Source: Micromonospora sp. FIMYZ51 (lineage in GTDB: Bacteria > Actinomycetota > Actinomycetes > Mycobacteriales > Micromonosporaceae). From it: a DNA stretch of 64,000 bases. The notes under the pieces were generated by a model. The model saw only the letters and a program-made list of their open reading frames with translations. It made no database searches and had not been told where the DNA came from. The stretch spans positions 5,638,501-5,702,500 of the forward strand of contig NZ_CP134706.1 of NCBI RefSeq assembly GCF_038246755.1. Direction: 5' to 3'. The position numbers and the translations under genes were made by a program. Of this stretch, positions 1-64,000 are shown one piece after another; the stretch's first letter is position 1, and every line of letters starts with the position of its first letter.

Positions 1-312
1 CGGCTCGTCCGCGGGGATGCAGAGGCCGATCACGTCGACCTCGCTCCAGGTCTGCCGGACCAGGTCGTTGAGCCGTTCGCCGAGCAGCGTACGCGGACGG
101 TGCAGGCCGGGCGTGTCGACAAGCACCAGCTGCGACTCCGGCCGGTGCAGCACCGCCCGGATGACGTGCCGGGTGGTCTGTGGCTTGTTCGAGGTGATGG
201 CGATCTTCTGCCCGACGATCGCGTTGGTGAGCGTGGACTTGCCCGCGTTGGGCCGGCCGACGAAACAGGCGAACCCGGCCCGGTACGGCCGCGTACCGGC
301 CTCGGCGCTCAC
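1..312 (-). CDS. era: GTPase Era, N-terminal part (truncated by window edge)
   Basis: Era is a GTPase that binds 16S rRNA and helps mature the 30S subunit. Only the first 104 codons are present; the C-terminal KH domain lies outside the window. Visible motifs are the P-loop GRPNAGKST (residues 19-27), the switch I stretch around TTRH (46-49) and the G3 motif DTPG (66-69). The GTG start overlaps the stop of the upstream gene as GTGA, so translation is probably coupled. It is the last visible gene of the phoH–ybeY–CNNM–CDD-like–era series, a standard actinobacterial order. Confidence 0.95.
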   Translation of the reverse strand, partial: MSAEAGTRPYRAGFACFVGRPNAGKSTLTNAIVGQKIAITSNKPQTTRHVIRAVLHRPESQLVLVDTPGLHRPRTLLGERLNDLVRQTWSEVDVIGLCIPADEP

Positions 313-686
313 TCGGTCACCGTGCCGAGCACCGTGCCGTCCGGCGCGGCCAGGTGGATCGGTGCGTCGACGGCCAGGTCACGAACGGCGGCGTAGCCGG
401 CACCGTCCAAGGTGGACGCCTCGGTCACCACCACCGCCGCCTCCAACCGGGTGGCGCCCGCCGCCGCCGCCGAGGCGACCGCCAACTGGAGCGCGGTGAT
501 CGCCAACGAGGGCAGCGAGACGCTGGCCGCCGCGTACGTCCGCCCGTCCTGATCCCGCACCGCGGCGCCCTCCACGGCACCCACCCGACCCCGCGCTCCC
601 CGCGCGAGGATGACCAGCTTGCCGTCCTCGGCGGTCAACTCGGCGCTGCTCGGGTTGGCGGTCGGTACGGCGGGTGACTCAGGCAT
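309..686 (-). CDS. cytidine deaminase-fold protein, probably non-catalytic
   Basis: A 125-residue alanine-rich protein between the CNNM/CorC gene and era. Its position and general pattern match the small conserved protein found there in actinobacteria (Rv2365c-type in Mycobacterium, from memory), often annotated as cytidine deaminase. The sequence contains no cysteine, so the zinc-binding PCxxC motif and the His/Cys-Glu active site of true deaminases are absent. A catalytic role is therefore unlikely and the function is unknown. The start is an ATG that overlaps the upstream stop (ATGCCTGA, 8 bp shared), and the stop overlaps the era start, so the three genes look translationally coupled. Confidence 0.8.
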   Translation of the reverse strand: MPESPAVPTANPSSAELTAEDGKLVILARGARGRVGAVEGAAVRDQDGRTYAAASVSLPSLAITALQLAVASAAAAGATRLEAAVVVTEASTLDGAGYAAVRDLAVDAPIHLAAPDGTVLGTVTE

Positions 687-2055
687 CGGCGGGCTGCCTC
701 TCCTCTGATCGGTCGTCATCGCCCCGGGAGGCGGCCTGGTTGTCCTGCTGCGATTCGGTCGGCTCCACCCGGCGCACCAGCACCGTGTCGATCCGGTTGC
801 GTCGGCCGGTGGTGCCCTCGGCGAGCAGCCGGAGCCCGCCCACCTCGACCTCGGCGCCCGGAATCGGTACCCGCCCGAGGGACTGGGCGAGCAGACCGCC
901 GACGGTCTCCACCTCGTCGTGCGGCAGCTCGGTGTCGAACAGCTCGCCGAGATCCTCCACCGGCAGCCGGGCGGTGACCCGCACCGCGCCGTCGGGCAGC
1001 TGCTCGACGGGCGGGCGTTCGACATCGTACTCGTCGGTGATCTCCCCGACGATCTCCTCCAGGATGTCCTCGATGGTGACCAGCCCACCGGTGCCGCCGT
1101 ACTCGTCGACCACGATCACCAGGTGGTTGCGGGCCGCCTGCATCTCGGACAGCAGGTCGTCGACGGGCTTGGAGTCCGGCACGAACGTGGCCGGCCGCAT
1201 CAGCTCGGCCACCGGCAGCTGGCGGTCCGCGTCGGCACCGCCCTGGGTACGCCGGACGAGATCCTTGAGGTAGAGCACGCCGAGCACGTCGTCGACGCTC
1301 TCGCCGATCACCGGGATCCGGGAGAAACCGGACCGCAGGAACAGCGCGAGGGCCTGGTTGAGCGTCTTGCCCGACTCGATCCACACCATCTCGGTACGCG
1401 GCACCATCACCTCGCGGGCGATGGTGTCGCCGAGCGCGAAGACCGAATGGATCATCTGGCGTTCGCCGTGCTCCACCACACCACGCTGCTCGGCGAGGTC
1501 GACCAGCTCGCGCAACTCGACCTGGGTGGCGAACGGCCCCTCCCGGAAACCCCGGCCCGGGGTCACCGCGTTGCCGATCAGGATCAGCAGCGAAGCCAGC
1601 GGATTGAGCACCCGACCCAGCCAGCGCACCAGCGGCGCGGCGACCCGGCCCACGGCGTACGCGTGCTGCCGGCCGAGGGTACGCGGACCGACCCCGACCA
1701 CGACGAAGCTGACCACGGTCATCGCCCCGGCGGTGACCAGCGCCGCCCGCCAGCCCGCCCCGAAGGTGTCCACCGCGACCAGCGCCACAAGCGTGGTGGC
1801 GGTCAGCTCGGCGAGCAACCGGAGCAGCAACAGCAGGTTGAGGTGCCGGACCACGTCACCGGCGACCGTCTGGAGGGTACGCGCGCCCCGGGCGCCGTCG
1901 CGGGCCAGCTCGGCGGCCCGGGCCGGGGAGACCGCCGCCAGGGCGGCCTCGGTCATCGCGATCAGGCCGGCGAGCACCACCAGCCCGGCGGCGAAGACGA
2001 GTAGTTGCAGATCGGGTAGGCCGGTGGCGGACGCGGCCAGCGAAGTCTCCATCAC
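679..2055 (-). CDS. CNNM/CorC-type transporter (DUF21, CBS pair, CorC_HlyC)
   Basis: A 458-residue membrane protein of the 'hemolysin/CorC' family linked to Mg2+/Co2+ homeostasis. The N-terminal third has about four hydrophobic segments (DUF21). Two CBS motifs follow, around residues 210-330, with signatures such as [11 protein letters not shown] and FSRIPVIGE, and then a C-terminal CorC_HlyC domain. The function comes from family knowledge; the exact substrate cannot be read. The start is GTG overlapping the ybeY stop (GTGA); an ATG one codon later is an alternative. It is part of the phoH-to-era operon. Confidence 0.93.
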
Positions 2056-2525
2056 CGGGACCGGGTCGACCGCCAGCTGGACAGCAAGCGGGCCTGCAAG
2101 CCGAACATCTCCCGCTCCTCCTCCGGCTCAGCGTGGTCGTAGCCGAGCAGGTGCAACACCCCGTGCACGGTGAGCAGGTGCAGCTCGTCGGCGGAGCTGT
2201 GCCCGGCCGTCGCCGCCTGCTTCGCCGCCACCTCGGGGCAGAGCACGATGTCACCGAGCAACGCGGGCTCACCACCGGCGCTGCTGGTCTCGCCGGGGCC
2301 GTGGTCGACGCTGCCCTCGTCCATGGGGAAGGCGAGCACGTCGGTCGGGCCGTCGCCGCCCATCCAGCGGTGGTTCAGCTCGGTCATGTAGTCGACGTCG
2401 ACAAGCAGCACGGACAGCTCGGCGAGGGGATTGACCCCCATCTCGTCGAGCGCGTGCCGGGCGACGGCGAGCACGGCGTCGGTGTCGACGTCGACGCCGG
2501 ACTCGTTGGCGATCTCGATGGACAA
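2052..2525 (-). CDS. ybeY: endoribonuclease YbeY
   Basis: A single-strand-specific metalloendoribonuclease used in 16S rRNA 3'-end maturation and ribosome quality control. The zinc motif H121-x3-H125-x5-H131 (in [11 protein letters not shown]) is intact, and the length of 157 residues is normal for the family. The start appears to be TTG, 6-7 bases after a GGGA/GAAG stretch; no better ATG or GTG lies upstream before the phoH stop 15 bp away. Its 3' end overlaps the CNNM/CorC start. YbeY interacts with Era in other bacteria, which fits the operon. Confidence 0.95.
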
Positions 2526-2540
2526 CTTTCTTCCCTCGGT

Positions 2541-3599
<1,059 letters not shown>

Positions 3600-3776
3600 A
3601 GGTCGGGCCGAGGGGCCCTGCGCCACCTGCTCTCGATCTCGGCGCCGGGCCGGTCGCCACGGCGTGTGGACGTTGTCTCCATCGTATCGGGTCGGCAGCC
3701 CGGACAGGCTGCCCATTTCCGCTGGCGCGGCAGTCGTGCAGCAGCGGACAAAACGCCGCAGCCATCCCGGGTCGGG

Positions 3777-5165
3777 TCAGGCCCGAAAGTCGTACCGGTC
3801 GAAGCTCTCCTGATGCCGGGTGAACCGGTAGGTGGCCCAGTGCATCCGGATCACCACCCCGTCGCTGTCGCGGGTCAACCGGAGCAGCTCACCGACCTCC
3901 CGGCCGGAGACCGTCCGGAACACGTCCGGCCGCTCCGGCACCGGCGCGAAGATCGCCGGCGGCTTCCCCGGCGGGTCACCGGCACCCCGGGCCCGCAGGG
4001 CGCCGTCGTGCCAGCTGAAGACGTACTCGAAGCCCTCGCCCCACCAGCGGCCGAGCAGCCCGCGTACGGACTCGGGGGCCGGGTCGCCGGGCCGCCACGG
4101 GTCGATGTCGGCCGGGTCGTGTTCGACCGCCGCGGCGAGCAGCCGGTGCGGCAGCTCCAGCAGCTCGACCGCGGTGCCCGAGGAACCGAGCACGGCGGCA
4201 CCGAACGCGGCCGGAGTGTCCGTGCCACCACGGCGGCCGTACACCCCGGCGAGAAAACCGGGCATCGCACCGTCGTGCCCCACGTGCACCACCCGGTTTC
4301 CCTGCGGCACCAGGATCAACCCGAGCCCGAAGCCGCCACCCCAGAGGGTCTCGTCGGTGACCGTCACCGGCCAGCGCATCTCGTCCAGGGTCGCCGGGGC
4401 GAGCACCCGACCGGCCGCGTCCAGCGCCGCCGGATCGGCCAGGAAGGCCGCCCACCGGGCCAGGTCGCCGGCCGTGCCCCAGAGCTGCGCGGCGGGACCG
4501 ACCGCGCCGAAATCGGTGGGTGGTTCCGGGCGTGCCTCGTCGGAGTAGGCATCGACAAGGAACCCGGTCGCCGCCCGGGGGCCCGGGGAGACCGTGGTGG
4601 TGGTCAGTCCGAGCGGCGTCAGCACCCGCTCGGTCAGCACCTCGGCCCAGGTGCCGCCGCGCAACTGCCCGACCAGCCGGCCGAGCAGCGCCATGCCGAG
4701 GTTGGAATAGTGGAAGCGACGGCCGGGCGGCAGCACCCGCTCGGCCTGGGCCAGTTCGGCGACGAGCCGGTCGGCATCCGGCGCCTGGAGGGTGTCCCAG
4801 ACGTCGCCGTGCGGTTCCCGTTGCAGGCCGGCGGTGTGCGACAGCAGCCGGCGTACGGTCAGCTCGCCGTGCGCCGGCAGGTCGAGGTGCCGCTCCAGCG
4901 GGTCGTCGAGATCGAGCAGGCCGTCGTCGCGGCACTGCATGACCAGTACGGCGGTGAAGGTCTTGGTCACCGAGCCGATCCGGAACCGGGTCTGCTCGTC
5001 GAGCGCCGTGTCGTTGCCGGTGCCGCCGACCGTGCAGGTCCACAACGGCCGGTCGGCCCGGTGCACCGCGGCCGAGATCGCCGGCACCCGGGCCTGCGCC
5101 TGGACCTGCCGCACCATCCGGTCCAGGTGACCGGCGGCGGCACCACGGTCGGCGGCCGAACTCAC
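3777..5165 (-). CDS. serine hydrolase, beta-lactamase/class C-like family
   Basis: A 462-residue member of the Beta-lactamase (PF00144) family, which includes D-aminopeptidases, esterases and class C beta-lactamases. The nucleophile motif S65-V-T-K68, the YSN motif (153-155) and a later HVGHDG segment form the expected three-part active site. There is no signal peptide, so it is probably cytoplasmic, and it may be a peptidase or esterase rather than a resistance enzyme. A C-terminal extension of about 120 residues contains a glycine/tryptophan-rich segment resembling the extra domain of some family members. GTG start; its start codon overlaps the stop of the HIT gene (GTGA), suggesting co-transcription. 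Confidence 0.88.
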   Translation of the reverse strand: MSSAADRGAAAGHLDRMVRQVQAQARVPAISAAVHRADRPLWTCTVGGTGNDTALDEQTRFRIGSVTKTFTAVLVMQCRDDGLLDLDDPLERHLDLPAHGELTVRRLLSHTAGLQREPHGDVWDTLQAPDADRLVAELAQAERVLPPGRRFHYSNLGMALLGRLVGQLRGGTWAEVLTERVLTPLGLTTTTVSPGPRAATGFLVDAYSDEARPEPPTDFGAVGPAAQLWGTAGDLARWAAFLADPAALDAAGRVLAPATLDEMRWPVTVTDETLWGGGFGLGLILVPQGNRVVHVGHDGAMPGFLAGVYGRRGGTDTPAAFGAAVLGSSGTAVELLELPHRLLAAAVEHDPADIDPWRPGDPAPESVRGLLGRWWGEGFEYVFSWHDGALRARGAGDPPGKPPAIFAPVPERPDVFRTVSGREVGELLRLTRDSDGVVIRMHWATYRFTRHQESFDRYDFRA

Positions 5166-5515
5166 GCCACGCTCCGGGCCAGCATCGGGCCGAGCGGCGC
5201 CCCGCCCAACAGGTGCGCGTGCGCGTGGAACACCTCCTGGCCGCCGTACGTGCCGGTGTTGAACAGCAGCCGGAAGCCGTCGCCGAGCAGCCCCTCGTCC
5301 TCGGCCACCGCGGCGGCCGTGGCCAGCACCTCGCCGGCCAGTGCCGGGTCGCCCTGCCCGAGGGTGGCCACGTCCGCGTAGTGCTCCTTCGGAATGACCA
5401 GTACGTGCACCGGTGCCTTCGGCTTGATGTCCCGGAAGGCGAGCGTGCTGGGCGTCTCACGGACCACCGTGGCCGGGATCTCCCCGGCGACGATGCGACA
5501 GAACAAGCAATCCAT
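5162..5515 (-). CDS. HIT family protein (histidine triad hydrolase)
   Basis: A 117-residue HINT-type protein that hydrolyses purine nucleoside phosphoramidates or related nucleotides. The histidine triad reads H97-A-H99-A-H101 followed by LLGG. The N-terminal CLFCRI motif is the typical Hint start and may bind zinc with nearby histidines. The length is standard. The downstream serine hydrolase gene overlaps it by 4 bp. One copy of the dispersed 53-bp repeat sits just upstream, between this gene and rsmE. Confidence 0.95.
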   Translation of the reverse strand: MDCLFCRIVAGEIPATVVRETPSTLAFRDIKPKAPVHVLVIPKEHYADVATLGQGDPALAGEVLATAAAVAEDEGLLGDGFRLLFNTGTYGGQEVFHAHAHLLGGAPLGPMLARSVA

Positions 5516-5526
5516 CCCGGCAGTGT

Positions 5527-5580
5527 AAGGAAGGGCCCCTTCTTAACGTCTCGGGTATAGGAAGGGCCCCCTATTAACAA
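5527..5580 (+). repeat. dispersed intergenic repeat, copy 1
   Basis: First of five copies of a repeat of about 53 bp. It is built from two direct half-sites, each about 20 bp, with an AAGGAAGGGCCCCTT-like core (GGGCCC palindrome) ending in TTAAC; the halves are 5527-5547 and 5559-5578. Eleven bases separate them. It fills most of the gap between rsmE and the HIT gene. The other copies are at 13611-13663, 38095-38147, 44643-44695 and 48736-48789. Confidence 0.9.
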
Positions 5581-5608
5581 CAACCGCGTGCAACAGCGTG
5601 CGGGTGCG

Positions 5609-6343
5609 TTACCAGCGGAGCAGGCGGGTGGCGAGGACCGCCAGGGCGGCCACGCCGGCCGTGGAGGTACGCAGCACCGACGGACCGAGGCGGACCGGGC
5701 GCGCACCGGCGTCCCGGAAGGCCGACAGCTCGGCCGGGGTGATGCCGCCCTCGGGACCCACCACCAGCACGATTTCCCCACGCTCGGGCAGCTCGACAGT
5801 GGTCAGCCGGTCGGTCGCCTCCTCGTGCAGGACGTAGCCGGCGGCGGCACCGGCGATCCGGCGGGCCACCGACGTGGTGGACTCGTCCGGGGCGCCGGCC
5901 ACCACCGGCAGCCACGCCCGGCGGGCCTGCTTCGCCGCCTCCCGGGCCGTGGCGACCCACTTGCCCCGGGCCCGTACGCCCCGGTCGCCGCGCCACTGCA
6001 CCACTGAGCGGCCGGCCGCCCAGGGGACGATCTCGTCCACCCCCGCCTCGGTCATCGCCTGCACGGCCAGCTCACCCCGGTCGCCCTTGGCGATGCCCTG
6101 CACCACCACCAGCCGGGGGTTCGCCGCGTCGACGTACCCGCGAGCGGTGACGGTCAGGTCGAGGGTGCCCCGGCCGACGGCGGCGACCACCGCGCTGGCG
6201 GTGCCGCCCCGGCCGTCGGCGAGCAGCAACTCCTCGCCTACCCGCAGCCGTTGCACGGTGGCGGCGTGGTGCCCCTCAGGGCCGTCGAGCACCATCGCCT
6301 CGGCGGTGGGCAGCGACTCGACCAGGAACAGCGGAGCGGACAC
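5609..6343 (-). CDS. rsmE: 16S rRNA m3U1498 methyltransferase RsmE
   Basis: A SPOUT-class methyltransferase (244 residues) that methylates U1498 of 16S rRNA in the decoding region. The C-terminal knot signature VGPEGGITPAEL followed by LGPSVLRTSTAG is clear. An N-terminal PUA-like region (FLVESL…GPEGHHAATVQRLRVGEE) precedes it. I chose the GTG at 6343, which has a GAGG about 9 bases upstream and gives the usual N-terminus; an open frame extends into the dnaJ end but looks unconserved. It lies 25 bp downstream of dnaJ, as in many actinobacteria (hrcA–dnaJ–rsmE). Confidence 0.94.
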   Translation of the reverse strand: MSAPLFLVESLPTAEAMVLDGPEGHHAATVQRLRVGEELLLADGRGGTASAVVAAVGRGTLDLTVTARGYVDAANPRLVVVQGIAKGDRGELAVQAMTEAGVDEIVPWAAGRSVVQWRGDRGVRARGKWVATAREAAKQARRAWLPVVAGAPDESTTSVARRIAGAAAGYVLHEEATDRLTTVELPERGEIVLVVGPEGGITPAELSAFRDAGARPVRLGPSVLRTSTAGVAALAVLATRLLRW

Positions 6344-6368
6344 GGGCAGCGGCCTCGATGCGGGTGGC

Positions 6369-7514
6369 TCAGGCGTGGCCGTTGAAGGCGTCGCGCATCC
6401 GGGAGAAGAAGCCACCCTGCTTGCTCAGCTCGGCGACCTCCTCGCCCCGGGTCTTGGCGAACTCCCGCAGCATCCGCTCCTGCTCGGCGTCGAGCTTGGT
6501 CGGGGTACGCACGTCCAGGTGGACGTAGAGGTCACCCCGGCCGGTGCCGCGCAGGTGGGGTACGCCCCGGGCCCGCAGCCGCAGCGTGCTGCCCGGCTGG
6601 GTGCCCGCCTTGACGTCGACCGGCTCCTCGCTGTCCAGCGTCTTGATGGTCAGCCGGGTGCCGAGCGCGGCGGCGGTCATCGGGACGGTGACCCGGCAGT
6701 GCAGGTCGTCGCCCTTGCGGGAGAAGACGTCGTGCGGCCGCTCGTGGATCTCGACGTAGAGGTCTCCGGCGGTGCCGCCGCCCGGGCCGACCTCCCCCTG
6801 CTGGGCGAGGCGGATGCGCATGCCGTCCTCGACGCCGGCCGGAATCTTGACGGTCAGCGAGCGGCGGGTGCGGACCCGGCCGTCACCGGCGCAGGTCGGG
6901 CAGGGCGTCGGGATGGTCGTGCCGTAGCCCTGGCAGACGGTGCACGGCCGGGCGGAGACCACCTGACCGAGGAAGGTGCGCTGCACCGACTGCACCTCGC
7001 CCCGGCCGCCGCACGCCTCGCAGGTGGCCAGGTGGGTGCCGGCCGCGGTGCCCGCGCCGGAGCAGGTGGTGCAGAGCACCGCCGTGTCGACCGTGATCGG
7101 TGCCTCGACGCCGAAGGCGGTCTCCTGTAGGTCGAGTTCCAGCCGCAGGATCGCGTCCGCCCCGGGCCGGGTCCGCGGTCGCGGGCCCCGACCGGCGCCG
7201 GTGGCACCGCCGAAGAAGGCGTCCATGATGTCCTGGAAGCCGACGAACGGACCCGCACCGCCGGGCCCACCCGGGCCACCGGGACCGCCGCCGCCGGGCG
7301 CCAACGGGTCGCCGCCGAGGTCGACGATCTGCCGTTTCCGATCGTCCGAGAGGACCTCGTACGCGGCGTTGATGTCCTTGAACTTCTCCTGTGCCTCCGG
7401 ATCCGGATTGACGTCCGGGTGGTACTGCCGCGCCAGCTTGCGGTAGGCGCGCTTGATCTCGTCGTCGGAGGCGCCCCGGCTCACGCCGAGAATGCCGTAG
7501 TAGTCCCTGGCCAC
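6369..7514 (-). CDS. dnaJ: chaperone DnaJ (second actinobacterial copy, hrcA-linked)
   Basis: Hsp40 co-chaperone (381 residues) that delivers substrates to DnaK and stimulates its ATPase. It has an N-terminal J domain with HPD at 32-34 and a Gly/Phe/Pro-rich linker around residues 70-100. Four CxxCxGxG zinc repeats follow ([32 protein letters not shown]), then the C-terminal substrate-binding domains. It sits 66 bp downstream of hrcA, with no dnaK or grpE nearby, which is the usual arrangement of the 'DnaJ2' copy. Control by HrcA through the CIRCE element upstream of hrcA is likely. Confidence 0.97.
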
Positions 7515-7580
7515 TGCGTTCCGTGTCCTCGTGTTCGTCTCGGATTACGCCGGTCGACGGTCGCCGCCGACCCTGACTGG

Positions 7581-8603
7581 TCAGTTCTGGGCCAGCAGCT
7601 CGCCCACGTAGCGTGCCACGGCCCTCACCGTGGCGATTGTTCCGGGGTAGTCCATCCGGGTTGGTCCCAGCACGCCCATCCCCCCGACGATTGTCGCGCC
7701 CGGGCCGTATCCGGTGCTGACCACCGAAGCCGCCCGCAGGTTGTCGATCTCGTTCTCGTCACCGATGCGCACTCGTAGCGTGCTCGGTTCCACCTCGCCG
7801 ATGAGCTTGAGCAGGACGACCTCCTCCTCAAGCGCCTCGAGGATCGGTCGGAGCGAGCCGTGGAAGTCCAACAGGCCGCCGCGAGCCAGGTTTGCGGTGC
7901 CGGCCAGCGCGATCCGTTCCTCGTGCCGCTCGACAAGCGTCTCCAGCAGCACGGTGGACAGGGTCGTCATGGCCGGCCGCAGCTCCGGCGGCGACTCGTC
8001 GATGAGGGCCTGCACCAGCGGCGGGGTTTCCGACAGGCGGACGCCGACCAGCTTCTCGTTGGCCAGCCGCCGCAGGTCGAGCACGTCGTCGGCGAGGATC
8101 GGCGCCGGTAGTTCGACCAGCCGCTGCTCGACCCGGCCGGTGTCGGCGATCATCACAAGCATCAGCCGGGTGGTGGAGATCGGCACCAGCTCCAGATGCC
8201 GTACGCGGGAGCGGGCCAGGCTCGGGTACTGCACCACGGCCACCTGGCGGGTCAGCTGGGCGAGCAGCCGGACCGTGCGGTGCACCACGTCGTCGAGGTC
8301 GACCGCACCGGCCAGGAAACGCTCGATCGCCCGGCGCTCGGCCGGGCTGAGCGGCTTGACCCGGCTCAGCCGATCGACGAAGAGGCGGTAGCCACGGTCG
8401 GTGGGCACCCGGCCGGCGCTGGTGTGCGGCTGCCGGATGAAGCCCTCCTCCTCCAGCACGGCCATGTCGTTGCGGACCGTGGCCGGCGACACGCCCAGCT
8501 GGTGCCGTTCGACGAGCGCCTTGCTGCCGACCGGCTCCTGGGTGGCGACGTAGTCCTCGACGATCGCCCGGAGCACGGCGAGCTTGCGGTCGTCGAGACC
8601 CAT
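7581..8603 (-). CDS. hrcA: heat-inducible transcription repressor HrcA
   Basis: Repressor of class I heat-shock genes; binds CIRCE operators with help from GroEL. It is 340 residues, with an N-terminal winged-helix region (residues 5-75) containing [18 protein letters not shown], a GAF-like middle and a conserved C-terminus. The ATG at 8603 follows an AGGAGG Shine-Dalgarno sequence at ideal spacing, so the longer open frame upstream is rejected. A CIRCE element lies 57 bp upstream, so autorepression is expected. dnaJ and rsmE follow. Confidence 0.97.
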
Positions 8604-8659
8604 TTTCCCACCTCCTGTCGCAGCTGGAGTCCGTAGCGCCATGGCCGCAGCGGAATGCT

Positions 8660-8686
8660 CTGGCACTCGACTGTAGCGAGTGCCAG
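8660..8686 (-). promoter_or_regulatory. CIRCE operator (HrcA binding site)
   Basis: A perfect inverted repeat CTGGCACTC, a 9-bp spacer, then GAGTGCCAG. It has the canonical CIRCE layout (consensus TTAGCACTC-N9-GAGTGCTAA) with only the outer bases changed. It is placed upstream of hrcA, next to a possible -10 (TAGACT) on the minus strand, where HrcA binding would block transcription. Confidence 0.95.
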
Positions 8687-8812
8687 TCTACGTCGGGGCC
8701 CCCGACAACGCGATGATCAAGACCTCACCCCGGGCGGACGCACCGATCGGCGGCGTGAACCCGCCGGTGTCGCTCTGGTGCGCCGTTGCCGCCGACCCCT
8801 ACCGTGACCTCC

Positions 8813-9364
8813 ATGACTGAACCGCCTCGTCCCCCAGAATCCGGCGACGATCCCACCACTCCACTTTCCGGCTCGTCAGGCCAGCCCGGCTATCCCCCGC
8901 CGGGCGGATACCCGCCGCCTGGCGGCTACCCCCCGCCCGGTGGCTATCCCCCACCCGGTGGCTACGGCGTGCCCGGTGGCGGTTATCCGCCCGGTGGCTA
9001 CGGCGTGCCCGGTGGTTACGCCAACAACGAGGACAAGACCTGGGTGCTGATCGCCCACTTCGGCGGGGCCGCCGGGATGTTGATCGGCGGTGGTGTGCTC
9101 GGCTGGATCGCACCGCTGGTCGCGATGATCGCCCGTGGCAGCCAGTCGCCGACCGTCCGCGCGCACGCGGTGACCGCACTGAACTTCCAGTTGCTCTGGT
9201 CGATCATCGCCCTGGTGGGCTGGGTCCTCAGCTGCATCGGCATCGGCATTCTCATCGGCTTCGCCGCGATGATCATCGGCATCGTGTTCGGCATCATCGC
9301 CGGGGTGAAGGCCAACGAGGGGCAGCTGTACCGCTACCCGATGACGGTCAACATGATCAAGTGA
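8813..9364 (+). CDS. DUF4870 membrane protein with Pro/Gly-rich N-terminus
   Basis: A 183-residue protein. Residues 1-75 are low complexity with tandem GGYPPPGGYP-type repeats. A DUF4870-like region follows (NNEDKTWVLIAHFGG at about 76-90) with three or four hydrophobic segments and a conserved cytoplasmic tail. It is probably an integral membrane protein with a disordered cytoplasmic arm; the function of the family is not known. The start is the ATG after a weak purine stretch. It diverges from hrcA and converges with hemW, with only 39 bp between the stops. Confidence 0.88.
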   Translation: MTEPPRPPESGDDPTTPLSGSSGQPGYPPPGGYPPPGGYPPPGGYPPPGGYGVPGGGYPPGGYGVPGGYANNEDKTWVLIAHFGGAAGMLIGGGVLGWIAPLVAMIARGSQSPTVRAHAVTALNFQLLWSIIALVGWVLSCIGIGILIGFAAMIIGIVFGIIAGVKANEGQLYRYPMTVNMIK

Positions 9365-9403
9365 CCGGCTGCCCGGCCGGACCGCCCGACCCGGGCGCTC
9401 CGG

Positions 9404-10627
9404 TCACGGCAGCAGGTCCCGCACCACGGCGTCGGCGAGCAGCCGGCCGCGCAGGGTCAACACCGCGCGGCCGGCCGCGTGGGCGGGCGCCGCGAGCAGA
9501 CCGTCGGCCACCGCTCGGGCCGCCGCCGTCCGGCCGGCCTCGTCGAGTACGTCCAGCGGCAGGCCGGTGGCCAGCCGCAGCCGGAGCATGACCTCCTCCA
9601 TGTGCGCCTCGGCCCCGGTGAGCACCTCGCGGGCCAGCCCGGGTGACTCACCGGCGGTCAGGCGTTGGGCGTACGCGGTGGGGTGTTTGACGTTCCACCA
9701 GCGCACCCCGCCGACGTGGCTGTGCGCCCCCGGGCCGAGGCCCCACCAGTCGCCGCCGGTCCAGTAGAGCAGGTTGTGCCGGCACCGGGCGGCCGGTGTC
9801 CGGGCCCAGTTGGAAACCTCGTACCAGGAGAAACCGGCCGCGCCGAGGGTGGCCTCCGCGGCCAGGTAGCGGTCCGCCGCGACGTCGTCGTCGGGGTACG
9901 GCAGCTCGCCGCGACGCATCCGGGCGGCCAGCCGGGTGCCGTCCTCGATGATCAGGGCGTACGCGCTGACGTGGTCCACCCCTGCGGCCACGACCTGGTC
10001 CAGCGAGGCGGCGAAGTCCTCGGCCCGCTCCCCCGGCGTACCGTAGATCAGATCCAGGTTGACGTGGTCGAACCCCGCGTCGCGCGCCTCCAGCGCGGCG
10101 GCGGTGGCCCGGCCGGCGTGGTGCCGGCGGTCGAGCACGGCCAGCACGCCCGGCGCCGCCGACTGCATGCCCAGCGAGATCCGGGTGTAGCCGGCCGCCC
10201 GCAGTTCCTTGAGCGTGGTGGGGGTGACCGACTCGGGGTTGGCCTCGGTGGTCACCTCGGCGTCGGGGGCCAGCCCCCAGGTGCGGTCGATCGCGTCGAG
10301 GATGCGGGCCAGGTCGTCGGCGGGCAGCAGGGTGGGGGTGCCGCCACCGACGAAGACCGTCTCCACCCGGCGTGGCGGTGCGTCGCCCAACACCCGCGCG
10401 GCCAGCGCCAACTCGGCCAGCACGGTGTCGGCGTAGCCCGCCCGGCTCGCCCCGCCACCCAACTCGTCGGCGGTGTACGTGTTGAAGTCGCAGTAGCCAC
10501 AGCGGCTGGCACAGAAGGGCACGTGCACGTACACCCCGAAGCGCCGCTCGCCGACGCCCGCACGGGCGGAGACGGGCAGCGACCCGTCGGTGGGTACGGG
10601 TTCGCCTGCTGGAAGCACGCCGGGCAT
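9404..10627 (-). CDS. hemW: HemW-like radical SAM protein (heme chaperone)
   Basis: A 407-residue radical SAM protein of the oxygen-independent coproporphyrinogen oxidase-like group. HemW members bind heme and insert it into target proteins rather than making porphyrin (family knowledge). The [4Fe-4S] motif C39-x3-C43-x2-C46 lies in VPFCASRCGYCDFN, and GGGTPTLL and the SAM-binding segments follow. There is no extra N-terminal cysteine of the true HemN type. I used the ATG at 10627; a GTG two codons upstream is possible. The gene is divergent from the enoyl-CoA hydratase gene with only 20 bp between starts, so their promoters must overlap. hemW commonly neighbours lepA and hrcA, which also lie in this window. 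Confidence 0.92.
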   Translation of the reverse strand: MPGVLPAGEPVPTDGSLPVSARAGVGERRFGVYVHVPFCASRCGYCDFNTYTADELGGGASRAGYADTVLAELALAARVLGDAPPRRVETVFVGGGTPTLLPADDLARILDAIDRTWGLAPDAEVTTEANPESVTPTTLKELRAAGYTRISLGMQSAAPGVLAVLDRRHHAGRATAAALEARDAGFDHVNLDLIYGTPGERAEDFAASLDQVVAAGVDHVSAYALIIEDGTRLAARMRRGELPYPDDDVAADRYLAAEATLGAAGFSWYEVSNWARTPAARCRHNLLYWTGGDWWGLGPGAHSHVGGVRWWNVKHPTAYAQRLTAGESPGLAREVLTGAEAHMEEVMLRLRLATGLPLDVLDEAGRTAAARAVADGLLAAPAHAAGRAVLTLRGRLLADAVVRDLLP

Positions 10628-10647
10628 GGCCACTAGTGTGCCCTGGC

Positions 10648-11457
10648 ATGACTTCTCCCGACGCGCTGGTGCGGGTCGCCACGGCCCGCGGGGTGACCAC
10701 CCTCACCCTGGACAGCCCGCACAACCGCAACGCGCTCTCCACGCCGTTGATGACCGAGCTGCTGGCCGGGCTGGCTGCCGCAATCGCCGACGACACGGTC
10801 CGGGTGATCGTGCTGGACCACACCGGTCCGGTCTTCTGTTCCGGGGCGGATCTGAAGGAGACCGCGGCGGCGTACGCCAGCGGGACGGTGCCCGCCGCAC
10901 TGCTCGGTGACGTACTCGTGGCGGTGCGGGAGTGCCCGAAGCCGGTGCTGGCCAGGGTCGCCGGTCCGGCCCGGGCCGGCGGGTTGGGGCTGATCGCCGC
11001 CGCCGATCTGGCGGTCTGCGCCGCCGAGGCCACGTTCGCCTTCACCGAGGTACGGATCGGGGTGATCCCGGCGGTGATCTCGGCGACCGTGCTGCCCCGG
11101 CTGCATTCCCGGGCGGCGGCCGAGCTCTACCTGACCGGTGACACCTTCGACGGTCTGCGGGCCGCCGAGATCGGACTGGTCACCGCCGCGGTGCCGACCG
11201 ACGAGCTGAACGCCGTGGTGCGGCGCTACTGCGATTCGCTGGTCCGGGCCGCCCCGGCGGCGCTGGCCGGCGCGAAGGAGTTGCTGCGCCGGCCGGCCGC
11301 CGCCGACCTGCGCGCCGAACTGGCGGAGCTGACCACCCTCTCGACCCGGTTCTTCCGCTCCGCCGACGGGGTCGAGGGGATCAGCGCGTTCCGGGAGAAG
11401 CGTCCGCCGCGCTGGGTGGCCGAACTCGACAGCTCCAGTTCCGGGCTCGACAGGTGA
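10648..11457 (+). CDS. enoyl-CoA hydratase/isomerase family protein
   Basis: A 269-residue crotonase-fold protein. The first oxyanion-hole region (GPVFCSGADLKE) and the second (ARVAGPARAGGLGLIAAADLAVC) are readable. The catalytic pair of a canonical hydratase is not certain, so it may be a hydratase, isomerase or related enzyme acting on acyl-CoA. No beta-oxidation partner is adjacent. The ATG at 10648 is preferred because the conserved fold starts soon after. It shares a very short divergent region with hemW. Confidence 0.88.
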   Translation: MTSPDALVRVATARGVTTLTLDSPHNRNALSTPLMTELLAGLAAAIADDTVRVIVLDHTGPVFCSGADLKETAAAYASGTVPAALLGDVLVAVRECPKPVLARVAGPARAGGLGLIAAADLAVCAAEATFAFTEVRIGVIPAVISATVLPRLHSRAAAELYLTGDTFDGLRAAEIGLVTAAVPTDELNAVVRRYCDSLVRAAPAALAGAKELLRRPAAADLRAELAELTTLSTRFFRSADGVEGISAFREKRPPRWVAELDSSSSGLDR

Positions 11458-11589
11458 GTACCGGCCGGGACGGGGAATGGGAAGCTCCGTCCCGGCGTGG
11501 GCTTCGCGCCCGGAATGGAACCGGACGGACGACGGCGTATCGGCCGAACGGGGTCGTACGCTTGGCGGGTCGTCGTACGGGAGGTGTGG

Positions 11590-12447
11590 GTGCGGACTCG
11601 GGCAGTCGTGGCGGGTGGCGTGGTTCTCGTGCTGGTCGCCGTGATCGGTGTCGTCCTCGGGATGCGACAGGTCGGCGACCAGTTGCGCCTGCCGGTGGTC
11701 GGACGGACCTGCACGGTGCAGGCCGACGGCACGGTGACCCTGAACTCGCACCAGATGGCCAACGCGGCGACGATCGCGGCCATCGGCATCCAGCACAAGC
11801 TGCCGGACCGGGCGGTGGTGGTGGCGCTGGCCACCGCGTACCAGGAGTCCGGGCTGCGCAACCTGTCCGGCGGTGACCGCGACTCGGTCGGCCTGTTCCA
11901 GCAGCGGCCGAGCCAGGGTTGGGGCACTCCCGCCGAGATCCGCGACCCCCGGTACGCGGCCGACAAGTTCTACCGGGCGCTGAAGAAGGTGCGTGGCTGG
12001 GAGGAGATGCGGGTCACCGACGCCGCGCAGAAGGTGCAGCGCTCCGCCTTTCCGGAGGCGTACGAGAAGTGGGCCGACGAGTCGGAGGTGCTCGCCCGAG
12101 CCCTGCTCGGGCACGCCACCGGCGCGGTGGTCTGCACCTTCGGTGGGGATCCGGCGATGCGCGGTGCCGCCGCCGCCACGGCGCTGACCCGCGGGCTCAA
12201 CCTCGACTGGGGGCTCGGCTCCTCGGCCACCACGGCCAGCCTGACCGGCCTGACGGTGGCGGCGGCGGACCAGCGGGAGGGCTGGCGGTACGCGCACTGG
12301 CTGGTCGCGCACGCCAACGATCACGGGGTGAAGCGGGTCCGCTTCGGTGACCTGGAGTGGACCAACCGCGGGCGGTCGTGGAACCGGGTCGGCGACGATT
12401 CCGACCGTCCCGCAGAGGTGATCGCCGAGGTCTTCGCGGACGCGTGA
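11590..12447 (+). CDS. membrane-anchored/secreted protein with lysozyme-like domain
   Basis: A 285-residue protein of unknown function. The first 30 residues form a signal anchor (VVLVLVAVIGVVLG). The middle has a lysozyme/transglycosylase-like pattern: AVVVALATAYQESGLRNL, with a glutamate in the position of a catalytic acid, then SVGLFQQRPSQGWGT. This resembles the goose-type/SLT fold seen in actinobacterial secreted proteins. A wall-associated role outside the membrane is inferred. The GTG at 11590 is chosen because GGGAGG lies 6 bases upstream; another GTG two codons before is less well placed. The C-terminal 100 residues have no motif I can name. Confidence 0.75.
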   Translation: MRTRAVVAGGVVLVLVAVIGVVLGMRQVGDQLRLPVVGRTCTVQADGTVTLNSHQMANAATIAAIGIQHKLPDRAVVVALATAYQESGLRNLSGGDRDSVGLFQQRPSQGWGTPAEIRDPRYAADKFYRALKKVRGWEEMRVTDAAQKVQRSAFPEAYEKWADESEVLARALLGHATGAVVCTFGGDPAMRGAAAATALTRGLNLDWGLGSSATTASLTGLTVAAADQREGWRYAHWLVAHANDHGVKRVRFGDLEWTNRGRSWNRVGDDSDRPAEVIAEVFADA

Positions 12448-12699
12448 CCGTCCGGCGAACGGCGTACGCACGGCTGCGGCGCAACCACGATGGCATTACC
12501 CGCAGTCACCGCAAAATCCGTCATTGCCCTACAAAAGCCTCAGCATCGGCACGTTAAGTAGCGGGTGGTAGTCGCACCACCGCCGTCGGTCGCCATCTCG
12601 GTCCGACGGCCACAGGGCAACCCCCGACGGTGGACCGAGCGAGTTACGATCGGCGGCCTGTGCCCAGAATTGGTTTCACCTCTTGGGGAGGGGTACGAC

Positions 12700-13605
12700 G
12701 TGGCATTCGACTACGGCGACCGGACCGGCTACGAACCGATCAGCGACGTCGACCGCAAGGAGTTCCATGAGCAGGGCTTTCTCCTGCTGCGCAACGTCCT
12801 GACCGAGGACCACCGGGCTGCCCTTGAGGCCGCGGTCGACCGGGTCTACGAGGAGGAGAAGGCCAAGGGCAAGACCACCAAGGACGGCACCCTGCACCTG
12901 CTGGGCTTCCTTGAGCGCGACGAGCTCTTCGGCGACCTGCTCACCCACCCGATCGCCTTCCCCTACATGTGGGGCCTGGCCGGGTGGAACATCTACAGCC
13001 ACCACAACCACCTGGACGTCACCCCGCCGGCGCTGGAGCCGGAGAAGCCGTACTGGGGTTGGCACCAGGACGGGTACCGGCAGAACTCCGACCCGGAGAC
13101 GATGGACCCGAACCTGCCCCGGCCGATGTTCTCGCTGAAGGTCGCCTACGTGCTCTCCGACCTGTCCGAGAACGGCCGCGGCGCGACCAAGGTCATCCCC
13201 GGCAGCCACCTGTGGAACTCGCTGCCCCGACCGGCCGACACCACGGTGCACAACCCGGACCCGGAGGGCACCGTCGAGATCACCGCCAACCCCGGCGACG
13301 CCTTCATCTTCGACCGCCGCCAGTGGCACTCCCGCTCGACGAACCTGTCGAACATCACCCGCAAGATGCTCTTCGTCGGCTACACCTACCGGTGGATCCG
13401 CCCGCTGGACGAGCTGCACATCGACACCGACGGCGAGTGGTGGGCCAACCGCACGCCGGTGCAGCGCCAGCTCTGCGGTGAGGGCACCCACACCGCCAAC
13501 TACTGGGGCATCAACTGGGACGGCTACATCGACGACGAGATCCCGCTCCGCAAGGAGCTGAAGCAGCGCGGCCTGCTCAACCGCAACATCCCCTGGCTCC
13601 GCTGA
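12700..13605 (+). CDS. PhyH-family Fe(II)/2-oxoglutarate dioxygenase
   Basis: A 301-residue protein of the phytanoyl-CoA dioxygenase family, which also includes ectoine hydroxylase and many natural-product hydroxylases. The iron ligands can be read as H122-x-D124 (WHQDGY) and H210 (QWHSR), with nearby arginines for 2-oxoglutarate. The GTG start has GGGGAGGGG about 7 bases upstream. No biosynthetic partner gene is adjacent, so the substrate is unknown. Immediately downstream are a copy of the dispersed repeat, a short tandem repeat and a strong terminator. Confidence 0.87.
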   Translation: MAFDYGDRTGYEPISDVDRKEFHEQGFLLLRNVLTEDHRAALEAAVDRVYEEEKAKGKTTKDGTLHLLGFLERDELFGDLLTHPIAFPYMWGLAGWNIYSHHNHLDVTPPALEPEKPYWGWHQDGYRQNSDPETMDPNLPRPMFSLKVAYVLSDLSENGRGATKVIPGSHLWNSLPRPADTTVHNPDPEGTVEITANPGDAFIFDRRQWHSRSTNLSNITRKMLFVGYTYRWIRPLDELHIDTDGEWWANRTPVQRQLCGEGTHTANYWGINWDGYIDDEIPLRKELKQRGLLNRNIPWLR

Positions 13606-13610
13606 GGTGC

Positions 13611-13663
13611 AAGGAAGGGACCCCTGTTAACGCCTGGTGCATAGCAAGGGCCCCCTTTTAACA
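13611..13663 (+). repeat. dispersed intergenic repeat, copy 2
   Basis: Two half-sites, 13611-13631 (with GGGACCCC instead of GGGCCCC) and 13643-13662, both ending in TTAAC. It starts 6 bp after the stop of the dioxygenase gene. The following ACACCCG is shared with copies 3 and 5. It is followed by a tandem repeat. Confidence 0.88.
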
Positions 13664-13667
13664 CCCG

Positions 13668-13754
13668 TGCCCGCCCGGCTCAGCCACCGGGCAGAGACCC
13701 CTGCCCGCCCGGCTCAGCCACCGGGCAGGCCCCTGCCCGCCCGGCTCAGCGAGC
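13668..13754 (+). repeat. short tandem repeat, about 2.5-3 units
   Basis: Units built on GCCCGCCCGGCTCAGC followed by CACCGGGCAG, repeated about 2.5-3 times with small length changes. It lies between the copy-2 dispersed repeat and the terminator, in non-coding DNA. Confidence 0.75.
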
Positions 13755-13769
13755 GGCGTACGGCACACG

Positions 13770-13800
13770 AAGGCGCCCGACCTGAACGGTCGGGCGCCTT
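13770..13800. terminator. bidirectional hairpin terminator
   Basis: Stem AAGGCGCCCGACC with its exact complement around a 5-base loop (TGAAC), followed by a short T stretch on the plus strand. It separates the plus-strand dioxygenase gene from the minus-strand GlsB-like gene, so it can serve both. Confidence 0.88.
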
Positions 13801-13813
13801 TCGAGTTGCACGG

Positions 13814-14101
13814 TTACCGGTGGGTGACCCCGCGACGGCTGCGGCCCACCCCGGAGACCAGCGCGACCGCGACCGCGGCCAGCAGCACCTGGAGCATCAG
13901 CTCCCGCCAGTCGATGCCGGCGGTCTCGGCGAAGCCGGAAGCGCGGGCGATCACGGTGCCGAGCAGCGCGGCGCCGACACCGATGAGCATGTGCAGCCAG
14001 ATCGGCATGGGCTGCCGGCCCGGTACCACCAGCCGGCCCAGCGCGCCGATGATCAGACCGACGATCAGCGCGGTGATGATGCCCCAGACGGTGAGCTCCA
14101 T
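13814..14101 (-). CDS. GlsB/YeaQ/YmgE family small membrane protein, copy A
   Basis: A 95-residue protein with three hydrophobic segments, of the transglycosylase-associated (GlsB/YeaQ/YmgE) family linked to envelope stress. The starting residues ELTVWGIITALIVG and the GRLVVPGRQ motif are conserved with copy B at 14451-14741. The proteins are nearly identical over the first 55 residues and diverge at the C-terminus. The ATG follows a GGAG Shine-Dalgarno sequence. The role in stress is family knowledge; the mechanism is unknown. Confidence 0.9.
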   Translation of the reverse strand: MELTVWGIITALIVGLIIGALGRLVVPGRQPMPIWLHMLIGVGAALLGTVIARASGFAETAGIDWRELMLQVLLAAVAVALVSGVGRSRRGVTHR

Positions 14102-14450
14102 GGTCGCTCTCCTTCACAAAAGAAGTTCCACAATTTGTGGCGTTGCTGTCGTGACCGCCTAATGCCCGACCCGTGAAGTTCCCAAACCGGCTTTTCCCGC
14201 CGGCACAGCGCATCGGACCCGAGAACCGGCACAGCGCATCCGACCGGCCGCAGAGGGTGGCGGCCGGCCACGAAGCGCCTGTCGCCACTCGCTCCCTCGC
14301 CAGGGAGAACTCCGTCGGCAGACGCGCCGCCGGGACCCGCGACGGGCGCCGACAGGACCCAGCCGCGACGACGACGAACTCGTCCGGATCGGGCTGACAC
14401 GCCAGCGGGCGCCCGGCCAAGGTGGCCGGGCGCCCGCGAGGCGAATGTGG
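14102..14450. other. intergenic region between the two GlsB-like genes
   Basis: 349 bp without a convincing gene. It holds the promoter region of copy A, two copies of a 20-bp direct repeat starting CCGGCACAGCGCATC (14200-14219 and 14226-14245), and the terminator of copy B at 14406-14436. Parts of the copy A upstream region (AAGTTCCCAAACCGG and the segment next to the start) resemble the upstream of copy B, so the duplication probably included the promoter. Confidence 0.7.
14406..14436. terminator. hairpin terminator of GlsB-like copy B
   Basis: A perfect 13-bp stem CGGGCGCCCGGCC with loop AAGGT, 15 bp beyond the stop of copy B on the minus strand. There is no clear U-tract, as is common for terminators in these genomes. 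Confidence 0.82.
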
Positions 14451-14741
14451 TTACCTGTGGGTGACGCCGCGACGGCGACTCCCTACACCAGCGACCAGGG
14501 CGACCGCGATCGCGGCCAGCGCCACCTGTACGGCCAGCTCAGCCCAGTCGACGCCAGCGGTCACGGTGGCGATGCCCATTGCGCGGGCGAGGACCGTACC
14601 GAGTAGTGCCGCACCGACGCCGATGAGCATGTGCAGCCAGATCGGCATGTCCTGCCGACCCGGCACCACCAGCCGGCCCAGCGCGCCGACGATAAGACCG
14701 ACGATCAGCGCGGTGATGATGCCCCAGACGGTGAGCTCCAT
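14451..14741 (-). CDS. GlsB/YeaQ/YmgE family small membrane protein, copy B
   Basis: A 96-residue paralogue of the protein at 13814-14101, with the same three-segment topology and the same GRLVVPGRQ and IWLHMLIGVGAALLGT motifs. The two genes are tandem on the minus strand with separate upstream regions and separate terminators. The ATG start is conserved with copy A. Confidence 0.9.
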   Translation of the reverse strand: MELTVWGIITALIVGLIVGALGRLVVPGRQDMPIWLHMLIGVGAALLGTVLARAMGIATVTAGVDWAELAVQVALAAIAVALVAGVGSRRRGVTHR

Positions 14742-15057
14742 TGTCGCTCTCCTAACCGGAAGAAGTCATTTTGCGGGGGTTCCTGTCGTGCCGATCCAGT
14801 TCCCTCGGCACCGAATTCCCAAACCGCTCCCCACACCACGACACGCCGACGCACCCGACATGAACATGTCGCCCGTCGATAGCATCGGCCATTTCCGCAC
14901 GTCGGACGAGACTCCCAGCCGCCGACCGCCGGACCCGGGGCACCGGACGCCGGCCGCCGGACCCGGGCACCAGACGCCGGCCGCGGGCCCGGGACGCCGG
15001 CCCGGACGCGGCCTCAGACGCCGGCTGCCGGACACGGGCCCGCGCGTGGCTTCCCAG

Positions 15058-15222
15058 ACGCGGACCCGAACACCAGGCGCTAACCCCGGACGCCAGACGC
15101 GGACCCGAACACCAGACGCCGACCCGAACACCAGACGCCGAAACACCAGGCGCGGACCCGAACACCAGGCGCTAACCCCGGACACCAGGCGCGGACCCGA
15201 ACACCAGGCGCGGACCCGGGAC
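15058..15222. repeat. degenerate minisatellite (about 19-bp unit)
   Basis: The core unit GGACCCGAACACCAGGCGC occurs about five times, with partial units and a TAACCCC insert between some of them, so a larger compound unit also repeats. A looser version continues to the left to about 14930. It fills most of the 532-bp gap between lepA and the GlsB-like copy B gene (14742-15273); nothing in this gap looks like a gene despite open frames. Confidence 0.8.
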
Positions 15223-15273
15223 GCGGCCACCCGGACGCGGGCACCGGAGGCGCCCGGAGCATGCGGACCGGCG

Positions 15274-17151
<1,878 letters not shown>

Positions 17152-17297
17152 AGCGGTCCGTTCTGGTCGGCTGACGTTGAGCGGGCCGGCGCGTGCCGGC
17201 CTGCTCTATGCTCCCACGTCCCCGCCGGGCACCGGCCGGGCGTCCGTTCACTCCTGCCGACGGCGCGACGAAGGCCGTCGTACCGGGACCGCCGGGC

Positions 17298-17831
17298 TCA
17301 CTCCTCGGGCGGCTCGACGAAGAGGGCGGCGAGCCGGGGCAGTCGGCGCCGGGCCTCGTCGGAGTCGTCGAAGTCCCAGAAGTCGTTCAGGTCCGGCACC
17401 GGCGGCGGCTCCCGGTCCGCCGGGAGATCGGTCGCGGTCGCCTTGCGGTACGCGTCCCACGGCACCGCCAGCATGTCCTCGCACTCGAACTCCTCGCCGC
17501 TGAGCGAGGCGGCCCGGACCTGGGGCAGCTCGGCCAGCGAATCCGGCTCGGCCACCGCGCGGGCGAAGACCTCCCGCCCCTGGGTCATCAACCAGCCGCG
17601 GAAGTACTCGAAGCCGTCGTCCGAGGCACCCCCATTGATCAGGTACGCGGCACCCCAGAGGTCGACCCGGTAGGAGGCGGCGAGCACCCGCTGCTGGTGG
17701 CGGGCGTACCCGACGATCTCCTCCGGATCGCGGTCGGCGAGCAGCGCGACGGCCCGCGCGGCGATGGCGCCGGGCTCTCCCCCACCGACGCGCGCCTGCT
17801 CGATCAGCTGCCAGAAGTCGTCGGTCCTCAT
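17298..17831 (-). CDS. DUF4240 domain protein
   Basis: A 177-residue cytoplasmic protein beginning with MRTDDFWQLIEQAR, the typical start of the DUF4240 family, with WGAAYLINGGASDDGFEYFRGWLM as the other conserved block. The function is unknown. The ATG is 31 bp from the ATG of the divergent kinase gene. The long open frame that continues upstream is an artefact opposite the kinase gene. Confidence 0.83.
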   Translation of the reverse strand: MRTDDFWQLIEQARVGGGEPGAIAARAVALLADRDPEEIVGYARHQQRVLAASYRVDLWGAAYLINGGASDDGFEYFRGWLMTQGREVFARAVAEPDSLAELPQVRAASLSGEEFECEDMLAVPWDAYRKATATDLPADREPPPVPDLNDFWDFDDSDEARRRLPRLAALFVEPPEE

Positions 17832-17861
17832 GGCCTCGCAGTCTGGCAGACGTCGGGCAGC

Positions 17862-18857
17862 ATGGTCGGGGTGAGCGCACCGTCCCCACCGCCCGTTTCG
17901 TACCACGCGACCGCCCAGCGGCCCGGCTGGCACACGCTGCCGGCGGCGGTGCGCTCGGCGATCTCGGCGCGGCTCGGCGCGGCGGTGGTCGGGGCCCGCA
18001 GTGCCGGCGCCGGCTTCACCCGGGGCTTCGCCGCGCTGCTGGACACCGCCGACGGGGCGAGCGCGTTCGTCAAGGCCGCGCCGCACGCCGAACAGCCGCA
18101 CCTGGTCGACTGGTACGCCCGGGAGGCGGCGATCCTGGCCCGGCTGCCCGCCGGGCTGCCGGTCCCCCGGCTGCGCTGGACGCTCTGGCAGGCGGGCTGG
18201 TACGCGCTCTGCCTGGAGCCGGTCGACGGCCACACCCCCCGGCTGCCCTGGGCGCCGGCCGAGTTGGCCGCCACCCTCGCCGGCTACGCCGACGTCGCCG
18301 CCGCGCTCGCCGACCCGCCGGCCGAACTGGTCGCCGTCGGGCTGCCCCGGCTCGCCGACCTCGCCCGCGACGACATCCTCTGGTGGGACGAGGTGGCCGC
18401 CGGTCGGGAGCCGCTGCCACCGCTGCCCGCCCCGCTGCGCGGCCGGCTCGCCGACCTGGTCGACCTGGAGTCGCGCCTGCCCGGGTACGCGGCCGGGGCT
18501 GTCGGCCTCAGCCACGGCGACCTGCGGGTGGACAACGTGCTCATCGACGCCACCGGTACCGCCTGGTTCTGCGACTGGACCTGGCTCTGCCACGGGCCGG
18601 CCTGGTTCGACCTGGCCGGGTTGCTGATCACCGGGTACGCCAGCGGGCTGGACGCGGACACCCAGTTCGCCACCCATCCGGCCGTCGCCGGTGCGCCCGA
18701 CGACGCGCTGGACGTGACCCTGGCCGCCCTGGCCGGCTACCACCTGACCGCCGCCGCCTCGGCACCGGCGACGGCCGCCGCCAGCCTCCCTGCCCATCAG
18801 CGGTGGACCGGTGAGCAGGCGCTCGGCTGGCTGGCCCGCCGACAGGGCTGGACCTGA
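17862..18857 (+). CDS. aminoglycoside phosphotransferase-like kinase
   Basis: A 331-residue protein of the APH/ChoK kinase fold. The catalytic loop HGDLRVDN has H218, D220 and N225, and the metal-binding DWTW follows at 238. The N-terminal nucleotide-binding lobe (GAGFTRGFAALL) is readable. Family members phosphorylate aminoglycosides, choline, sugars or other small molecules; nothing here shows which, and it should not be read as a resistance gene without evidence. The start may be the ATG at 17862 or a GTG three codons later. No strong Shine-Dalgarno sequence is visible. Confidence 0.83.
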   Translation: MVGVSAPSPPPVSYHATAQRPGWHTLPAAVRSAISARLGAAVVGARSAGAGFTRGFAALLDTADGASAFVKAAPHAEQPHLVDWYAREAAILARLPAGLPVPRLRWTLWQAGWYALCLEPVDGHTPRLPWAPAELAATLAGYADVAAALADPPAELVAVGLPRLADLARDDILWWDEVAAGREPLPPLPAPLRGRLADLVDLESRLPGYAAGAVGLSHGDLRVDNVLIDATGTAWFCDWTWLCHGPAWFDLAGLLITGYASGLDADTQFATHPAVAGAPDDALDVTLAALAGYHLTAAASAPATAAASLPAHQRWTGEQALGWLARRQGWT

Positions 18858-18863
18858 CCCGTT

Positions 18864-18892
18864 TTGGCCCGTCCGGGCCGACCTGGTAACCT
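18864..18892 (+). promoter_or_regulatory. probable rpsT promoter
   Basis: A TTGGCC hexamer, 17-bp spacer and TAACCT hexamer, a fair match to the vegetative sigma-70 consensus in high-GC actinobacteria. It would start a leader of about 70 nt before the rpsT GTG. Confidence 0.5.
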
Positions 18893-18970
18893 GGCTCTTC
18901 GCGCAGCGATGACGCATGCTCGTCGCGCGCACAAGCTGACCAACCCGAGCTATCAAGACGAGGCTGTCGC

Positions 18971-19237
18971 GTGGCGAACATCAAGTCCCAGATCAAGCGC
19001 AACCGGCAGAACGAGAAGCGCCGGCTGCGTAACAAGTCGGTCAAGTCGTCGCTGAAGACCGCCATCCGCAAGTTCCACGAGGCCGCCGAGGCCGGTGACG
19101 TCGAGAAGGCCACCGCCCTCATGCAGGACGCCTCGCGGAAGCTGGACAAGGCGGCCAGCAAGGGCGTCATCCACGCCAACCAGGCTGCGAACCGCAAGTC
19201 GGCGATCGCCAAGCGCGTCGCGTCGTTCTCTGCCTGA
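18971..19237 (+). CDS. rpsT: 30S ribosomal protein S20
   Basis: An 88-residue, lysine/arginine-rich, helical primary binder of 16S rRNA. The N-terminus [21 protein letters not shown] is diagnostic. The GTG start is the only one that gives the conserved beginning. It is a monocistronic plus-strand gene with its own promoter and terminator. It sits between the APH-like gene and the holA–comEC–comEA block, as is usual in actinobacteria. Confidence 0.97.
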
Positions 19238-19282
19238 TCCGGCGAGCAGGATTCCGTCTGATCCGGCGGGCCAAGACCTGAC

Positions 19283-19314
19283 GAGAGCCCCGGGGCCGCT
19301 GCCTCGGGGCTCTC
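19283..19314 (+). terminator. rpsT terminator
   Basis: Stem GAGAGCCCCG with its complement CGGGGCTCTC and a loop of about 12 bases that can pair further, 45 bp after the rpsT stop. Confidence 0.82.
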
Positions 19315-19318
19315 GCAC

Positions 19319-19400
19319 GTCCCTACCCGACCGCCGTCCCTACCCGACCGCCGTCCCTACCCGACCGCCGTCCCTACCCGACCGCGAAACGAGCCTGCCC
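19319..19400. repeat. 17-bp minisatellite
   Basis: The unit GTCCCTACCCGACCGCC is repeated three times without change (19319-19369), then once with a changed end. Related fragments continue to about 19460 (CTACCCGACCGCGAAAC, CTGCCCGACCGC). It lies between the rpsT terminator and the stop of the gene at 19509; no gene is visible here. Confidence 0.88.
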
Positions 19401-19508
19401 GACCGCCGTCCCTACCCGACCGCGGAACTGGCCTACCCGACCGCGAAACGGGCCTGCCCAATTTCGACGCTGGCCAGCCCGACCCCGACGCTTGCCCGGG
19501 ATACGCGA

Positions 19509-20027
19509 TCACGACCCCGGATCGGCGGTACGCTCCCCACGCTGCTGCGTCGCGGTGGTGCCGGGAAGCGCCAGCGGCGGCTTGCGGCCCGGGTCGCCAC
19601 CGGTCTCGGGATCGGGGACCTCGGACCGGATCCCCTCCACCGGCTCCGCGCTCACCAGCACACCGGCCACCCGGTGCGGGCGCCAGTCGACGCGTACCCG
19701 CCCGACGACCGGTTCCATCTGCCGCCGGAACCGGTCCCGCTCCTGTTCGGGTACGGCCGCGGCCGAGCGGACCACCGCCGCGGCCACCAGATCGTTGAGT
19801 TTGACCATCACCGCCACCGCCGCCGGCAGCACCAACACCGCCCACCAGCGCACCAACTCGGCGAGGACGAGCAGGCTCGCCAGCGCGATGGTCCCCTCGA
19901 AGAACACGAAGCAGAGCACCCCGCCCGGGTTGACGAAGCGCAGCCCGAGCACCCGCGCGTAGAGCGGGCGGTAGCGCTCCTCGTCGGCCGGGATCGTGGC
20001 CCACGAGCCACGGAGGGCTCCGCTCAT
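19509..20027 (-). CDS. small membrane protein of unknown function
   Basis: A 172-residue protein. Residues 35-80 hold two hydrophobic segments (GGVLCFVFFEGTIALASLLVLAELV and WWAVLVLPAAVAVMVKLNDLVAA). The C-terminal 80 residues are charged and proline-rich, probably cytoplasmic and partly disordered. I do not recognise a family. The ATG overlaps the holA stop (ATGA), so it is translationally coupled to holA. The 3' end runs toward the minisatellite, which makes the exact C-terminus poorly constrained. Confidence 0.72.
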   Translation of the reverse strand: MSGALRGSWATIPADEERYRPLYARVLGLRFVNPGGVLCFVFFEGTIALASLLVLAELVRWWAVLVLPAAVAVMVKLNDLVAAAVVRSAAAVPEQERDRFRRQMEPVVGRVRVDWRPHRVAGVLVSAEPVEGIRSEVPDPETGGDPGRKPPLALPGTTATQQRGERTADPGS

Positions 20028-21004
20028 CTGGTGCCGCCCTGTCGCGCGGCGGCCACCGAGAAGACCGCCTTCTCCAGCGCGTACGCCCGGTCGTCGGAGC
20101 CGCCCTTGACCGCCGCGTTGCACTCGGCCGCCGCCTGCATGGCCCGGACCAGTCCGTCCGGCGTCCAGCCGCGCGCCTGCCGTTGGGCCCGCTCGATCTT
20201 CCACGGCGGCAGGCCGAGACTGCTTGCCAACTGGTAGGGACTGCCCCGACCCGCCGAGGCGACCCGGGCCACGGTGCGGATGCCGTCGGCGAGGGCGTCG
20301 GCGATCGGCACCGGATCGACCCCCACGTGCAGCGCCCAGCGCAGCGCCTCCAGCGCGCCCGGAAGGTCACCGACCATTGTGGCGTCGGCCACGGTGAAGC
20401 CACTCACCTCGACCCGGCCCCGGTAGTAGCGGGCCACGGTGTCGGCACCGATCCGGCCGTCGGTGTCGGCGATCAGCTGCGAGCAGGCCGCCGCGAGTTC
20501 GCGCAGGTCGTTGCCGACCGCCGCGATCAGCGCCTCGGCGGCGTCGTCGGTGCACCGCCCGCCGGCCCGGCGGAACTCGTCGCGGACGAAGGCCACCCGC
20601 TCGCGGTGCCCCTTGAGCTTTGCCGCGGGCAGCACCTGCGCGCCTGCCGACTTCAACCCGTCGGCGAACGCCTTGCCCTTGGCCGCACCGAGGTGCTGCA
20701 CGACGAGCTGCACGTCCGGGTCGGGATTCTTGGCGTACGCCAGCAGCGCGGCGACCAGATCCTTGCGGGCGTCCTGGCCCGACCGGAGCACCAGCAACCG
20801 GCGTCCGCCGAACAGCGACGGGCTGAGCATCTCGTCGATCTCGCCGACGCTGAGCTGCCCCGCGGCGTACTCCCGGACGTCGACGTCCGGATCGGCGGCT
20901 CGGGCGGCGGCGACGGTTTCGGTCACCGCACGCGTGGCGAGCAGCTCCTCGTCACCGAGGACGAGCACAATAGGAGCGGCGCTGGCGGCGATCACGCCGC
21001 CCAT
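20024..21004 (-). CDS. holA: DNA polymerase III subunit delta
   Basis: The clamp-loader delta subunit (326 residues), which opens the beta sliding clamp. The N-terminal domain begins IVLVLGDEELLATRAV, and the C-terminal collar region is typical of actinobacterial HolA. I chose the ATG at 21004 (MGGVIAAS); a longer open frame to 21085 adds 27 unconserved residues. It overlaps the downstream small membrane protein gene and follows comEC by about 120 bp, the standard comEA–comEC–holA order. Confidence 0.92.
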   Translation of the reverse strand: MGGVIAASAAPIVLVLGDEELLATRAVTETVAAARAADPDVDVREYAAGQLSVGEIDEMLSPSLFGGRRLLVLRSGQDARKDLVAALLAYAKNPDPDVQLVVQHLGAAKGKAFADGLKSAGAQVLPAAKLKGHRERVAFVRDEFRRAGGRCTDDAAEALIAAVGNDLRELAAACSQLIADTDGRIGADTVARYYRGRVEVSGFTVADATMVGDLPGALEALRWALHVGVDPVPIADALADGIRTVARVASAGRGSPYQLASSLGLPPWKIERAQRQARGWTPDGLVRAMQAAAECNAAVKGGSDDRAYALEKAVFSVAAARQGGTR

Positions 21005-21123
21005 ATTCGCACGCTCGGTGGCCTGGTCCAGCCCGGTCGACCGCACTGTGCGGGCGGACCCCGCACACAGCGCAAATCCAGACATCTATCTCTTTCTGCC
21101 ACAAATGCTAATCTATTCATCGT

Positions 21124-23496
21124 TTATCCCGACTTCAGATCGACGCCACCGGTCACCACCGCCAGCCCTCCCGGCCCGCGCACCGTCGCCACGTCCCCGT
21201 CGACATCGGTACGCAGCACCCGCGCGCCGTTGCGGGACAGCCGGGCCAGCACCGCCTGGCTGGGATGGCCGTAGGTGTTGCCCGCACCCACCGGCACCAG
21301 CGCCACCGCCGGACGGACCGCGTCCAGAAACGCCGGATCCTGGTACGCCGAGCCGTGGTGGGGCACCTTCAACACGTCGGCACGCAGCCCGTCCGGCGGC
21401 AACCGCTCCCGCAACTCCCGCTGCAACTCGGTCTCGGCGTCCCCGGTGAGCAGAATCCGCACCCCGCCCACGGTGGCCAGCAGCACCAGTGAGTTGTTGT
21501 TCGGATCCGACCTGGTGCCGCGCATCGGGTACGGCGGACCGAGGACCACCAACTCGGCGTCGCCGGCCCGGTAGCGCCACCCGGCCGGTGCCGCCACCAG
21601 CGGGGTACCGTGCGCGGCGGCGGTGGCCCGGACCAGGTCCCGCCCGGTCGCCGGCTCCGGCCACTGCGGAACGAGTACCGTGTCCACCCGTCGACCCCGG
21701 AAGATCCCGGCCACCCCGCCGGTGTGGTCGACGTGGAAGTGGCTTACCACAAGCAGCGGCACCCGACGCACGTCGAGCCGGCGCAGGCAGGCGTCCGCCG
21801 CCGCCGGGTCCGGGCCGGCGTCCACCACCACCGCCCGACCGGCCGCCACCGGCAACACCACCGTGTCGCCCTGACCGACGGCGCAGACGGCGATCACCCA
21901 GCCCGTCGGCGGCCAGCCGGGCGCGAACACCCGGACCGGCAGACTGCCGAGCACCACCGCCAGCGCCAGCACCACCACCAGCCGGCGCAGCACCGGCCGG
22001 CGGACCGCCACCAGCAGGAGCAGGGTCAGCACGGCCAGCAGCAGCGCCCCGAACACCCCGTCGGGCCAGGGCAGGTTGCCGGCCGGCATCCGGGCGCCGT
22101 ACCGGGCGACCAGCACCAGCCACCACGCCGGCCAGTGCGCCAGCCAGGCGACCCACTCGGCACCGGTCGGCCAGACCGGCGACCCGATCGCGGCCAGCAC
22201 ACCCAGCACGGTGGCCGGGGCGATCGCCGGCACCGCGAGCAGGTTGGCCGGCACCGCGACCAGGCTGACCGTCCCCGACAGGCCAGCGATCACCGGAGAA
22301 CAGGCCAACTGCGCGGCGGCCGGCACCGCGAGCGCCTCGGCGGCACCCGGTGGTACGCCCCGCCGCCGCAGACCATCCCGCCACCTGGGCGCGAGCAGCA
22401 GCAGGCCGCCGGTGGCGAACACGGAGAGCGCGAAGCCGGCGTCGCCGGCCAGGTCGGGATCGACAAGCACCAGCACCGCCACCGCAGCGGCCAAGGCCGG
22501 CACCGCCGCCCGGGGTCGGCCCGCGGCCAGCGCGGCGAGCCCGATCGCGCCCATGGTGGCGGCGCGCACCACACTCGGTGACGGCCGGACCAGGATGACG
22601 AAGCCCACCAGGGCCAGTCCACAGAGACCGGCGGCCAGCAACGGACCGGCGCACGCCCAGCGCGCCAACAGCAGCACGGCACCCACGATGATCGCGACGT
22701 TGGAACCGGAAACCGCATTCAGATGCGTCATTCCGGTAGCCCGGAAGTCCTCCTCCACCGGGTCGGGCAGTTGGCTGGTGTCGCCGACGACCAGGCCGGG
22801 CAGCAGCCCACCCGGCTCGTCGGGCAGCGGCGCGCAGGCCCGTTGCAGACCGGCGCGGAGCCGACCGGCGGCCCGTTGCAGGGCCGACGGTGCGCCGAGC
22901 CGCGCGGGCGGCCCGCTGGCGATCAGCACGGCGCCGGTCAGATCGCCGCCGCGCGGTTCCGCCAGCCGCCCGCCGGCCGTGAGCCGTTGCCCGGGCAGCA
23001 ATCCGCGCCAGGCCGGATCGTCGGCGAGCACCAGGATCCGGGCCGGTACGCTGACCCGCTGCCCGGCCGGGCCGTGGACGGTCACCAGCTTGGCGCGCAC
23101 CAGCAGAGTCGGCGGACGGCCGACGATGCCACCGCGTACCGCCCGGGGGTCGTCCCGGACGACCAACTCGACGGTGACCCGGCCGCCCTGTTCGACCAGG
23201 GCACGCAGCGGCTCGGCGTCGCGGACGGCCAGCCGGGACGAGGTGGCCGCGCCACCACAGACGACACCGAGCAGGACCGCCACCGCGATCCAGCCGTAGC
23301 GACGGGTGCGGGTGCCGGGACTCCCGACGACCCCGAGCAGGTGCAGTGCCGCCAGCAGGGCGAGGCCCGCCGCGACGGCGGCCACCAGCAGCGTACGCCG
23401 GGCGTCGAGCTGCAATCCGGCAAGCGCGGTGAGCCAGGCCGCCACGGCCAGCCCGGCCAGCCGAAGGTCAGCCGGTTTCTCGTCGCCCGCCGTCAC
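21124..23496 (-). CDS. comEC: ComEC/Rec2 family DNA internalisation channel
   Basis: A 790-residue multi-pass membrane protein. It has an N-terminal DUF4131/OB-like region, a central competence domain with many transmembrane segments and the motif GMTHLNAVSGSNVAI, and a C-terminal metallo-beta-lactamase domain with HFHVDHTGG and a later PHHGS. In competent bacteria it carries single-stranded DNA across the membrane; competence has not been shown in most actinobacteria that carry it. The GTG start overlaps the comEA stop (GTGA). Confidence 0.95.
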   Translation of the reverse strand: MTAGDEKPADLRLAGLAVAAWLTALAGLQLDARRTLLVAAVAAGLALLAALHLLGVVGSPGTRTRRYGWIAVAVLLGVVCGGAATSSRLAVRDAEPLRALVEQGGRVTVELVVRDDPRAVRGGIVGRPPTLLVRAKLVTVHGPAGQRVSVPARILVLADDPAWRGLLPGQRLTAGGRLAEPRGGDLTGAVLIASGPPARLGAPSALQRAAGRLRAGLQRACAPLPDEPGGLLPGLVVGDTSQLPDPVEEDFRATGMTHLNAVSGSNVAIIVGAVLLLARWACAGPLLAAGLCGLALVGFVILVRPSPSVVRAATMGAIGLAALAAGRPRAAVPALAAAVAVLVLVDPDLAGDAGFALSVFATGGLLLLAPRWRDGLRRRGVPPGAAEALAVPAAAQLACSPVIAGLSGTVSLVAVPANLLAVPAIAPATVLGVLAAIGSPVWPTGAEWVAWLAHWPAWWLVLVARYGARMPAGNLPWPDGVFGALLLAVLTLLLLVAVRRPVLRRLVVVLALAVVLGSLPVRVFAPGWPPTGWVIAVCAVGQGDTVVLPVAAGRAVVVDAGPDPAAADACLRRLDVRRVPLLVVSHFHVDHTGGVAGIFRGRRVDTVLVPQWPEPATGRDLVRATAAAHGTPLVAAPAGWRYRAGDAELVVLGPPYPMRGTRSDPNNNSLVLLATVGGVRILLTGDAETELQRELRERLPPDGLRADVLKVPHHGSAYQDPAFLDAVRPAVALVPVGAGNTYGHPSQAVLARLSRNGARVLRTDVDGDVATVRGPGGLAVVTGGVDLKSG

Positions 23497-24487
23497 ACGG
23501 TCACCAGGTCCTTGAGCTGTTCGTACCGTGCGTCGCCGATGCCGCTGACCTGGCGCAGGTCACCGACGGACCGGAACCCGCCGTGCTGATCGCGGTGCGC
23601 GATGATGCGCTGGGCCAGCACCGGCCCCACCCCGGGCAGCGTCTCCAGTTGGGCCGGGGTCGCGGTGTTGAGGTTGACCCGCCCTCCGGACGCCGGGTCG
23701 CCGGCCGGCGCCGCGCCGGGCTGTGCCGCCCCCGGTGGTGGGGTGGGCGGCGGCACGCCGACCAGGATCAGCTCGCCGTCGGAGACCTTGCGGGCCGGGT
23801 TCAGCATCGCCACGTCCACCCCGGGCAGGGCCCCGCCGGCCGCCTCGACGGCGTCGGCCACCCGCGCCCCGGCCGGTACCCGGACCAGGCCGGGTCGGCG
23901 GACCTTTCCGGCGACCGCGACGACCAGTTCCCCGACGCCGTACTGCCCGCCTCGGCACCGGCCGGGGCCGCCGGGCCGGCACCGACCGGTGCGGCCGGAT
24001 CCGGGCTGACGGCAGCGTCCGTCGCGGCGACGATCGGCTCGACCTGGGGACGCGACCGCCAGGCCCAGCCGGCGGCGGCGAGCACCACCAGTACGGCGAC
24101 CACCGCGAGCGCCCGCACACCCCGCCGGCCCGGATCGAACACACCTGGCCCCGGCAACCGCGACCCCAACGCCATCTCCGGCACCGGCTCGACCTGCACC
24201 GGAGGCGACCCATCGGCACGAAACGGCTCGGGCGGGTCGGATCGCGACTCGGCGGGCCGGAGCGACTCGGGCCGCGCTGGTCGCGGCCCGGCGCCACCCG
24301 CCGGGTCCGAGGCTGCCAGCCGCGGGCGGTCGGCGTGGACGGGCAGGAGCACGGTCGGCCAGGCCAGCCGGGACGGCGACGGCGGCTCGGCCACCGGCAG
24401 CGGCGGTACGTCGCCATCAGCCATCCGGGCACCGGGCATCAGCCGCCGCAGGCGCTCCCGGACCACCGTCTCCTCGTCGTTGGACAC
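23493..24487 (-). pseudogene. comEA: comEA-like DNA-binding protein, interrupted by a frameshift
   Basis: ComEA proteins are membrane-anchored dsDNA receptors for uptake. The 5' frame (24487 down to about 23950) encodes a Pro-rich cytoplasmic part and one transmembrane segment (ALAVVAVLVVLAAAGWAW). The rest is encoded in the -1 frame: a SLBB-type segment (VGELVVAVAGKVRRPGLV) and a C-terminal helix-hairpin-helix pair (VNLNTATPAQLETLPGVGP). The two frames join at the CCC run 23946-23948 (plus strand), where one extra base would restore a single protein of about 330 residues. It may be a true pseudogene, a sequencing error or, less likely, programmed slippage. GTG start; the 3' end overlaps comEC. 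Confidence 0.85.
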
Positions 24488-24630
24488 GGCGCGAGGCTAG
24501 GGCGACGACGGCGGCTTCTGCTTGCCGACAGTGCCCAGGTTGTGGACAACCGGCGGACTGTGGACAACGCCCTGATCATGCTCGTGATGTGCTAGGGCCC
24601 ACCGCGCGGCCGGTTGTCCCGGCTACCTCC

Positions 24631-25398
24631 TCAGTGGGCTTGCGGGTCGAGACCGAGCGCGGCACGTCCGCCGTCCACCGGCAGGGTGACGCCGTTGATG
24701 AAGCTCGCCGCCGGGGAGAGCAGGTACGCCACCGCCTCGGCCACGTCCTGCGGCTGGCCGATCCGGCCCACCGGATGCAGTTGGGCCAGTTCCGCCTCGA
24801 TCCGCCGTACCCGGTCCGGCTCCTGACCCGCGAGGAACGCCTCGTGCCGCTCGGTCGCCACCGAGCCGAGCGCGACCGCGTTGGCCCGGATGCCGTGCCG
24901 GCCGTACTGCACCGCAAGTGCCCGGGTGAGTCCTTCGACGGCGGCCTTGGCGGTGGCGTACGGCAGGCAACCGGGCACCGGGCGGCTGGCCTGGTGGGAC
25001 GAGACGTTCACCACGGCACCGCCGGTGCCGGCGGCGAGGAAGCGGCGGACCGCGGTGGCGGCGCCGACCACGGCGGGGCGCAGGTTGCGGGTGATCAGGT
25101 CGACGACCTCGCCGACCGGGGCGTCGTGCACGGAGGCGTCCCGGAACACCGCGGCGTTGTTGACCCAGCCGATGAGTGGCCCGGCTCGTTCCGCGAGGTC
25201 GGCGGCGCGGGCCGCGACACCCTCGTCGGCGGCGTCGCCGACGAGGGCCACCAGCCGATCGGCCTCGGGATGTTCCGGCACCCAGGCGACCGCCTCCGGA
25301 TCACGCTCGATCACCACGACGGTCGCGCCGTCGGCGAGTAGCCGCGCCACGATTCCCCGGCCGACTCCGCGCCCACCCCCGGTCACCACAAAGGACAT
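24631..25398 (-). CDS. short-chain dehydrogenase/reductase (SDR)
   Basis: A 255-residue NAD(P)-dependent oxidoreductase. The Rossmann motif TGGGRGVGRG is at residues 6-15, followed by NNAA, the catalytic Ser in NVSSHQ and the Y-x3-K pair in PYATAKAAV. The C-terminal GVTLPVDGGRAA is typical of classical SDRs. The substrate is unknown. The ATG follows AGGAGG at good spacing. It lies between comEA and degV on the same strand; no functional link is evident. Confidence 0.92.
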   Translation of the reverse strand: MSFVVTGGGRGVGRGIVARLLADGATVVVIERDPEAVAWVPEHPEADRLVALVGDAADEGVAARAADLAERAGPLIGWVNNAAVFRDASVHDAPVGEVVDLITRNLRPAVVGAATAVRRFLAAGTGGAVVNVSSHQASRPVPGCLPYATAKAAVEGLTRALAVQYGRHGIRANAVALGSVATERHEAFLAGQEPDRVRRIEAELAQLHPVGRIGQPQDVAEAVAYLLSPAASFINGVTLPVDGGRAALGLDPQAH

Positions 25399-25459
25399 CG
25401 GTCCGTACCTCCTGCGAGCCGCAACGAACTGCACGCCCCCATCCTGGCCCCGGCGCACC

Positions 25460-25573
25460 ACCCACCCGGGCGCCGGTGCGGGCCGGCCACCCAAGGCGCA
25501 GGTGCGGGCCGGCCGACACAGGCGCAGGCACAGGTGCGACCCGGCCGACGCAGGCGCAGGTGCGGGCCGGCCG
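25460..25573. repeat. imperfect tandem repeat between SDR and degV genes
   Basis: About four imperfect copies of GCAGGTGCGGGCCGGCC separated by GACACAGGC-like linkers. It ends exactly at the degV stop codon, and the first copies reach back toward the SDR promoter. No gene is visible in the gap. Confidence 0.7.
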
Positions 25574-26422
25574 TCAGCGGCGGCGGTGGATGACCACGCA
25601 GGCGAGGCCCGGGCCGGCGTGGGCGGCGACGGCCGCGCCGGCCTCGGAGACGTACCTGTCGTGCAGCCGGTCACCGAGCCGGATGGTCAGTGCGTCGAGC
25701 AGTTGCTCGGCCCGGTGTGGCGCGGCAAGGTGGTGCACGGCGAGGTCCACCGGTGCGTCTCCGGCGGCCTCGACGGCCAGGTCGATCAGTCGTGCCACGC
25801 CTCGGCTGGCGGTACGCACCTTGTCCCGCAGCACGATGACGCCATCGGGCATGTGCAGGATCGGTTTGACCGAGAGCGCGGTGCCGAGCAGCGCCTCGGC
25901 GGCGTTGATCCGGCCGCCCCGGCGGAGGAACTCAAGCGTGTCGACGTAGAAGAAGATTGTGGTTCGACCGACGGTGTCGACGGCGGCGGCACGTACGCCG
26001 GCCAGGTCGGCACCGTCGGCGGCGGCCCGGGCCGCGGCGATGGCCGGAAAGCCGAGACCCATGCCGCAGGAGCGACTGTCCACCACCCGCACCCGGTCAC
26101 CGAGCTGGGCAGCGGCCAACTCGGCCGCCTCGACCGTGCCGGAGAGACCGGCCGACAGGTGGACGGAGACCACCCCGTCGGCCCCGGCGTCCAGCAACTC
26201 GCGGTACGTGCGGGCGAACTGCTCCGGCGACGGGCGGGAGGTGCTCACCGATACCCGCCGGGCGCTCAGGGCACGGGTGGCGTCCGCCGGGAAGACCTCC
26301 ACCCCCTCCAGCCCCTCGACACCGTTGAGCACCACGGTCAGCGGCACCACGGTCAGCCGGTACGCCGACACCAGCTCGGGTGGAAGGTAGGCGGTGGAAT
26401 CGGTCACGACCGCGACGGGCAT
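25574..26422 (-). CDS. DegV family fatty-acid-binding protein
   Basis: A 282-residue DegV/EDD-fold protein. DegV (FakB-type) proteins bind fatty acids and can present them to a kinase (FakA); no fakA is nearby here. The N-terminus MPVAVVTDSTAYLP and the central HLSAGLSGT motif are diagnostic. The ATG at 26422 gives the conserved start; the longer open frame overlaps the next gene and is rejected. It is commonly found near rsfS and comEA in actinobacteria. Confidence 0.92.
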   Translation of the reverse strand: MPVAVVTDSTAYLPPELVSAYRLTVVPLTVVLNGVEGLEGVEVFPADATRALSARRVSVSTSRPSPEQFARTYRELLDAGADGVVSVHLSAGLSGTVEAAELAAAQLGDRVRVVDSRSCGMGLGFPAIAAARAAADGADLAGVRAAAVDTVGRTTIFFYVDTLEFLRRGGRINAAEALLGTALSVKPILHMPDGVIVLRDKVRTASRGVARLIDLAVEAAGDAPVDLAVHHLAAPHRAEQLLDALTIRLGDRLHDRYVSEAGAAVAAHAGPGLACVVIHRRR

Positions 26423-26450
26423 GCTCGGCACGGTAGCCGATCGCACTGGA

Positions 26451-27101
26451 TCAGCCGTGTTCAGCCATCCCGGGAGTGGCCCGCGCGGTGCCGTCGGTAG
26501 GCATCGGCCCGACGTTGTGGGCCCGCAGGTGCCAGCCGCGCCCGGCATCGTGGCGCAGCTCGGTCCAGTGGCAGTTGCGCAGCGAACCGACCGCGCGCAG
26601 CACGCTGTGCTCCCAGCCGAGCAGGTATCCACAGCCCTGCCGGGCGGCGCCGCCGTGGGTGGCGACGACGATCGTGCCGCCGGCCACCTCGTCGGCGGCC
26701 TCCTGCAACGCGGTGCCGATCCGCTTGCCCAGCTCGTCGAGATGCTCGATGCCGGCCCCCGGGTCCGGGTCACCGGCCCGCCAGCGGGCGTACTCGTCGG
26801 GGTACCGCTCGGTGACCTCGGTGAGCAGCAGGCCCTGCCAGCTGCCGAAGTAGCGTTCGCGCAACCGGGCGTCGGATCGCACCGGCAGGCCGGTCAGCGC
26901 GGCCAACGCGGCGGCGGTGTCGGCGGCGCGGCTCAGGTCACTTGCCACGATGGCGTCCGGCCGCATCGCGGCGAGCAGCGGCGCGGCGGTCCGCGCCTGC
27001 TCGCGGCCGAGGTCGTTCAGGGGTGCGTCGGACTGGCCCTGCACCCGGCTGGCGGCGTTCCAGTCGGTGTTGCCGTGCCGCCAGATGATCAGGCGGGTCA
27101 C
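26451..27101 (-). CDS. histidine phosphatase family protein
   Basis: A 216-residue phosphoglycerate-mutase-like protein. The catalytic motif R8-H9-G10 lies at the N-terminus (WRHGNTDWN), and a second conserved histidine lies in VVATHGGAARQGCG. Such proteins are broad-specificity phosphatases (GpmB-like); the substrate is not known. The GTG start overlaps the rsfS stop (GTGA), and this rsfS–phosphatase pairing is conserved in actinobacteria. Confidence 0.9.
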   Translation of the reverse strand: MTRLIIWRHGNTDWNAASRVQGQSDAPLNDLGREQARTAAPLLAAMRPDAIVASDLSRAADTAAALAALTGLPVRSDARLRERYFGSWQGLLLTEVTERYPDEYARWRAGDPDPGAGIEHLDELGKRIGTALQEAADEVAGGTIVVATHGGAARQGCGYLLGWEHSVLRAVGSLRNCHWTELRHDAGRGWHLRAHNVGPMPTDGTARATPGMAEHG

Positions 27102-27502
27102 TCGCCCGATCCGGCGGCGGCCTCGGCCCGAGCCAGGTCCCGGTCGACGAACGGGATGGTCGGGCAGTCCTTCCAGAGCCGGTCGAGGGCGTAGAACTCG
27201 CGTTCCTCGGTGTGCTGGACGTGCACCACGATGTCGACGTAGTCGAGCAGCACCCAGCGCCCGCCGCGCTCGCCCTCGCGCCGGACCGGCTTCGCCTTCT
27301 CGGGCAGGTCGAGCAGGGCCTCTTCGATGGCATCGACGATGGCCAGCACCTGGCGCTCGTTCGGGGCCGCGGCGAGCACGAACGCGTCGGTGATCGCGAG
27401 CTGGTCGCCCACGTCGATGATGACGATGTCCTGAGCCTTCTTGTCGGCTGCCGCCTGGGCGGCGGTGATCGCCAGCTCGTGAGCGCGTTCGGAAACTGTC
27501 AC
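27098..27502 (-). CDS. rsfS: ribosomal silencing factor RsfS
   Basis: A 134-residue protein that binds L14 and blocks 30S-50S joining in stationary phase or nutrient limitation. The block KAQDIVIIDVGDQLAITDAFVLA and the later WVLLDYVDIVVHV are the family signature. I chose the GTG at 27502 because GGAGA lies just upstream. It follows nadD by 99 bp, the usual order. Confidence 0.95.
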   Translation of the reverse strand: MTVSERAHELAITAAQAAADKKAQDIVIIDVGDQLAITDAFVLAAAPNERQVLAIVDAIEEALLDLPEKAKPVRREGERGGRWVLLDYVDIVVHVQHTEEREFYALDRLWKDCPTIPFVDRDLARAEAAAGSGE

Positions 27503-27601
27503 CGTTCTCCTTCGATCATTCGTGCGATGATTCCAGCCTCTCACACCTGCCGGATTTGCGACCTACCGGTTTTCGCCCAATACCGGGATGAACAGGCCGA
27601 T

Positions 27602-28198
27602 TCACTCCAGATAGAGCCGCCTTTTTGCGATGTACTGCACCACACCGTCCGGCACCAGATACCACAGCGGGGCACCGCGAGCGACCCGCGCCCGGCAGTC
27701 GGTGGACGAGATCGCCATCGCCGGCACCTGGACCAGACTGACCGTGTCGGCCGGCAGGTGGGCGTCGGAGAGTTCGAAGCCGGGCCGGGTCACCCCGATG
27801 AAGTGCGCCAACTCGAAGATCTCGGTGAGGTTCTTCCAGCTCAGGATCTTCTCCATGGCGTCCGCGCCGGTGATGAAGAACAGCTGCGCCTTGGGCCCGT
27901 ACACCTCGTGCAGGTCGCGCAGGGTGTCGACGGTGTAGGTCGGGCCACCCCGGTCGATGTCCACCCGACTGACCTGGAACCGCGGATTGGAGGCGGTGGC
28001 GACCACAGTCATCAGATAGCGGTCCTCGGCCGAGCTGACCGGCATGTCCGCCTTCTGCCACGGTTGACCGGTCGGCACGAAGATCACCTCGTCGAGCCCG
28101 AACCGGTCCGCCACCTCGCTCGCCGCCACCAGGTGCCCGTGATGGATCGGGTCGAAGGTACCGCCCATGATCCCGATCCGCCGGATGTCGTCCACCAC
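27602..28198 (-). CDS. nadD: nicotinate-nucleotide adenylyltransferase
   Basis: Makes deamido-NAD from nicotinate mononucleotide and ATP in NAD biosynthesis. The nucleotidyltransferase motif [11 protein letters not shown] is at residues 12-22, and a C-terminal [11 protein letters not shown] block matches the ISSTxxR signature. The length of 198 residues is normal. The 99 bp between nadD and rsfS are relatively AT-rich and may hold an rsfS promoter. Confidence 0.95.
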
Positions 28199-28262
28199 CC
28201 CATGATCCTAGAACCCACCCCGGGCCGGGCCGGCACCGTCCGTACCGCCCCGGCCACCGGTG

Positions 28263-30776
28263 TCAGGCGGTCGTGGCGGCCACCGCCGTCCGGGCCAGCA
28301 GGGCGCGGCGCAGGTCGTCGTCGGCGTCGACGACCACCCGGCGCAACCCGGGGGTGAGGTCGTCGCGGGCGAGCAACGCCGCGGCTGCCTCCCGGGTGGA
28401 TTGCGCCACGGCGTAGCGGGGGAAGGCCAGCTCCGCCACCTCGTCGGCCACCCAGGGCGTACGCAGCCGCGCGGCGGCCGGCATGTCGGTGAAGTACCGC
28501 GCGACGTAGTCGGCGGTCAACTCCGCCTGCTCGGGTTGCCAGAAACCGGCAGCGGTCGCCTCGACCAGCCGGTTGGACAGCTCGGTGTTCGACACGATGA
28601 TCTCCCACCCGGCCCGCTTGGCCGCCGGGTCGGGCAGCGCCGCCCGGCATCTGGCGGCGCGCTCCGCGCCGGTGGCGCTCGGATCGGCCGCCGCCTCCGC
28701 CGCGATCTCGGCCTCGCCGGCCGCGCCCAGCAGCACCAGCCGGGCCAGGATCGCCCAACGCAGCTCCACGTCGACCGCCAGCCCCGCCGGTACGTCCCGG
28801 CCGGCGAGCCAGCCCCCGAGCAGGTCGGCGTCGGTGCTCGCGGCGATCAGCCCCCGCGCCGCGGCCAACTGCAACGACCCGCCCGGCGCGGCACCGTCGA
28901 GCAACCGCCGGCAGGAGTCGGCGAGCACCCCCAGGGCGGTCCGGCGGGCCGCCGGGTCGAGGTAGCGGTCCACCAACGAGCGGCTCAGCGCGAGCACGTC
29001 CTCGGCGATGATCACCTCGGTCTCGGTGGGCAACGCCGTCGCGATCAGCTCCACCACCGCGCCTACCGGTCGCTCGCCGTCGGTCGCCGCGTCCAGCGCC
29101 TCGCCCCAGAGCAGCGCCCGGGCCAGTGGGTCGGCCAGACGGGGCAACAGCTGCGGCACGGCATCGGCCGAGGCCGGATCGAGCCGGATCTTGGCGAAGG
29201 TCAGGTCACCGTCGTTGGGCAGCAGAACCGCCGCCGCCGGCGCACCGGCCAGCTCGGCAAGGACCGTACGCCCCTCGTCGACCTTCGGATCCAGGTCGAC
29301 CTCGACGCGCTCGGCGGTACCGTCGACGGCGTACCGGCCCACCCCGATGCGGTGCGGGCGCAGCACCGGGTGCGTCGGCGGCGCGGTCTGCGCGACGACC
29401 ACCTCGGTGTACCGGCCCTGGCCGTCCACGGTCACCTCGGCCCGGAGCGTGTTCACCTGAGCGGTCCGCAACCAACTCTGCGCCCAGCCGCCGAGATCCC
29501 GACCACTGGCGGCGGAGAGGCTGGCCAGCAGGTCCGCCAGGGTGGCGTTGCCGAACCGGTGCCGGGCGAAGTGGTCGTTCAGGCCGGCCAGGAAGGCGTC
29601 GTCACCGAGCCACGCCACCAACTGCCGCAGCACGCTGGCGCCCTTGGCGTACGAGATGCCGTCGAAGTTGAGCAGGCCCTCGGCGGAGTCGGCCACCTCT
29701 TGCGGGGCCACCGGGTGGGTCGAGGGGCGCTGGTCGGCGGCGTAGCCTCCCGCCTTGCGGCGCAGCGCGAAGGTCGTCCACGCGCCGTCGAACCGGGTCG
29801 CCTCGGCGGTGACCCGGGTGCCCAGGTACTCCGCGAACGACTCGTTCAGCCACAGGTCGTCCCACCAGCGCATGGTGACCAGGTCACCGAACCACATGTG
29901 CGCCATCTCGTGGGCGATGACGGTGGCCCGCAGCTCGCGCTGGGTATCGGTGACCGCCGACCGGAAGATGTAGTCGTCGCGGAAGGTGACCAGGCCCGGA
30001 TTCTCCATGGCACCGGCGTTGAACTCCGGCACGAACGCCTGGTCGTACTTGCCGAACGGGTAGCGCTCGTCGAAGAGCTGGTGGAAACGGTCCAGGCACT
30101 GCTTGGTGACGGTGAAGATCTCCTCCGCGTCGGCGTCCAGGTGCTCGGCGAGCGAACGTCGGCAGTAGACGGCGAGCGGGATGCCGTCGTGACTGTCCCG
30201 GCGTACGTGCCAGGGACCGGCGACCAGGGTGAAGAAGTACGTCGCGATGGGCAGGGTGGGCGCGAACTCCCAGCGTCCCGGGCTCGGATTGGCGGCCAGC
30301 TCGGCATTTGCCGCGACCGTCCAGTGCGGCGGTGCGGTGACCGAGAGGGTGACCGGCGCCTTCAGGTCAGGCTGGTCGAAGGCGGCGAAGATGCGCTGCA
30401 CATCGTCCAGGAAGGACATCGCGTAGAGATAGGTCTCGCCGTCGGCCGGATCGACGAACCGGTGCATCCCCTCGCCGCTGTTCATGTACGCCATCTCGGC
30501 GTCGACGGTAAGCGTGTTCTCCTCGGTCAACCCGGTCAGCGGCAGCCGGTTGTCGACGAACGTGGCCGGGTCGAGGTCGGCGCCGTTGAGCCGTACCGCA
30601 AGCAGTTTCGCAGGCTTGACCTCGGCGAAGGTCTCGGTGGCGGTGGCCCGGAACCGGATCGTGACGTGCGAGCGGAACCGCTCTGCGTCCCCGGTCAGGT
30701 CGAGGTCCACCTGGTAGGACGTGACAGAGATCGACGCGCCACGCGCGGTCGACTCTGCACGGGTCAGGCTCGGCAT
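28263..30776 (-). CDS. pepN: aminopeptidase N (M1 family)
   Basis: A zinc aminopeptidase (837 residues) that removes N-terminal residues from peptides. It has the exopeptidase motif GAMENPG, the zinc site HEMAH with a downstream NESFAEY glutamate, and a long C-terminal ERAP1-like domain. The ATG at 30776 gives the usual start (MPSLTRAES). The much longer open frame upstream runs opposite the divergent DUF397 gene and is rejected. There is no signal peptide, so it is cytoplasmic. Confidence 0.96.
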   Translation of the reverse strand: MPSLTRAESTARGASISVTSYQVDLDLTGDAERFRSHVTIRFRATATETFAEVKPAKLLAVRLNGADLDPATFVDNRLPLTGLTEENTLTVDAEMAYMNSGEGMHRFVDPADGETYLYAMSFLDDVQRIFAAFDQPDLKAPVTLSVTAPPHWTVAANAELAANPSPGRWEFAPTLPIATYFFTLVAGPWHVRRDSHDGIPLAVYCRRSLAEHLDADAEEIFTVTKQCLDRFHQLFDERYPFGKYDQAFVPEFNAGAMENPGLVTFRDDYIFRSAVTDTQRELRATVIAHEMAHMWFGDLVTMRWWDDLWLNESFAEYLGTRVTAEATRFDGAWTTFALRRKAGGYAADQRPSTHPVAPQEVADSAEGLLNFDGISYAKGASVLRQLVAWLGDDAFLAGLNDHFARHRFGNATLADLLASLSAASGRDLGGWAQSWLRTAQVNTLRAEVTVDGQGRYTEVVVAQTAPPTHPVLRPHRIGVGRYAVDGTAERVEVDLDPKVDEGRTVLAELAGAPAAAVLLPNDGDLTFAKIRLDPASADAVPQLLPRLADPLARALLWGEALDAATDGERPVGAVVELIATALPTETEVIIAEDVLALSRSLVDRYLDPAARRTALGVLADSCRRLLDGAAPGGSLQLAAARGLIAASTDADLLGGWLAGRDVPAGLAVDVELRWAILARLVLLGAAGEAEIAAEAAADPSATGAERAARCRAALPDPAAKRAGWEIIVSNTELSNRLVEATAAGFWQPEQAELTADYVARYFTDMPAAARLRTPWVADEVAELAFPRYAVAQSTREAAAALLARDDLTPGLRRVVVDADDDLRRALLARTAVAATTA

Positions 30777-30843
30777 CCGCTTATCCTGCCCGATGGGCCG
30801 AGCAACCGGCTCGCCAATTCCCCTGACCCTGGAGGACCTGACC

Positions 30844-31062
30844 ATGACAACGCACCCCAAGGGCGACTTCGACCTCTCCCGCGCGGTCTGGCAGCGGGCC
30901 GAGGGCGACACCTCCGAGGCGGCGGTCGAGGTCGCCTTCGTCGACGACCTCATCGGCATGCGCAACTCCGCCGAGCCGGACGGCCCGGTGCTGGTCTTCA
31001 CCAAGGCCGAGTGGGACGCCTTCGTCGCGGGTGCCCAGGACGGCGAGTTCGACCTGGACTGA
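30844..31062 (+). CDS. DUF397 domain protein
   Basis: A 72-residue protein with the DUF397 pattern: a Trp-containing N-terminal part, VEVAFVDDLIGMRNS, and an F-x-K-x-E-W-x-A-F block near the end. These small proteins are common in actinobacteria, often beside a helix-turn-helix regulator and acting as its antagonist, but no such regulator is adjacent here. The ATG follows GGAGG. It is divergent from pepN, with 67 bp between the starts. Confidence 0.88.
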   Translation: MTTHPKGDFDLSRAVWQRAEGDTSEAAVEVAFVDDLIGMRNSAEPDGPVLVFTKAEWDAFVAGAQDGEFDLD

Positions 31063-31121
31063 CTCCCCGGCGACGGCGGAGCGGCCCACGCGTCGGCACC
31101 GGCGGGCGACGCACCGGCTGA

Positions 31122-31155
31122 CTCCGCCGAAGGGCCGTCCGGCCCCTCGGCGGAG
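31122..31155. terminator. bidirectional hairpin terminator
   Basis: Outer stem CTCCGCCGA with its complement TCGGCGGAG and inner stem GGGCC/GGCCC around GTCC. It lies between the convergent DUF397 and alcohol dehydrogenase genes, 5 bp from the dehydrogenase stop. Confidence 0.87.
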
Positions 31156-31160
31156 CACGG

Positions 31161-32333
31161 TCAGGCCGGATGCAACACGGTACGCAGGCAGCCGTCCTGC
31201 TTCTTCTCGAAGATCTCGTAGCCCCGCGCGCCCTGCTCCAACGACATCGGATGGGTGGCCAGGTAGCCAGGGTCGATCTCGCCGGCGGCGAGCCGGTCCA
31301 GCAGCATCGGGATGTAGCGCTGCGCGTGCATCTGGCCCATCCGCAGCACCAGCGCCTTGTTCATCGCGGCACCCAGCGGGAACTTGTCCACCAGGCCAGC
31401 GTACACGCCGACGATGCTGACCGTGCCGCCCTTGCGGGCCGCCATGATCGCCTGCCGGACGGAGGTCGGCCGATCGGTCTGCAACCGGGCGCTCTGCTTG
31501 GCCCGGTCGTACGCGTACGCCGGACCGACGTCGTGCGATTCCATGCCGACCGCCTCGATACAGGCGTCCGGTCCCCGGCCGGCGGTCAACTCGCGCAGCG
31601 CCTCAAGCACGTCGGTCTCGGCGTAGTTGACGGTCTCCACGCCCAGCCGGTCGGCGGCGGTGGCCAGCCGCTCCGGCAGCCGGTCCACCATGATGACCCG
31701 TTCCGCGCCGAGCAACTGGGCGGCCCGGGCGGCCATCTGGCCGACGCCACCGGCACCCCACACCGCGACCACCTCGCCGCCGCTGAGGTTGCAGAAGTCG
31801 GCGGCCATCCAGCCGGTGGGCATCGCGTCGGAGGCGAAGACCACTGCGTCGTCGGGCACCCCGTCGGGCACCTTGAACGCACCGACGTCGCCGAACGGCA
31901 CCCGCACGTACTCGGCGTGGCTGCCGGAGTAGCCACCGGCGGCGTGCGAGTAGCCGAGAATGCCGGCGGGCGAGTGCCCCCACAGTTTCTCGGTGAAGAC
32001 CGGCTGCGGATTGGAGTTGTCGCAGAGCGAGTACTGCTCGGTGCGGCAGTACCAGCAGCCGCCGCAGGCCACCACCGAACCGACCACCACCCGGTCGCCG
32101 ACGGCGAGGCGGCGCACCCCGGGGCCGGTCTCCACCACCTCGCCCATGAACTCGTGGCCGAGGATGTCGCCCTCCCGCATGGCGGGCAGGTACCCGTTGA
32201 TCAGATGCAGGTCCGAGCCGCAGACGCTGCTCGCCCGGACCTTGACGATGATGTCGCCGTCGGCGCGGACGGCCGGCTCCGGCACATCGCGTACCTTCAG
32301 CTTGCCGACGCCCTCCCAGCACAGCGCCCTCAT
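31161..32333 (-). CDS. zinc-dependent alcohol dehydrogenase (MDR family)
   Basis: A 390-residue medium-chain dehydrogenase similar to formaldehyde-dehydrogenase-like enzymes. Catalytic zinc ligands include C38 (CGSDLH) and H60-E61 (GHEFMGEV). The structural zinc cluster is CGGCWYCRTEQYSLC, and the cofactor motif is WGAGGVGQMAA. The substrate is unknown. It overlaps the upstream SRPBCC gene by 4 bp (ATGA), so the two probably form an operon ended by the terminator at 31122-31155. Confidence 0.92.
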   Translation of the reverse strand: MRALCWEGVGKLKVRDVPEPAVRADGDIIVKVRASSVCGSDLHLINGYLPAMREGDILGHEFMGEVVETGPGVRRLAVGDRVVVGSVVACGGCWYCRTEQYSLCDNSNPQPVFTEKLWGHSPAGILGYSHAAGGYSGSHAEYVRVPFGDVGAFKVPDGVPDDAVVFASDAMPTGWMAADFCNLSGGEVVAVWGAGGVGQMAARAAQLLGAERVIMVDRLPERLATAADRLGVETVNYAETDVLEALRELTAGRGPDACIEAVGMESHDVGPAYAYDRAKQSARLQTDRPTSVRQAIMAARKGGTVSIVGVYAGLVDKFPLGAAMNKALVLRMGQMHAQRYIPMLLDRLAAGEIDPGYLATHPMSLEQGARGYEIFEKKQDGCLRTVLHPA

Positions 32334-32977
32334 GCCCGTCCTCCCGTCGACAACCGCTCACGCACCTTGTCGGTGGCCCGTTCCTGCCTTCGGTTGCGTC
32401 CGGCGGGATCGCGTCGGGTATCGATCGCCTGACCGCACTCGATAAGCGACTTCGCCCGGCGTAGCGTGTCGCGCAGCCGCAGGTCCGGCTCGTCGGCACG
32501 GGCCAGGCCGAGCGCTCGGCGCACCGGAGAGGAGCGGTACCGCAACTCGGCGCGGATCTCGGTGCCCCGGCCCTGCGGGGCGGGCGACAACTCGATCGTG
32601 CCCTGCTGCTCCGGACCGTCGGTGACCCGCCAGCTCAGCCGGCCCGGACCGGTGACGGTGATCTCGGCCCGCCACTCGGTGCCGGCCCCGGACGGGTCAT
32701 GCGCCACCACCCGCCAGTGCTCGTCGTCGATCTGCTCCAGCGTCGCCCACTCGGCCAGCGCGCGGTCCAGTCGCTGGCGGTCGGTCCAGAAGCCGATCAC
32801 CGCCTCGACCGGCCGGTCGACCGTCACCCCGCGCCGCACCACGTACCAGCCGTCCATCTTCTCGGGCTGGTGCCGGTGCCGCCGTCGGGCCACCATCCGG
32901 CCCACGCCCACGCCCACCCCGACAGCGGTCACGGCGGCGGTGCCGAGCAGGGCCCATCTCGTTCCGTTGCTCGTCAT
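32330..32977 (-). CDS. SRPBCC family protein with N-terminal membrane segment
   Basis: A 215-residue protein. Residues 8-30 form a hydrophobic segment (WALLGTAAVTAVGVGVGVG) and an arginine/histidine-rich stretch follows. The rest matches a START/polyketide-cyclase-like SRPBCC fold (VDRPVEAVIGFWTD… ). Such domains bind hydrophobic ligands; the ligand is unknown. The ATG follows GGAG. It is coupled to the dehydrogenase by the 4-bp overlap. Confidence 0.83.
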   Translation of the reverse strand: MTSNGTRWALLGTAAVTAVGVGVGVGRMVARRRHRHQPEKMDGWYVVRRGVTVDRPVEAVIGFWTDRQRLDRALAEWATLEQIDDEHWRVVAHDPSGAGTEWRAEITVTGPGRLSWRVTDGPEQQGTIELSPAPQGRGTEIRAELRYRSSPVRRALGLARADEPDLRLRDTLRRAKSLIECGQAIDTRRDPAGRNRRQERATDKVRERLSTGGRA

Positions 32978-33103
32978 CACGTCTCCTTCGCCAGAGGGCG
33001 TCCGGCAGCGGACGCCCCGTACGAGCGCTACCCGACACGGTGCTCCCGAAACGGCGCCCAGCAGGCGATCAGCGGCCGGTCGAGGGGCCCCCGAAGGGCG
33101 ACC

Positions 33104-33140
33104 GTGGCCCGCACGGCGGTGTGCCGTACGGGCCACGGGG
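33104..33140 (-). terminator. terminator of the DUF3618 operon
   Basis: A long stem CCGTGGCCCG continuing into ACGGC with one G·T-type mismatch, and its complement ending CGGGCCACGG, with a short loop. It lies about 25 bp beyond the stop of the DUF3618 gene on the minus strand. Confidence 0.85.
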
Positions 33141-33163
33141 CGGCCGGCGGGTAGGTGATGTCG

Positions 33164-33814
33164 TCAGGAGCGCACCTCGTCGCGGGCGTGCCGGGCCTGC
33201 TCGCCGACGTCCTGGGCAGCGGTGCGGGTGTCGTCCCGGACCGTCTGCGCGGCCTCCCGGGCGGTGCCCTTGACCGACTCGGCCGCCTGCTGGGCCGGCT
33301 CGCGCAGTTCCTGGGTGACCTCGTTGGCCACCCGGCTCAGCTGCTCGGTGACCATTCCGCCGTGCTCGCCGGCCTTCTGTCGTACCTGGGTGGCCAGCTG
33401 CTGCTCGCGGCGGCTCGCCGGGATGAGCGAGGAGGCGAGCATCCCGACGCCGAAGGCGATCAGGCCGGCGGCCAGCGGGTTGCCCTCGGACTTGCGTCGA
33501 ATGGCCTGCGGGGCGCGGTGCGCGGCGTCGTTTACGGTCGAGGCCGCCGAGTGCGCGGCGTCGCCGACGGCGGAGGCCGCCGACGAGGCGCGGTCGCCGA
33601 CCGAGTGGGCGCCGTGGCTGGTGCGGTGGCCGAGATCGGATGCGGTTCCCATTACCGTCTCCCTCACATTCTGCAACGCGGTACGCACCCGCTGCTTACG
33701 GTCGTTGACGATCCGGCCCGGGCTGACCTTGTACGCCAGGGCGTCCACGTCAGAACTCAGGTGGCTACGGGTGGCTTCGATCTCCCGGCGGATCTGGTCG
33801 GGATCGGTGCTCAT
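33164..33814 (-). CDS. DUF3618 domain protein, repetitive helical tail
   Basis: A 216-residue protein. Residues 1-45 carry the DUF3618 motif (DPDQIRREIEATRSHLSSDVDALAYKVSP). The middle is an Ala/Ser-rich heptad-like region, followed by one hydrophobic segment (NPLAAGLIAFGVGMLASSLIP). The C-terminal part is again an Ala/Glu/Arg-rich amphipathic helix resembling LEA-type or apolipoprotein-like repeats. It is probably a membrane-associated envelope-stress protein. The ATG overlaps the stop of the upstream holin-fold gene (ATGA). Confidence 0.83.
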   Translation of the reverse strand: MSTDPDQIRREIEATRSHLSSDVDALAYKVSPGRIVNDRKQRVRTALQNVRETVMGTASDLGHRTSHGAHSVGDRASSAASAVGDAAHSAASTVNDAAHRAPQAIRRKSEGNPLAAGLIAFGVGMLASSLIPASRREQQLATQVRQKAGEHGGMVTEQLSRVANEVTQELREPAQQAAESVKGTAREAAQTVRDDTRTAAQDVGEQARHARDEVRS

Positions 33815-34260
33815 CGGGTCACTCCCTCCGGGTGCGGCTTGAGCGCGTCGGGGATGCGCTGCACGCTGTCGTTTGTCTGCTTCAGGCCACGGATGCGCTC
33901 GGCGTTGCGACGGCCCAGTACGTAGAGGACCGCCGCGATCGCGGCCCACAGGATGGCCACGATCAGTCCGGCCCAGCCGGCATCCATGACGTTTGACAGC
34001 CCGGCCCAGAGCGCCAGCGACAGGAAGAGCGCGACCATGTACGCGCCGAACCCGGCCCCGCCGAAGAGGCCGGCGGCCTTGCCCGCCTTCTTCCCCTCCT
34101 GGCGGATCTCGGCCTTGGCCAGTTCCACCTCCTGCCGCATCAGGGTGGACAGGTCGCTGGTGACCTGGCGCATCAGCTCACCGATCGAGCTGCTCTTGAC
34201 CTCCGCTGCCCGCTGGCGGTAGTCGGAGTCGACTCCGGGATCCTGCGTCGGTGCGGTCAT
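33811..34260 (-). CDS. actinobacterial holin-superfamily III membrane protein
   Basis: A 149-residue protein with a cytoplasmic helical N-terminus (SSIGELMRQVTSDLSTLMRQEVELAKAEI) and two transmembrane helices, the usual layout of the 'phage holin family/DUF1469' proteins of actinobacterial chromosomes. No phage genes are nearby, and the typical partner is a DUF3618 gene, so a lysis role is unlikely. It is translationally coupled to the DUF3618 gene. Confidence 0.87.
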   Translation of the reverse strand: MTAPTQDPGVDSDYRQRAAEVKSSSIGELMRQVTSDLSTLMRQEVELAKAEIRQEGKKAGKAAGLFGGAGFGAYMVALFLSLALWAGLSNVMDAGWAGLIVAILWAAIAAVLYVLGRRNAERIRGLKQTNDSVQRIPDALKPHPEGVTR

Positions 34261-34291
34261 CGCGTCGCCTCCTTCCGGAATGCTCGGGCCG

Positions 34292-35083
34292 TCACCGGGC
34301 GGTCCCGCTCGACGGCATCCCGGGCAGCGGGTCGGTCTGGCCCACCGGCGGCAGCGGGTCGGTCTGACGCACCGGCGGCAGCGGGTCGGTCTGACGCACC
34401 GGCGGCAGCGGGTCGGTCTGACGCACCGGCGGCAGCGGGTCGGTCTGGCCCACCGGCGGCAGCGGGTCGAGGTAGCCGCCCGGCGGTACGGCGTCCGGCA
34501 CCGCGCGCTGCGCGGGGGGCGCAGCCGTCGTCGGCAGGACGGCGGTGCGGTCCGGGTCGTACCCGGGCCCGTCGTCGCCGGTCGCGGAGAGATTGCGGGT
34601 CAGCCGGCCGGCCACCACACCGAGCAGCGCGGCGCCGACCAGAAAGGTGCCGGGGTTGCGGCGGGCGTAGTCGCGTACCTCGGTGAGCAGGTCACCTGGC
34701 TCGCGCCGCTCCAGCCAGCCGGCCACTCCGTGCACCCGCTCGGCGGCCTGGCGGGCCACCTCGCTCACCGGGCCATCCTGGCCACCGTTGTCGGCCATCG
34801 CGCGCATCTCGTCAGCCAGCGAGTGCAGGCCACCGGCGGCCCGACGCTGCTGCTCGCCGGCCTGGCCGGCAAGCGTCGTACGGGCCTCGCCGTACAGGTC
34901 ACGGGCCTGGCGGGCGGCCTCCCGGCCGACCTCCTTGCCCTGCTCCCGCGCGGTTTCGGCGACCGCGCCACCGGCGTGCGCCGCCTCCGAGCCGACCTGC
35001 CGGGCCTGCTCGCGTACGCCGCCGCTGCCATTCGGCGAATCAGGTGCCTGGGTCGCGGGGGTGGATGACAGGTCGTAGGTCAT
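34292..35083 (-). CDS. low-complexity membrane protein with nonapeptide repeats
   Basis: A 263-residue protein of unknown function and the first gene of the three-gene cluster with the holin-fold and DUF3618 genes. The N-terminal 150 residues are Ala/Glu/Gln/Arg-rich amphipathic helix (REQARQVGSEAAHAGG…). One transmembrane segment follows (NPGTFLVGAALLGVVAG), homologous in feel to the NPLAAGLIAFGVG segment of the DUF3618 protein. The C-terminus has five to six copies of DPLPPVRQT. The ATG at 35083 is 30 bp from the previous in-frame candidate and gives a sensible start. Confidence 0.78.
   Translation of the reverse strand: MTYDLSSTPATQAPDSPNGSGGVREQARQVGSEAAHAGGAVAETAREQGKEVGREAARQARDLYGEARTTLAGQAGEQQRRAAGGLHSLADEMRAMADNGGQDGPVSEVARQAAERVHGVAGWLERREPGDLLTEVRDYARRNPGTFLVGAALLGVVAGRLTRNLSATGDDGPGYDPDRTAVLPTTAAPPAQRAVPDAVPPGGYLDPLPPVGQTDPLPPVRQTDPLPPVRQTDPLPPVRQTDPLPPVGQTDPLPGMPSSGTAR
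34324..34470. repeat. 27-bp in-frame tandem repeat
   Basis: Five full 27-bp units (GCAGCGGGTCGGTCTG followed by 11 bases ending ACCGGCG) and a partial sixth, inside the 3' end of the gene at 34292-35083. Each encodes the nonapeptide DPLPPVRQT or its G variant. The three central units are identical in DNA. Confidence 0.92.
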
Positions 35084-35326
35084 GATGTCCCTTCCACTGC
35101 GATTCCTCGCGGTCATTTCGGGGGGTGCGGCGGACGGACTTGCCGCCGCCATTGATCACCTACCCTGAGCCCGGCCGCCCATGCCTGATTCGTCGTTTCT
35201 CTGCGGGATCGTCCGCCGGCCGACAAAAATGAGGGGTCAACGGGCCATCGAGATCGCCGGGTACGGTGCTGCACCTCGCCGCCCCGGCGGCCACCGGCCT
35301 CTCCCTGATGCACAGAGGTGACATCG

Positions 35327-35803
35327 ATGGCGCATCGGTCAGACCGGGGCCGGACGGGCCGCAGCCGGGTCCAACTCGCCGCCCTCGCGGTGGCGCTGCT
35401 CTTCCTGGTCCTCGGTGTGGCCGGTTTCATCCCGGGGATCACCACCGACTACGGCGAGATGTCCTTCGCCGGGCACCACTCGAAGGCGAAGCTACTCGGC
35501 CTGTTCCAGGTCTCGATCCTGCACAACCTGCTGCACCTCGGCTTCGGCCTGATCGGTCTGGTGCTGGCCCGCCGGGTGGCCGGTGCGCGGTTCTTCCTGG
35601 TCGGCGGCGGCGCGATCTACCTCGTGCTGTGGCTGTACGGGTGGGCGGTCGAGGACGAGAGCGCGGCCAACTTCATCCCGGTCAACGGCGCCGACGATTT
35701 CCTGCACCTGGGACTCGGCTTCGGCATGCTGGCCCTGGGCCTGCTGCTCTCCAACAACGTGGGCACCGGCACTCCGCCGGACACCCCCTTCGACCGCCCC
35801 TGA
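35327..35803 (+). CDS. DUF4383 family membrane protein
   Basis: A 158-residue protein with four hydrophobic segments and the family motifs KLLGLFQVSILHNLLHLGFGLIGL and DDFLHLGLGFGMLALGLLL; function unknown. I chose the ATG at 35327, 6 bases after GAGGTGA; a GTG nine bases upstream is the alternative. The gene stands alone, convergent with obg, with only 9 bp between the stops. Confidence 0.9.
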   Translation: MAHRSDRGRTGRSRVQLAALAVALLFLVLGVAGFIPGITTDYGEMSFAGHHSKAKLLGLFQVSILHNLLHLGFGLIGLVLARRVAGARFFLVGGGAIYLVLWLYGWAVEDESAANFIPVNGADDFLHLGLGFGMLALGLLLSNNVGTGTPPDTPFDRP

Positions 35804-35812
35804 CCCACGCGG

Positions 35813-37261
35813 CTATTCGACCTCGTCCGGTTGGGGGGTCGGCTCGTCCTCGTCGGCGGGCCGCTGCCGGCGGGCCTTGCGGGCCGCCAGCCGCTCGGCG
35901 GCGCTGGCCCGGGTCGGCCGCTCCTCCAGCCGGACGTCGCGACCGCGCGCACCGGGCACGAACTCGGCACCGGCGTAGAGCGTCGGCTGCCAGTCGAACT
36001 CCCGCTCGCCGATGCGGACCAGGTCACCGGGCTGGGCACCCGCCTTGGCCAGCTTCTCCTCCACACCCAGCCGGGCCAGCCGGTCGGCGAGGTAGCCGAC
36101 CGCCTCGTCGTTGTCGAAGTTCGTCTGGCGCACCCACCGCTCCGGCCGGGCCCCGAGCACCGTGTACGAACCGTCCTTCTCCGCCTCGATGGTGAACCCG
36201 GCGTCGTCGACCGCCCTCGGCCGGAGCACGATCCGGGTCGGCTCGGCCGGCGGCGTCGCCGCCCGCGCCTGCTCGACCAGTTCGGCAAGCGCGAAGGTGA
36301 ACTCCTTGAGCCCCTCCCGGGTGGCCGCCGACACCTCGAAGACCCGCAGGCCACGCGCTGCCAGGTCGGGCCGGACGATCTCGGCGAGGTCACGGCCGTC
36401 GGGCACGTCGATCTTGTTGAGCGCGACAAGTCGCGGCCGGTCCGCCAGGCCGCCGTACGCGGTCAGCTCCGCCTCGATGGTGTCGATGTCGGCCAACGGA
36501 TCCCGGCCGGGCTCCAGGGTAGCGGTGTCGATCACGTGCACCAGCACGGCGCAGCGTTCGACGTGCCGCAGGAACTCCAGCCCGAGCCCCTTGCCGGTGG
36601 CCGCGCCCGGAATCAGACCGGGCACGTCGGCGACCGTGAAGGTGTGGTTGTCGACCCGGACCACACCGAGGTTCGGTACCAGCGTGGTGAACGGGTAGTC
36701 GGCGATCTTCGGCTTGGCGGCGGAGATCACCGAGATCAGCGACGACTTACCGGCCGACGGGAAACCGACCAGGCCGACGTCGGCGACGCTCTTGAGCTCC
36801 AGCACCACGTCCAGTTGCTCACCCGGCTCGCCCAGTTCGGCGAAGCCGGGCGCCTTACGGCGGGCGTTGGCCAGCGAGGCGTTGCCTCGGCCACCGCGCC
36901 CACCCCGGGCCACCTCGAAGGTGGTCCCGGCACCGACCATGTCGGCCAGCACGGTGCCGTCCAGGGTCTGCACCACCGTGCCGTCGGGCACCGTGAGCAC
37001 CAGGTCGGCACCGTTGGCGCCGTCCCGGTTCGAACCCGCGCCACCGCGGCCGTTCGACGCCTTGACGTGCGGCCGGAAGTGGAAGTCGAGAAGCGTGTGC
37101 ACCTGCGGGTCGACCACCAGGGAGACGCTGCCGCCGTGCCCGCCGTTACCCCCGTCGGGGCCGCCGAACGGCTTGAACTTCTCCCGGTGGATCGAGACAC
37201 AACCGTGCCCGCCGTCGCCGGCCTGTAGGTGCAGGACGACCCGGTCAACGAAGGTAGTCAC
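35813..37261 (-). CDS. obg: GTPase Obg (CgtA)
   Basis: A large-subunit assembly GTPase (482 residues). The glycine-rich Obg fold covers residues 1-158, the G domain begins with [11 protein letters not shown] at 166-176 and contains DVPGLIPGA and NKID, and a C-terminal OCT domain follows. A charged tail of about 40 residues is longer than in E. coli, as is usual in actinobacteria. It follows rpmA by 91 bp with a hairpin between them, giving the typical rplU–rpmA–obg order. Confidence 0.97.
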
Positions 37262-37306
37262 GCCGCAATCCTTCCAGCGGGGATCGCCCCCGCGCGAGAA
37301 AAGGCG

Positions 37307-37340
37307 AAGCGGGCCGGGACATCAGGTCCACGGCCCGCTT
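37307..37340 (-). terminator. hairpin between rpmA and obg
   Basis: Stem AAGCGGGCCG with complement CGGCCCGCTT and an inner GGAC/GTCC pairing, followed on the minus strand by a short T-rich stretch. It probably reduces read-through from the ribosomal protein genes into obg. Confidence 0.8.
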
Positions 37341-37352
37341 GTCGCTTTTGAG

Positions 37353-37607
37353 CTACTGCTGCGGCACGATGCTGACGGTCTTGCGACCGCGCTTGGTGCC
37401 GAACTGGACCGAACCGGCGGCCAGCGCGAAGAGCGTGTCGTCGCCGCCACGGCCAACCAGGTCACCGGGGTGGAACTTGGTGCCACGCTGCCGGACGATG
37501 ATCTCGCCCGCGCTGACGACCTGACCACCGAAGCGCTTCACGCCGAGTCGCTGGGCCGCGGAGTCACGGCCGTTACGCGAGCTGGACGCACCCTTTTTGT
37601 GAGCCAT
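37353..37607 (-). CDS. rpmA: 50S ribosomal protein L27
   Basis: An 84-residue protein near the peptidyl-transferase centre. The N-terminus [24 protein letters not shown] is diagnostic, with no cleavable extension of the firmicute type. It lies 11 bp downstream of rplU. Confidence 0.97.
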
Positions 37608-37618
37608 CTTGAGACGAC

Positions 37619-37933
37619 CTACTTCCCGCTGGAGATGCCGGTCACCTTGACCTGGGTCAACGGCTGGCGGTGACCCTGGCGCTTGTGGTAGCCGGTCTTG
37701 TTCTTGAACTTGTGGATCCGGATCTTCGGGCCCTTGGTGTGCGCGGCGATTTCGCCGGACACCTCGACCTGAGCGAGCTTGGTCGCGTCGGTCACCAGGT
37801 CGTCACCGTCGACGAGGAGCACCGCGGCGAGCTTCACCGCGTCGCCGGGGGCACCGGCGAGCTTCTCGACCTCGATCACGTCGCCCTCGGCGACCTTGTA
37901 CTGCTTGCCGCCGGTCTTGACGATCGCGTACAT
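37619..37933 (-). CDS. rplU: 50S ribosomal protein L21
   Basis: A 104-residue 23S rRNA-binding protein. The start [14 protein letters not shown] is diagnostic, so the 24-residue upstream extension is rejected. About 120 bp upstream on the minus strand there is a TAACCT -10-like hexamer (38050-38055), giving a leader of about 110 nt in which autoregulation could act, though I see no named leader. Confidence 0.97.
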
Positions 37934-38094
37934 CGGAGGCGGACTCCCTGTCGTTGAGGCTGCTGGCGGTCGTCCCCACGGCGGCTCGCCGGGTAGCAGA
38001 GGCACGGCGGCGCGGGCACGCGGGAACTCGGCACACCAAAGTGCGCCGCAGGTTAGCGTACGCCATCGGAACCCCCGACCCCAAACCGGCCCGG

Positions 38095-38147
38095 AAGGAA
38101 GGGCCCCCTCTTAACGCCTGCGGTAGAGGAAGGGCCCCCTTTTAACA
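38095..38147 (+). repeat. dispersed intergenic repeat, copy 3
   Basis: Half-sites 38095-38115 and 38127-38146, both with GGGCCCCCT and TTAAC, separated by GCCTGCGGTAG, close to the family consensus. It lies between the rplU upstream region and the RNase E/G gene 3' side, and a tandem array begins exactly at its AACACCCG end. Confidence 0.92.
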
Positions 38148-38255
38148 CCCGCCGCAGCCGTCCAACACCCGCCGCAGCCGTCCAACACCCGCCGCACCCG
38201 TTCAACACCCCGCCGCAGCCGTCCAACACCCGCCGCACCCGTTCAACACCCCGCC
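38144..38255. repeat. about 20-bp minisatellite starting at the end of repeat copy 3
   Basis: Six variants of AACACCCGCCGCAGCCGTCC (some with ACCCGTTC or an extra C), head to tail. The first unit shares its AACACCCG with the end of the dispersed repeat. The 400-bp region 37934-38333 otherwise holds only the rplU promoter region and the rne terminator; no gene is visible. Confidence 0.87.
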
Positions 38256-38280
38256 GCGCGGCCTTGGCGACACACGTAGC

Positions 38281-38314
38281 GGGCCCCTCCCGGCAGTGTC
38301 GCCAGGAGGGGCCC
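38281..38314 (-). terminator. terminator of the RNase E/G gene
   Basis: Stem GGGCCCCTCC with complement GGAGGGGCCC and a 14-base loop, 19 bp past the stop of the ribonuclease gene on the minus strand. Confidence 0.85.
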
Positions 38315-38333
38315 GGAAGTGTCCGACCTCGGG

Positions 38334-41300
38334 TCAGGGGCGGGTACGACGACGCGCGCCACCTCGACGGGAGCGCCGCCGGCCGGTACCGCTCTCCGTA
38401 CCGTCCTCCTCGTCGGCCTCACCGAGCGCGTCCGGGTCGTCCGGTGCGGCGAGCCGGGCCGACTCGCCCTGCTGGCTGTCGGCGACGTCCGGCGCGGCCG
38501 GCGTATCCGTCTCGTACCGGGACAGGTCGTAGCCCATTGTGTCGTGGAAGTCGACGTCGACGGTGCTCGTGGTGTCGGTCTCGGTGACCTCGACCACGGT
38601 TCGCTCGGCCGGTGCGCTCTTGCGCGCCCGACGGCGGGACGATCCGCTGCCCTGCTCGGTGGCGACCGGAGCGGCGGCCGAGGCGACCGCCTTGACCTTG
38701 TCGCCGCCGCCCGACCGTGGCTTCTCCGGCACCGGCTCGGTGTGGATGATCAGCCCTCGGCCCTTGCAGCACTCGCAGGTCTCGCTGAACGCCTCCACCA
38801 GCCCGGCACCGATCCGCTTGCGGGTCATCTGCACCAGACCCAGCGAGGTGATCTCGGTGACCTGGTGCTTGGTCCGGTCCCGGCCGAGGCACTCGGTCAG
38901 TCGACGCAGCACCAGTTCCCGGTTCGACTCCAGCACCATGTCGATGAAGTCGATCACCACGATGCCGCCGATGTCGCGCAGCCGCAGCTGGCGGACGATC
39001 TCCTCGGCCGCCTCCAGGTTGTTGCGGGTGACCGTCTCCTCAAGGTTGCCGCCAGCCCCGGTGTACTTACCGGTGTTGACGTCGACCACGGTCATCGCCT
39101 CGGTCCGGTCGATCACCAGGTGGCCGCCGGAGGGCAGGAAGACCTTCCGGTCGAGCCCCTTGAGAATCTGCTCGTCGATGCGGTACTCGGCGAAGACGTC
39201 GGTGGTGCCGACGTGCCGACGCAGCCGGGTGACCAGGTCCGGCGAGACGTGCGACAGGTACGACTCGACCATGTCGTACGACTGGTCGCCCTCGATCACC
39301 AGCTCGCGGAAATCCTCGTTGAACAGGTCCCGGACCACCCGGATGACGAGGTCCGGCTCCGCGTAGAGCAGCACCGGTGCCCCGCCCTCGGCGGCCTTGG
39401 CCTGGATGTCCTCCCACTGCGCCTGGAGCCGCTTGACGTCCCGGGCCAGCTCGTCCTCGCTGGCCCCCTCGGCCGCGGTCCGGACGATCACCCCGGCGCC
39501 CTCCGGCACCAGCTTCTTCAGCGCGTCGCGCAGTCGCTTGCGCTCGGTGTCCGGCAGCTTGCGGCTGATGCCCGAGGCGTTGCCGCCCGGGACATACACC
39601 AGGTGCCGGCCGGAGAGCGCGATGTGGCTGGTCAGCCGGGCACCCTTGTGACCGATCGGGTCCTTGGTGACCTGCACCAGCACCGAGTCGCCGGACCGGA
39701 GCGCCTGCTCGATCGAGCGGGCCCGCCCCTCCAGCCCGGAGGTGTCCCAGTTGACCTCACCGGCGTACAGGACCGCGTTGCGGCCCCGGCCGATGTCCAC
39801 GAACGCCGCCTCCATGCTGGGCAGTACGTTCTGCACCTTGCCGAGGTAGACGTTGCCGGCCATGGTGGCCGCCGAGTTGCGGGTCACGTAATGCTCGACA
39901 AGTACGCCGTCCTCCAGCACGGCGATCTGCGTACGGTCACCGCGTTGGCGTACCGCCATCACCCGGTCAACCGCCTCCCGGCGGGCCAGGAACTCGGATT
40001 CGCTGAGGATCGGCGGGCGGGTCCGACGCTGCTCGCGGCCGTCCCGACGGCGCTGCCGCTTGGCTTCCAGGCGGGTCGAACCGGAGACGCCCTGCACCTC
40101 GTCGACAGTCTTGCGCGGCTCTCTGATCTTCACCACCGTGGGCACGCCGTCGTCGTCCGCAGCGGCCTCGGTGTCGCCGGCTCCCCGGCGGCGGCGACGC
40201 CGGCGTCGCCGGGTCAGCCCGTCGCCCTCGGCCTCGTCGCCGTTCTCCTCGTCGCCGGCCTCTTCGTCGGCTTCGCTGGTTACCGCCTGGACCGGCTCCT
40301 CGGCCTCGTTCTCGTCGGCGTCCTCGGCACCGCCCTTACCGCGACCACGGCCCCGGCGACCCCGTCGGCGACGGCGGCGCCCGGACAGGCTCTCCTCGTC
40401 GTCCTCGTCCTCCTCGGCGTCCTCCTCGGCGGTCCCGGTGGGCTCCTCCTCGACGGTCTCGACCTCCGGCACCGGCTCGGCTTCCCGCCGGCTGCGGCGG
40501 CGCCGCCGCGACGGTTCGGCCGGTTCCTCGGCGGTTTCCTGCTCGGCCAGGGCCAGCGCCTCGGCAGCCGCGGCGGCGCGGGCCGCGGTGACTTCCTCCG
40601 GAGCCATGAACAGCACAGTCGGTGCGGTGAGCGCAGCCCGCCGCCGACGGGACCGGGACTCTGGTGCCGGCTCCGCAGCCGCCGGGGACGCGGTCGGCTC
40701 GCCAGCCGCCGGGGACGGTACCGGCTCGGCAGGCGCTGCCGTACCCGGTGCCGGCTCGGCCTCGACGTTCGCGTCCGGCCCGGCAGGCAACGTGGCGGCA
40801 GCGCTGGGCGGCACCGCGCCCGCGCCGAACTCGGTACCCGCCGCGGGCTCCGCGCCGGCCGCCGGCCCTTCGTCCGGGGCCGGCTGCGCACCGGCCGCGG
40901 ACCGCTCCGCCGCCGCGGACCGCTTCCGGGCCGGAGATCGCTTCGCCGCCGGCTGCTCGGCTGCTTCGGGCTGCTCGGTGGCAGGTTCGGCCGCCGCGGG
41001 GGCCGCCTTCTTGCGGCGGGTACGGGTGACCTTGAGTGGCGGTACGACGTCGCCGTCGGCGGGTGCCACCTCGGCCGCGTCCATCGGCTCCTCGGCGACC
41101 TGCTGGGTACCCGTGGCCTTGCGCCGACGACGTGGGGTCTTCGCCGCAGTGTCCAGGTCGGCGGCGACCGGGGCGAAGACCTCAGCCTGGGGTGCCTCTC
41201 CGCTGCCCATGGGCGAGCTGCTGGGCGCCTCCACCGGGGCGTCGGTCTGCTCGGGCTGGCTGAGCGGGCTGCTCCGGCGTCGTGAGGTACGTCGCTTCGG

Positions 41301-41534
41301 CGGCGTACCGACGACCGCCGCGTCCCCCAGGTCGGCGGTGCCGCTCACCGCGTCCCCGGTCTCCCTCGGCCCCACGGTCTCCGGCCCGACGCCGGTCGCG
41401 GCCGGTGGCAACCCGGTGCCCGGGTCGGTCGCGGCCGGTGGCGCCCCGGTCGCGGCGGCGGTGCTGTTCTCGGCGGTCTCGGCGGCCGGGTCAACGCCGG
41501 TCCGTTCGCCGCCCTCGGGCTCGTTCTCGAGCAT
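38334..41534 (-). CDS. rne: ribonuclease E/G
   Basis: An endoribonuclease of RNA turnover and rRNA processing (1066 residues). The first ~470 residues are low-complexity, acidic and proline/alanine-rich with basic patches (RRRRGRRGRGRGKGG), presumably disordered and RNA/protein-binding. The catalytic core follows: an S1-like domain (MAGNVYLGKVQNVLPSMEAAFVDIG), a DNase I-like domain with the metal-binding aspartates in VVDVNTG and VIDFIDM, and the Zn-link CECCKGRG. The C-terminal tail is short and basic, ending RRTRP. The ATG at 41534 (MLENEPEGG) is preferred. The gene leads the rne–rplU–rpmA–obg order. Confidence 0.95.
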   Translation of the reverse strand: MLENEPEGGERTGVDPAAETAENSTAAATGAPPAATDPGTGLPPAATGVGPETVGPRETGDAVSGTADLGDAAVVGTPPKRRTSRRRSSPLSQPEQTDAPVEAPSSSPMGSGEAPQAEVFAPVAADLDTAAKTPRRRRKATGTQQVAEEPMDAAEVAPADGDVVPPLKVTRTRRKKAAPAAAEPATEQPEAAEQPAAKRSPARKRSAAAERSAAGAQPAPDEGPAAGAEPAAGTEFGAGAVPPSAAATLPAGPDANVEAEPAPGTAAPAEPVPSPAAGEPTASPAAAEPAPESRSRRRRAALTAPTVLFMAPEEVTAARAAAAAEALALAEQETAEEPAEPSRRRRRSRREAEPVPEVETVEEEPTGTAEEDAEEDEDDEESLSGRRRRRRGRRGRGRGKGGAEDADENEAEEPVQAVTSEADEEAGDEENGDEAEGDGLTRRRRRRRRRGAGDTEAAADDDGVPTVVKIREPRKTVDEVQGVSGSTRLEAKRQRRRDGREQRRTRPPILSESEFLARREAVDRVMAVRQRGDRTQIAVLEDGVLVEHYVTRNSAATMAGNVYLGKVQNVLPSMEAAFVDIGRGRNAVLYAGEVNWDTSGLEGRARSIEQALRSGDSVLVQVTKDPIGHKGARLTSHIALSGRHLVYVPGGNASGISRKLPDTERKRLRDALKKLVPEGAGVIVRTAAEGASEDELARDVKRLQAQWEDIQAKAAEGGAPVLLYAEPDLVIRVVRDLFNEDFRELVIEGDQSYDMVESYLSHVSPDLVTRLRRHVGTTDVFAEYRIDEQILKGLDRKVFLPSGGHLVIDRTEAMTVVDVNTGKYTGAGGNLEETVTRNNLEAAEEIVRQLRLRDIGGIVVIDFIDMVLESNRELVLRRLTECLGRDRTKHQVTEITSLGLVQMTRKRIGAGLVEAFSETCECCKGRGLIIHTEPVPEKPRSGGGDKVKAVASAAAPVATEQGSGSSRRRARKSAPAERTVVEVTETDTTSTVDVDFHDTMGYDLSRYETDTPAAPDVADSQQGESARLAAPDDPDALGEADEEDGTESGTGRRRSRRGGARRRTRP

Positions 41535-41665
41535 GGACGTTCTCCAGTTCTGGCTTCCCCGGGCGCGGGTGAGCGCTGCCACGCAGGGTTGCCGCAATGG
41601 TGTTTCCCCGGGCGCACGGGCGTGCGCGACCGGCGAAGTCTGCCTGTCTGGGCGCCGACCGTCGG

Positions 41666-42442
41666 TCAGCGTCCGCCGATGGTTGCCCCGTCGCGGTCCG
41701 CGTCCAGCGGGTCCACGATCGCCCCCTGCGCGGTCAGCGTGCCCTGAGCCAGCCGGATCACCTTCGGGGCCACCGGCGGCTCCAGGCCGGCCACCACGCG
41801 GAGGCCGGAAAGGACGTCATCGGGTCGTACGGACGGGGTGACCTGCCGCACGACCAGTTCGAGTATCGCACACGGTACGGCCGGCGCCCCGGAAGGCGTC
41901 GCCGGTGCGCCATCTACATCGATGACAATCACCGCCCCACGCGCATCGAAGGTCCGCCTCCCCTGCTTGGTCATCCGCTCGACCAGCACCTCCTCGGCTG
42001 CGGTGAAGGCGGCGACCGCCTTCACCGCAACGTCGGGATCCACCTCCGGCAGCTCGATCCGCCAACGGGACGCCTCGATCCGGTCGGCCAGGCTGCCCCC
42101 GGTGGCCACCACCGCGTCGAGTACGTCGAGGCCGGGCGAGAGCGCCGCGTCCAGGGCCATTCGCAGTTGCGTCGGTTCGACCGGCTCACGCAGACCGATC
42201 TCCAGGTACTCCGCCTCGCTCGCCACCCCGGTCGGCGCCGCGCTGGCGTACGAAATCTTGGGGTGCGGGGTGAAGCCCTGGGAGAACGCCACCGGGACGC
42301 CGGCACGGCGCAGGGCCCGCTCGAACGCCCGGGCGAAGTCCCGGTGTGAGGTGAACCGCAGCGGCCCCCGCTTGGCGTACCGGATCCGGACGCGCTGGAC
42401 GACCGGTGCCTGGCCGCCTACGGGCTGTGGTTTCTTACTGAT
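41666..42442 (-). CDS. TIGR03936/DUF2344 radical-SAM-associated protein; no canonical start codon
   Basis: A 258-residue protein that accompanies the B12-binding radical SAM protein encoded just upstream; the two are fused in some bacteria (family knowledge). The conserved block YAKRGPLRFTSHRDFARAFERALRRAGVP is fully encoded, so translation must begin upstream of it. In this frame there is no ATG, GTG or TTG between the upstream gene's TGA and GTG 42292, which would cut off about 50 conserved residues. The best candidate is ATC at 42440-42442, 7 bases after AGGAG, giving (I/M)SKKPQPVGG. The frame is continuous with the upstream gene across one TGA, so read-through is the alternative. Confidence 0.85.
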   Translation of the reverse strand: MSKKPQPVGGQAPVVQRVRIRYAKRGPLRFTSHRDFARAFERALRRAGVPVAFSQGFTPHPKISYASAAPTGVASEAEYLEIGLREPVEPTQLRMALDAALSPGLDVLDAVVATGGSLADRIEASRWRIELPEVDPDVAVKAVAAFTAAEEVLVERMTKQGRRTFDARGAVIVIDVDGAPATPSGAPAVPCAILELVVRQVTPSVRPDDVLSGLRVVAGLEPPVAPKVIRLAQGTLTAQGAIVDPLDADRDGATIGGR

Positions 42443-42475
42443 CTTCGTGCTCCTCGCTGGAGGGCCCGACCACTG

Positions 42476-44461
42476 TCACTGCTGGGCGCCGGTGGGCAGC
42501 CGCAGGCCGTTGACCGGGGTCAACGGGAGCAGCTTCCGGCCGGTCGGGCCGATCTGGATCTCGGTGTCCATGGTCGGGCAGACGCCGCAGTCGAAACACG
42601 GCGTCCACCGGCAGTCGTCCTGCTCGTACTCGCTGAGCGCGTCCTGCCAGTCCTGCCAGAGCCAGTCCTTGTCCAGGCCCGAGTCCAGGTGGTCCCAGGG
42701 CAGGACCTCCAACTCGTCGCGCTCCCGGGTGGTGTACCAGTCGAGGTCGACCCCGAAGCCGGGCAGCACCTCAGCGGCGGCGTCCACCCAGCGCTGGTAC
42801 GAGAAATGCTCGCTCCAGCCGTCGAACCGGCCGCCGTTCTCCCAGACCCGGCGGATCACCGCGCCGACCCGGCGGTCGCCCCGGGACAGCAGGCCCTCGA
42901 TCAGCGACGGCTCGCCGTCGTGGTAGCGGAAGCCGATCGCCCGACCCAGCGAACGGTCCGCGTTGATGGCCTGCTTGAGCAGCTTGAGCCGGCCGTCGAT
43001 GACCTCCGGTCGCTCCATCGCCGCCCACTGGAACGGGGTGTGCGGCTTCGGCACGAATCCGCCGATGGAGACGGTGCAGCGAATGTCCTTGGACCCGGTG
43101 GCGGCGCGACCGGCCTTGATCACCTCGTGCGCCATGTCGGCGATTTCGAGGACGTCGGCGTCCGTCTCGGTGGGCAGCCCGCACATGAAGTACAGCTTCA
43201 CCTGCCGCCAGCCGTTCGTGTACGCGGTGACCACCGTGCGGATCAGGTCGTCCTTCGACACCATCTTGTTGATCACCTTGCGGATCCGCTCCGACCCGCC
43301 CTCCGGGGCGAAGGTCAGACCGGTCCGCCGGCCGTTGCGGGACAGTTCCTGGGCCAACTCGATGTTGAACGCGTCCACCCGGGTCGACGGCAGTGAGAGT
43401 GACACGTTTGTGCCCTGGTACTGCTCGGCCAGGCCGGAGCACATGTCGCCGATCTCCGAGTGGTCGGCCGACGAGAGCGACAGCAGGCCCACCTCGTGGA
43501 AGCCGGAGAACTCCAGCCCCTGCTGCACCATCTGCCCCACGGTGGTGATGGACCGTTCGCGCACCGGACGGGTGATCATGCCCGCCTGGCAGAACCGGCA
43601 GCCCCGGGTGCAGCCCCGGAAGATCTCCACCGCGTACCGCTCGTGCACCGTCTCGGCGAGCGGGACGAGCGGCTTACGCGGGTACGGCCAGGCGTCCAGG
43701 TCCATCGTCGTGCGCTTGTGTACCCGGAACGGCACGTCTGCCCGGTTCGGCACGACCCGCTGGATCCGGCCGTCGGGCAGGTAGTCCACGTCGTAGAAGC
43801 GCGGCACGTAGACGCTCTCGGTACGGGCCAGCCGCAACAGCAATTCGTCGCGGCCACCCGGGCAGCCCTCGGCCTTCCACTCCCGGACGATCGCGGTGAT
43901 CTCCAGCACCGCCTCCTCGCCGTCGCCCAGCACGGCGGCGTCCACGAAGTCGGCGATCGGCTCCGGGTTGAACGCGGCGTGCCCGCCCGCCACGATCACC
44001 GGGTCGGCATCGGTACGGTCGGCCGCCAACAGCGGGATGCCGGCCAGATCGATCGCGTTCAGCAGGTTGGTGTAGCCCAACTCGGTGGCGAACGACACGC
44101 CGAACAGGTCGAACTCCCGCACCGGGCGGTGCGCGTCGACGGTGAACTGCGGCACGCCGTGCGTACGCATCAGCTGCTCCAGATCCGGCCAGACCGCGTA
44201 CGTCCGCTCGGCCAGGGTGTCGGGCAGCTCGTTGAGCACCTCGTAGAGGATCTGCACGCCCTGGTTGGGCAGCCCCACCTCGTACGCGTCCGGATACATC
44301 AACGCCCAGCGCACGGTCGCCGCGTCCCACTCCTTGACCACCGCGCCCAACTCGCCACCCACGTACTGGATGGGCTTGGTCACCTGGGGCAGCAACGCCT
44401 CCAGTCGGGGCCAGACGGAGTTTTCCGCGACCGGGCGCGGCGTGGTGGACGGGACGCTCAT
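42476..44461 (-). CDS. TIGR03960 B12-binding radical SAM protein
   Basis: A 661-residue protein with an N-terminal cobalamin-binding-like region (residues 80-230) and a radical SAM domain whose cluster motif is GCTRGCRFCQAG. A C-terminal region carries further cysteines (CRWTPCFDCGVCP). The reaction is unknown; the family is often found beside rne/rng with a DUF2344 partner. The ATG at 44461 starts MSVPSTTPR; an open frame upstream is minisatellite-encoded and is rejected. The stop TGA (42476-42478) is in frame with the next gene. Confidence 0.93.
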   Translation of the reverse strand: MSVPSTTPRPVAENSVWPRLEALLPQVTKPIQYVGGELGAVVKEWDAATVRWALMYPDAYEVGLPNQGVQILYEVLNELPDTLAERTYAVWPDLEQLMRTHGVPQFTVDAHRPVREFDLFGVSFATELGYTNLLNAIDLAGIPLLAADRTDADPVIVAGGHAAFNPEPIADFVDAAVLGDGEEAVLEITAIVREWKAEGCPGGRDELLLRLARTESVYVPRFYDVDYLPDGRIQRVVPNRADVPFRVHKRTTMDLDAWPYPRKPLVPLAETVHERYAVEIFRGCTRGCRFCQAGMITRPVRERSITTVGQMVQQGLEFSGFHEVGLLSLSSADHSEIGDMCSGLAEQYQGTNVSLSLPSTRVDAFNIELAQELSRNGRRTGLTFAPEGGSERIRKVINKMVSKDDLIRTVVTAYTNGWRQVKLYFMCGLPTETDADVLEIADMAHEVIKAGRAATGSKDIRCTVSIGGFVPKPHTPFQWAAMERPEVIDGRLKLLKQAINADRSLGRAIGFRYHDGEPSLIEGLLSRGDRRVGAVIRRVWENGGRFDGWSEHFSYQRWVDAAAEVLPGFGVDLDWYTTRERDELEVLPWDHLDSGLDKDWLWQDWQDALSEYEQDDCRWTPCFDCGVCPTMDTEIQIGPTGRKLLPLTPVNGLRLPTGAQQ

Positions 44462-44526
44462 GATGCCCAAGGGTACGCGCTCGCCCGCCGGCCGCCGCGC
44501 CACACCTGGCAGGCTCGTCGCGGTTC

Positions 44527-44643
44527 GAGGCAAGGCTGTACCCGACAGGGCCGGCGCGGTCGAGGCAAGGCTGTACCCGACAGGGCCGGCGCGGTCGAGG
44601 CAGGGCTGTACCCGACAGGGCCGGCGCGGTCGAGGCAGGGCTG
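44527..44643. repeat. 35-bp minisatellite
   Basis: Three full 35-bp units (44527-44561, 44562-44596, 44597-44631), each starting GAGGCAAGGCTGTACCCGAC or the GGCAGGG variant, and a partial fourth that merges into the dispersed repeat copy 4. It lies upstream of the radical SAM gene. The 313-bp gap 44462-44774 otherwise holds only copy 4 and the promoter side of the next gene. Confidence 0.93.
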
Positions 44644-44695
44644 TTAACAAGGGGCCCCTGCTCTACCGCAGGCGTTAACAAGGGTCCCTTCCTTT
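44643..44695 (-). repeat. dispersed intergenic repeat, copy 4
   Basis: Read on the minus strand, the copy gives AAGGAAGGGACCCTTGTTAAC, then GCCTGCGGTAG, then AGCAGGGGCCCCTTGTTAAC. It lies between divergently transcribed genes, directly next to the 35-bp array, so it is not confined to gene 3' ends. Confidence 0.92.
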
Positions 44696-44774
44696 CAGCT
44701 GCCGGACGGGCCGGATTCGGTCGGGGTGGCACTCCGGTACTAACCTCGGGTCGGCGCGAGAGGAGATTGCCGCG

Positions 44775-46361
44775 ATGCCGGAGCCGCAGCCGGGAGCAGA
44801 CCGGCCGGTCGACGGGAACCGTCCGGATTCACACCGGAACGGTGAGCCGGCGGTCACCCGGGAACAGCTGCCCACCCCCGTACCAGCGACGGACGGGCCG
44901 GTCACCGGCCCCGACGGCACCCACCCGCTGCCCACCGAGCCGCTGCTTAGCCGCCAGACCGACACCGAGCCGCTGGGTGGCGGCCAGACCGAGCCGCAGA
45001 CCGACGCCCAGTCGGGCGGCGACCGCCCTCCCGCGCCGGCGCCCCCGGCCGACAGCGCCTCGGCGCCAACGGCCGAGCCAGCACCGGCACCCCCGGCCGA
45101 GGCAGCACCACCGACAGCAACCGAGACAGCACCGCCGACAGCAGCCGAGGCAGCACCACCGACAGCAACCGAGACAGCACCGCCGACAGCAGCCGAGACA
45201 GCAGCGGCGCCGGTGGCCGAGGTCGGCCCGCAGGGCACCCGCATCATGCCCGACGCCACGGCGGAGCCACCGGCACCGCGCTGGAGCGGCTCGGCTCCCG
45301 TACCGCCGGCCGCGCCGCGCCGTCGCGGATGGGGTGAGTCCGCCGAGCCGACCCCGCCGCCGCCGATCGCGCCGCCGTCCGGGCGGCCCCAGGAGCCGGA
45401 GCACCAGACTCCGGTGGATCCGTGGGCAGGGGTGGACACCAGCGGCTGGGAAGTGCCCTCGGCCGATTTTCCCGCCCTGCCGCCGACGCTGTCCTACCCG
45501 AATCCGCCGCCGACCCGGCCATATTCCGGGCCTCCCGCACCGCCGGCCGCCCCGCTGCCACCGATGTCGGCCACTCCGGTACCGCCGATGTCGCCGGCCG
45601 CCCCCATGCCGCCGGCGTATTCACCGCCGGGCGGGCAGCCACCGGTTCACCACGCTCCGCCGGTCTCTCCGGCCGGCCGGCCACCCGCCCCGGTCGGACC
45701 GCCACCGCCGGCATCGCCCCCGCGCGGCTGGCGAGGCGCGAAGAAGGCCCGGCCGGTCGCTCCACCGCCCGGTTGGCAGGCGCCGCCGGGGTACGTGCCG
45801 GTCAAGGTACGCAAGCGGCGGCGTTGGCCCTGGGTGCTGTTGCTCACCCTGGCCTGCTGCTGCGGCTGCCCGGCCTACTACGGCGTACCGATGGCCACCC
45901 AGTATCCGGCGAACGCCAACCTGCCGCAGCAGGTGGCCGACCTGCGACTGCGTGAGGACCCGCGCAACGCGCAGGCCGCCCGGCAGTTGGAGACGCAGAC
46001 CCGGGCAGCGCACTGGCTCGCCGAGGACACCTTCGCCGGCATCTACACCACCAGCGGAGGCAAACGGGTGACCGTCTTCGGCGGCACCGGCTTCCGGTTC
46101 ACCCCCTCGGCGGACGCCGACGCCGAGATCGAACGGCTCACCGAGCAGTACGCCCTTGGTGAGGCCCAGGTGGTGGAGAGCCGCGTACGGGGTCGGCACG
46201 AGCGCTGCGCGGTAGGCAACGCCGACGGCGAAGGGGTGGTGGTCTGCACCTCGGTCGACCACGGCAGCATCACCACCGCCGTGTTCACCAACCTGTCGGT
46301 GGACGACAGCGCCCAACTCCTCGGCACCCTGCGGGAGCAGATCGTCACCACGAACGGCTGA
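44775..46361 (+). CDS. proline-rich single-pass membrane protein of unknown function
   Basis: A 528-residue protein. The first ~345 residues are Pro/Ala/Thr-rich and disordered, with an octapeptide repeat (APPTATET/APPTAAEA, 24-bp units at about 45103-45200). A basic stretch KVRKRRRWP and one transmembrane helix (VLLLTLACCCGC) follow at about 350-370. The C-terminal ~165 residues form an exported domain with VTVFGGTGFRF and two cysteines (ERCAVGN and VVVCTSVDHGSI). The same pattern appears in the product of 60528-61211. I do not recognise the family. ATG with an upstream GAGGAGA. Confidence 0.83.
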   Translation: MPEPQPGADRPVDGNRPDSHRNGEPAVTREQLPTPVPATDGPVTGPDGTHPLPTEPLLSRQTDTEPLGGGQTEPQTDAQSGGDRPPAPAPPADSASAPTAEPAPAPPAEAAPPTATETAPPTAAEAAPPTATETAPPTAAETAAAPVAEVGPQGTRIMPDATAEPPAPRWSGSAPVPPAAPRRRGWGESAEPTPPPPIAPPSGRPQEPEHQTPVDPWAGVDTSGWEVPSADFPALPPTLSYPNPPPTRPYSGPPAPPAAPLPPMSATPVPPMSPAAPMPPAYSPPGGQPPVHHAPPVSPAGRPPAPVGPPPPASPPRGWRGAKKARPVAPPPGWQAPPGYVPVKVRKRRRWPWVLLLTLACCCGCPAYYGVPMATQYPANANLPQQVADLRLREDPRNAQAARQLETQTRAAHWLAEDTFAGIYTTSGGKRVTVFGGTGFRFTPSADADAEIERLTEQYALGEAQVVESRVRGRHERCAVGNADGEGVVVCTSVDHGSITTAVFTNLSVDDSAQLLGTLREQIVTTNG

Positions 46362-46393
46362 GCGGAGCAGTTCGTCACCACCAACGGCTGGGC
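46334..46393. repeat. 30-bp tandem duplication over a stop codon
   Basis: Units 46334-46363 and 46364-46393 differ at three positions. The first carries the stop TGA of the membrane-protein gene; the second has TGG at the same place. The duplication is in frame and ends 8 bp before the IS110 boundary repeat. Confidence 0.92.
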
Positions 46394-46401
46394 GTGGGGG
46401 G

Positions 46402-47730
46402 GTGTCCCTATGGGTTTCGTCAAGCGGGGACGGGGCTGGTCGGGCGGGGTTGGTAGGGGATCTTGTCGCGGAGCATGGCGTATAGGACGTCGCAGCGGCG
46501 TCGGGCGAGGCAGATGAGGGCGGCGTTGTGGCGTTTACCTTCGGCGCGTTTGCGGTCGTAGTAGGCGCGGCTGACGGGGTCTGCGAGGGATGCGAACGCG
46601 GCGAGGAAGAACGCGCGTTTGAGGTTCTTGTTGCCGCCTCGGGGTGGGTGCTCGCCGCGGATGCTGGTGCCGGAGCGTCGGGTGACGGGGGCGAGGCCGG
46701 CGTAGGCGGCGAGGTGGCCGGGGGTGGCGAAGGCGGTGCCGTCGCCGACTTCGAGCAGGATCCGGGCGGCGGTCCTGACGCCGATGCCGGGCATCGATGT
46801 CAGGACCGGGGCAAGAGGGTGTGCATCAAGCATCCTCTCGACCTGGTCGGCGACTTGGTCGCGTTGGTGTAGGACGTCGCGGAGGCTGTCGGCGAGACGG
46901 GGCAGGATCGTCTCGGCTGCTTGGGTGCCGGGGACGGTGACGGTCTGTTCGTCGAGGGCTGCCATGAGCTGTTCGATGAGCCGTTCACCCATGCGGGGTG
47001 CGTGGACGGCGGCGATCGAGAGTAGTTTGCGGCGACCGGCTTTGCGGAGTCCGGCCGGTCCGCCGCAGCGCGACAGCAACTCCAGCACGGCCTTGTGGTG
47101 CACCTTCGGGCCGAGAACCCGTTCCAGGGCGGGATGAATCTGGGTGAGTAGTCCCCGGATACGGTTCGACACGCGCGTGGCCTCGCCAGCGAGGTCGTCG
47201 TCGAAGCCGACGAGGACCTCCAACTCGGCCAGAGCCTCATCTCCGACGTCGACCCGCCGCAGCGTGTGCGGCAGGGTGCGGGCGGCATCAGCGATGACAT
47301 AGGCGTCGCGGGCGTCGGTCTTCGCGCTTCCGGGGTGCAGATCGGCGATCCGGCGCATCGCCAGGCCGGGCAGGTAGGCCACCTGATGACCGCATGCCCG
47401 AGCCACCGCGACCGGCAGGGCGCCGATCGAGGCGGGCTGGTCGACCACCACCAGCACCCGACCGTGGCCGGCGAGTTTGTCGAACAACTGCCTCAGCCGA
47501 GCCTCGGTGTTCGGCAACGGTGCGTCGTGCAGCCGCTTGCCGTCCGGCGCCAACCCGACCGCGTGATGATCACCCTTACCGACATCCAACCCGAGGTAGA
47601 CGCCGTATCCGCCGTGCACCACACCCGCCTCCACGCATCGTCCGTGGCCTCGGCCACAGGTCCAGGCGTCGGACTGCCGGCACCCACGTTACGAAGAGAC
47701 CAACCCCAAACAGGGCGGCCGTGTCCCTAT
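46402..47730 (-). mobile_element. IS110-family insertion sequence (proposed limits)
   Basis: The element encodes one transposase on the minus strand. Identical 10-bp sequences GTGTCCCTAT lie at 46402-46411 and 47721-47730, on either side of the transposase, and are the best visible boundary marks. IS110 elements usually lack terminal inverted repeats and make no or very short target duplications, and I see no inverted repeats here. The right limit is uncertain and could extend to about 47880. It inserted between the membrane-protein gene and plsC without disrupting either. Confidence 0.65.
46420..47634 (-). CDS. IS110 family transposase (DEDD/serine recombinase)
   Basis: A 404-residue transposase that appears intact. 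The N-terminal DEDD_Tnp_IS110 domain starts YLGLDVGKGDHHAVG (D17) and includes SAKTDARDAYVIAD. The C-terminal Transposase_20 domain has MPGIGVRTAARILLEVGD and AGLAPVTRRSGTSIRG, with the serine-containing motif proposed as the second catalytic part. These enzymes use an RNA encoded at the element end (bridge RNA) to choose donor and target. The start given is the most upstream GTG/ATG-type codon; the true start could be a few codons later (at YGVYLGLD). Confidence 0.93.
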   Translation of the reverse strand: MEAGVVHGGYGVYLGLDVGKGDHHAVGLAPDGKRLHDAPLPNTEARLRQLFDKLAGHGRVLVVVDQPASIGALPVAVARACGHQVAYLPGLAMRRIADLHPGSAKTDARDAYVIADAARTLPHTLRRVDVGDEALAELEVLVGFDDDLAGEATRVSNRIRGLLTQIHPALERVLGPKVHHKAVLELLSRCGGPAGLRKAGRRKLLSIAAVHAPRMGERLIEQLMAALDEQTVTVPGTQAAETILPRLADSLRDVLHQRDQVADQVERMLDAHPLAPVLTSMPGIGVRTAARILLEVGDGTAFATPGHLAAYAGLAPVTRRSGTSIRGEHPPRGGNKNLKRAFFLAAFASLADPVSRAYYDRKRAEGKRHNAALICLARRRCDVLYAMLRDKIPYQPRPTSPVPA

Positions 47731-47915
47731 CAGCGGTCCGCCGACGCCACCCGACCCGGCGACAACACCCCCCGGATCATGCCTACGACAGGGGCAGGAA
47801 GTCATACCGGGCCGGGCGACCGAGGAGTCCCCGGCTGGGGACGATCAAAAAGGTAACGGGGGACGGCATCGACGCCGAGGCCGGCCGGTGAGTGGATCAG
47901 CACCGGCCGAGCTGG
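47635..47915. other. non-coding 5' region of the IS110 element and flank
   Basis: 281 bp without a gene, upstream of the transposase. In the IS110 group a bridge RNA of about 150-200 nt is encoded on this side. GC-rich self-complementary stretches are present (for example GGCCTCGGCC near 47647 and GAGTCCCCGGCTGGGGAC near 47831), but I cannot identify guide loops by eye. The 10-bp boundary repeat is at 47721-47730. The rest, up to plsC, is probably host DNA. Confidence 0.5.
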
Positions 47916-48614
47916 TCAGCCGGCGGTCGCCTCGCCAGCGGTCGGCGACTGGCCGCGTGCCGGGGCGTACCGGGGGACGTACTCCTGACCCGTGAGCTTC
48001 TGGATCTCGGCCATCATCTCGTCGGTCATCTCGCGCAGCGACGTCCGGTCGTTGGGACGCCCGCTGAAGTCCAGCGGCTTACCGAACCGCACGGTGATCT
48101 TCCCGGTGAAGGGCCTCGGCACCCGCGCGCCGATCGGCTGCACCTTGTCCGTGCCGATCATGCCGACCGGGATGATCGGCACGCCCGCCGCGATGGCCAT
48201 CCGCACCGCGCCGGTGCGGCCCCGGTACAGCCGACCGTCCGGCGACCGGGTGCCCTCGGGATAGACGACCACCAGGTCGCCGCCCTTGAGCGCGGGGATG
48301 GCCGCGTCGAACGCGGAGAGCGCGGCCCGACCGCCCGCCCGCTCCACCGGAATCGCGCCGAGGCCGGTGAGCACGAACTTGGAGAAGCGCCCCTTGACGC
48401 CGGCACCCTTGAAGTACTCGGACTTGGCCCAGAAGGCCAGATGCCGCGGGACGACCGTGCCGAGGAACAATTCGTCCGCCACCGAGAGGTGGTTGCCGGC
48501 GAAGATCGCACCACCGGTCTGCGGGACGTGCTCCAGTCCCTCCACGGTCGGTCGGAACGCCAGCCGCAGCGCGGGCGCCACGGTGAACTTGCCGATGGTG
48601 TAGAGCAGCGGCAC
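47916..48614 (-). CDS. 1-acyl-sn-glycerol-3-phosphate acyltransferase (PlsC-like)
   Basis: A 232-residue membrane-associated acyltransferase of phospholipid synthesis. The catalytic motif N41-H-x4-D47 (NHLSVAD) and the later YPEGTRSPDG motif are intact. The GTG start gives a hydrophobic N-terminus. It follows ileS downstream on the same strand, with the copy 5 repeat between them. Confidence 0.92.
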   Translation of the reverse strand: MPLLYTIGKFTVAPALRLAFRPTVEGLEHVPQTGGAIFAGNHLSVADELFLGTVVPRHLAFWAKSEYFKGAGVKGRFSKFVLTGLGAIPVERAGGRAALSAFDAAIPALKGGDLVVVYPEGTRSPDGRLYRGRTGAVRMAIAAGVPIIPVGMIGTDKVQPIGARVPRPFTGKITVRFGKPLDFSGRPNDRTSLREMTDEMMAEIQKLTGQEYVPRYAPARGQSPTAGEATAG

Positions 48615-48735
48615 TGGTCCTCCGGCGGTGGGTGATGTGCGCAGTCGGGCGCTGACACCGTAGCGGACCCGCGCACACCGGCACGCGCGAGGTAGGCCGG
48701 TCCAATCCCTGGCTCGCGGAGTCGATCAAGACGGG

Positions 48736-48789
48736 TGTTAAGAAGGGCCCCTTTTACTACCTGAGGCGTTAACAAGGGGCCCTTCCTTT
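48736..48789 (-). repeat. dispersed intergenic repeat, copy 5
   Basis: Read on the minus strand, the halves are AAAGGAAGGGGCCCTTGTTAAC-like (48767-48789) and AAAAGGGGCCCTTCTTAACA-like (48736-48755), separated by GCCTCAGGTAGT. It fills the space between ileS (5 bp away) and plsC. ACACCCG follows the last TTA, as in copies 2 and 3. Confidence 0.9.
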
Positions 48790-48793
48790 CACC

Positions 48794-51700
48794 TCATATG
48801 CGGCGGACGGCGATGGTCACCGGCTCGCCGTCGCCGGCTTCACCGGCGAAACCGTCGATGCCCTCGGCGAAGTCGATGCTTTCCGCAAGCACCTCCCGGG
48901 CCACGAAGTCGGCGTACGCCGACACGGCGGCCCGCACCTGCTCGGCGGCCGAGACGGTCACCACGATCCGGTCGGAGATGTCCAGGTGGGCGTCCCGACG
49001 GGCCTGCTGCACCACCCGGACGACGTCCCGGGCCAGCCCTTCGGCGGCCAGCTCGGGGGTGACCGTGGTGTCCAGCACCACCACCCCTTCCCCGCCGGGC
49101 AGCGGCGCCGAGTGCTCGGCGTCGGCCGCGACCAGGCGCAGCTCGTACTCACCCTCGGCGAGGGTGACCCCGGCGGCGACCGGGGCACCGTCGTGCAGCT
49201 CCCACTCCCCCGCCTTGACCGCCTTGATCACCTGCTGCACCTGCTTGCCGACCCGGGGCCCGAGCGCCCGGGGCACCACCGTCAACACCTGCTGGGAGTA
49301 CGCCGCCACCTCGTCGGTGAACTCCACCTCCTTGACGTTGACCTCGTCGGCGACCAGGTCGGCGAAGGGACGCAGTTGCTCGGCGGCCGGGCTGGCCACG
49401 GTCAGCTTCGACAGCGGCAGCCGGACCCGCAGGCCCTTGGCCTTGCGCAGGGAGAGCGCCGCCGAGGCGACCGCGCGCACGTTGTCCATCGCGGCCACCA
49501 GCTCATGGTCGGCGGGGAACTCGTCGGCCGACGGCCAGTCGGTCAGGTGCACCGACCGCTCGCCGGTCAGTCCGCGCCAGATCTCCTCGGCGGTCAGCGG
49601 CATCAGCGGCGCCACCACCCGGCAGAGCGTCTCCAGCACCGTCGAGAGGGTGTCGAAGGCGTCGGTGTCGCCGCTCCAGAACCGGTCCCGCGAGCGACGC
49701 ACGTACCAGTTGGTCAGCGCGTCCAGGTAGGACCGGACGGTGGCGCAGGCACCGGAGATGTCGTACGCGTCCATCTGCGTGCCGACCGTCGACACCAGCT
49801 CGTTCGTCTTGGCCAGCAGGTACCGGTCGAGCAGGTGGGTGGAATCCACCCGCCGCCTGGCCTGGTACCCGTCGGCGTTGGCGTAGAGCGAGAAGAAGTA
49901 CCAGACGTTCCAGAGCGGCAGCAGCACCTGCCGGACGGCGTCCCGGATGCCCGCCTCGGTGACCGGCATGTCCCCGCCGCGCAGCACCGGCGAGGACATC
50001 AGCATCCAGCGCATCGCGTCCGAGCCGTACGAGTCGAAGACGTGGTAGACGTCCGGGTAGTTGCGCAGGCTCTTGGACATCTTGCGCCCGTCGGAGCCGA
50101 GCAGGATGCCGTGGCTGAGGCAGTTGCGGAACGCCGGCCGGTCGAACAGCGCGGTGGCCAGCACGTGCATGGTGTAGAACCAGCCGCGGGTCTGCCCGAT
50201 GTACTCGACGATGAAGTCGCCCGGGTAGTGGTGCTCGAACCAGTCGCGGTTCTCGAACGGGTAGTGCACCTGGGCGAACGGCATCGAGCCGGACTCGAAC
50301 CAGCAGTCCAGCACCTCCGGCACCCGACGCATCATCGACTTGCCGGTCGGGTCGTCCGGGTTGGGGCGGACCAGCTCGTCCACCGCCGGCCGGTGCAGGT
50401 CGGTCAGGCGTACGCCGAAGTCCCGCTCGATCTCGGCAAGCGAGCCGTACACGTCGATCCGGGGGTGGTTCGGGTCGTCGGAGCGCCACACCGGGATCGG
50501 CGACCCCCAGAACCGGTTCCGGCTGATCGACCAGTCCCGGGCGTTGGCCAGCCACTTGCCGAACGAGCCGTCCTTGATGTGCCCGGGGGTCCAGTTGATC
50601 TGCTGGTTGAGCTCGACCATCCGGTCCTTGAACTTGGTCACCGCGACGAACCAGGACGACACCGCCTTGTAGACCAGCGGGGTGTCGCAGCGCCAGCAGT
50701 GCGGGTACGCGTGGGTGTAGGTGTCCTGCTTGAGCACCACCCCCCGCTCCTTCAGTGTCCGGATCACCGGCTTGTTGACGTCGAAGACCTGCTCACCGAC
50801 GTACGGCGGGACCAGCGCGGTGAACCGGGTGTGGTCGTCCACGGTGACGATGGTCGGGATGCCGGCCGCGTTGCAGACGTTCTGGTCGTCCTCGCCGAAG
50901 GCCGGGGCCAGGTGCACGATCCCGGTGCCGTCCTCGGTGGTCACGAACTCCGCGCCGAGCACCTGGTACGCGTTCGGCCCGGCCTGCTCCATCAGGAAGT
51001 CGAAGAGCGGCGTGTACCGACGCCCCACCAGGTCGGCGCCGCGCACCACGCCGACCTGCGCGTACCCCTCCAGTTCCGGGGCGTACGCCGCCAGTCGCGC
51101 CGCGCCGACGAGGTGCCGTACGCCGTCGCGCTCCAGCACCGCGTACTCGATCTCCGGGCCGACGGCGAGCGCCAGGTTCGACGGCAGGGTCCACGGCGTG
51201 GTGGTCCAGACGCCCAGCCGCACCGGCCCACGGACCAGCTCCGGCGCGGACTCGTCGGGCGTCAGCTCGAACCACACCGACAGCGTCGGGTCCTGCCGGT
51301 CCCGGTAGACGTCGTCCATCCGGGTCTCGGTGTTCGACAGCGGCGTCTCGCACCGCCAGCAGTACGCCAGCACCCGGAAACCCTCGTAGACCAGCCCCTT
51401 GTCGTGCAGGGTCTTGAAGGCCCACATGACGCTTTCCATGTAGTCCAGGTCGAGGGTCTTGTAGTCGTTGGCGAAGTCGACCCAGCGGGCCTGCCGGGTG
51501 ACGTACCGCTCCCAGTCATGGGTGAACTCCAGCACCGAGCTGCGGCACGCCTCGTTGAACCGGGCCACGCCGAGGTCGAGGATCTCGGCCTTGCTGGTGA
51601 TGCCGAGCTGCTTCTCGGCCACCACCTCGGCGGGCAGGCCGTGGCAGTCCCAGCCGAAGCGCCGCTCCACCCGCCGGCCGCGCATGGTCTGGTAGCGCGG

Positions 51701-51982
51701 CACCACGTCCTTGACGTACCCGGTGAACAGGTGGCCGTAGTGCGGCAGCCCGTTGGCGAACGGCGGCCCGTCGTAGAAGACGTATTCGTTGTCGGCGGCT
51801 GCGCCGCCGGCAGCGGAGCCCGCCGCCGGCTCCGACTGCCGCCCGGAGGCCGGCCGGGCCTCCACCGATGCCTCGAAGGTCTTGTCGGCGGTCCAGTGCT
51901 CCAGCACCCGGCGCTCGACCGCGGGCAGGTCCGGGCTCGCCGGGACACCGGCGGCGCTCGGGTCGTGCAACGGATAGGCCAT
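48794..51982 (-). CDS. ileS: isoleucyl-tRNA synthetase, type 2 (eukaryote-like)
   Basis: Charges tRNA-Ile. The protein is 1062 residues, with HYGH at 81-84 ([13 protein letters not shown]) and KMSKS in [14 protein letters not shown] large editing domain and a C-terminal anticodon region are present. The HYGH form and the overall length fit the type 2 group, which is generally insensitive to mupirocin (family knowledge). Residues 45-66 are an Ala/Gly/Ser-rich insertion before the conserved core. A T-box lies immediately upstream and its Shine-Dalgarno sequence is part of that structure. Confidence 0.96.
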
Positions 51983-51989
51983 CGCCTGT

Positions 51990-52215
51990 CGCTCTCCTCG
52001 CTGACGCTCACTGTCGTGTGGGTCTGCGAGGACGAGCCTTCCGGTACGCCGTCGCCAGCGCCCCGGGCCCGCGGTACCACCCCGCTTGACGGTCAGGATC
52101 GACCGCCCGCTCGTTGGCCGGCTGTAACGGGCCGGACCCGTCCGGTTCTACTGGGCCGGTCACCCGGCCGTTCTTCCGGAAGCTCCCCGGTGATAGCCGG
52201 ATCGTCGCCACTTAC
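51990..52215 (-). promoter_or_regulatory. translational T-box riboswitch of ileS
   Basis: On the minus strand, a short stem I region carries CTATCACCGGGGAGC with an ATC (isoleucine) specifier at 52192-52194. Further on is the T-box GGGTGGTACCGCGG at about 52065-52080. Between the T-box and the ATG, TCCTCGC (about 52026-52032) can pair with GCGAGGA (about 51995-52001), which contains the Shine-Dalgarno sequence. This is the layout of actinobacterial T-boxes: uncharged tRNA-Ile stabilises the antisequestrator and frees the ribosome site. There is no terminator-like U-run. Confidence 0.92.
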
Positions 52216-52430
52216 CTGCCGCCAATACTACCCACCCGACCGGGCCCGCCACCTCCGGATATACCCCGCCCCGCCGCTCCCCGCGAGCTTGCACTTCCGG
52301 TCGTCGGTACCGCGGCCCACTGACCGCTCCGGCCATTGACCGCTCCGGCCTACCGGCCGGGCATGACCATCGACGGCAGTCCCGGTGACCGCTGCCGCAA
52401 CGACACATGACCGGCGTCACAGGCCGGTTC

Positions 52431-52458
52431 CGTCACGCCGCGGCACCGCCGAGACGTC
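52431..52458 (+). promoter_or_regulatory. putative ECF41-type promoter
   Basis: CGTCACG, a 17-bp spacer and CGTC, 33 bp before the start of the COE gene. It matches, with two changes in the -35 part, the ECF41 promoter consensus as I recall it (TGTCACA-N16/17-CGTC). The location in front of the COE–sigma operon fits autoregulation by the sigma factor. Confidence 0.6.
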
Positions 52459-52491
52459 GGGTCGGTGACACACCTACTCAAGGAGGTCGTC

Positions 52492-52932
52492 ATGCAGCGG
52501 ATGAACGTGGCCGAAGTGGCACCGGAGGCGTTCCAGAGCGTCCTGGGGCTGGAGAAGTACGTCCGAGCCAACGTGGACCACACGGTGCTGGAGTTGATCA
52601 AGCTGCGCGCGTCGATGCTTAACGGCTGCGCGTACTGCGTCGACATGCACAGCCGGGAGGCAGCGGGCGCCGGAGAGTCACACCGACGGCTGTTCGCGGT
52701 GGCCGCCTGGCGTGAGGCGCCCTTCTTCGACGAGCGGGAACGGGCCGCGCTGGCGCTCACCGACGCGGTGACCCGGCTCGGCGAACACGGCGTGCCGGAC
52801 GACGTCTGGGACGCCGCCGCGAAGGTCTGGCCGGAGAAGGCCCTCGCCGACCTGGTCCTCGCGATTGCCACAATCAACGTGTGGAACCGGATCGCGGTGA
52901 CCTTCCGCAACGAACTGCCGGCGGACGTCTGA
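52492..52932 (+). CDS. carboxymuconolactone decarboxylase/AhpD-like protein (COE partner of ECF41)
   Basis: A 146-residue AhpD-fold protein with the redox-type motif C46-A-Y-C49 and H53 (NGCAYCVDMHS). Such proteins act as peroxidases or related oxidoreductases. In many genomes this gene is paired with an ECF41 sigma factor, as here. The ATG follows AAGGAGGTC at ideal spacing. The sigma gene overlaps or abuts its 3' end, so the two are one operon. Confidence 0.92.
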   Translation: MQRMNVAEVAPEAFQSVLGLEKYVRANVDHTVLELIKLRASMLNGCAYCVDMHSREAAGAGESHRRLFAVAAWREAPFFDERERAALALTDAVTRLGEHGVPDDVWDAAAKVWPEKALADLVLAIATINVWNRIAVTFRNELPADV

Positions 52933-53807
52933 GTCCGGTCGACGCGGCGGATGCGGCCGGTGCGCTCGACGCGCACCGGCCCATGCTGCTCGGGCTGGCC
53001 TACCGGTTGCTCGGCAGCCGGTACGACGCCGAGGACGTCCTCCAGGAGGCGTACCTGCGCTGGGTACGCGTCGACCGGGCCGCGGTGACCGAGCCGCGCC
53101 GGTACCTGTCCCGGGTGGTCACCCACCTGGCCATGGACCGGCTACGCGCCCGGCAGTCCGCCCGGGAGGCGTACGTCGGGCCGTGGCTGCCGGAGCCGGT
53201 GCCGACCACACCCTCGCCGTTCGGTCCGCTGGAACGCGTCGAGCTGCGCGACTCGCTCTCCACCGCGTTGCTGCACCTGCTGGAGCGGCTCACCCCGCCG
53301 GAGCGCGCGGTCTACGTCCTGCACACCGCGTTCGAGCTGCCGTACGCCGAGATCGGCGAGTTGCTGGACCGGTCCGCCGAGGACTGTCGGCAGCTGCACC
53401 ACCGGGCAACCGCCCGGATCGGTCGCGACAAGCGCCGGTTCACCGCCGACCGGGCGGAGCAGGAACGGCTGCTGGACGCGTTCATCGTCGCCGCCAACGA
53501 CGGTGACCTGACGGCGCTGACCAAGCTGGTGGCCGCCGACGCGACCGCGTGGAGCGACGGCGGCGGCCGGGTCCGGGCGGCCCGCAACCCGGTGACCGGC
53601 GCGGACCGGGTCGCCCGGTTCCTGCTGGGCATCCGGGACAAGGGCTGGCCGTTCACGGTGCACCGCACGGAACTCAACGGCCAGCCGGCCGCCGTGGTGG
53701 TCAGCGCGGCCGGCGCCCGGTACGCGATCACCCTCGGGGCCGCCGACGGACGGATCACCGACGTGTTCCTGGTGGCCAACCCGGACAAACTGACCTGGGC
53801 GGCCTGA
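52881..53807 (+). CDS. ECF41-family RNA polymerase sigma factor (SigJ-like)
   Basis: An extracytoplasmic-function sigma factor with a C-terminal regulatory extension. Region 2 (MLLGLAYRLLGSRYDAEDVLQEAYLRWV) and region 4 (LTPPERAVYVLHTAFELPYAEIGELL) are clear. The linker WLPEP, the DGGG motif and the C-terminal NPDKL (300-304) identify the ECF41 group, in which a SnoaL-like domain controls activity in place of an anti-sigma factor. The start is uncertain. The only canonical upstream start is the GTG at 52881 inside the COE gene. A CTG at 52929 forming CTGA with the COE stop is possible, and ATG 52983 would remove the beginning of region 2. Confidence 0.9.
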   Translation: MEPDRGDLPQRTAGGRLSPVDAADAAGALDAHRPMLLGLAYRLLGSRYDAEDVLQEAYLRWVRVDRAAVTEPRRYLSRVVTHLAMDRLRARQSAREAYVGPWLPEPVPTTPSPFGPLERVELRDSLSTALLHLLERLTPPERAVYVLHTAFELPYAEIGELLDRSAEDCRQLHHRATARIGRDKRRFTADRAEQERLLDAFIVAANDGDLTALTKLVAADATAWSDGGGRVRAARNPVTGADRVARFLLGIRDKGWPFTVHRTELNGQPAAVVVSAAGARYAITLGAADGRITDVFLVANPDKLTWAA

Positions 53808-53851
53808 TCTCGGGGCCGACGGCGTCCGCCAGACCGGATCAGCCGACGGCG

Positions 53852-54277
53852 TCAGCCCAGGTCGGGGAACCAGAGTGCGATCTCGCGCTTGGCGCTGTCG
53901 GCCGAGTCGGAGGCGTGCACCAGGTTTTCCCGGTTGGAGAGGGCAAGGTCGCCCCGGATGGTGCCGGCGACGGCCTTGCGCCCGTCGGTCGCCCCGATCA
54001 GGCCGCGTACCACGTCGATCACCTGGTCGCCGGAGAGCACCAGCGCGACCAGCGGACCGCTGGTCATGAAGGTCTTCAGCGGCGGGTAGAAGGGCTTCTC
54101 CACGTGCTCGCAGTAGTGCGCGTCGGCGAGCGCGGCATCCATCGTGCGGGACACCATCGCGTCGATCCGCAGCCCCTTGCGCTCGAAGCGGGAGATGATC
54201 TCGCCGACCAACCCACGGCGTACCGCGTCGGGCTTGATCAGTACGAGCGTGCGCTCGTCCGGGCTGCTGGTGGACAC
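53852..54277 (-). CDS. ndk: nucleoside diphosphate kinase
   Basis: Transfers the gamma-phosphate among nucleoside tri- and diphosphates. The phospho-histidine is H121 in NLVHASDS, and the N-terminal TLVLIKPDAVRRGLVGEI is diagnostic. The length of 141 residues is normal. The GTG at 54277 follows GAGGAGG; the longer frame is rejected. It lies convergent with the ECF41 gene and divergent from the VOC fusion gene. Confidence 0.97.
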   Translation of the reverse strand: MSTSSPDERTLVLIKPDAVRRGLVGEIISRFERKGLRIDAMVSRTMDAALADAHYCEHVEKPFYPPLKTFMTSGPLVALVLSGDQVIDVVRGLIGATDGRKAVAGTIRGDLALSNRENLVHASDSADSAKREIALWFPDLG

Positions 54278-54420
54278 GCTGGGTTCCTCCTCGAAGCGGA
54301 AGCCGGTCGGGCTGGGTACGGTCAGCCTAGCGACCCGATCGCGGTGCCGGCGCGCTGGTCGGTCCTTCCCCCGGCCCCCGATCCGGCCTAGCCTGGCCCT
54401 GACCACCCGGGAGGTCCACT

Positions 54421-55947
54421 GTGGCGAACGGCGGGAACCCACCCATCGCACCGGTACGCAAGTTGATAGCCGCGGTCGTCGGCACCGTGGCCAGCTTCGT
54501 GATCCTCTTCGGCCTGGGCATGACCAGCTGGGCCATCGTGGCGCTCGGCGTCGCCTTCCTGGCGCTGGCCATCGCGTTGGCCACGGTACGCGCCGGCGGT
54601 CGCACCTGGGTGGTGGGCGCCGGGCACGTGCACAGCGCCTCCGAGCCGCCCACCCAGTACGCCTTCGGGCGCTGCGAGCTCCAGTTGGTGATCGACGCCC
54701 CCGGGCTGCCGCCCCGCTCGAAGAAGATCATCGAACCGCGGGTGCCGGTCTCCAAGTGGCCGGCGCTCGGCCAGACCCTGCCGATCCGGGTGGCACTGGA
54801 CGACCCGCGGCACGTCCGGGTGCTCTGGGACGAGGTACCCACCCATACCGAGGCCGGCACCGCCGACCTGCCGCCGGAATACGCCGACCCGCCCCCCGAG
54901 TACGCCGACCACGTCCCGCCGGACGAGGTGCTGATCGGCCAGCAGGCACCGCCGTGGGCCGGCCGGGCACCCGAGGACGACTTCCACGAGCCGCTGAGCG
55001 ATCCCCTCGCCGCGCCGCGCCGCGACGAGCCGGTCGGCACCGTGGAACAACTGGAGACGGTGCGGGTACGCCAGCGTCCGGGTGGACCCGTCGTGCTGGA
55101 GGGGACGGTGGTGGAGCACCCCAGCGACCAGCCGCTTCCGCGCCGGGCCACGCCCGCCCCCCGCACGCCGGCCGAGGAACGAGTCGCGGCGACGACCCCG
55201 GCGGAGCCGGTACCCACCGGGCGCTTCACCGGCCCACCACCGGCCGAGAGCTCCGCCGACGCACCGCCTGCCCCGACGGAGCCGACGGATCAGTTCGATC
55301 CGCTCGACCTGCCGCTTGACGACCCGCAGCCGGAACCGGCGGCCGGCGCACGCCCGGCCCGGCCGGTCAACCGGACCGCGCCGACCGACGACGCGGCGAC
55401 CGCAGCCGACCCGATCGGCACCGCGGCGACCGCAGCCGACCCGATCGACGGCGGTACGCGCGAAGCCGGCTCGACCGCACAGGCGGCGGGCATCCCGGAC
55501 CAGCCGGACGGCGACCGGGAACTGGATGAGGCGATCTTCGGCTTTGACCCCGAGGCCGCCGACCCGGCCGCGCCGATCAGTGGCGTGGGCATCACGCTGC
55601 TGGTCACCGAGTTGCCCCGATCCCTGGAGTTCTACCGGGACCGGCTCGGGTTCACCGAGATCGACCGGGGCACCGGCAACGCGGTGTTGGCGTCCGGGGC
55701 GACCCGGCTGGTGCTGCGGGAGGTAACCGGCGCCCAGCCGGTCAACCGCCGCCTGGTACACGTCAACCTCGACGTCGATGACATCCAGGGTGCGTACGAG
55801 CGACTGCGGGACTCCGGCGTCCGGTTCACCTACGCCCCCCGGGTGGTCAACCGGGGCACCAAGCTGGAGGTGTGGGCGGCGGCGTTCCGTGACCCGGACG
55901 GCCACGGGATCGCGCTGACCCAGTGGCGGGAGCGCGCCGAGGCGTGA
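54421..55947 (+). CDS. membrane protein with long linker and C-terminal VOC (glyoxalase-like) domain
   Basis: A 508-residue protein of unusual build. Residues 12-60 hold two transmembrane helices (LIAAVVGTVASFVILFGLGM and AIVALGVAFLALAIALATV). Residues 75-150 form a small folded region (WVVGAGHVHSAS… RVLWDEVP), and about 150-390 is acidic, Pro/Ala-rich and probably disordered. The last ~115 residues are a VOC domain (GVGITLLVTELPRSLEFYRDRLGFTEIDRG). VOC domains bind small molecules or metals; a specific function cannot be read. GTG start. It could be two ancestral genes fused, since the VOC domain normally stands alone. Confidence 0.82.
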   Translation: MANGGNPPIAPVRKLIAAVVGTVASFVILFGLGMTSWAIVALGVAFLALAIALATVRAGGRTWVVGAGHVHSASEPPTQYAFGRCELQLVIDAPGLPPRSKKIIEPRVPVSKWPALGQTLPIRVALDDPRHVRVLWDEVPTHTEAGTADLPPEYADPPPEYADHVPPDEVLIGQQAPPWAGRAPEDDFHEPLSDPLAAPRRDEPVGTVEQLETVRVRQRPGGPVVLEGTVVEHPSDQPLPRRATPAPRTPAEERVAATTPAEPVPTGRFTGPPPAESSADAPPAPTEPTDQFDPLDLPLDDPQPEPAAGARPARPVNRTAPTDDAATAADPIGTAATAADPIDGGTREAGSTAQAAGIPDQPDGDRELDEAIFGFDPEAADPAAPISGVGITLLVTELPRSLEFYRDRLGFTEIDRGTGNAVLASGATRLVLREVTGAQPVNRRLVHVNLDVDDIQGAYERLRDSGVRFTYAPRVVNRGTKLEVWAAAFRDPDGHGIALTQWRERAEA

Positions 55948-55977
55948 CCCGGCCGATCGCCCGGGTCACCCGTGCGG

Positions 55978-56409
55978 TCAGCCCAGGATCACCCGGCGGA
56001 CGTGCGACGCGTACGCCCACACCAGGGCGAAGATCACGCCCAGCACGAACAGCGCCCAGTGCAGCAGCCCGGAGAGCAACAGCAACCCCTGCAACACCGT
56101 GCCGGCGTGCCAGGCCCAGGGCCGGCGCATCAGCCCGGCCAGCCCGACCGCCGCCACGGCCAGCGCCACCACCACTCCGATCGCCGCACCACCGAGGTCA
56201 CCGCCGACCACCCGGATCGGCTGGATCGCCAGCAGCAGCACCAACGCCTCCAGGGCGAGGGTGCCGGCGCCGAGGCCGCGTACCGCCCGCTGCGGGTCGC
56301 GCAGCCCCGACCGGCGCGCCCCGGGCGGGCGGCCGTCCCCGGCGGTCTCGTCCGGCCCGGAGGTACCCGGCAGCCGCCCGCTCCCGCCCGCGTCGCCCTG
56401 GCCGGTCAT
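55978..56409 (-). CDS. DUF4233 membrane protein
   Basis: A 143-residue protein with about four hydrophobic segments (LALEALVLLLAIQPIRVVGG, GVVVALAVAAVGLAGLM and others). It matches the DUF4233 family that directly follows folC in actinobacteria. Function unknown. The ATG overlaps the folC stop (ATGA). Confidence 0.9.
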   Translation of the reverse strand: MTGQGDAGGSGRLPGTSGPDETAGDGRPPGARRSGLRDPQRAVRGLGAGTLALEALVLLLAIQPIRVVGGDLGGAAIGVVVALAVAAVGLAGLMRRPWAWHAGTVLQGLLLLSGLLHWALFVLGVIFALVWAYASHVRRVILG

Positions 56410-57842
56410 CGCTTCAACAGCCGGCGGGCGTCGGCCACGGTCACCACGGAGCCGGTGATGAGTACGCCGACACCGGCCAGCTCACCCGGCACGTCCTCCT
56501 CGGCCAGCGCCACCGCCGCCTCGATCGCGTCCGGCATCTGCTCGGCCACCTCGACCCGGTCCGGCCCGAACACCTCGGCGGCGAGCGCGGCCAACTCCTT
56601 GACCGGCAGCGCCCGCGGCGAACTGTTCCGGGTCACCACCAGCTGGTCCACCACCGGCTCCAGCAGCTCCAGCATGCTGGCCGCGTCCTTGTCGGTCAGG
56701 GTGCCCAGCACGGCTACCAGCTTGCTGAAGGCGAACTCCTCCTGGAGCGCCGTGACGGTGGCCGCCATCCCCTGCGGGTTGTGTGCCCCGTCCAGCAGGA
56801 TCGTCGGCGCGGTCCGGACCCGCTCCAACCGGCCGGGCGAACTGGCGGTGGCGAAGCCCTCCCGGACCGTCTCCACGTCGAGTTGCCGCCGGGCACCGGC
56901 ACCGAGGAACGCCTCCACGGCGGCGAGCGCGATCGCCGCGTTCTGCGCCTGGTGGGCACCGTGCAGCGGGACGAACACCTCCTCGTACACCCCGCCCAGG
57001 CCCTGCAACGTGAGCACCTGCCCGCCGACCGCCACCGCGCGGCGCAGCACGCCGAACTCCGCGCCTTCCCGGGCGACGGTGGCGCCGACCTCGGCACAGC
57101 GTTGCAGGATCGGCCGGGCCGCCTCCTCCTCCTGGGCGGCGCAGATGACGGTGGCACCGGGGTGGATGATGCCGGCCTTGGCGACCGCGATGTCCTGAAT
57201 CGTGTCCCCGAGCCATTCGGTGTGGTCCAACCCGATCGGGGTCAGTACGCACACCCCGGCCTGGAGCACGTTTGTGGCGTCCTCGGCCCCGCCCAGGCCG
57301 ACCTCGACCACGGCCACGTCCACCGGAGCGTCGGCGAAGGCGGCGAAGGCCAGCGCGGTGGTCATGTCGAAGTAGGTGAGCGGCTCCGCCGAACGGTCGT
57401 CGACCAGCTCGGCGAGCGGCTTCACCTCGCGGTAGACGGCGGTGAACCGCGCCTCGTCCACCGGCTCGCCGTCCAGGCTGATCCGTTCCCGGACGGTCTC
57501 CAGGTGCGGGCTGGTGTACCGGCCGGTGTGCAACCCGAACGCCCGCAGCAGCGAGTCGATCATCCGGGCCGTGGAGGTCTTGCCGTTGGTCCCGGTCAAG
57601 TGGATCGACGGGTACGCCCGCTGTGGGCTGCCCAGCAGGTCGAGCAGGGACGAGATGCGGTCCAGCTCGAAGACCATCCGGGTGAAGCCGCGCCTGGCCA
57701 GCTCGGCCTCGACCTCGGCGAAGGCGGCCTGGTCGGCGCGGCTGGACCGGCCGCCACCGGCGGTTCGACCGGCACCCACCCGGTCGGTGTTCGCCGGGCC
57801 GGTGTCGCGGACGCGGTCGGTGGGGTCTGTGCTGTCGGTCAC
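56406..57842 (-). CDS. folC: folylpolyglutamate/dihydrofolate synthase FolC
   Basis: A Mur-ligase-family enzyme (478 residues) that adds glutamate to folates and, in bifunctional forms, makes dihydrofolate. The P-loop is [12 protein letters not shown] at about 82-93, and the later block [10 protein letters not shown] is diagnostic. The first ~40 residues are a variable extension. The GTG start overlaps the valS stop (GTGA), and DUF4233 overlaps its own stop, so valS–folC–DUF4233 is an operon. Confidence 0.96.
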
Positions 57843-60457
57843 GAGGGCAGTGCCTCCAGGGCGGCGTCGATGCGGACCAGATCGGCCTCGGCCACGGCCA
57901 GCCGTTCGCGGATCTTGGCCACCACGTGCTCGGGGGCCTTGCCGACGAACGCCGGGTTGTTCAGCTTCGCCCGGGCCTGCCCGGCCTCCTTCTCGGCCGC
58001 CGCGCGATCCTTGGTCAGCCGGGCCCGCTCGGCGGCCACGTCGATCGAACCGCGGGTGTCCAGCGCCACGCTTACCTCGCCGGGCATGGCCAGCGTCGCG
58101 CTGGCCTGGAAGTCGTCGCCGGCCGGGTCGAGACGGACCAGGGAACGGATCAGCGGCTCATGCCCGGCGATGCCGGCCGCGGCCAGCCCGTCGAGCCGGG
58201 CGGCGACCCGCTGGGTCGGGCGCAGCCCCTGATCGGAGCGGAACCGGCGGATCTCGGTCACCACCCGCTGCAGCGTGGCGACCTCCGCCTCGGCGGTGGC
58301 GTCGACGCGGGCCCGGTCGGCGACCGGCCAGGCGGCCGTCATCACCGTGTCCGCACCGGTGAGCGCGGTCCACAGCTCCTCGGTGACGAACGGGATCACC
58401 GGGTGCAGCAACCGCAGCAGCTGGTCCAGCACGTGGCCGAGGACGCGGCGGCTGGCGTCGGCGGCGGGGCCACCGGCGGCCAGCACCGGCTTGCTCAGCT
58501 CGACGTACCAGTCGCAGACGTCATCCCAGGCGAAGTGGTACAGCAGGTCACAGACCTTGGCGAACTCGTACGCCTCGAACTGCTCGTCCACCTCGGCGGT
58601 GACCTGCGCCAACCGGGACAGGATCCACCGGTCGACAGTCGACAGCTCGGCCGCGCCCGGCAACGCTCCCTCGGTGTGCGCGCCGTTGATCAGCGCGAAC
58701 CGGGTGGCGTTCCACAGCTTGTTGCAGAAGTTCCGGGAACCCTGGCACCAGTCCTCGCTGACCGGCACGTCCCCGCCCGGGTTGGCGCCCCGGGCCAGGG
58801 TGAACCGGGTGGCGTCGGCACCGTAGCGGTCGATCCAGTCCAGCGGGTCGACCACGTTCCCGAACGACTTGGACATCTTCTTGCCGTGCTCGTCGCGGAC
58901 CATGCCGTGCAGCGCGATCACGTCGAACGGCTGCACGCCGTCCATCGCGTACAGGCCGAACATCATCATCCGGGCGACCCAGAAGAAGAGGATGTCGTAC
59001 CCGGTGACCAGCACGCTTGTCGGGTAGAACTTCGCCAGGTCGGTGGTCTGCTCCGGCCAGCCGAGGGTGGAGAACGGCCACAGCCCGCTGGAGAACCAGG
59101 TGTCCAGCACGTCCTCGTCCTGGTGCCAGCCCTCGCCGGTCGGCGGCTGCTCGTCCGGGCCCACGCAGACGACCTGGCCCTCCGGGCCGTACCAGACCGG
59201 GATGCGGTGGCCCCACCAGAGCTGCCGGGAGATGCACCAGTCGTGCATGTTGTCCACCCAGGCGAAGTAGCGCTTGGCCAGCTCCGCGGGCTCGATCCGC
59301 ACCCGACCGTCGCGCACCGCGTCACCGGCCGCCTTGGCCAGTGGCGAGGTGTTGACGAACCACTGCAACGACAGCCGGGGCTCGACCGTGGTCCGGCACC
59401 GCGAGCAGTGGCCGACCGCGTGCACGTACGGCCGCTTCTCGGCGACGATGCGCCCCTGCTCGCGCAGCGCGGCGACGATCGCCGGGCGGGCCTCGAACCG
59501 GTCCAGTCCTTCGAAGGGGCCGGGCGCGGTGATGACGCCCCGCTCGTCCATGACCGTCAGGGCCGGCAGGTTGTGCCGCTGGCCGATCTCGAAGTCGTTC
59601 GGGTCGTGTGCCGGGGTCACCTTGACCATGCCGGTGCCGAAGGCCGGGTCCACGTGCGCGTCGCCCACGATCGGGATCCGCCGCCCGGTCAGCGGCAGCT
59701 CGACCTCGGTGCCGATCAGGTGCCGGTACCGCTCGTCGTCCGGGTGCACCGCCACCGCCGTGTCACCGAGCATGGTCTCGGCCCGGGTGGTGGCCACCAC
59801 CACGTCGTCGCTGTACCGGATGGAGACCAGTTCGCCCTCGTCGTCGGTGTGCTCCACCTCGATGTCGGAGAGCGCGGTCAGGCAGCGCGGGCACCAGTTG
59901 ATGATCCGGTTCGCCCGGTAGATCAGGCCGTCGTCGTACAGCTTCTTGAACATGGTCTGGACGGCCCGGGACAGCCCCTCGTCCATGGTGAAACGCTCGC
60001 GGTCCCAGTCGACCGAGTCGCCGAGGCGGCGCATCTGGCCGAGGATCGCACCGCCGGATTCGGCCTTCCATCGCCAGACCCGCTCGACGAACTTCTCCCG
60101 GCCCAGGTCGTGTCGGGAGAGGCCCTCCCCGGCGAGCTGCCGCTCGACCACGTTCTGGGTGGCGATGCCGGCGTGGTCCATGCCGGGTAGCCAGAGCGCC
60201 TCGAAGCCCTGCATCCGCTTACGCCGCACGAGCGCGTCCTGCACGGTGTGGTCGAGCGCGTGGCCCATGTGCAGCGAGCCGGTGACGTTCGGCGGCGGGA
60301 TCACGATGGTGAACGGGGGGCGCTCGCTCTCCCCGGCGGCCCGGAACCGACCGTCGGCTACCCACTGCTCATACCGCCGCTGCTCTACCTCGCCGGGCTG
60401 GTACTGGCCGGCAAGGGTCGGTGCGTCGGGGCGTCGGGCATCCAGTCTCTCGGTCAC
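57839..60457 (-). CDS. valS: valyl-tRNA synthetase
   Basis: Charges tRNA-Val (872 residues). It has HMGH at 63-66 ([13 protein letters not shown]), KMSKS in [14 protein letters not shown] and the editing domain; the C-terminal coiled-coil ([27 protein letters not shown]) is typical of bacterial ValRS. I chose the GTG at 60457; a long arginine-rich frame upstream is opposite the divergent membrane-protein gene and is rejected. No T-box is visible upstream; the intergenic space is only 70 bp. Confidence 0.97.
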
Positions 60458-60527
60458 CCGACAAAGTCTACGGAGCGCTTCGGCGGACCCGACGTGCGCC
60501 ACCGGTGGTTCGCGTACGGTGTCGGCT

Positions 60528-61211
60528 ATGTCCGACGCACATCTCGGCGCCCGCCGGCTCGACGAGGGCTCTCCGCCGGTCGACCTGACCGACGAGCCGA
60601 TCCAGCTGAGCAACCGCGAGCCGGCGGAGACGACCGAACGCCAGAGCGTCCGCAGCCGCCGTCGGCGGGTCGCGATCGTGCTGCTGGCGGTCCTGGCCCT
60701 GGCCGGCCTCGGCGCGTTCGGTGCCTTCGGCTGGCGGATCGTGCAGCAGAAGGACACGGACATCGCGACGCCCGACCAGGTGGCCGGCCTCACCCGGGAC
60801 ACCAGCGAGCGGGCCGTCAGCACCGCCGACTACCTGCGCAGCGGCCTGTCCGCCGACATCCAGTTGGACAGCAGCTTCGGCACCGTCTACCAGGACCCGG
60901 CCGACGAGCGCCGGTCGGTGCTGATCTTTGGCGGCACCACCCTGCTGTGGCAGCCGGAACGGGACCTGGACAGCCTCTTCCGGCTGATGTCCGACGAGGC
61001 CGGCGCGGTGACCGGGCTGCGGGACGTGCCGCCGGGCCGGTTGGGCGGCGTGATGAAGTGCGGCAGCACCAGCGGCGAGGGTGGCGACTTCGCGGTCTGC
61101 GGCTGGGCCGACCACGGCAGCGTGGTGCTGGCCATGTTCCCCTTCCGGCCGGTCGAGGAGGCGGGCGGACTGCTGCGGGAGATCCGCGAGGAGGTCCAGA
61201 CCCGCCGCTGA
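60528..61211 (+). CDS. single-pass membrane protein, paralogous domain to 44775-46361
   Basis: A 227-residue protein. Residues 1-47 are cytoplasmic and charged, ending SRRRRRVA. One transmembrane helix follows ([20 protein letters not shown]), then an exported domain with [13 protein letters not shown] and two cysteines (VMKCGSTSG and [12 protein letters not shown]). The arrangement FGGT, Cys, VC-x3-DHGS, then a leucine-rich end is the same as in the C-terminal domain of the protein at 44775-46361. The function is unknown. The ATG is shortly downstream of the divergent valS start. Confidence 0.82.
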
Positions 61212-61232
61212 GCGCAGGCCGGGCCACCGGCG

Positions 61233-62459
61233 TCAACCACGATTGACCGGGGTGACCAGCGCGGCGAGCGCGACCAGCAGGCACCCACCGCCGGCGAGGG
61301 CACACACCAACGCCACCCCGTACGCCTCGGCTCCCCAGGTGACGATCGCCGCGCCGAGCGGCCCGAACGCGTAGTGGGTCGCCCAGAACACCGACGTGAC
61401 CCGGCCGAGAAGATGGTTGGGCGTGACCTCCTGGCGCAGCGACAGTGAGCAGATCGCCCCGACGGCGACCGCACCGAGGTACGCCGCGGCGAGGCTGGCC
61501 ACCATGGGCAGACTCCGGGCCGCGCCCACCCCCGCGACGGCCAGACCGGCCAACCCGATGCTGCCCGACCACGTCGCTCCGAAGCCGAAGCGACGCCGCA
61601 GCGGGGCCACCACGAGCGAGCCGAGGACCGTGCCGACGGCCGCGATCCCGAGCACCAGGCCGACCGTCCGTTCGGAGCCGGCCAGGTTGTGCCGGACGTG
61701 GTAGATCAGCACGTCGTCGAGACCGTAGGTGAGGAACAGGAACGCGGAGAGCAGCCAGGTCAGACTGCGCAGCACCGGATGCCGCCAGAGGAACCGGGCC
61801 CCGTCCAGCAGCTCGTCGCGAAGCTGCGCGAGGCTGGTCACGGCCCGCGCGACGCGCTCCTGCCGCAGCCGTACGACCATCAGGGCCGCCGCCGAGACGG
61901 CGAAGCTCGCGGCGTTCACCGCGATGGCGGTGGCGTAGCCGAAGGCGGCGGCTACCACCCCGGCCAGCAGCGGCCCGCCAACAGCGGCGACCGCGTAGCT
62001 CGCTGACAGCTTGCCGTTCGCCTCCGTGATCCGCCGGACGTCGACGAGCCCGGGCACGGCCGCCACGTACGCCACCCGGAAGAGCATGCCGACCGCGGCG
62101 CTTGCCGGTAGCACGAGATAGAGCAGCCAGAGTTGGGGTCCCCACCACCAGGCCACGGGGATGGCGGTGAAGAGCACCGCGCGGACGAGATCACAGCCGA
62201 TGAGTACGCGTCGCCGGTCCGCCCGGTCCACAAGGACGCCCGCGAATACGGCGGTGGCCACGGCGGCGACGCCGGCTGCCGCGGTGAGCAGGCCCATCAG
62301 CGCCACCGATCCGGTGACCTGGAGAACCAGCAGCGGTACGGCCAGCGAGGCGAATCCGTCGCCAAGCACCGAGAGCGTCTGCGCCGACCAGAAGATGGCG
62401 AAGTTCCGGTCCCGCCACAGCGCGCTCCGCTCTCCGACCTCGTCCGCACGCGCCGTCAT
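61233..62459 (-). CDS. MFS transporter (enterobactin-exporter-like group)
   Basis: A 408-residue major facilitator with about 12 transmembrane segments. The cytoplasmic loop motif GVLVDRADRRRVLIGCDL between helices 2 and 3 is the MFS signature. The N-terminal start LWRDRNFAIFWSAQTLSVLGDGFASLAVPLLVL is the pattern of the MFS_3/EntS-like drug and siderophore exporters. The substrate cannot be told. It is oriented away from the rRNA operon, whose terminator lies about 60 bp upstream of it. Confidence 0.92.
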   Translation of the reverse strand: MTARADEVGERSALWRDRNFAIFWSAQTLSVLGDGFASLAVPLLVLQVTGSVALMGLLTAAAGVAAVATAVFAGVLVDRADRRRVLIGCDLVRAVLFTAIPVAWWWGPQLWLLYLVLPASAAVGMLFRVAYVAAVPGLVDVRRITEANGKLSASYAVAAVGGPLLAGVVAAAFGYATAIAVNAASFAVSAAALMVVRLRQERVARAVTSLAQLRDELLDGARFLWRHPVLRSLTWLLSAFLFLTYGLDDVLIYHVRHNLAGSERTVGLVLGIAAVGTVLGSLVVAPLRRRFGFGATWSGSIGLAGLAVAGVGAARSLPMVASLAAAYLGAVAVGAICSLSLRQEVTPNHLLGRVTSVFWATHYAFGPLGAAIVTWGAEAYGVALVCALAGGGCLLVALAALVTPVNRG

Positions 62460-62521
62460 CCGCGCGACGCTAGCTTCCAGCCAGCCGCTCAGCCACGGAA
62501 TTTATACGGGCCGTAAACGCG

Positions 62522-62555
62522 ATTCAGGGCCACCCCGTGTGGGGTGGCCCTGAAT
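62522..62555 (-). terminator. rRNA operon terminator
   Basis: A near-perfect hairpin: stem ATTCAGGGCCACCCC, loop GTGT and the complementary arm, just downstream of 5S rRNA on the minus strand. It marks the end of the rrn operon before the MFS gene. Confidence 0.93.
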
Positions 62556-62562
62556 TCGAAGA

Positions 62563-62682
62563 TGTCCGGCGGTGTCCTACTCTCCCACACCCTCCCGAGT
62601 GCAGTACCATCGGCGCTGGAAGGCTTAGCTTCCGGGTTCGGAATGTAACCGGGCGTTTCCCCTCCGCCATAACCGCCGTAAC
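62563..62682 (-). rRNA. rrf: 5S ribosomal RNA
   Basis: About 120 nt. On the minus strand it begins GTTACGGCGG and ends ACACCGCCGGACA, which pair as helix I. The loop B–C region ATTCCGAACCCGGAAGCTAAG and the loop E region are typical actinobacterial 5S. Ends are accurate to a few bases. Confidence 0.95.
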
Positions 62683-62683
62683 C

Positions 62684-62770
62684 CTATCAACATATCAAAC
62701 AACACCAACACGCTGGTGGGGCTGTTTGTTTGTCGTGAGTTACACAGTGGACGCGAGCAGAATCTTCGTG
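62684..62770 (-). other. 23S–5S spacer with processing stem
   Basis: An 87-bp spacer. CAAACAACACCA and TGGTGGGGCTGTTTG can pair around CACGC, giving a stem of the type cut by RNase III between 23S and 5S. No tRNA is present. Confidence 0.65.

Positions 62771-64000
<1,230 letters not shown>

Follow-up and report, generated by a model that had tools for sequence, protein, structure and literature searches.

IF3 rejects start codons other than AUG, GUG and UUG. In the parts of the literature drawn on here, few bacterial genes are recorded as having a fixed non-canonical start, namely infC, pcnB, sigR, ccpN and cvfC1, and the available text of a Listeria study counts 6 of 2265 conserved genes with such a start (PMC13068326). 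According to the relevant sections of PMC5472188, the Streptomyces infC gene starts with ATC, the Streptomyces sigR gene starts with GTC and its repression by IF3 was shown by experiment, and such non-canonical starts are misannotated in public genomes. In S. aureus, cvfC1 (AUU) and ccpN (AUA) have an extended Shine-Dalgarno (SD) sequence and are reported to give about 10% of the AUG output in poor medium, with up to 30% for ccpN in rich medium (PMC13009471). In M. smegmatis, ATT was described as robust and ATC as low and, with an SD, above background, while CTG was not enriched in the reporter (PMC4633059). This last result does not favour an easy use of CTG.

We analyzed a window of 64,000 nucleotides from Micromonospora sp. 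FIMYZ51, in which two neighbouring genes lie on the minus strand. Gene A (42476..44461, with the ATG at 44461 assumed as its start) encodes a B12-binding radical SAM protein of family TIGR03960 (685.5 bits, cut-off 462.3). Gene B (41666..42442, 258 codons from an ATC plus the stop) matches TIGR03936 (185.7 bits, cut-off 71.9) and PF10105, DUF2344 (173.1 bits, cut-off 23.8), and these profile scores bear out the family calls of the original prediction. As also predicted, the TGA stop of gene A (42476..42478, minus strand) is in frame with gene B in this genome, which is a matter of chance here. It is followed in the same frame by 11 sense codons (CAG TGG TCG GGC CCT CCA GCG AGG AGC ACG AAG) and then by ATC AGT AAG AAA at the start of gene B. 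The ATC (42440..42442, minus strand) comes 7 nt after AGGAG (42454-42450), which is part of the SD site GAGGAG (42450..42455, minus strand). The stop-to-stop frame of gene B contains no ATG, GTG or TTG until a GTG at codon 51 (42290..42292, minus strand), so the first canonical start would cost 50 residues, in line with the loss of about 50 conserved residues foreseen from the sequence. The original prediction offered three readings, namely initiation at AUC, read-through of the UGA, and a recent ATG-to-ATC mutation or sequencing error. Comparison with related genomes supports the first and speaks against the other two.

The surroundings of the two genes were also scanned. The mRNA structure at 42400-42480 was nothing special (folding z-score 0.50), Rfam gave zero matches at the gathering score in 41300-45000, and no sigma-70-type promoter was matched within 41400-44800; a scan of the same 41400-44800 interval gave two terminator-like matches on the plus strand vs 0.9 expected. 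The ATG of gene A at 44461 has no evident SD and is preceded at 8 nt by a -10-like TACCCT (44461-44475, minus strand), so the gene A mRNA may be leaderless. Just upstream of gene A, at 44519-44644, a G+C-rich unit of 35 bp is repeated in tandem (3.6 copies, 97% matches). Farther on, a Pro/Ala-rich reading frame at 44775-46361 contains 48-bp and 24-bp repeats at 45073-45205, and an IS110-family transposase gene is located at 46423-47634 on the minus strand (NF033542, 239.9 bits).

A DNA search with the junction matched every genome of the genus (160 of 160), a set (g1) that appears to comprise Micromonospora and Salinispora. ATC stands at the gene B start in all 160 of them. The full pattern, with AGGAG, a gap of 6-7 nt, ATC and the codons that follow, is present in 149 genomes; in the remaining 11 the flanking codons vary, and all 11 had ATC when read. 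A conserved ATC in relatives had been named in advance as the outcome favouring unusual initiation, and it is the outcome obtained. That an ATG mutated to ATC recently, or that the sequence is in error, has only the oddity itself in its favour; the genus-wide ATC refutes both, and their probability is negligible. Our core comparison set consists of 92 distinct contexts among loci L001-L118. Codon 1 in this set is ATC in 85 loci, ATT in 7 (Actinoplanes, Paractinoplanes and Couchioplanes records) and canonical in none, with the first two bases invariant across all 92. AGGAG precedes codon 1 in 92 of 92 loci, at a spacing of 7 nt (62 loci) or 6 nt (30 loci).

Read-through of the UGA would produce a fusion of gene A and gene B. 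Fusions of this type are said to occur naturally in other phyla, and here the TGA lies in the frame of gene B with no other stop in between. However, in the 57 distinct genus loci whose gene A stop could be read, the distance from that stop to the ATC leaves remainders modulo 3 of 0 (22 loci), 2 (18 loci) and 1 (17 loci), the gene A stop in relatives may be TGA, TAG or TAA, and the SD is conserved between this stop and the ATC. We rejected read-through because gene B falls in a random frame relative to the upstream stop, and we consider it extremely improbable.

Triplet-periodic conservation begins exactly at the ATC. Entropy upstream of this codon is flat in the 92 loci (1.59, 1.51 and 1.62 bits by phase), and from the codon onwards variability has a 3-base periodicity, with 0.17, 0.28 and 0.87 bits at positions 1, 2 and 3 of codons 2-14 and 0.10, 0.00 and 0.56 bits in codons 18-40. 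The codon is thus conserved across species, with protein-level constraint from there on, and a canonical start is absent at the conserved N-terminus, whose stretch ISKKPQPVGGQAPVVQR (42392..42442, minus strand) spans 17 codons with the ATC as the first. In 11 distinct Streptomyces loci, periodicity likewise begins at a CTG (0.03, 0.06 and 0.29 in codons 2-15; 1.14, 1.11 and 1.08 upstream). Lineages with a canonical start have it at roughly the homologous position, in most cases 15-18 codons upstream of the motif RxRYAKRG. The downstream gene rne starts with ATG in 71 of the 71 distinct contexts where it was found. The AlphaFold model of gene B has a mean pLDDT of 80.7, with residues 1-10 below 50. 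Its first strand (residues 16-24) and first helix (residues 33-46) precede codon 51, so a start at GTG 42292 is predicted to remove both.

Translation might start elsewhere, at an upstream in-frame ATG or GTG, at the GTG of VVQR, at an internal ATC (residue 20) or at GTG 42292. An ATG is found two codons before the ATC in 4 of the 160 genus genomes, every one of the 16 Streptomyces loci read has an in-frame GTG at VVQR or close to it, and public models among the matches listed use many of these positions. Yet the window's genus conserves none of these codons, and canonical codons are often missing altogether: in 57 of the 92 distinct loci the stretch from the upstream in-frame stop to codon 1 holds none, and in 18 the first 60 codons are free of ATG, GTG and TTG. 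Moreover, the conserved SD is spaced for the ATC, codons 2-14 are already constrained at the protein level, and the ATG two codons upstream is only 1 nt from AGGAG. We rejected GTG 42292 as the start and regard initiation at any of these other codons as very unlikely. The aligned loci argue that translation of gene B almost certainly initiates at AUC.

We extended the comparison beyond the genus. A TIGR03936 search of the class gave matches in 283 of 394 genomes, and the start was read in 90 of these 283 (30 loci and 60 stretches); further loci were read from other genera of the family (42) and from the Actinoplanes-like genus g4 (52 more). We left out 10 loci without a recognised motif, 6 without the motif in another set, and duplicates with identical contexts. 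The 256 distinct actinobacterial loci, a hand-picked and uneven sample of related loci whose counts are not a prevalence, comprise 180 near-cognate, 71 canonical (42 ATG, 27 GTG, 2 TTG) and 5 unassigned starts. Near-cognate starts, a call that required an SD match of at least 4 bases, were ATC in 107 loci, CTG in 42 and ATT in 31, and 80 of the 180 are from the window's genus. CTG is used in most of family f19, in genus g88 of f22 and in genus g70 of f21, which the names of the best protein matches for one of its members identify as Streptomyces. For g115 of f22 the start was taken to be GTG, and two f19 loci of genus g68 have a GTG directly after the CTG; this GTG was counted as the start. 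All 13 distinct Streptomyces contexts have CTG followed by GGC AAG CGN CAG. The predicted start is ATC across the genus, ATC or ATT in many family members, and CTG at the homologous place in Streptomyces and some other families. In all, more than two hundred related actinobacterial genomes share a near-cognate start of this kind (ATC, ATT or CTG) downstream of a good SD.

Outside the class, a canonical codon was found near the motif in most loci read, in a set where 6 of 28 rows gave no motif match; locus L360 has no canonical codon in the 35 codons shown. The protein was matched in none of the 19 listed genomes of genus g16 of the same family (G269-G287), and TIGR03936 in none of the 20 listed genomes of the order-mate family f2. 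Lineage-specific loss is possible in both cases. A separate observation concerns f19, where the leader GAGGAAAGGAGNNGNG before CTG CCC CCC GCA is conserved nearly base for base (L161, L162, L166, L168, L172, L176-L180, L184, L186, L187 and other f19 loci). Where its distance to gene A was measured, it is about 390-580 nt, and conservation this close would suit an additional control element; one set of these rows was chosen by this very pattern.

The type of start codon is related to the distance from gene A and to the SD. Among measurable loci, 0 of 130 near-cognate starts and 52 of 63 canonical starts are within 5 nt of the gene A stop, the exceptions being 11 canonical starts that lie more than 5 nt away. 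Of the 180 near-cognate starts, 169 have an SD run of at least 5 bases, compared with 5 of the 71 canonical ones, a contrast that is partly circular because near-cognate calls needed an SD run of 4; the contrast in distance is free of that circularity. The same division is seen within genus g4. All 33 near-cognate loci have an SD run of at least 5 bases and none of the 31 measured is within 5 nt of the stop, whereas none of the 16 ATG loci has such a run and all are within 5 nt. In a tree of the Actinoplanes-like group, based on gene A and gene B stretches, we counted 5 state changes (bootstrap range 5-7), 2 of them forced by supported branches. A wider, poorly resolved tree gave 24 state changes with 4 forced by well-supported branches, and paired sign tests were not significant because supported pairs were too few.

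The combination of a weak codon with a good SD, or of a strong codon with a poor SD, suggests selection for low initiation. From this rule we infer stabilising selection that holds initiation at a low rate by either of two routes, and it is likely that the near-cognate codon is retained for low expression. A different explanation is that ribosomes ending gene A re-initiate at gene B, with the AUC being tolerated and unselected and IF3 having no regulatory part. This would be helped by the proximity of the gene A stop, which is 11-187 nt upstream of gene B in the window's genus (57 measured) and 8-15 nt upstream in many Actinoplanes-like genomes, where it overlaps or adjoins the SD. However, the CTG lineages have a near-cognate codon despite a gap of 55-817 nt, or with gene A not found in the stretch read, and the genes that directly abut the stop mostly have ATG or GTG. 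Neutral tolerance should also admit other codons, yet the genus has ATC in 160 of 160 genomes. We consider re-initiation with an unselected AUC unlikely.

Selection against in-frame GTG near the weak start was also considered. In loci L001-L118, Val codons are GTG in 10 of 258 cases in codons 2-30 vs 1155 of 2306 later, and the window's genus likewise avoids in-frame GTG near the start (7 of 222 vs 62 of 109). The avoidance was not seen in other near-cognate groups (56 of 153 vs 30 of 63; 33 of 62 vs 48 of 99), and for this reason we dropped it as evidence.

Taken as a whole, AUC initiation at a weak codon that keeps gene B scarce, probably under discrimination by IF3, is a reading in which we have good confidence. 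The initiator tRNA would translate gene B from AUC, positioned by the good SD, and the weak codon would be kept if only small amounts of the gene B protein are needed. IF3 would limit this translation as it does for infC and Streptomyces sigR. Where gene B abuts or overlaps the gene A stop and lacks a good SD, mostly ATG or GTG is used, which would give a similarly low rate. By analogy, we lean towards IF3 control of gene B, which shows the strong SD and the non-canonical codon expected of an IF3-repressed gene. In the same genome, infC itself starts with ATC AGC after GAGGAGG, and all 31 actinobacterial infC loci read have an ATC start, with a GTG six codons downstream of it in several Micromonosporaceae. 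In these infC loci, rpmI starts with ATG in all 28 cases where it was found, and rplT with ATG or GTG in 30 of 31, the last being an unchecked motif match.

The structural model of gene B is predicted to have a TruA-like pseudouridine-synthase fold, and Pfam, in the available text of PMC7955657, groups DUF2344 with pseudouridine synthase families. Gene B nevertheless differs from the genome's own TruA, with no sequence match between them (hhalign probability 0.2%) and no visible counterpart of the TruA stretch GRTDAGVH, and unlike TruA-type enzymes it stands beside a radical SAM gene. The Asp of this stretch is presumably the catalytic one; residues 47-105 in alignment A1, compared at the sequence level, contain no invariant Asp. 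A sequence search for a solved structure of gene B gave none (best E 0.65). Gene B probably serves the B12-radical-SAM enzyme (gene A) in an RNA-modification role. A bolder and doubtful proposal sees the TIGR03960/TIGR03936 pair as an RNA-modifying system within the translation machinery, with its supply tied to how stringent initiation is. In that case gene B would belong with infC, and with sigR in Streptomyces, to an IF3-governed actinobacterial near-cognate set, its RNA-modification product would feed back on the function of the ribosome or tRNA, and its start codon (AUC, AUU or CUG) would be a retained control element and not a relic.

Public models place the start of the protein at many different positions. 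Among 120 listed matches for the window protein, none starts on the Micromonospora-type ATC codon; among the Streptomyces-side matches, also 120 as listed, 11 begin on the CTG codon and 81 at the V of VQR, which is GTG in the Streptomyces loci read. Among the matches listed, public gene models mostly misplace the start, and the ATC/CTG assignment would correct many of them. No report of the gene B start codon was found by our searches of open-licence PMC papers. The gene lends itself to comparative study of start-codon choice under IF3, with several families of one class, three near-cognate codons and a simple rule, in which a weak codon goes with a good SD and a strong codon is used mostly when abutting the upstream stop. 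It is also a candidate for the list of IF3-repressed genes called for in the consulted sections of PMC5472188.

Similar to infC, gene B has a near-cognate start after a strong SD. Unlike infC, which has ATC in every locus read, its codon varies by lineage: ATC, ATT or CTG, with ATG/GTG where the gene abuts gene A. Since gene B does not encode an initiation factor, autoregulation of the infC type is not implied. Gene B belongs to another gene family than E. coli pcnB. As with the AUU of E. coli pcnB, an inefficient start codon would limit expression (PMC13009471, PMC1780047, as far as their available text goes). Gene B shares with cvfC1 and ccpN, whose output is well below that of AUG in the parts of PMC13009471 drawn on, a conserved near-cognate start and an extended SD; those are other genes, of Firmicutes. 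Streptomyces sigR resembles gene B in having a conserved non-canonical start with an extended SD, in being actinobacterial and in being misannotated publicly, but its codon is GTC, and the sections of PMC5472188 available to us give no evidence for it outside Streptomyces. Repression by IF3 is experimental for sigR and would apply to gene B by inference. Gene B is a further example of the known near-cognate starts, unusual for its breadth and for the rule by which its start codon switches.
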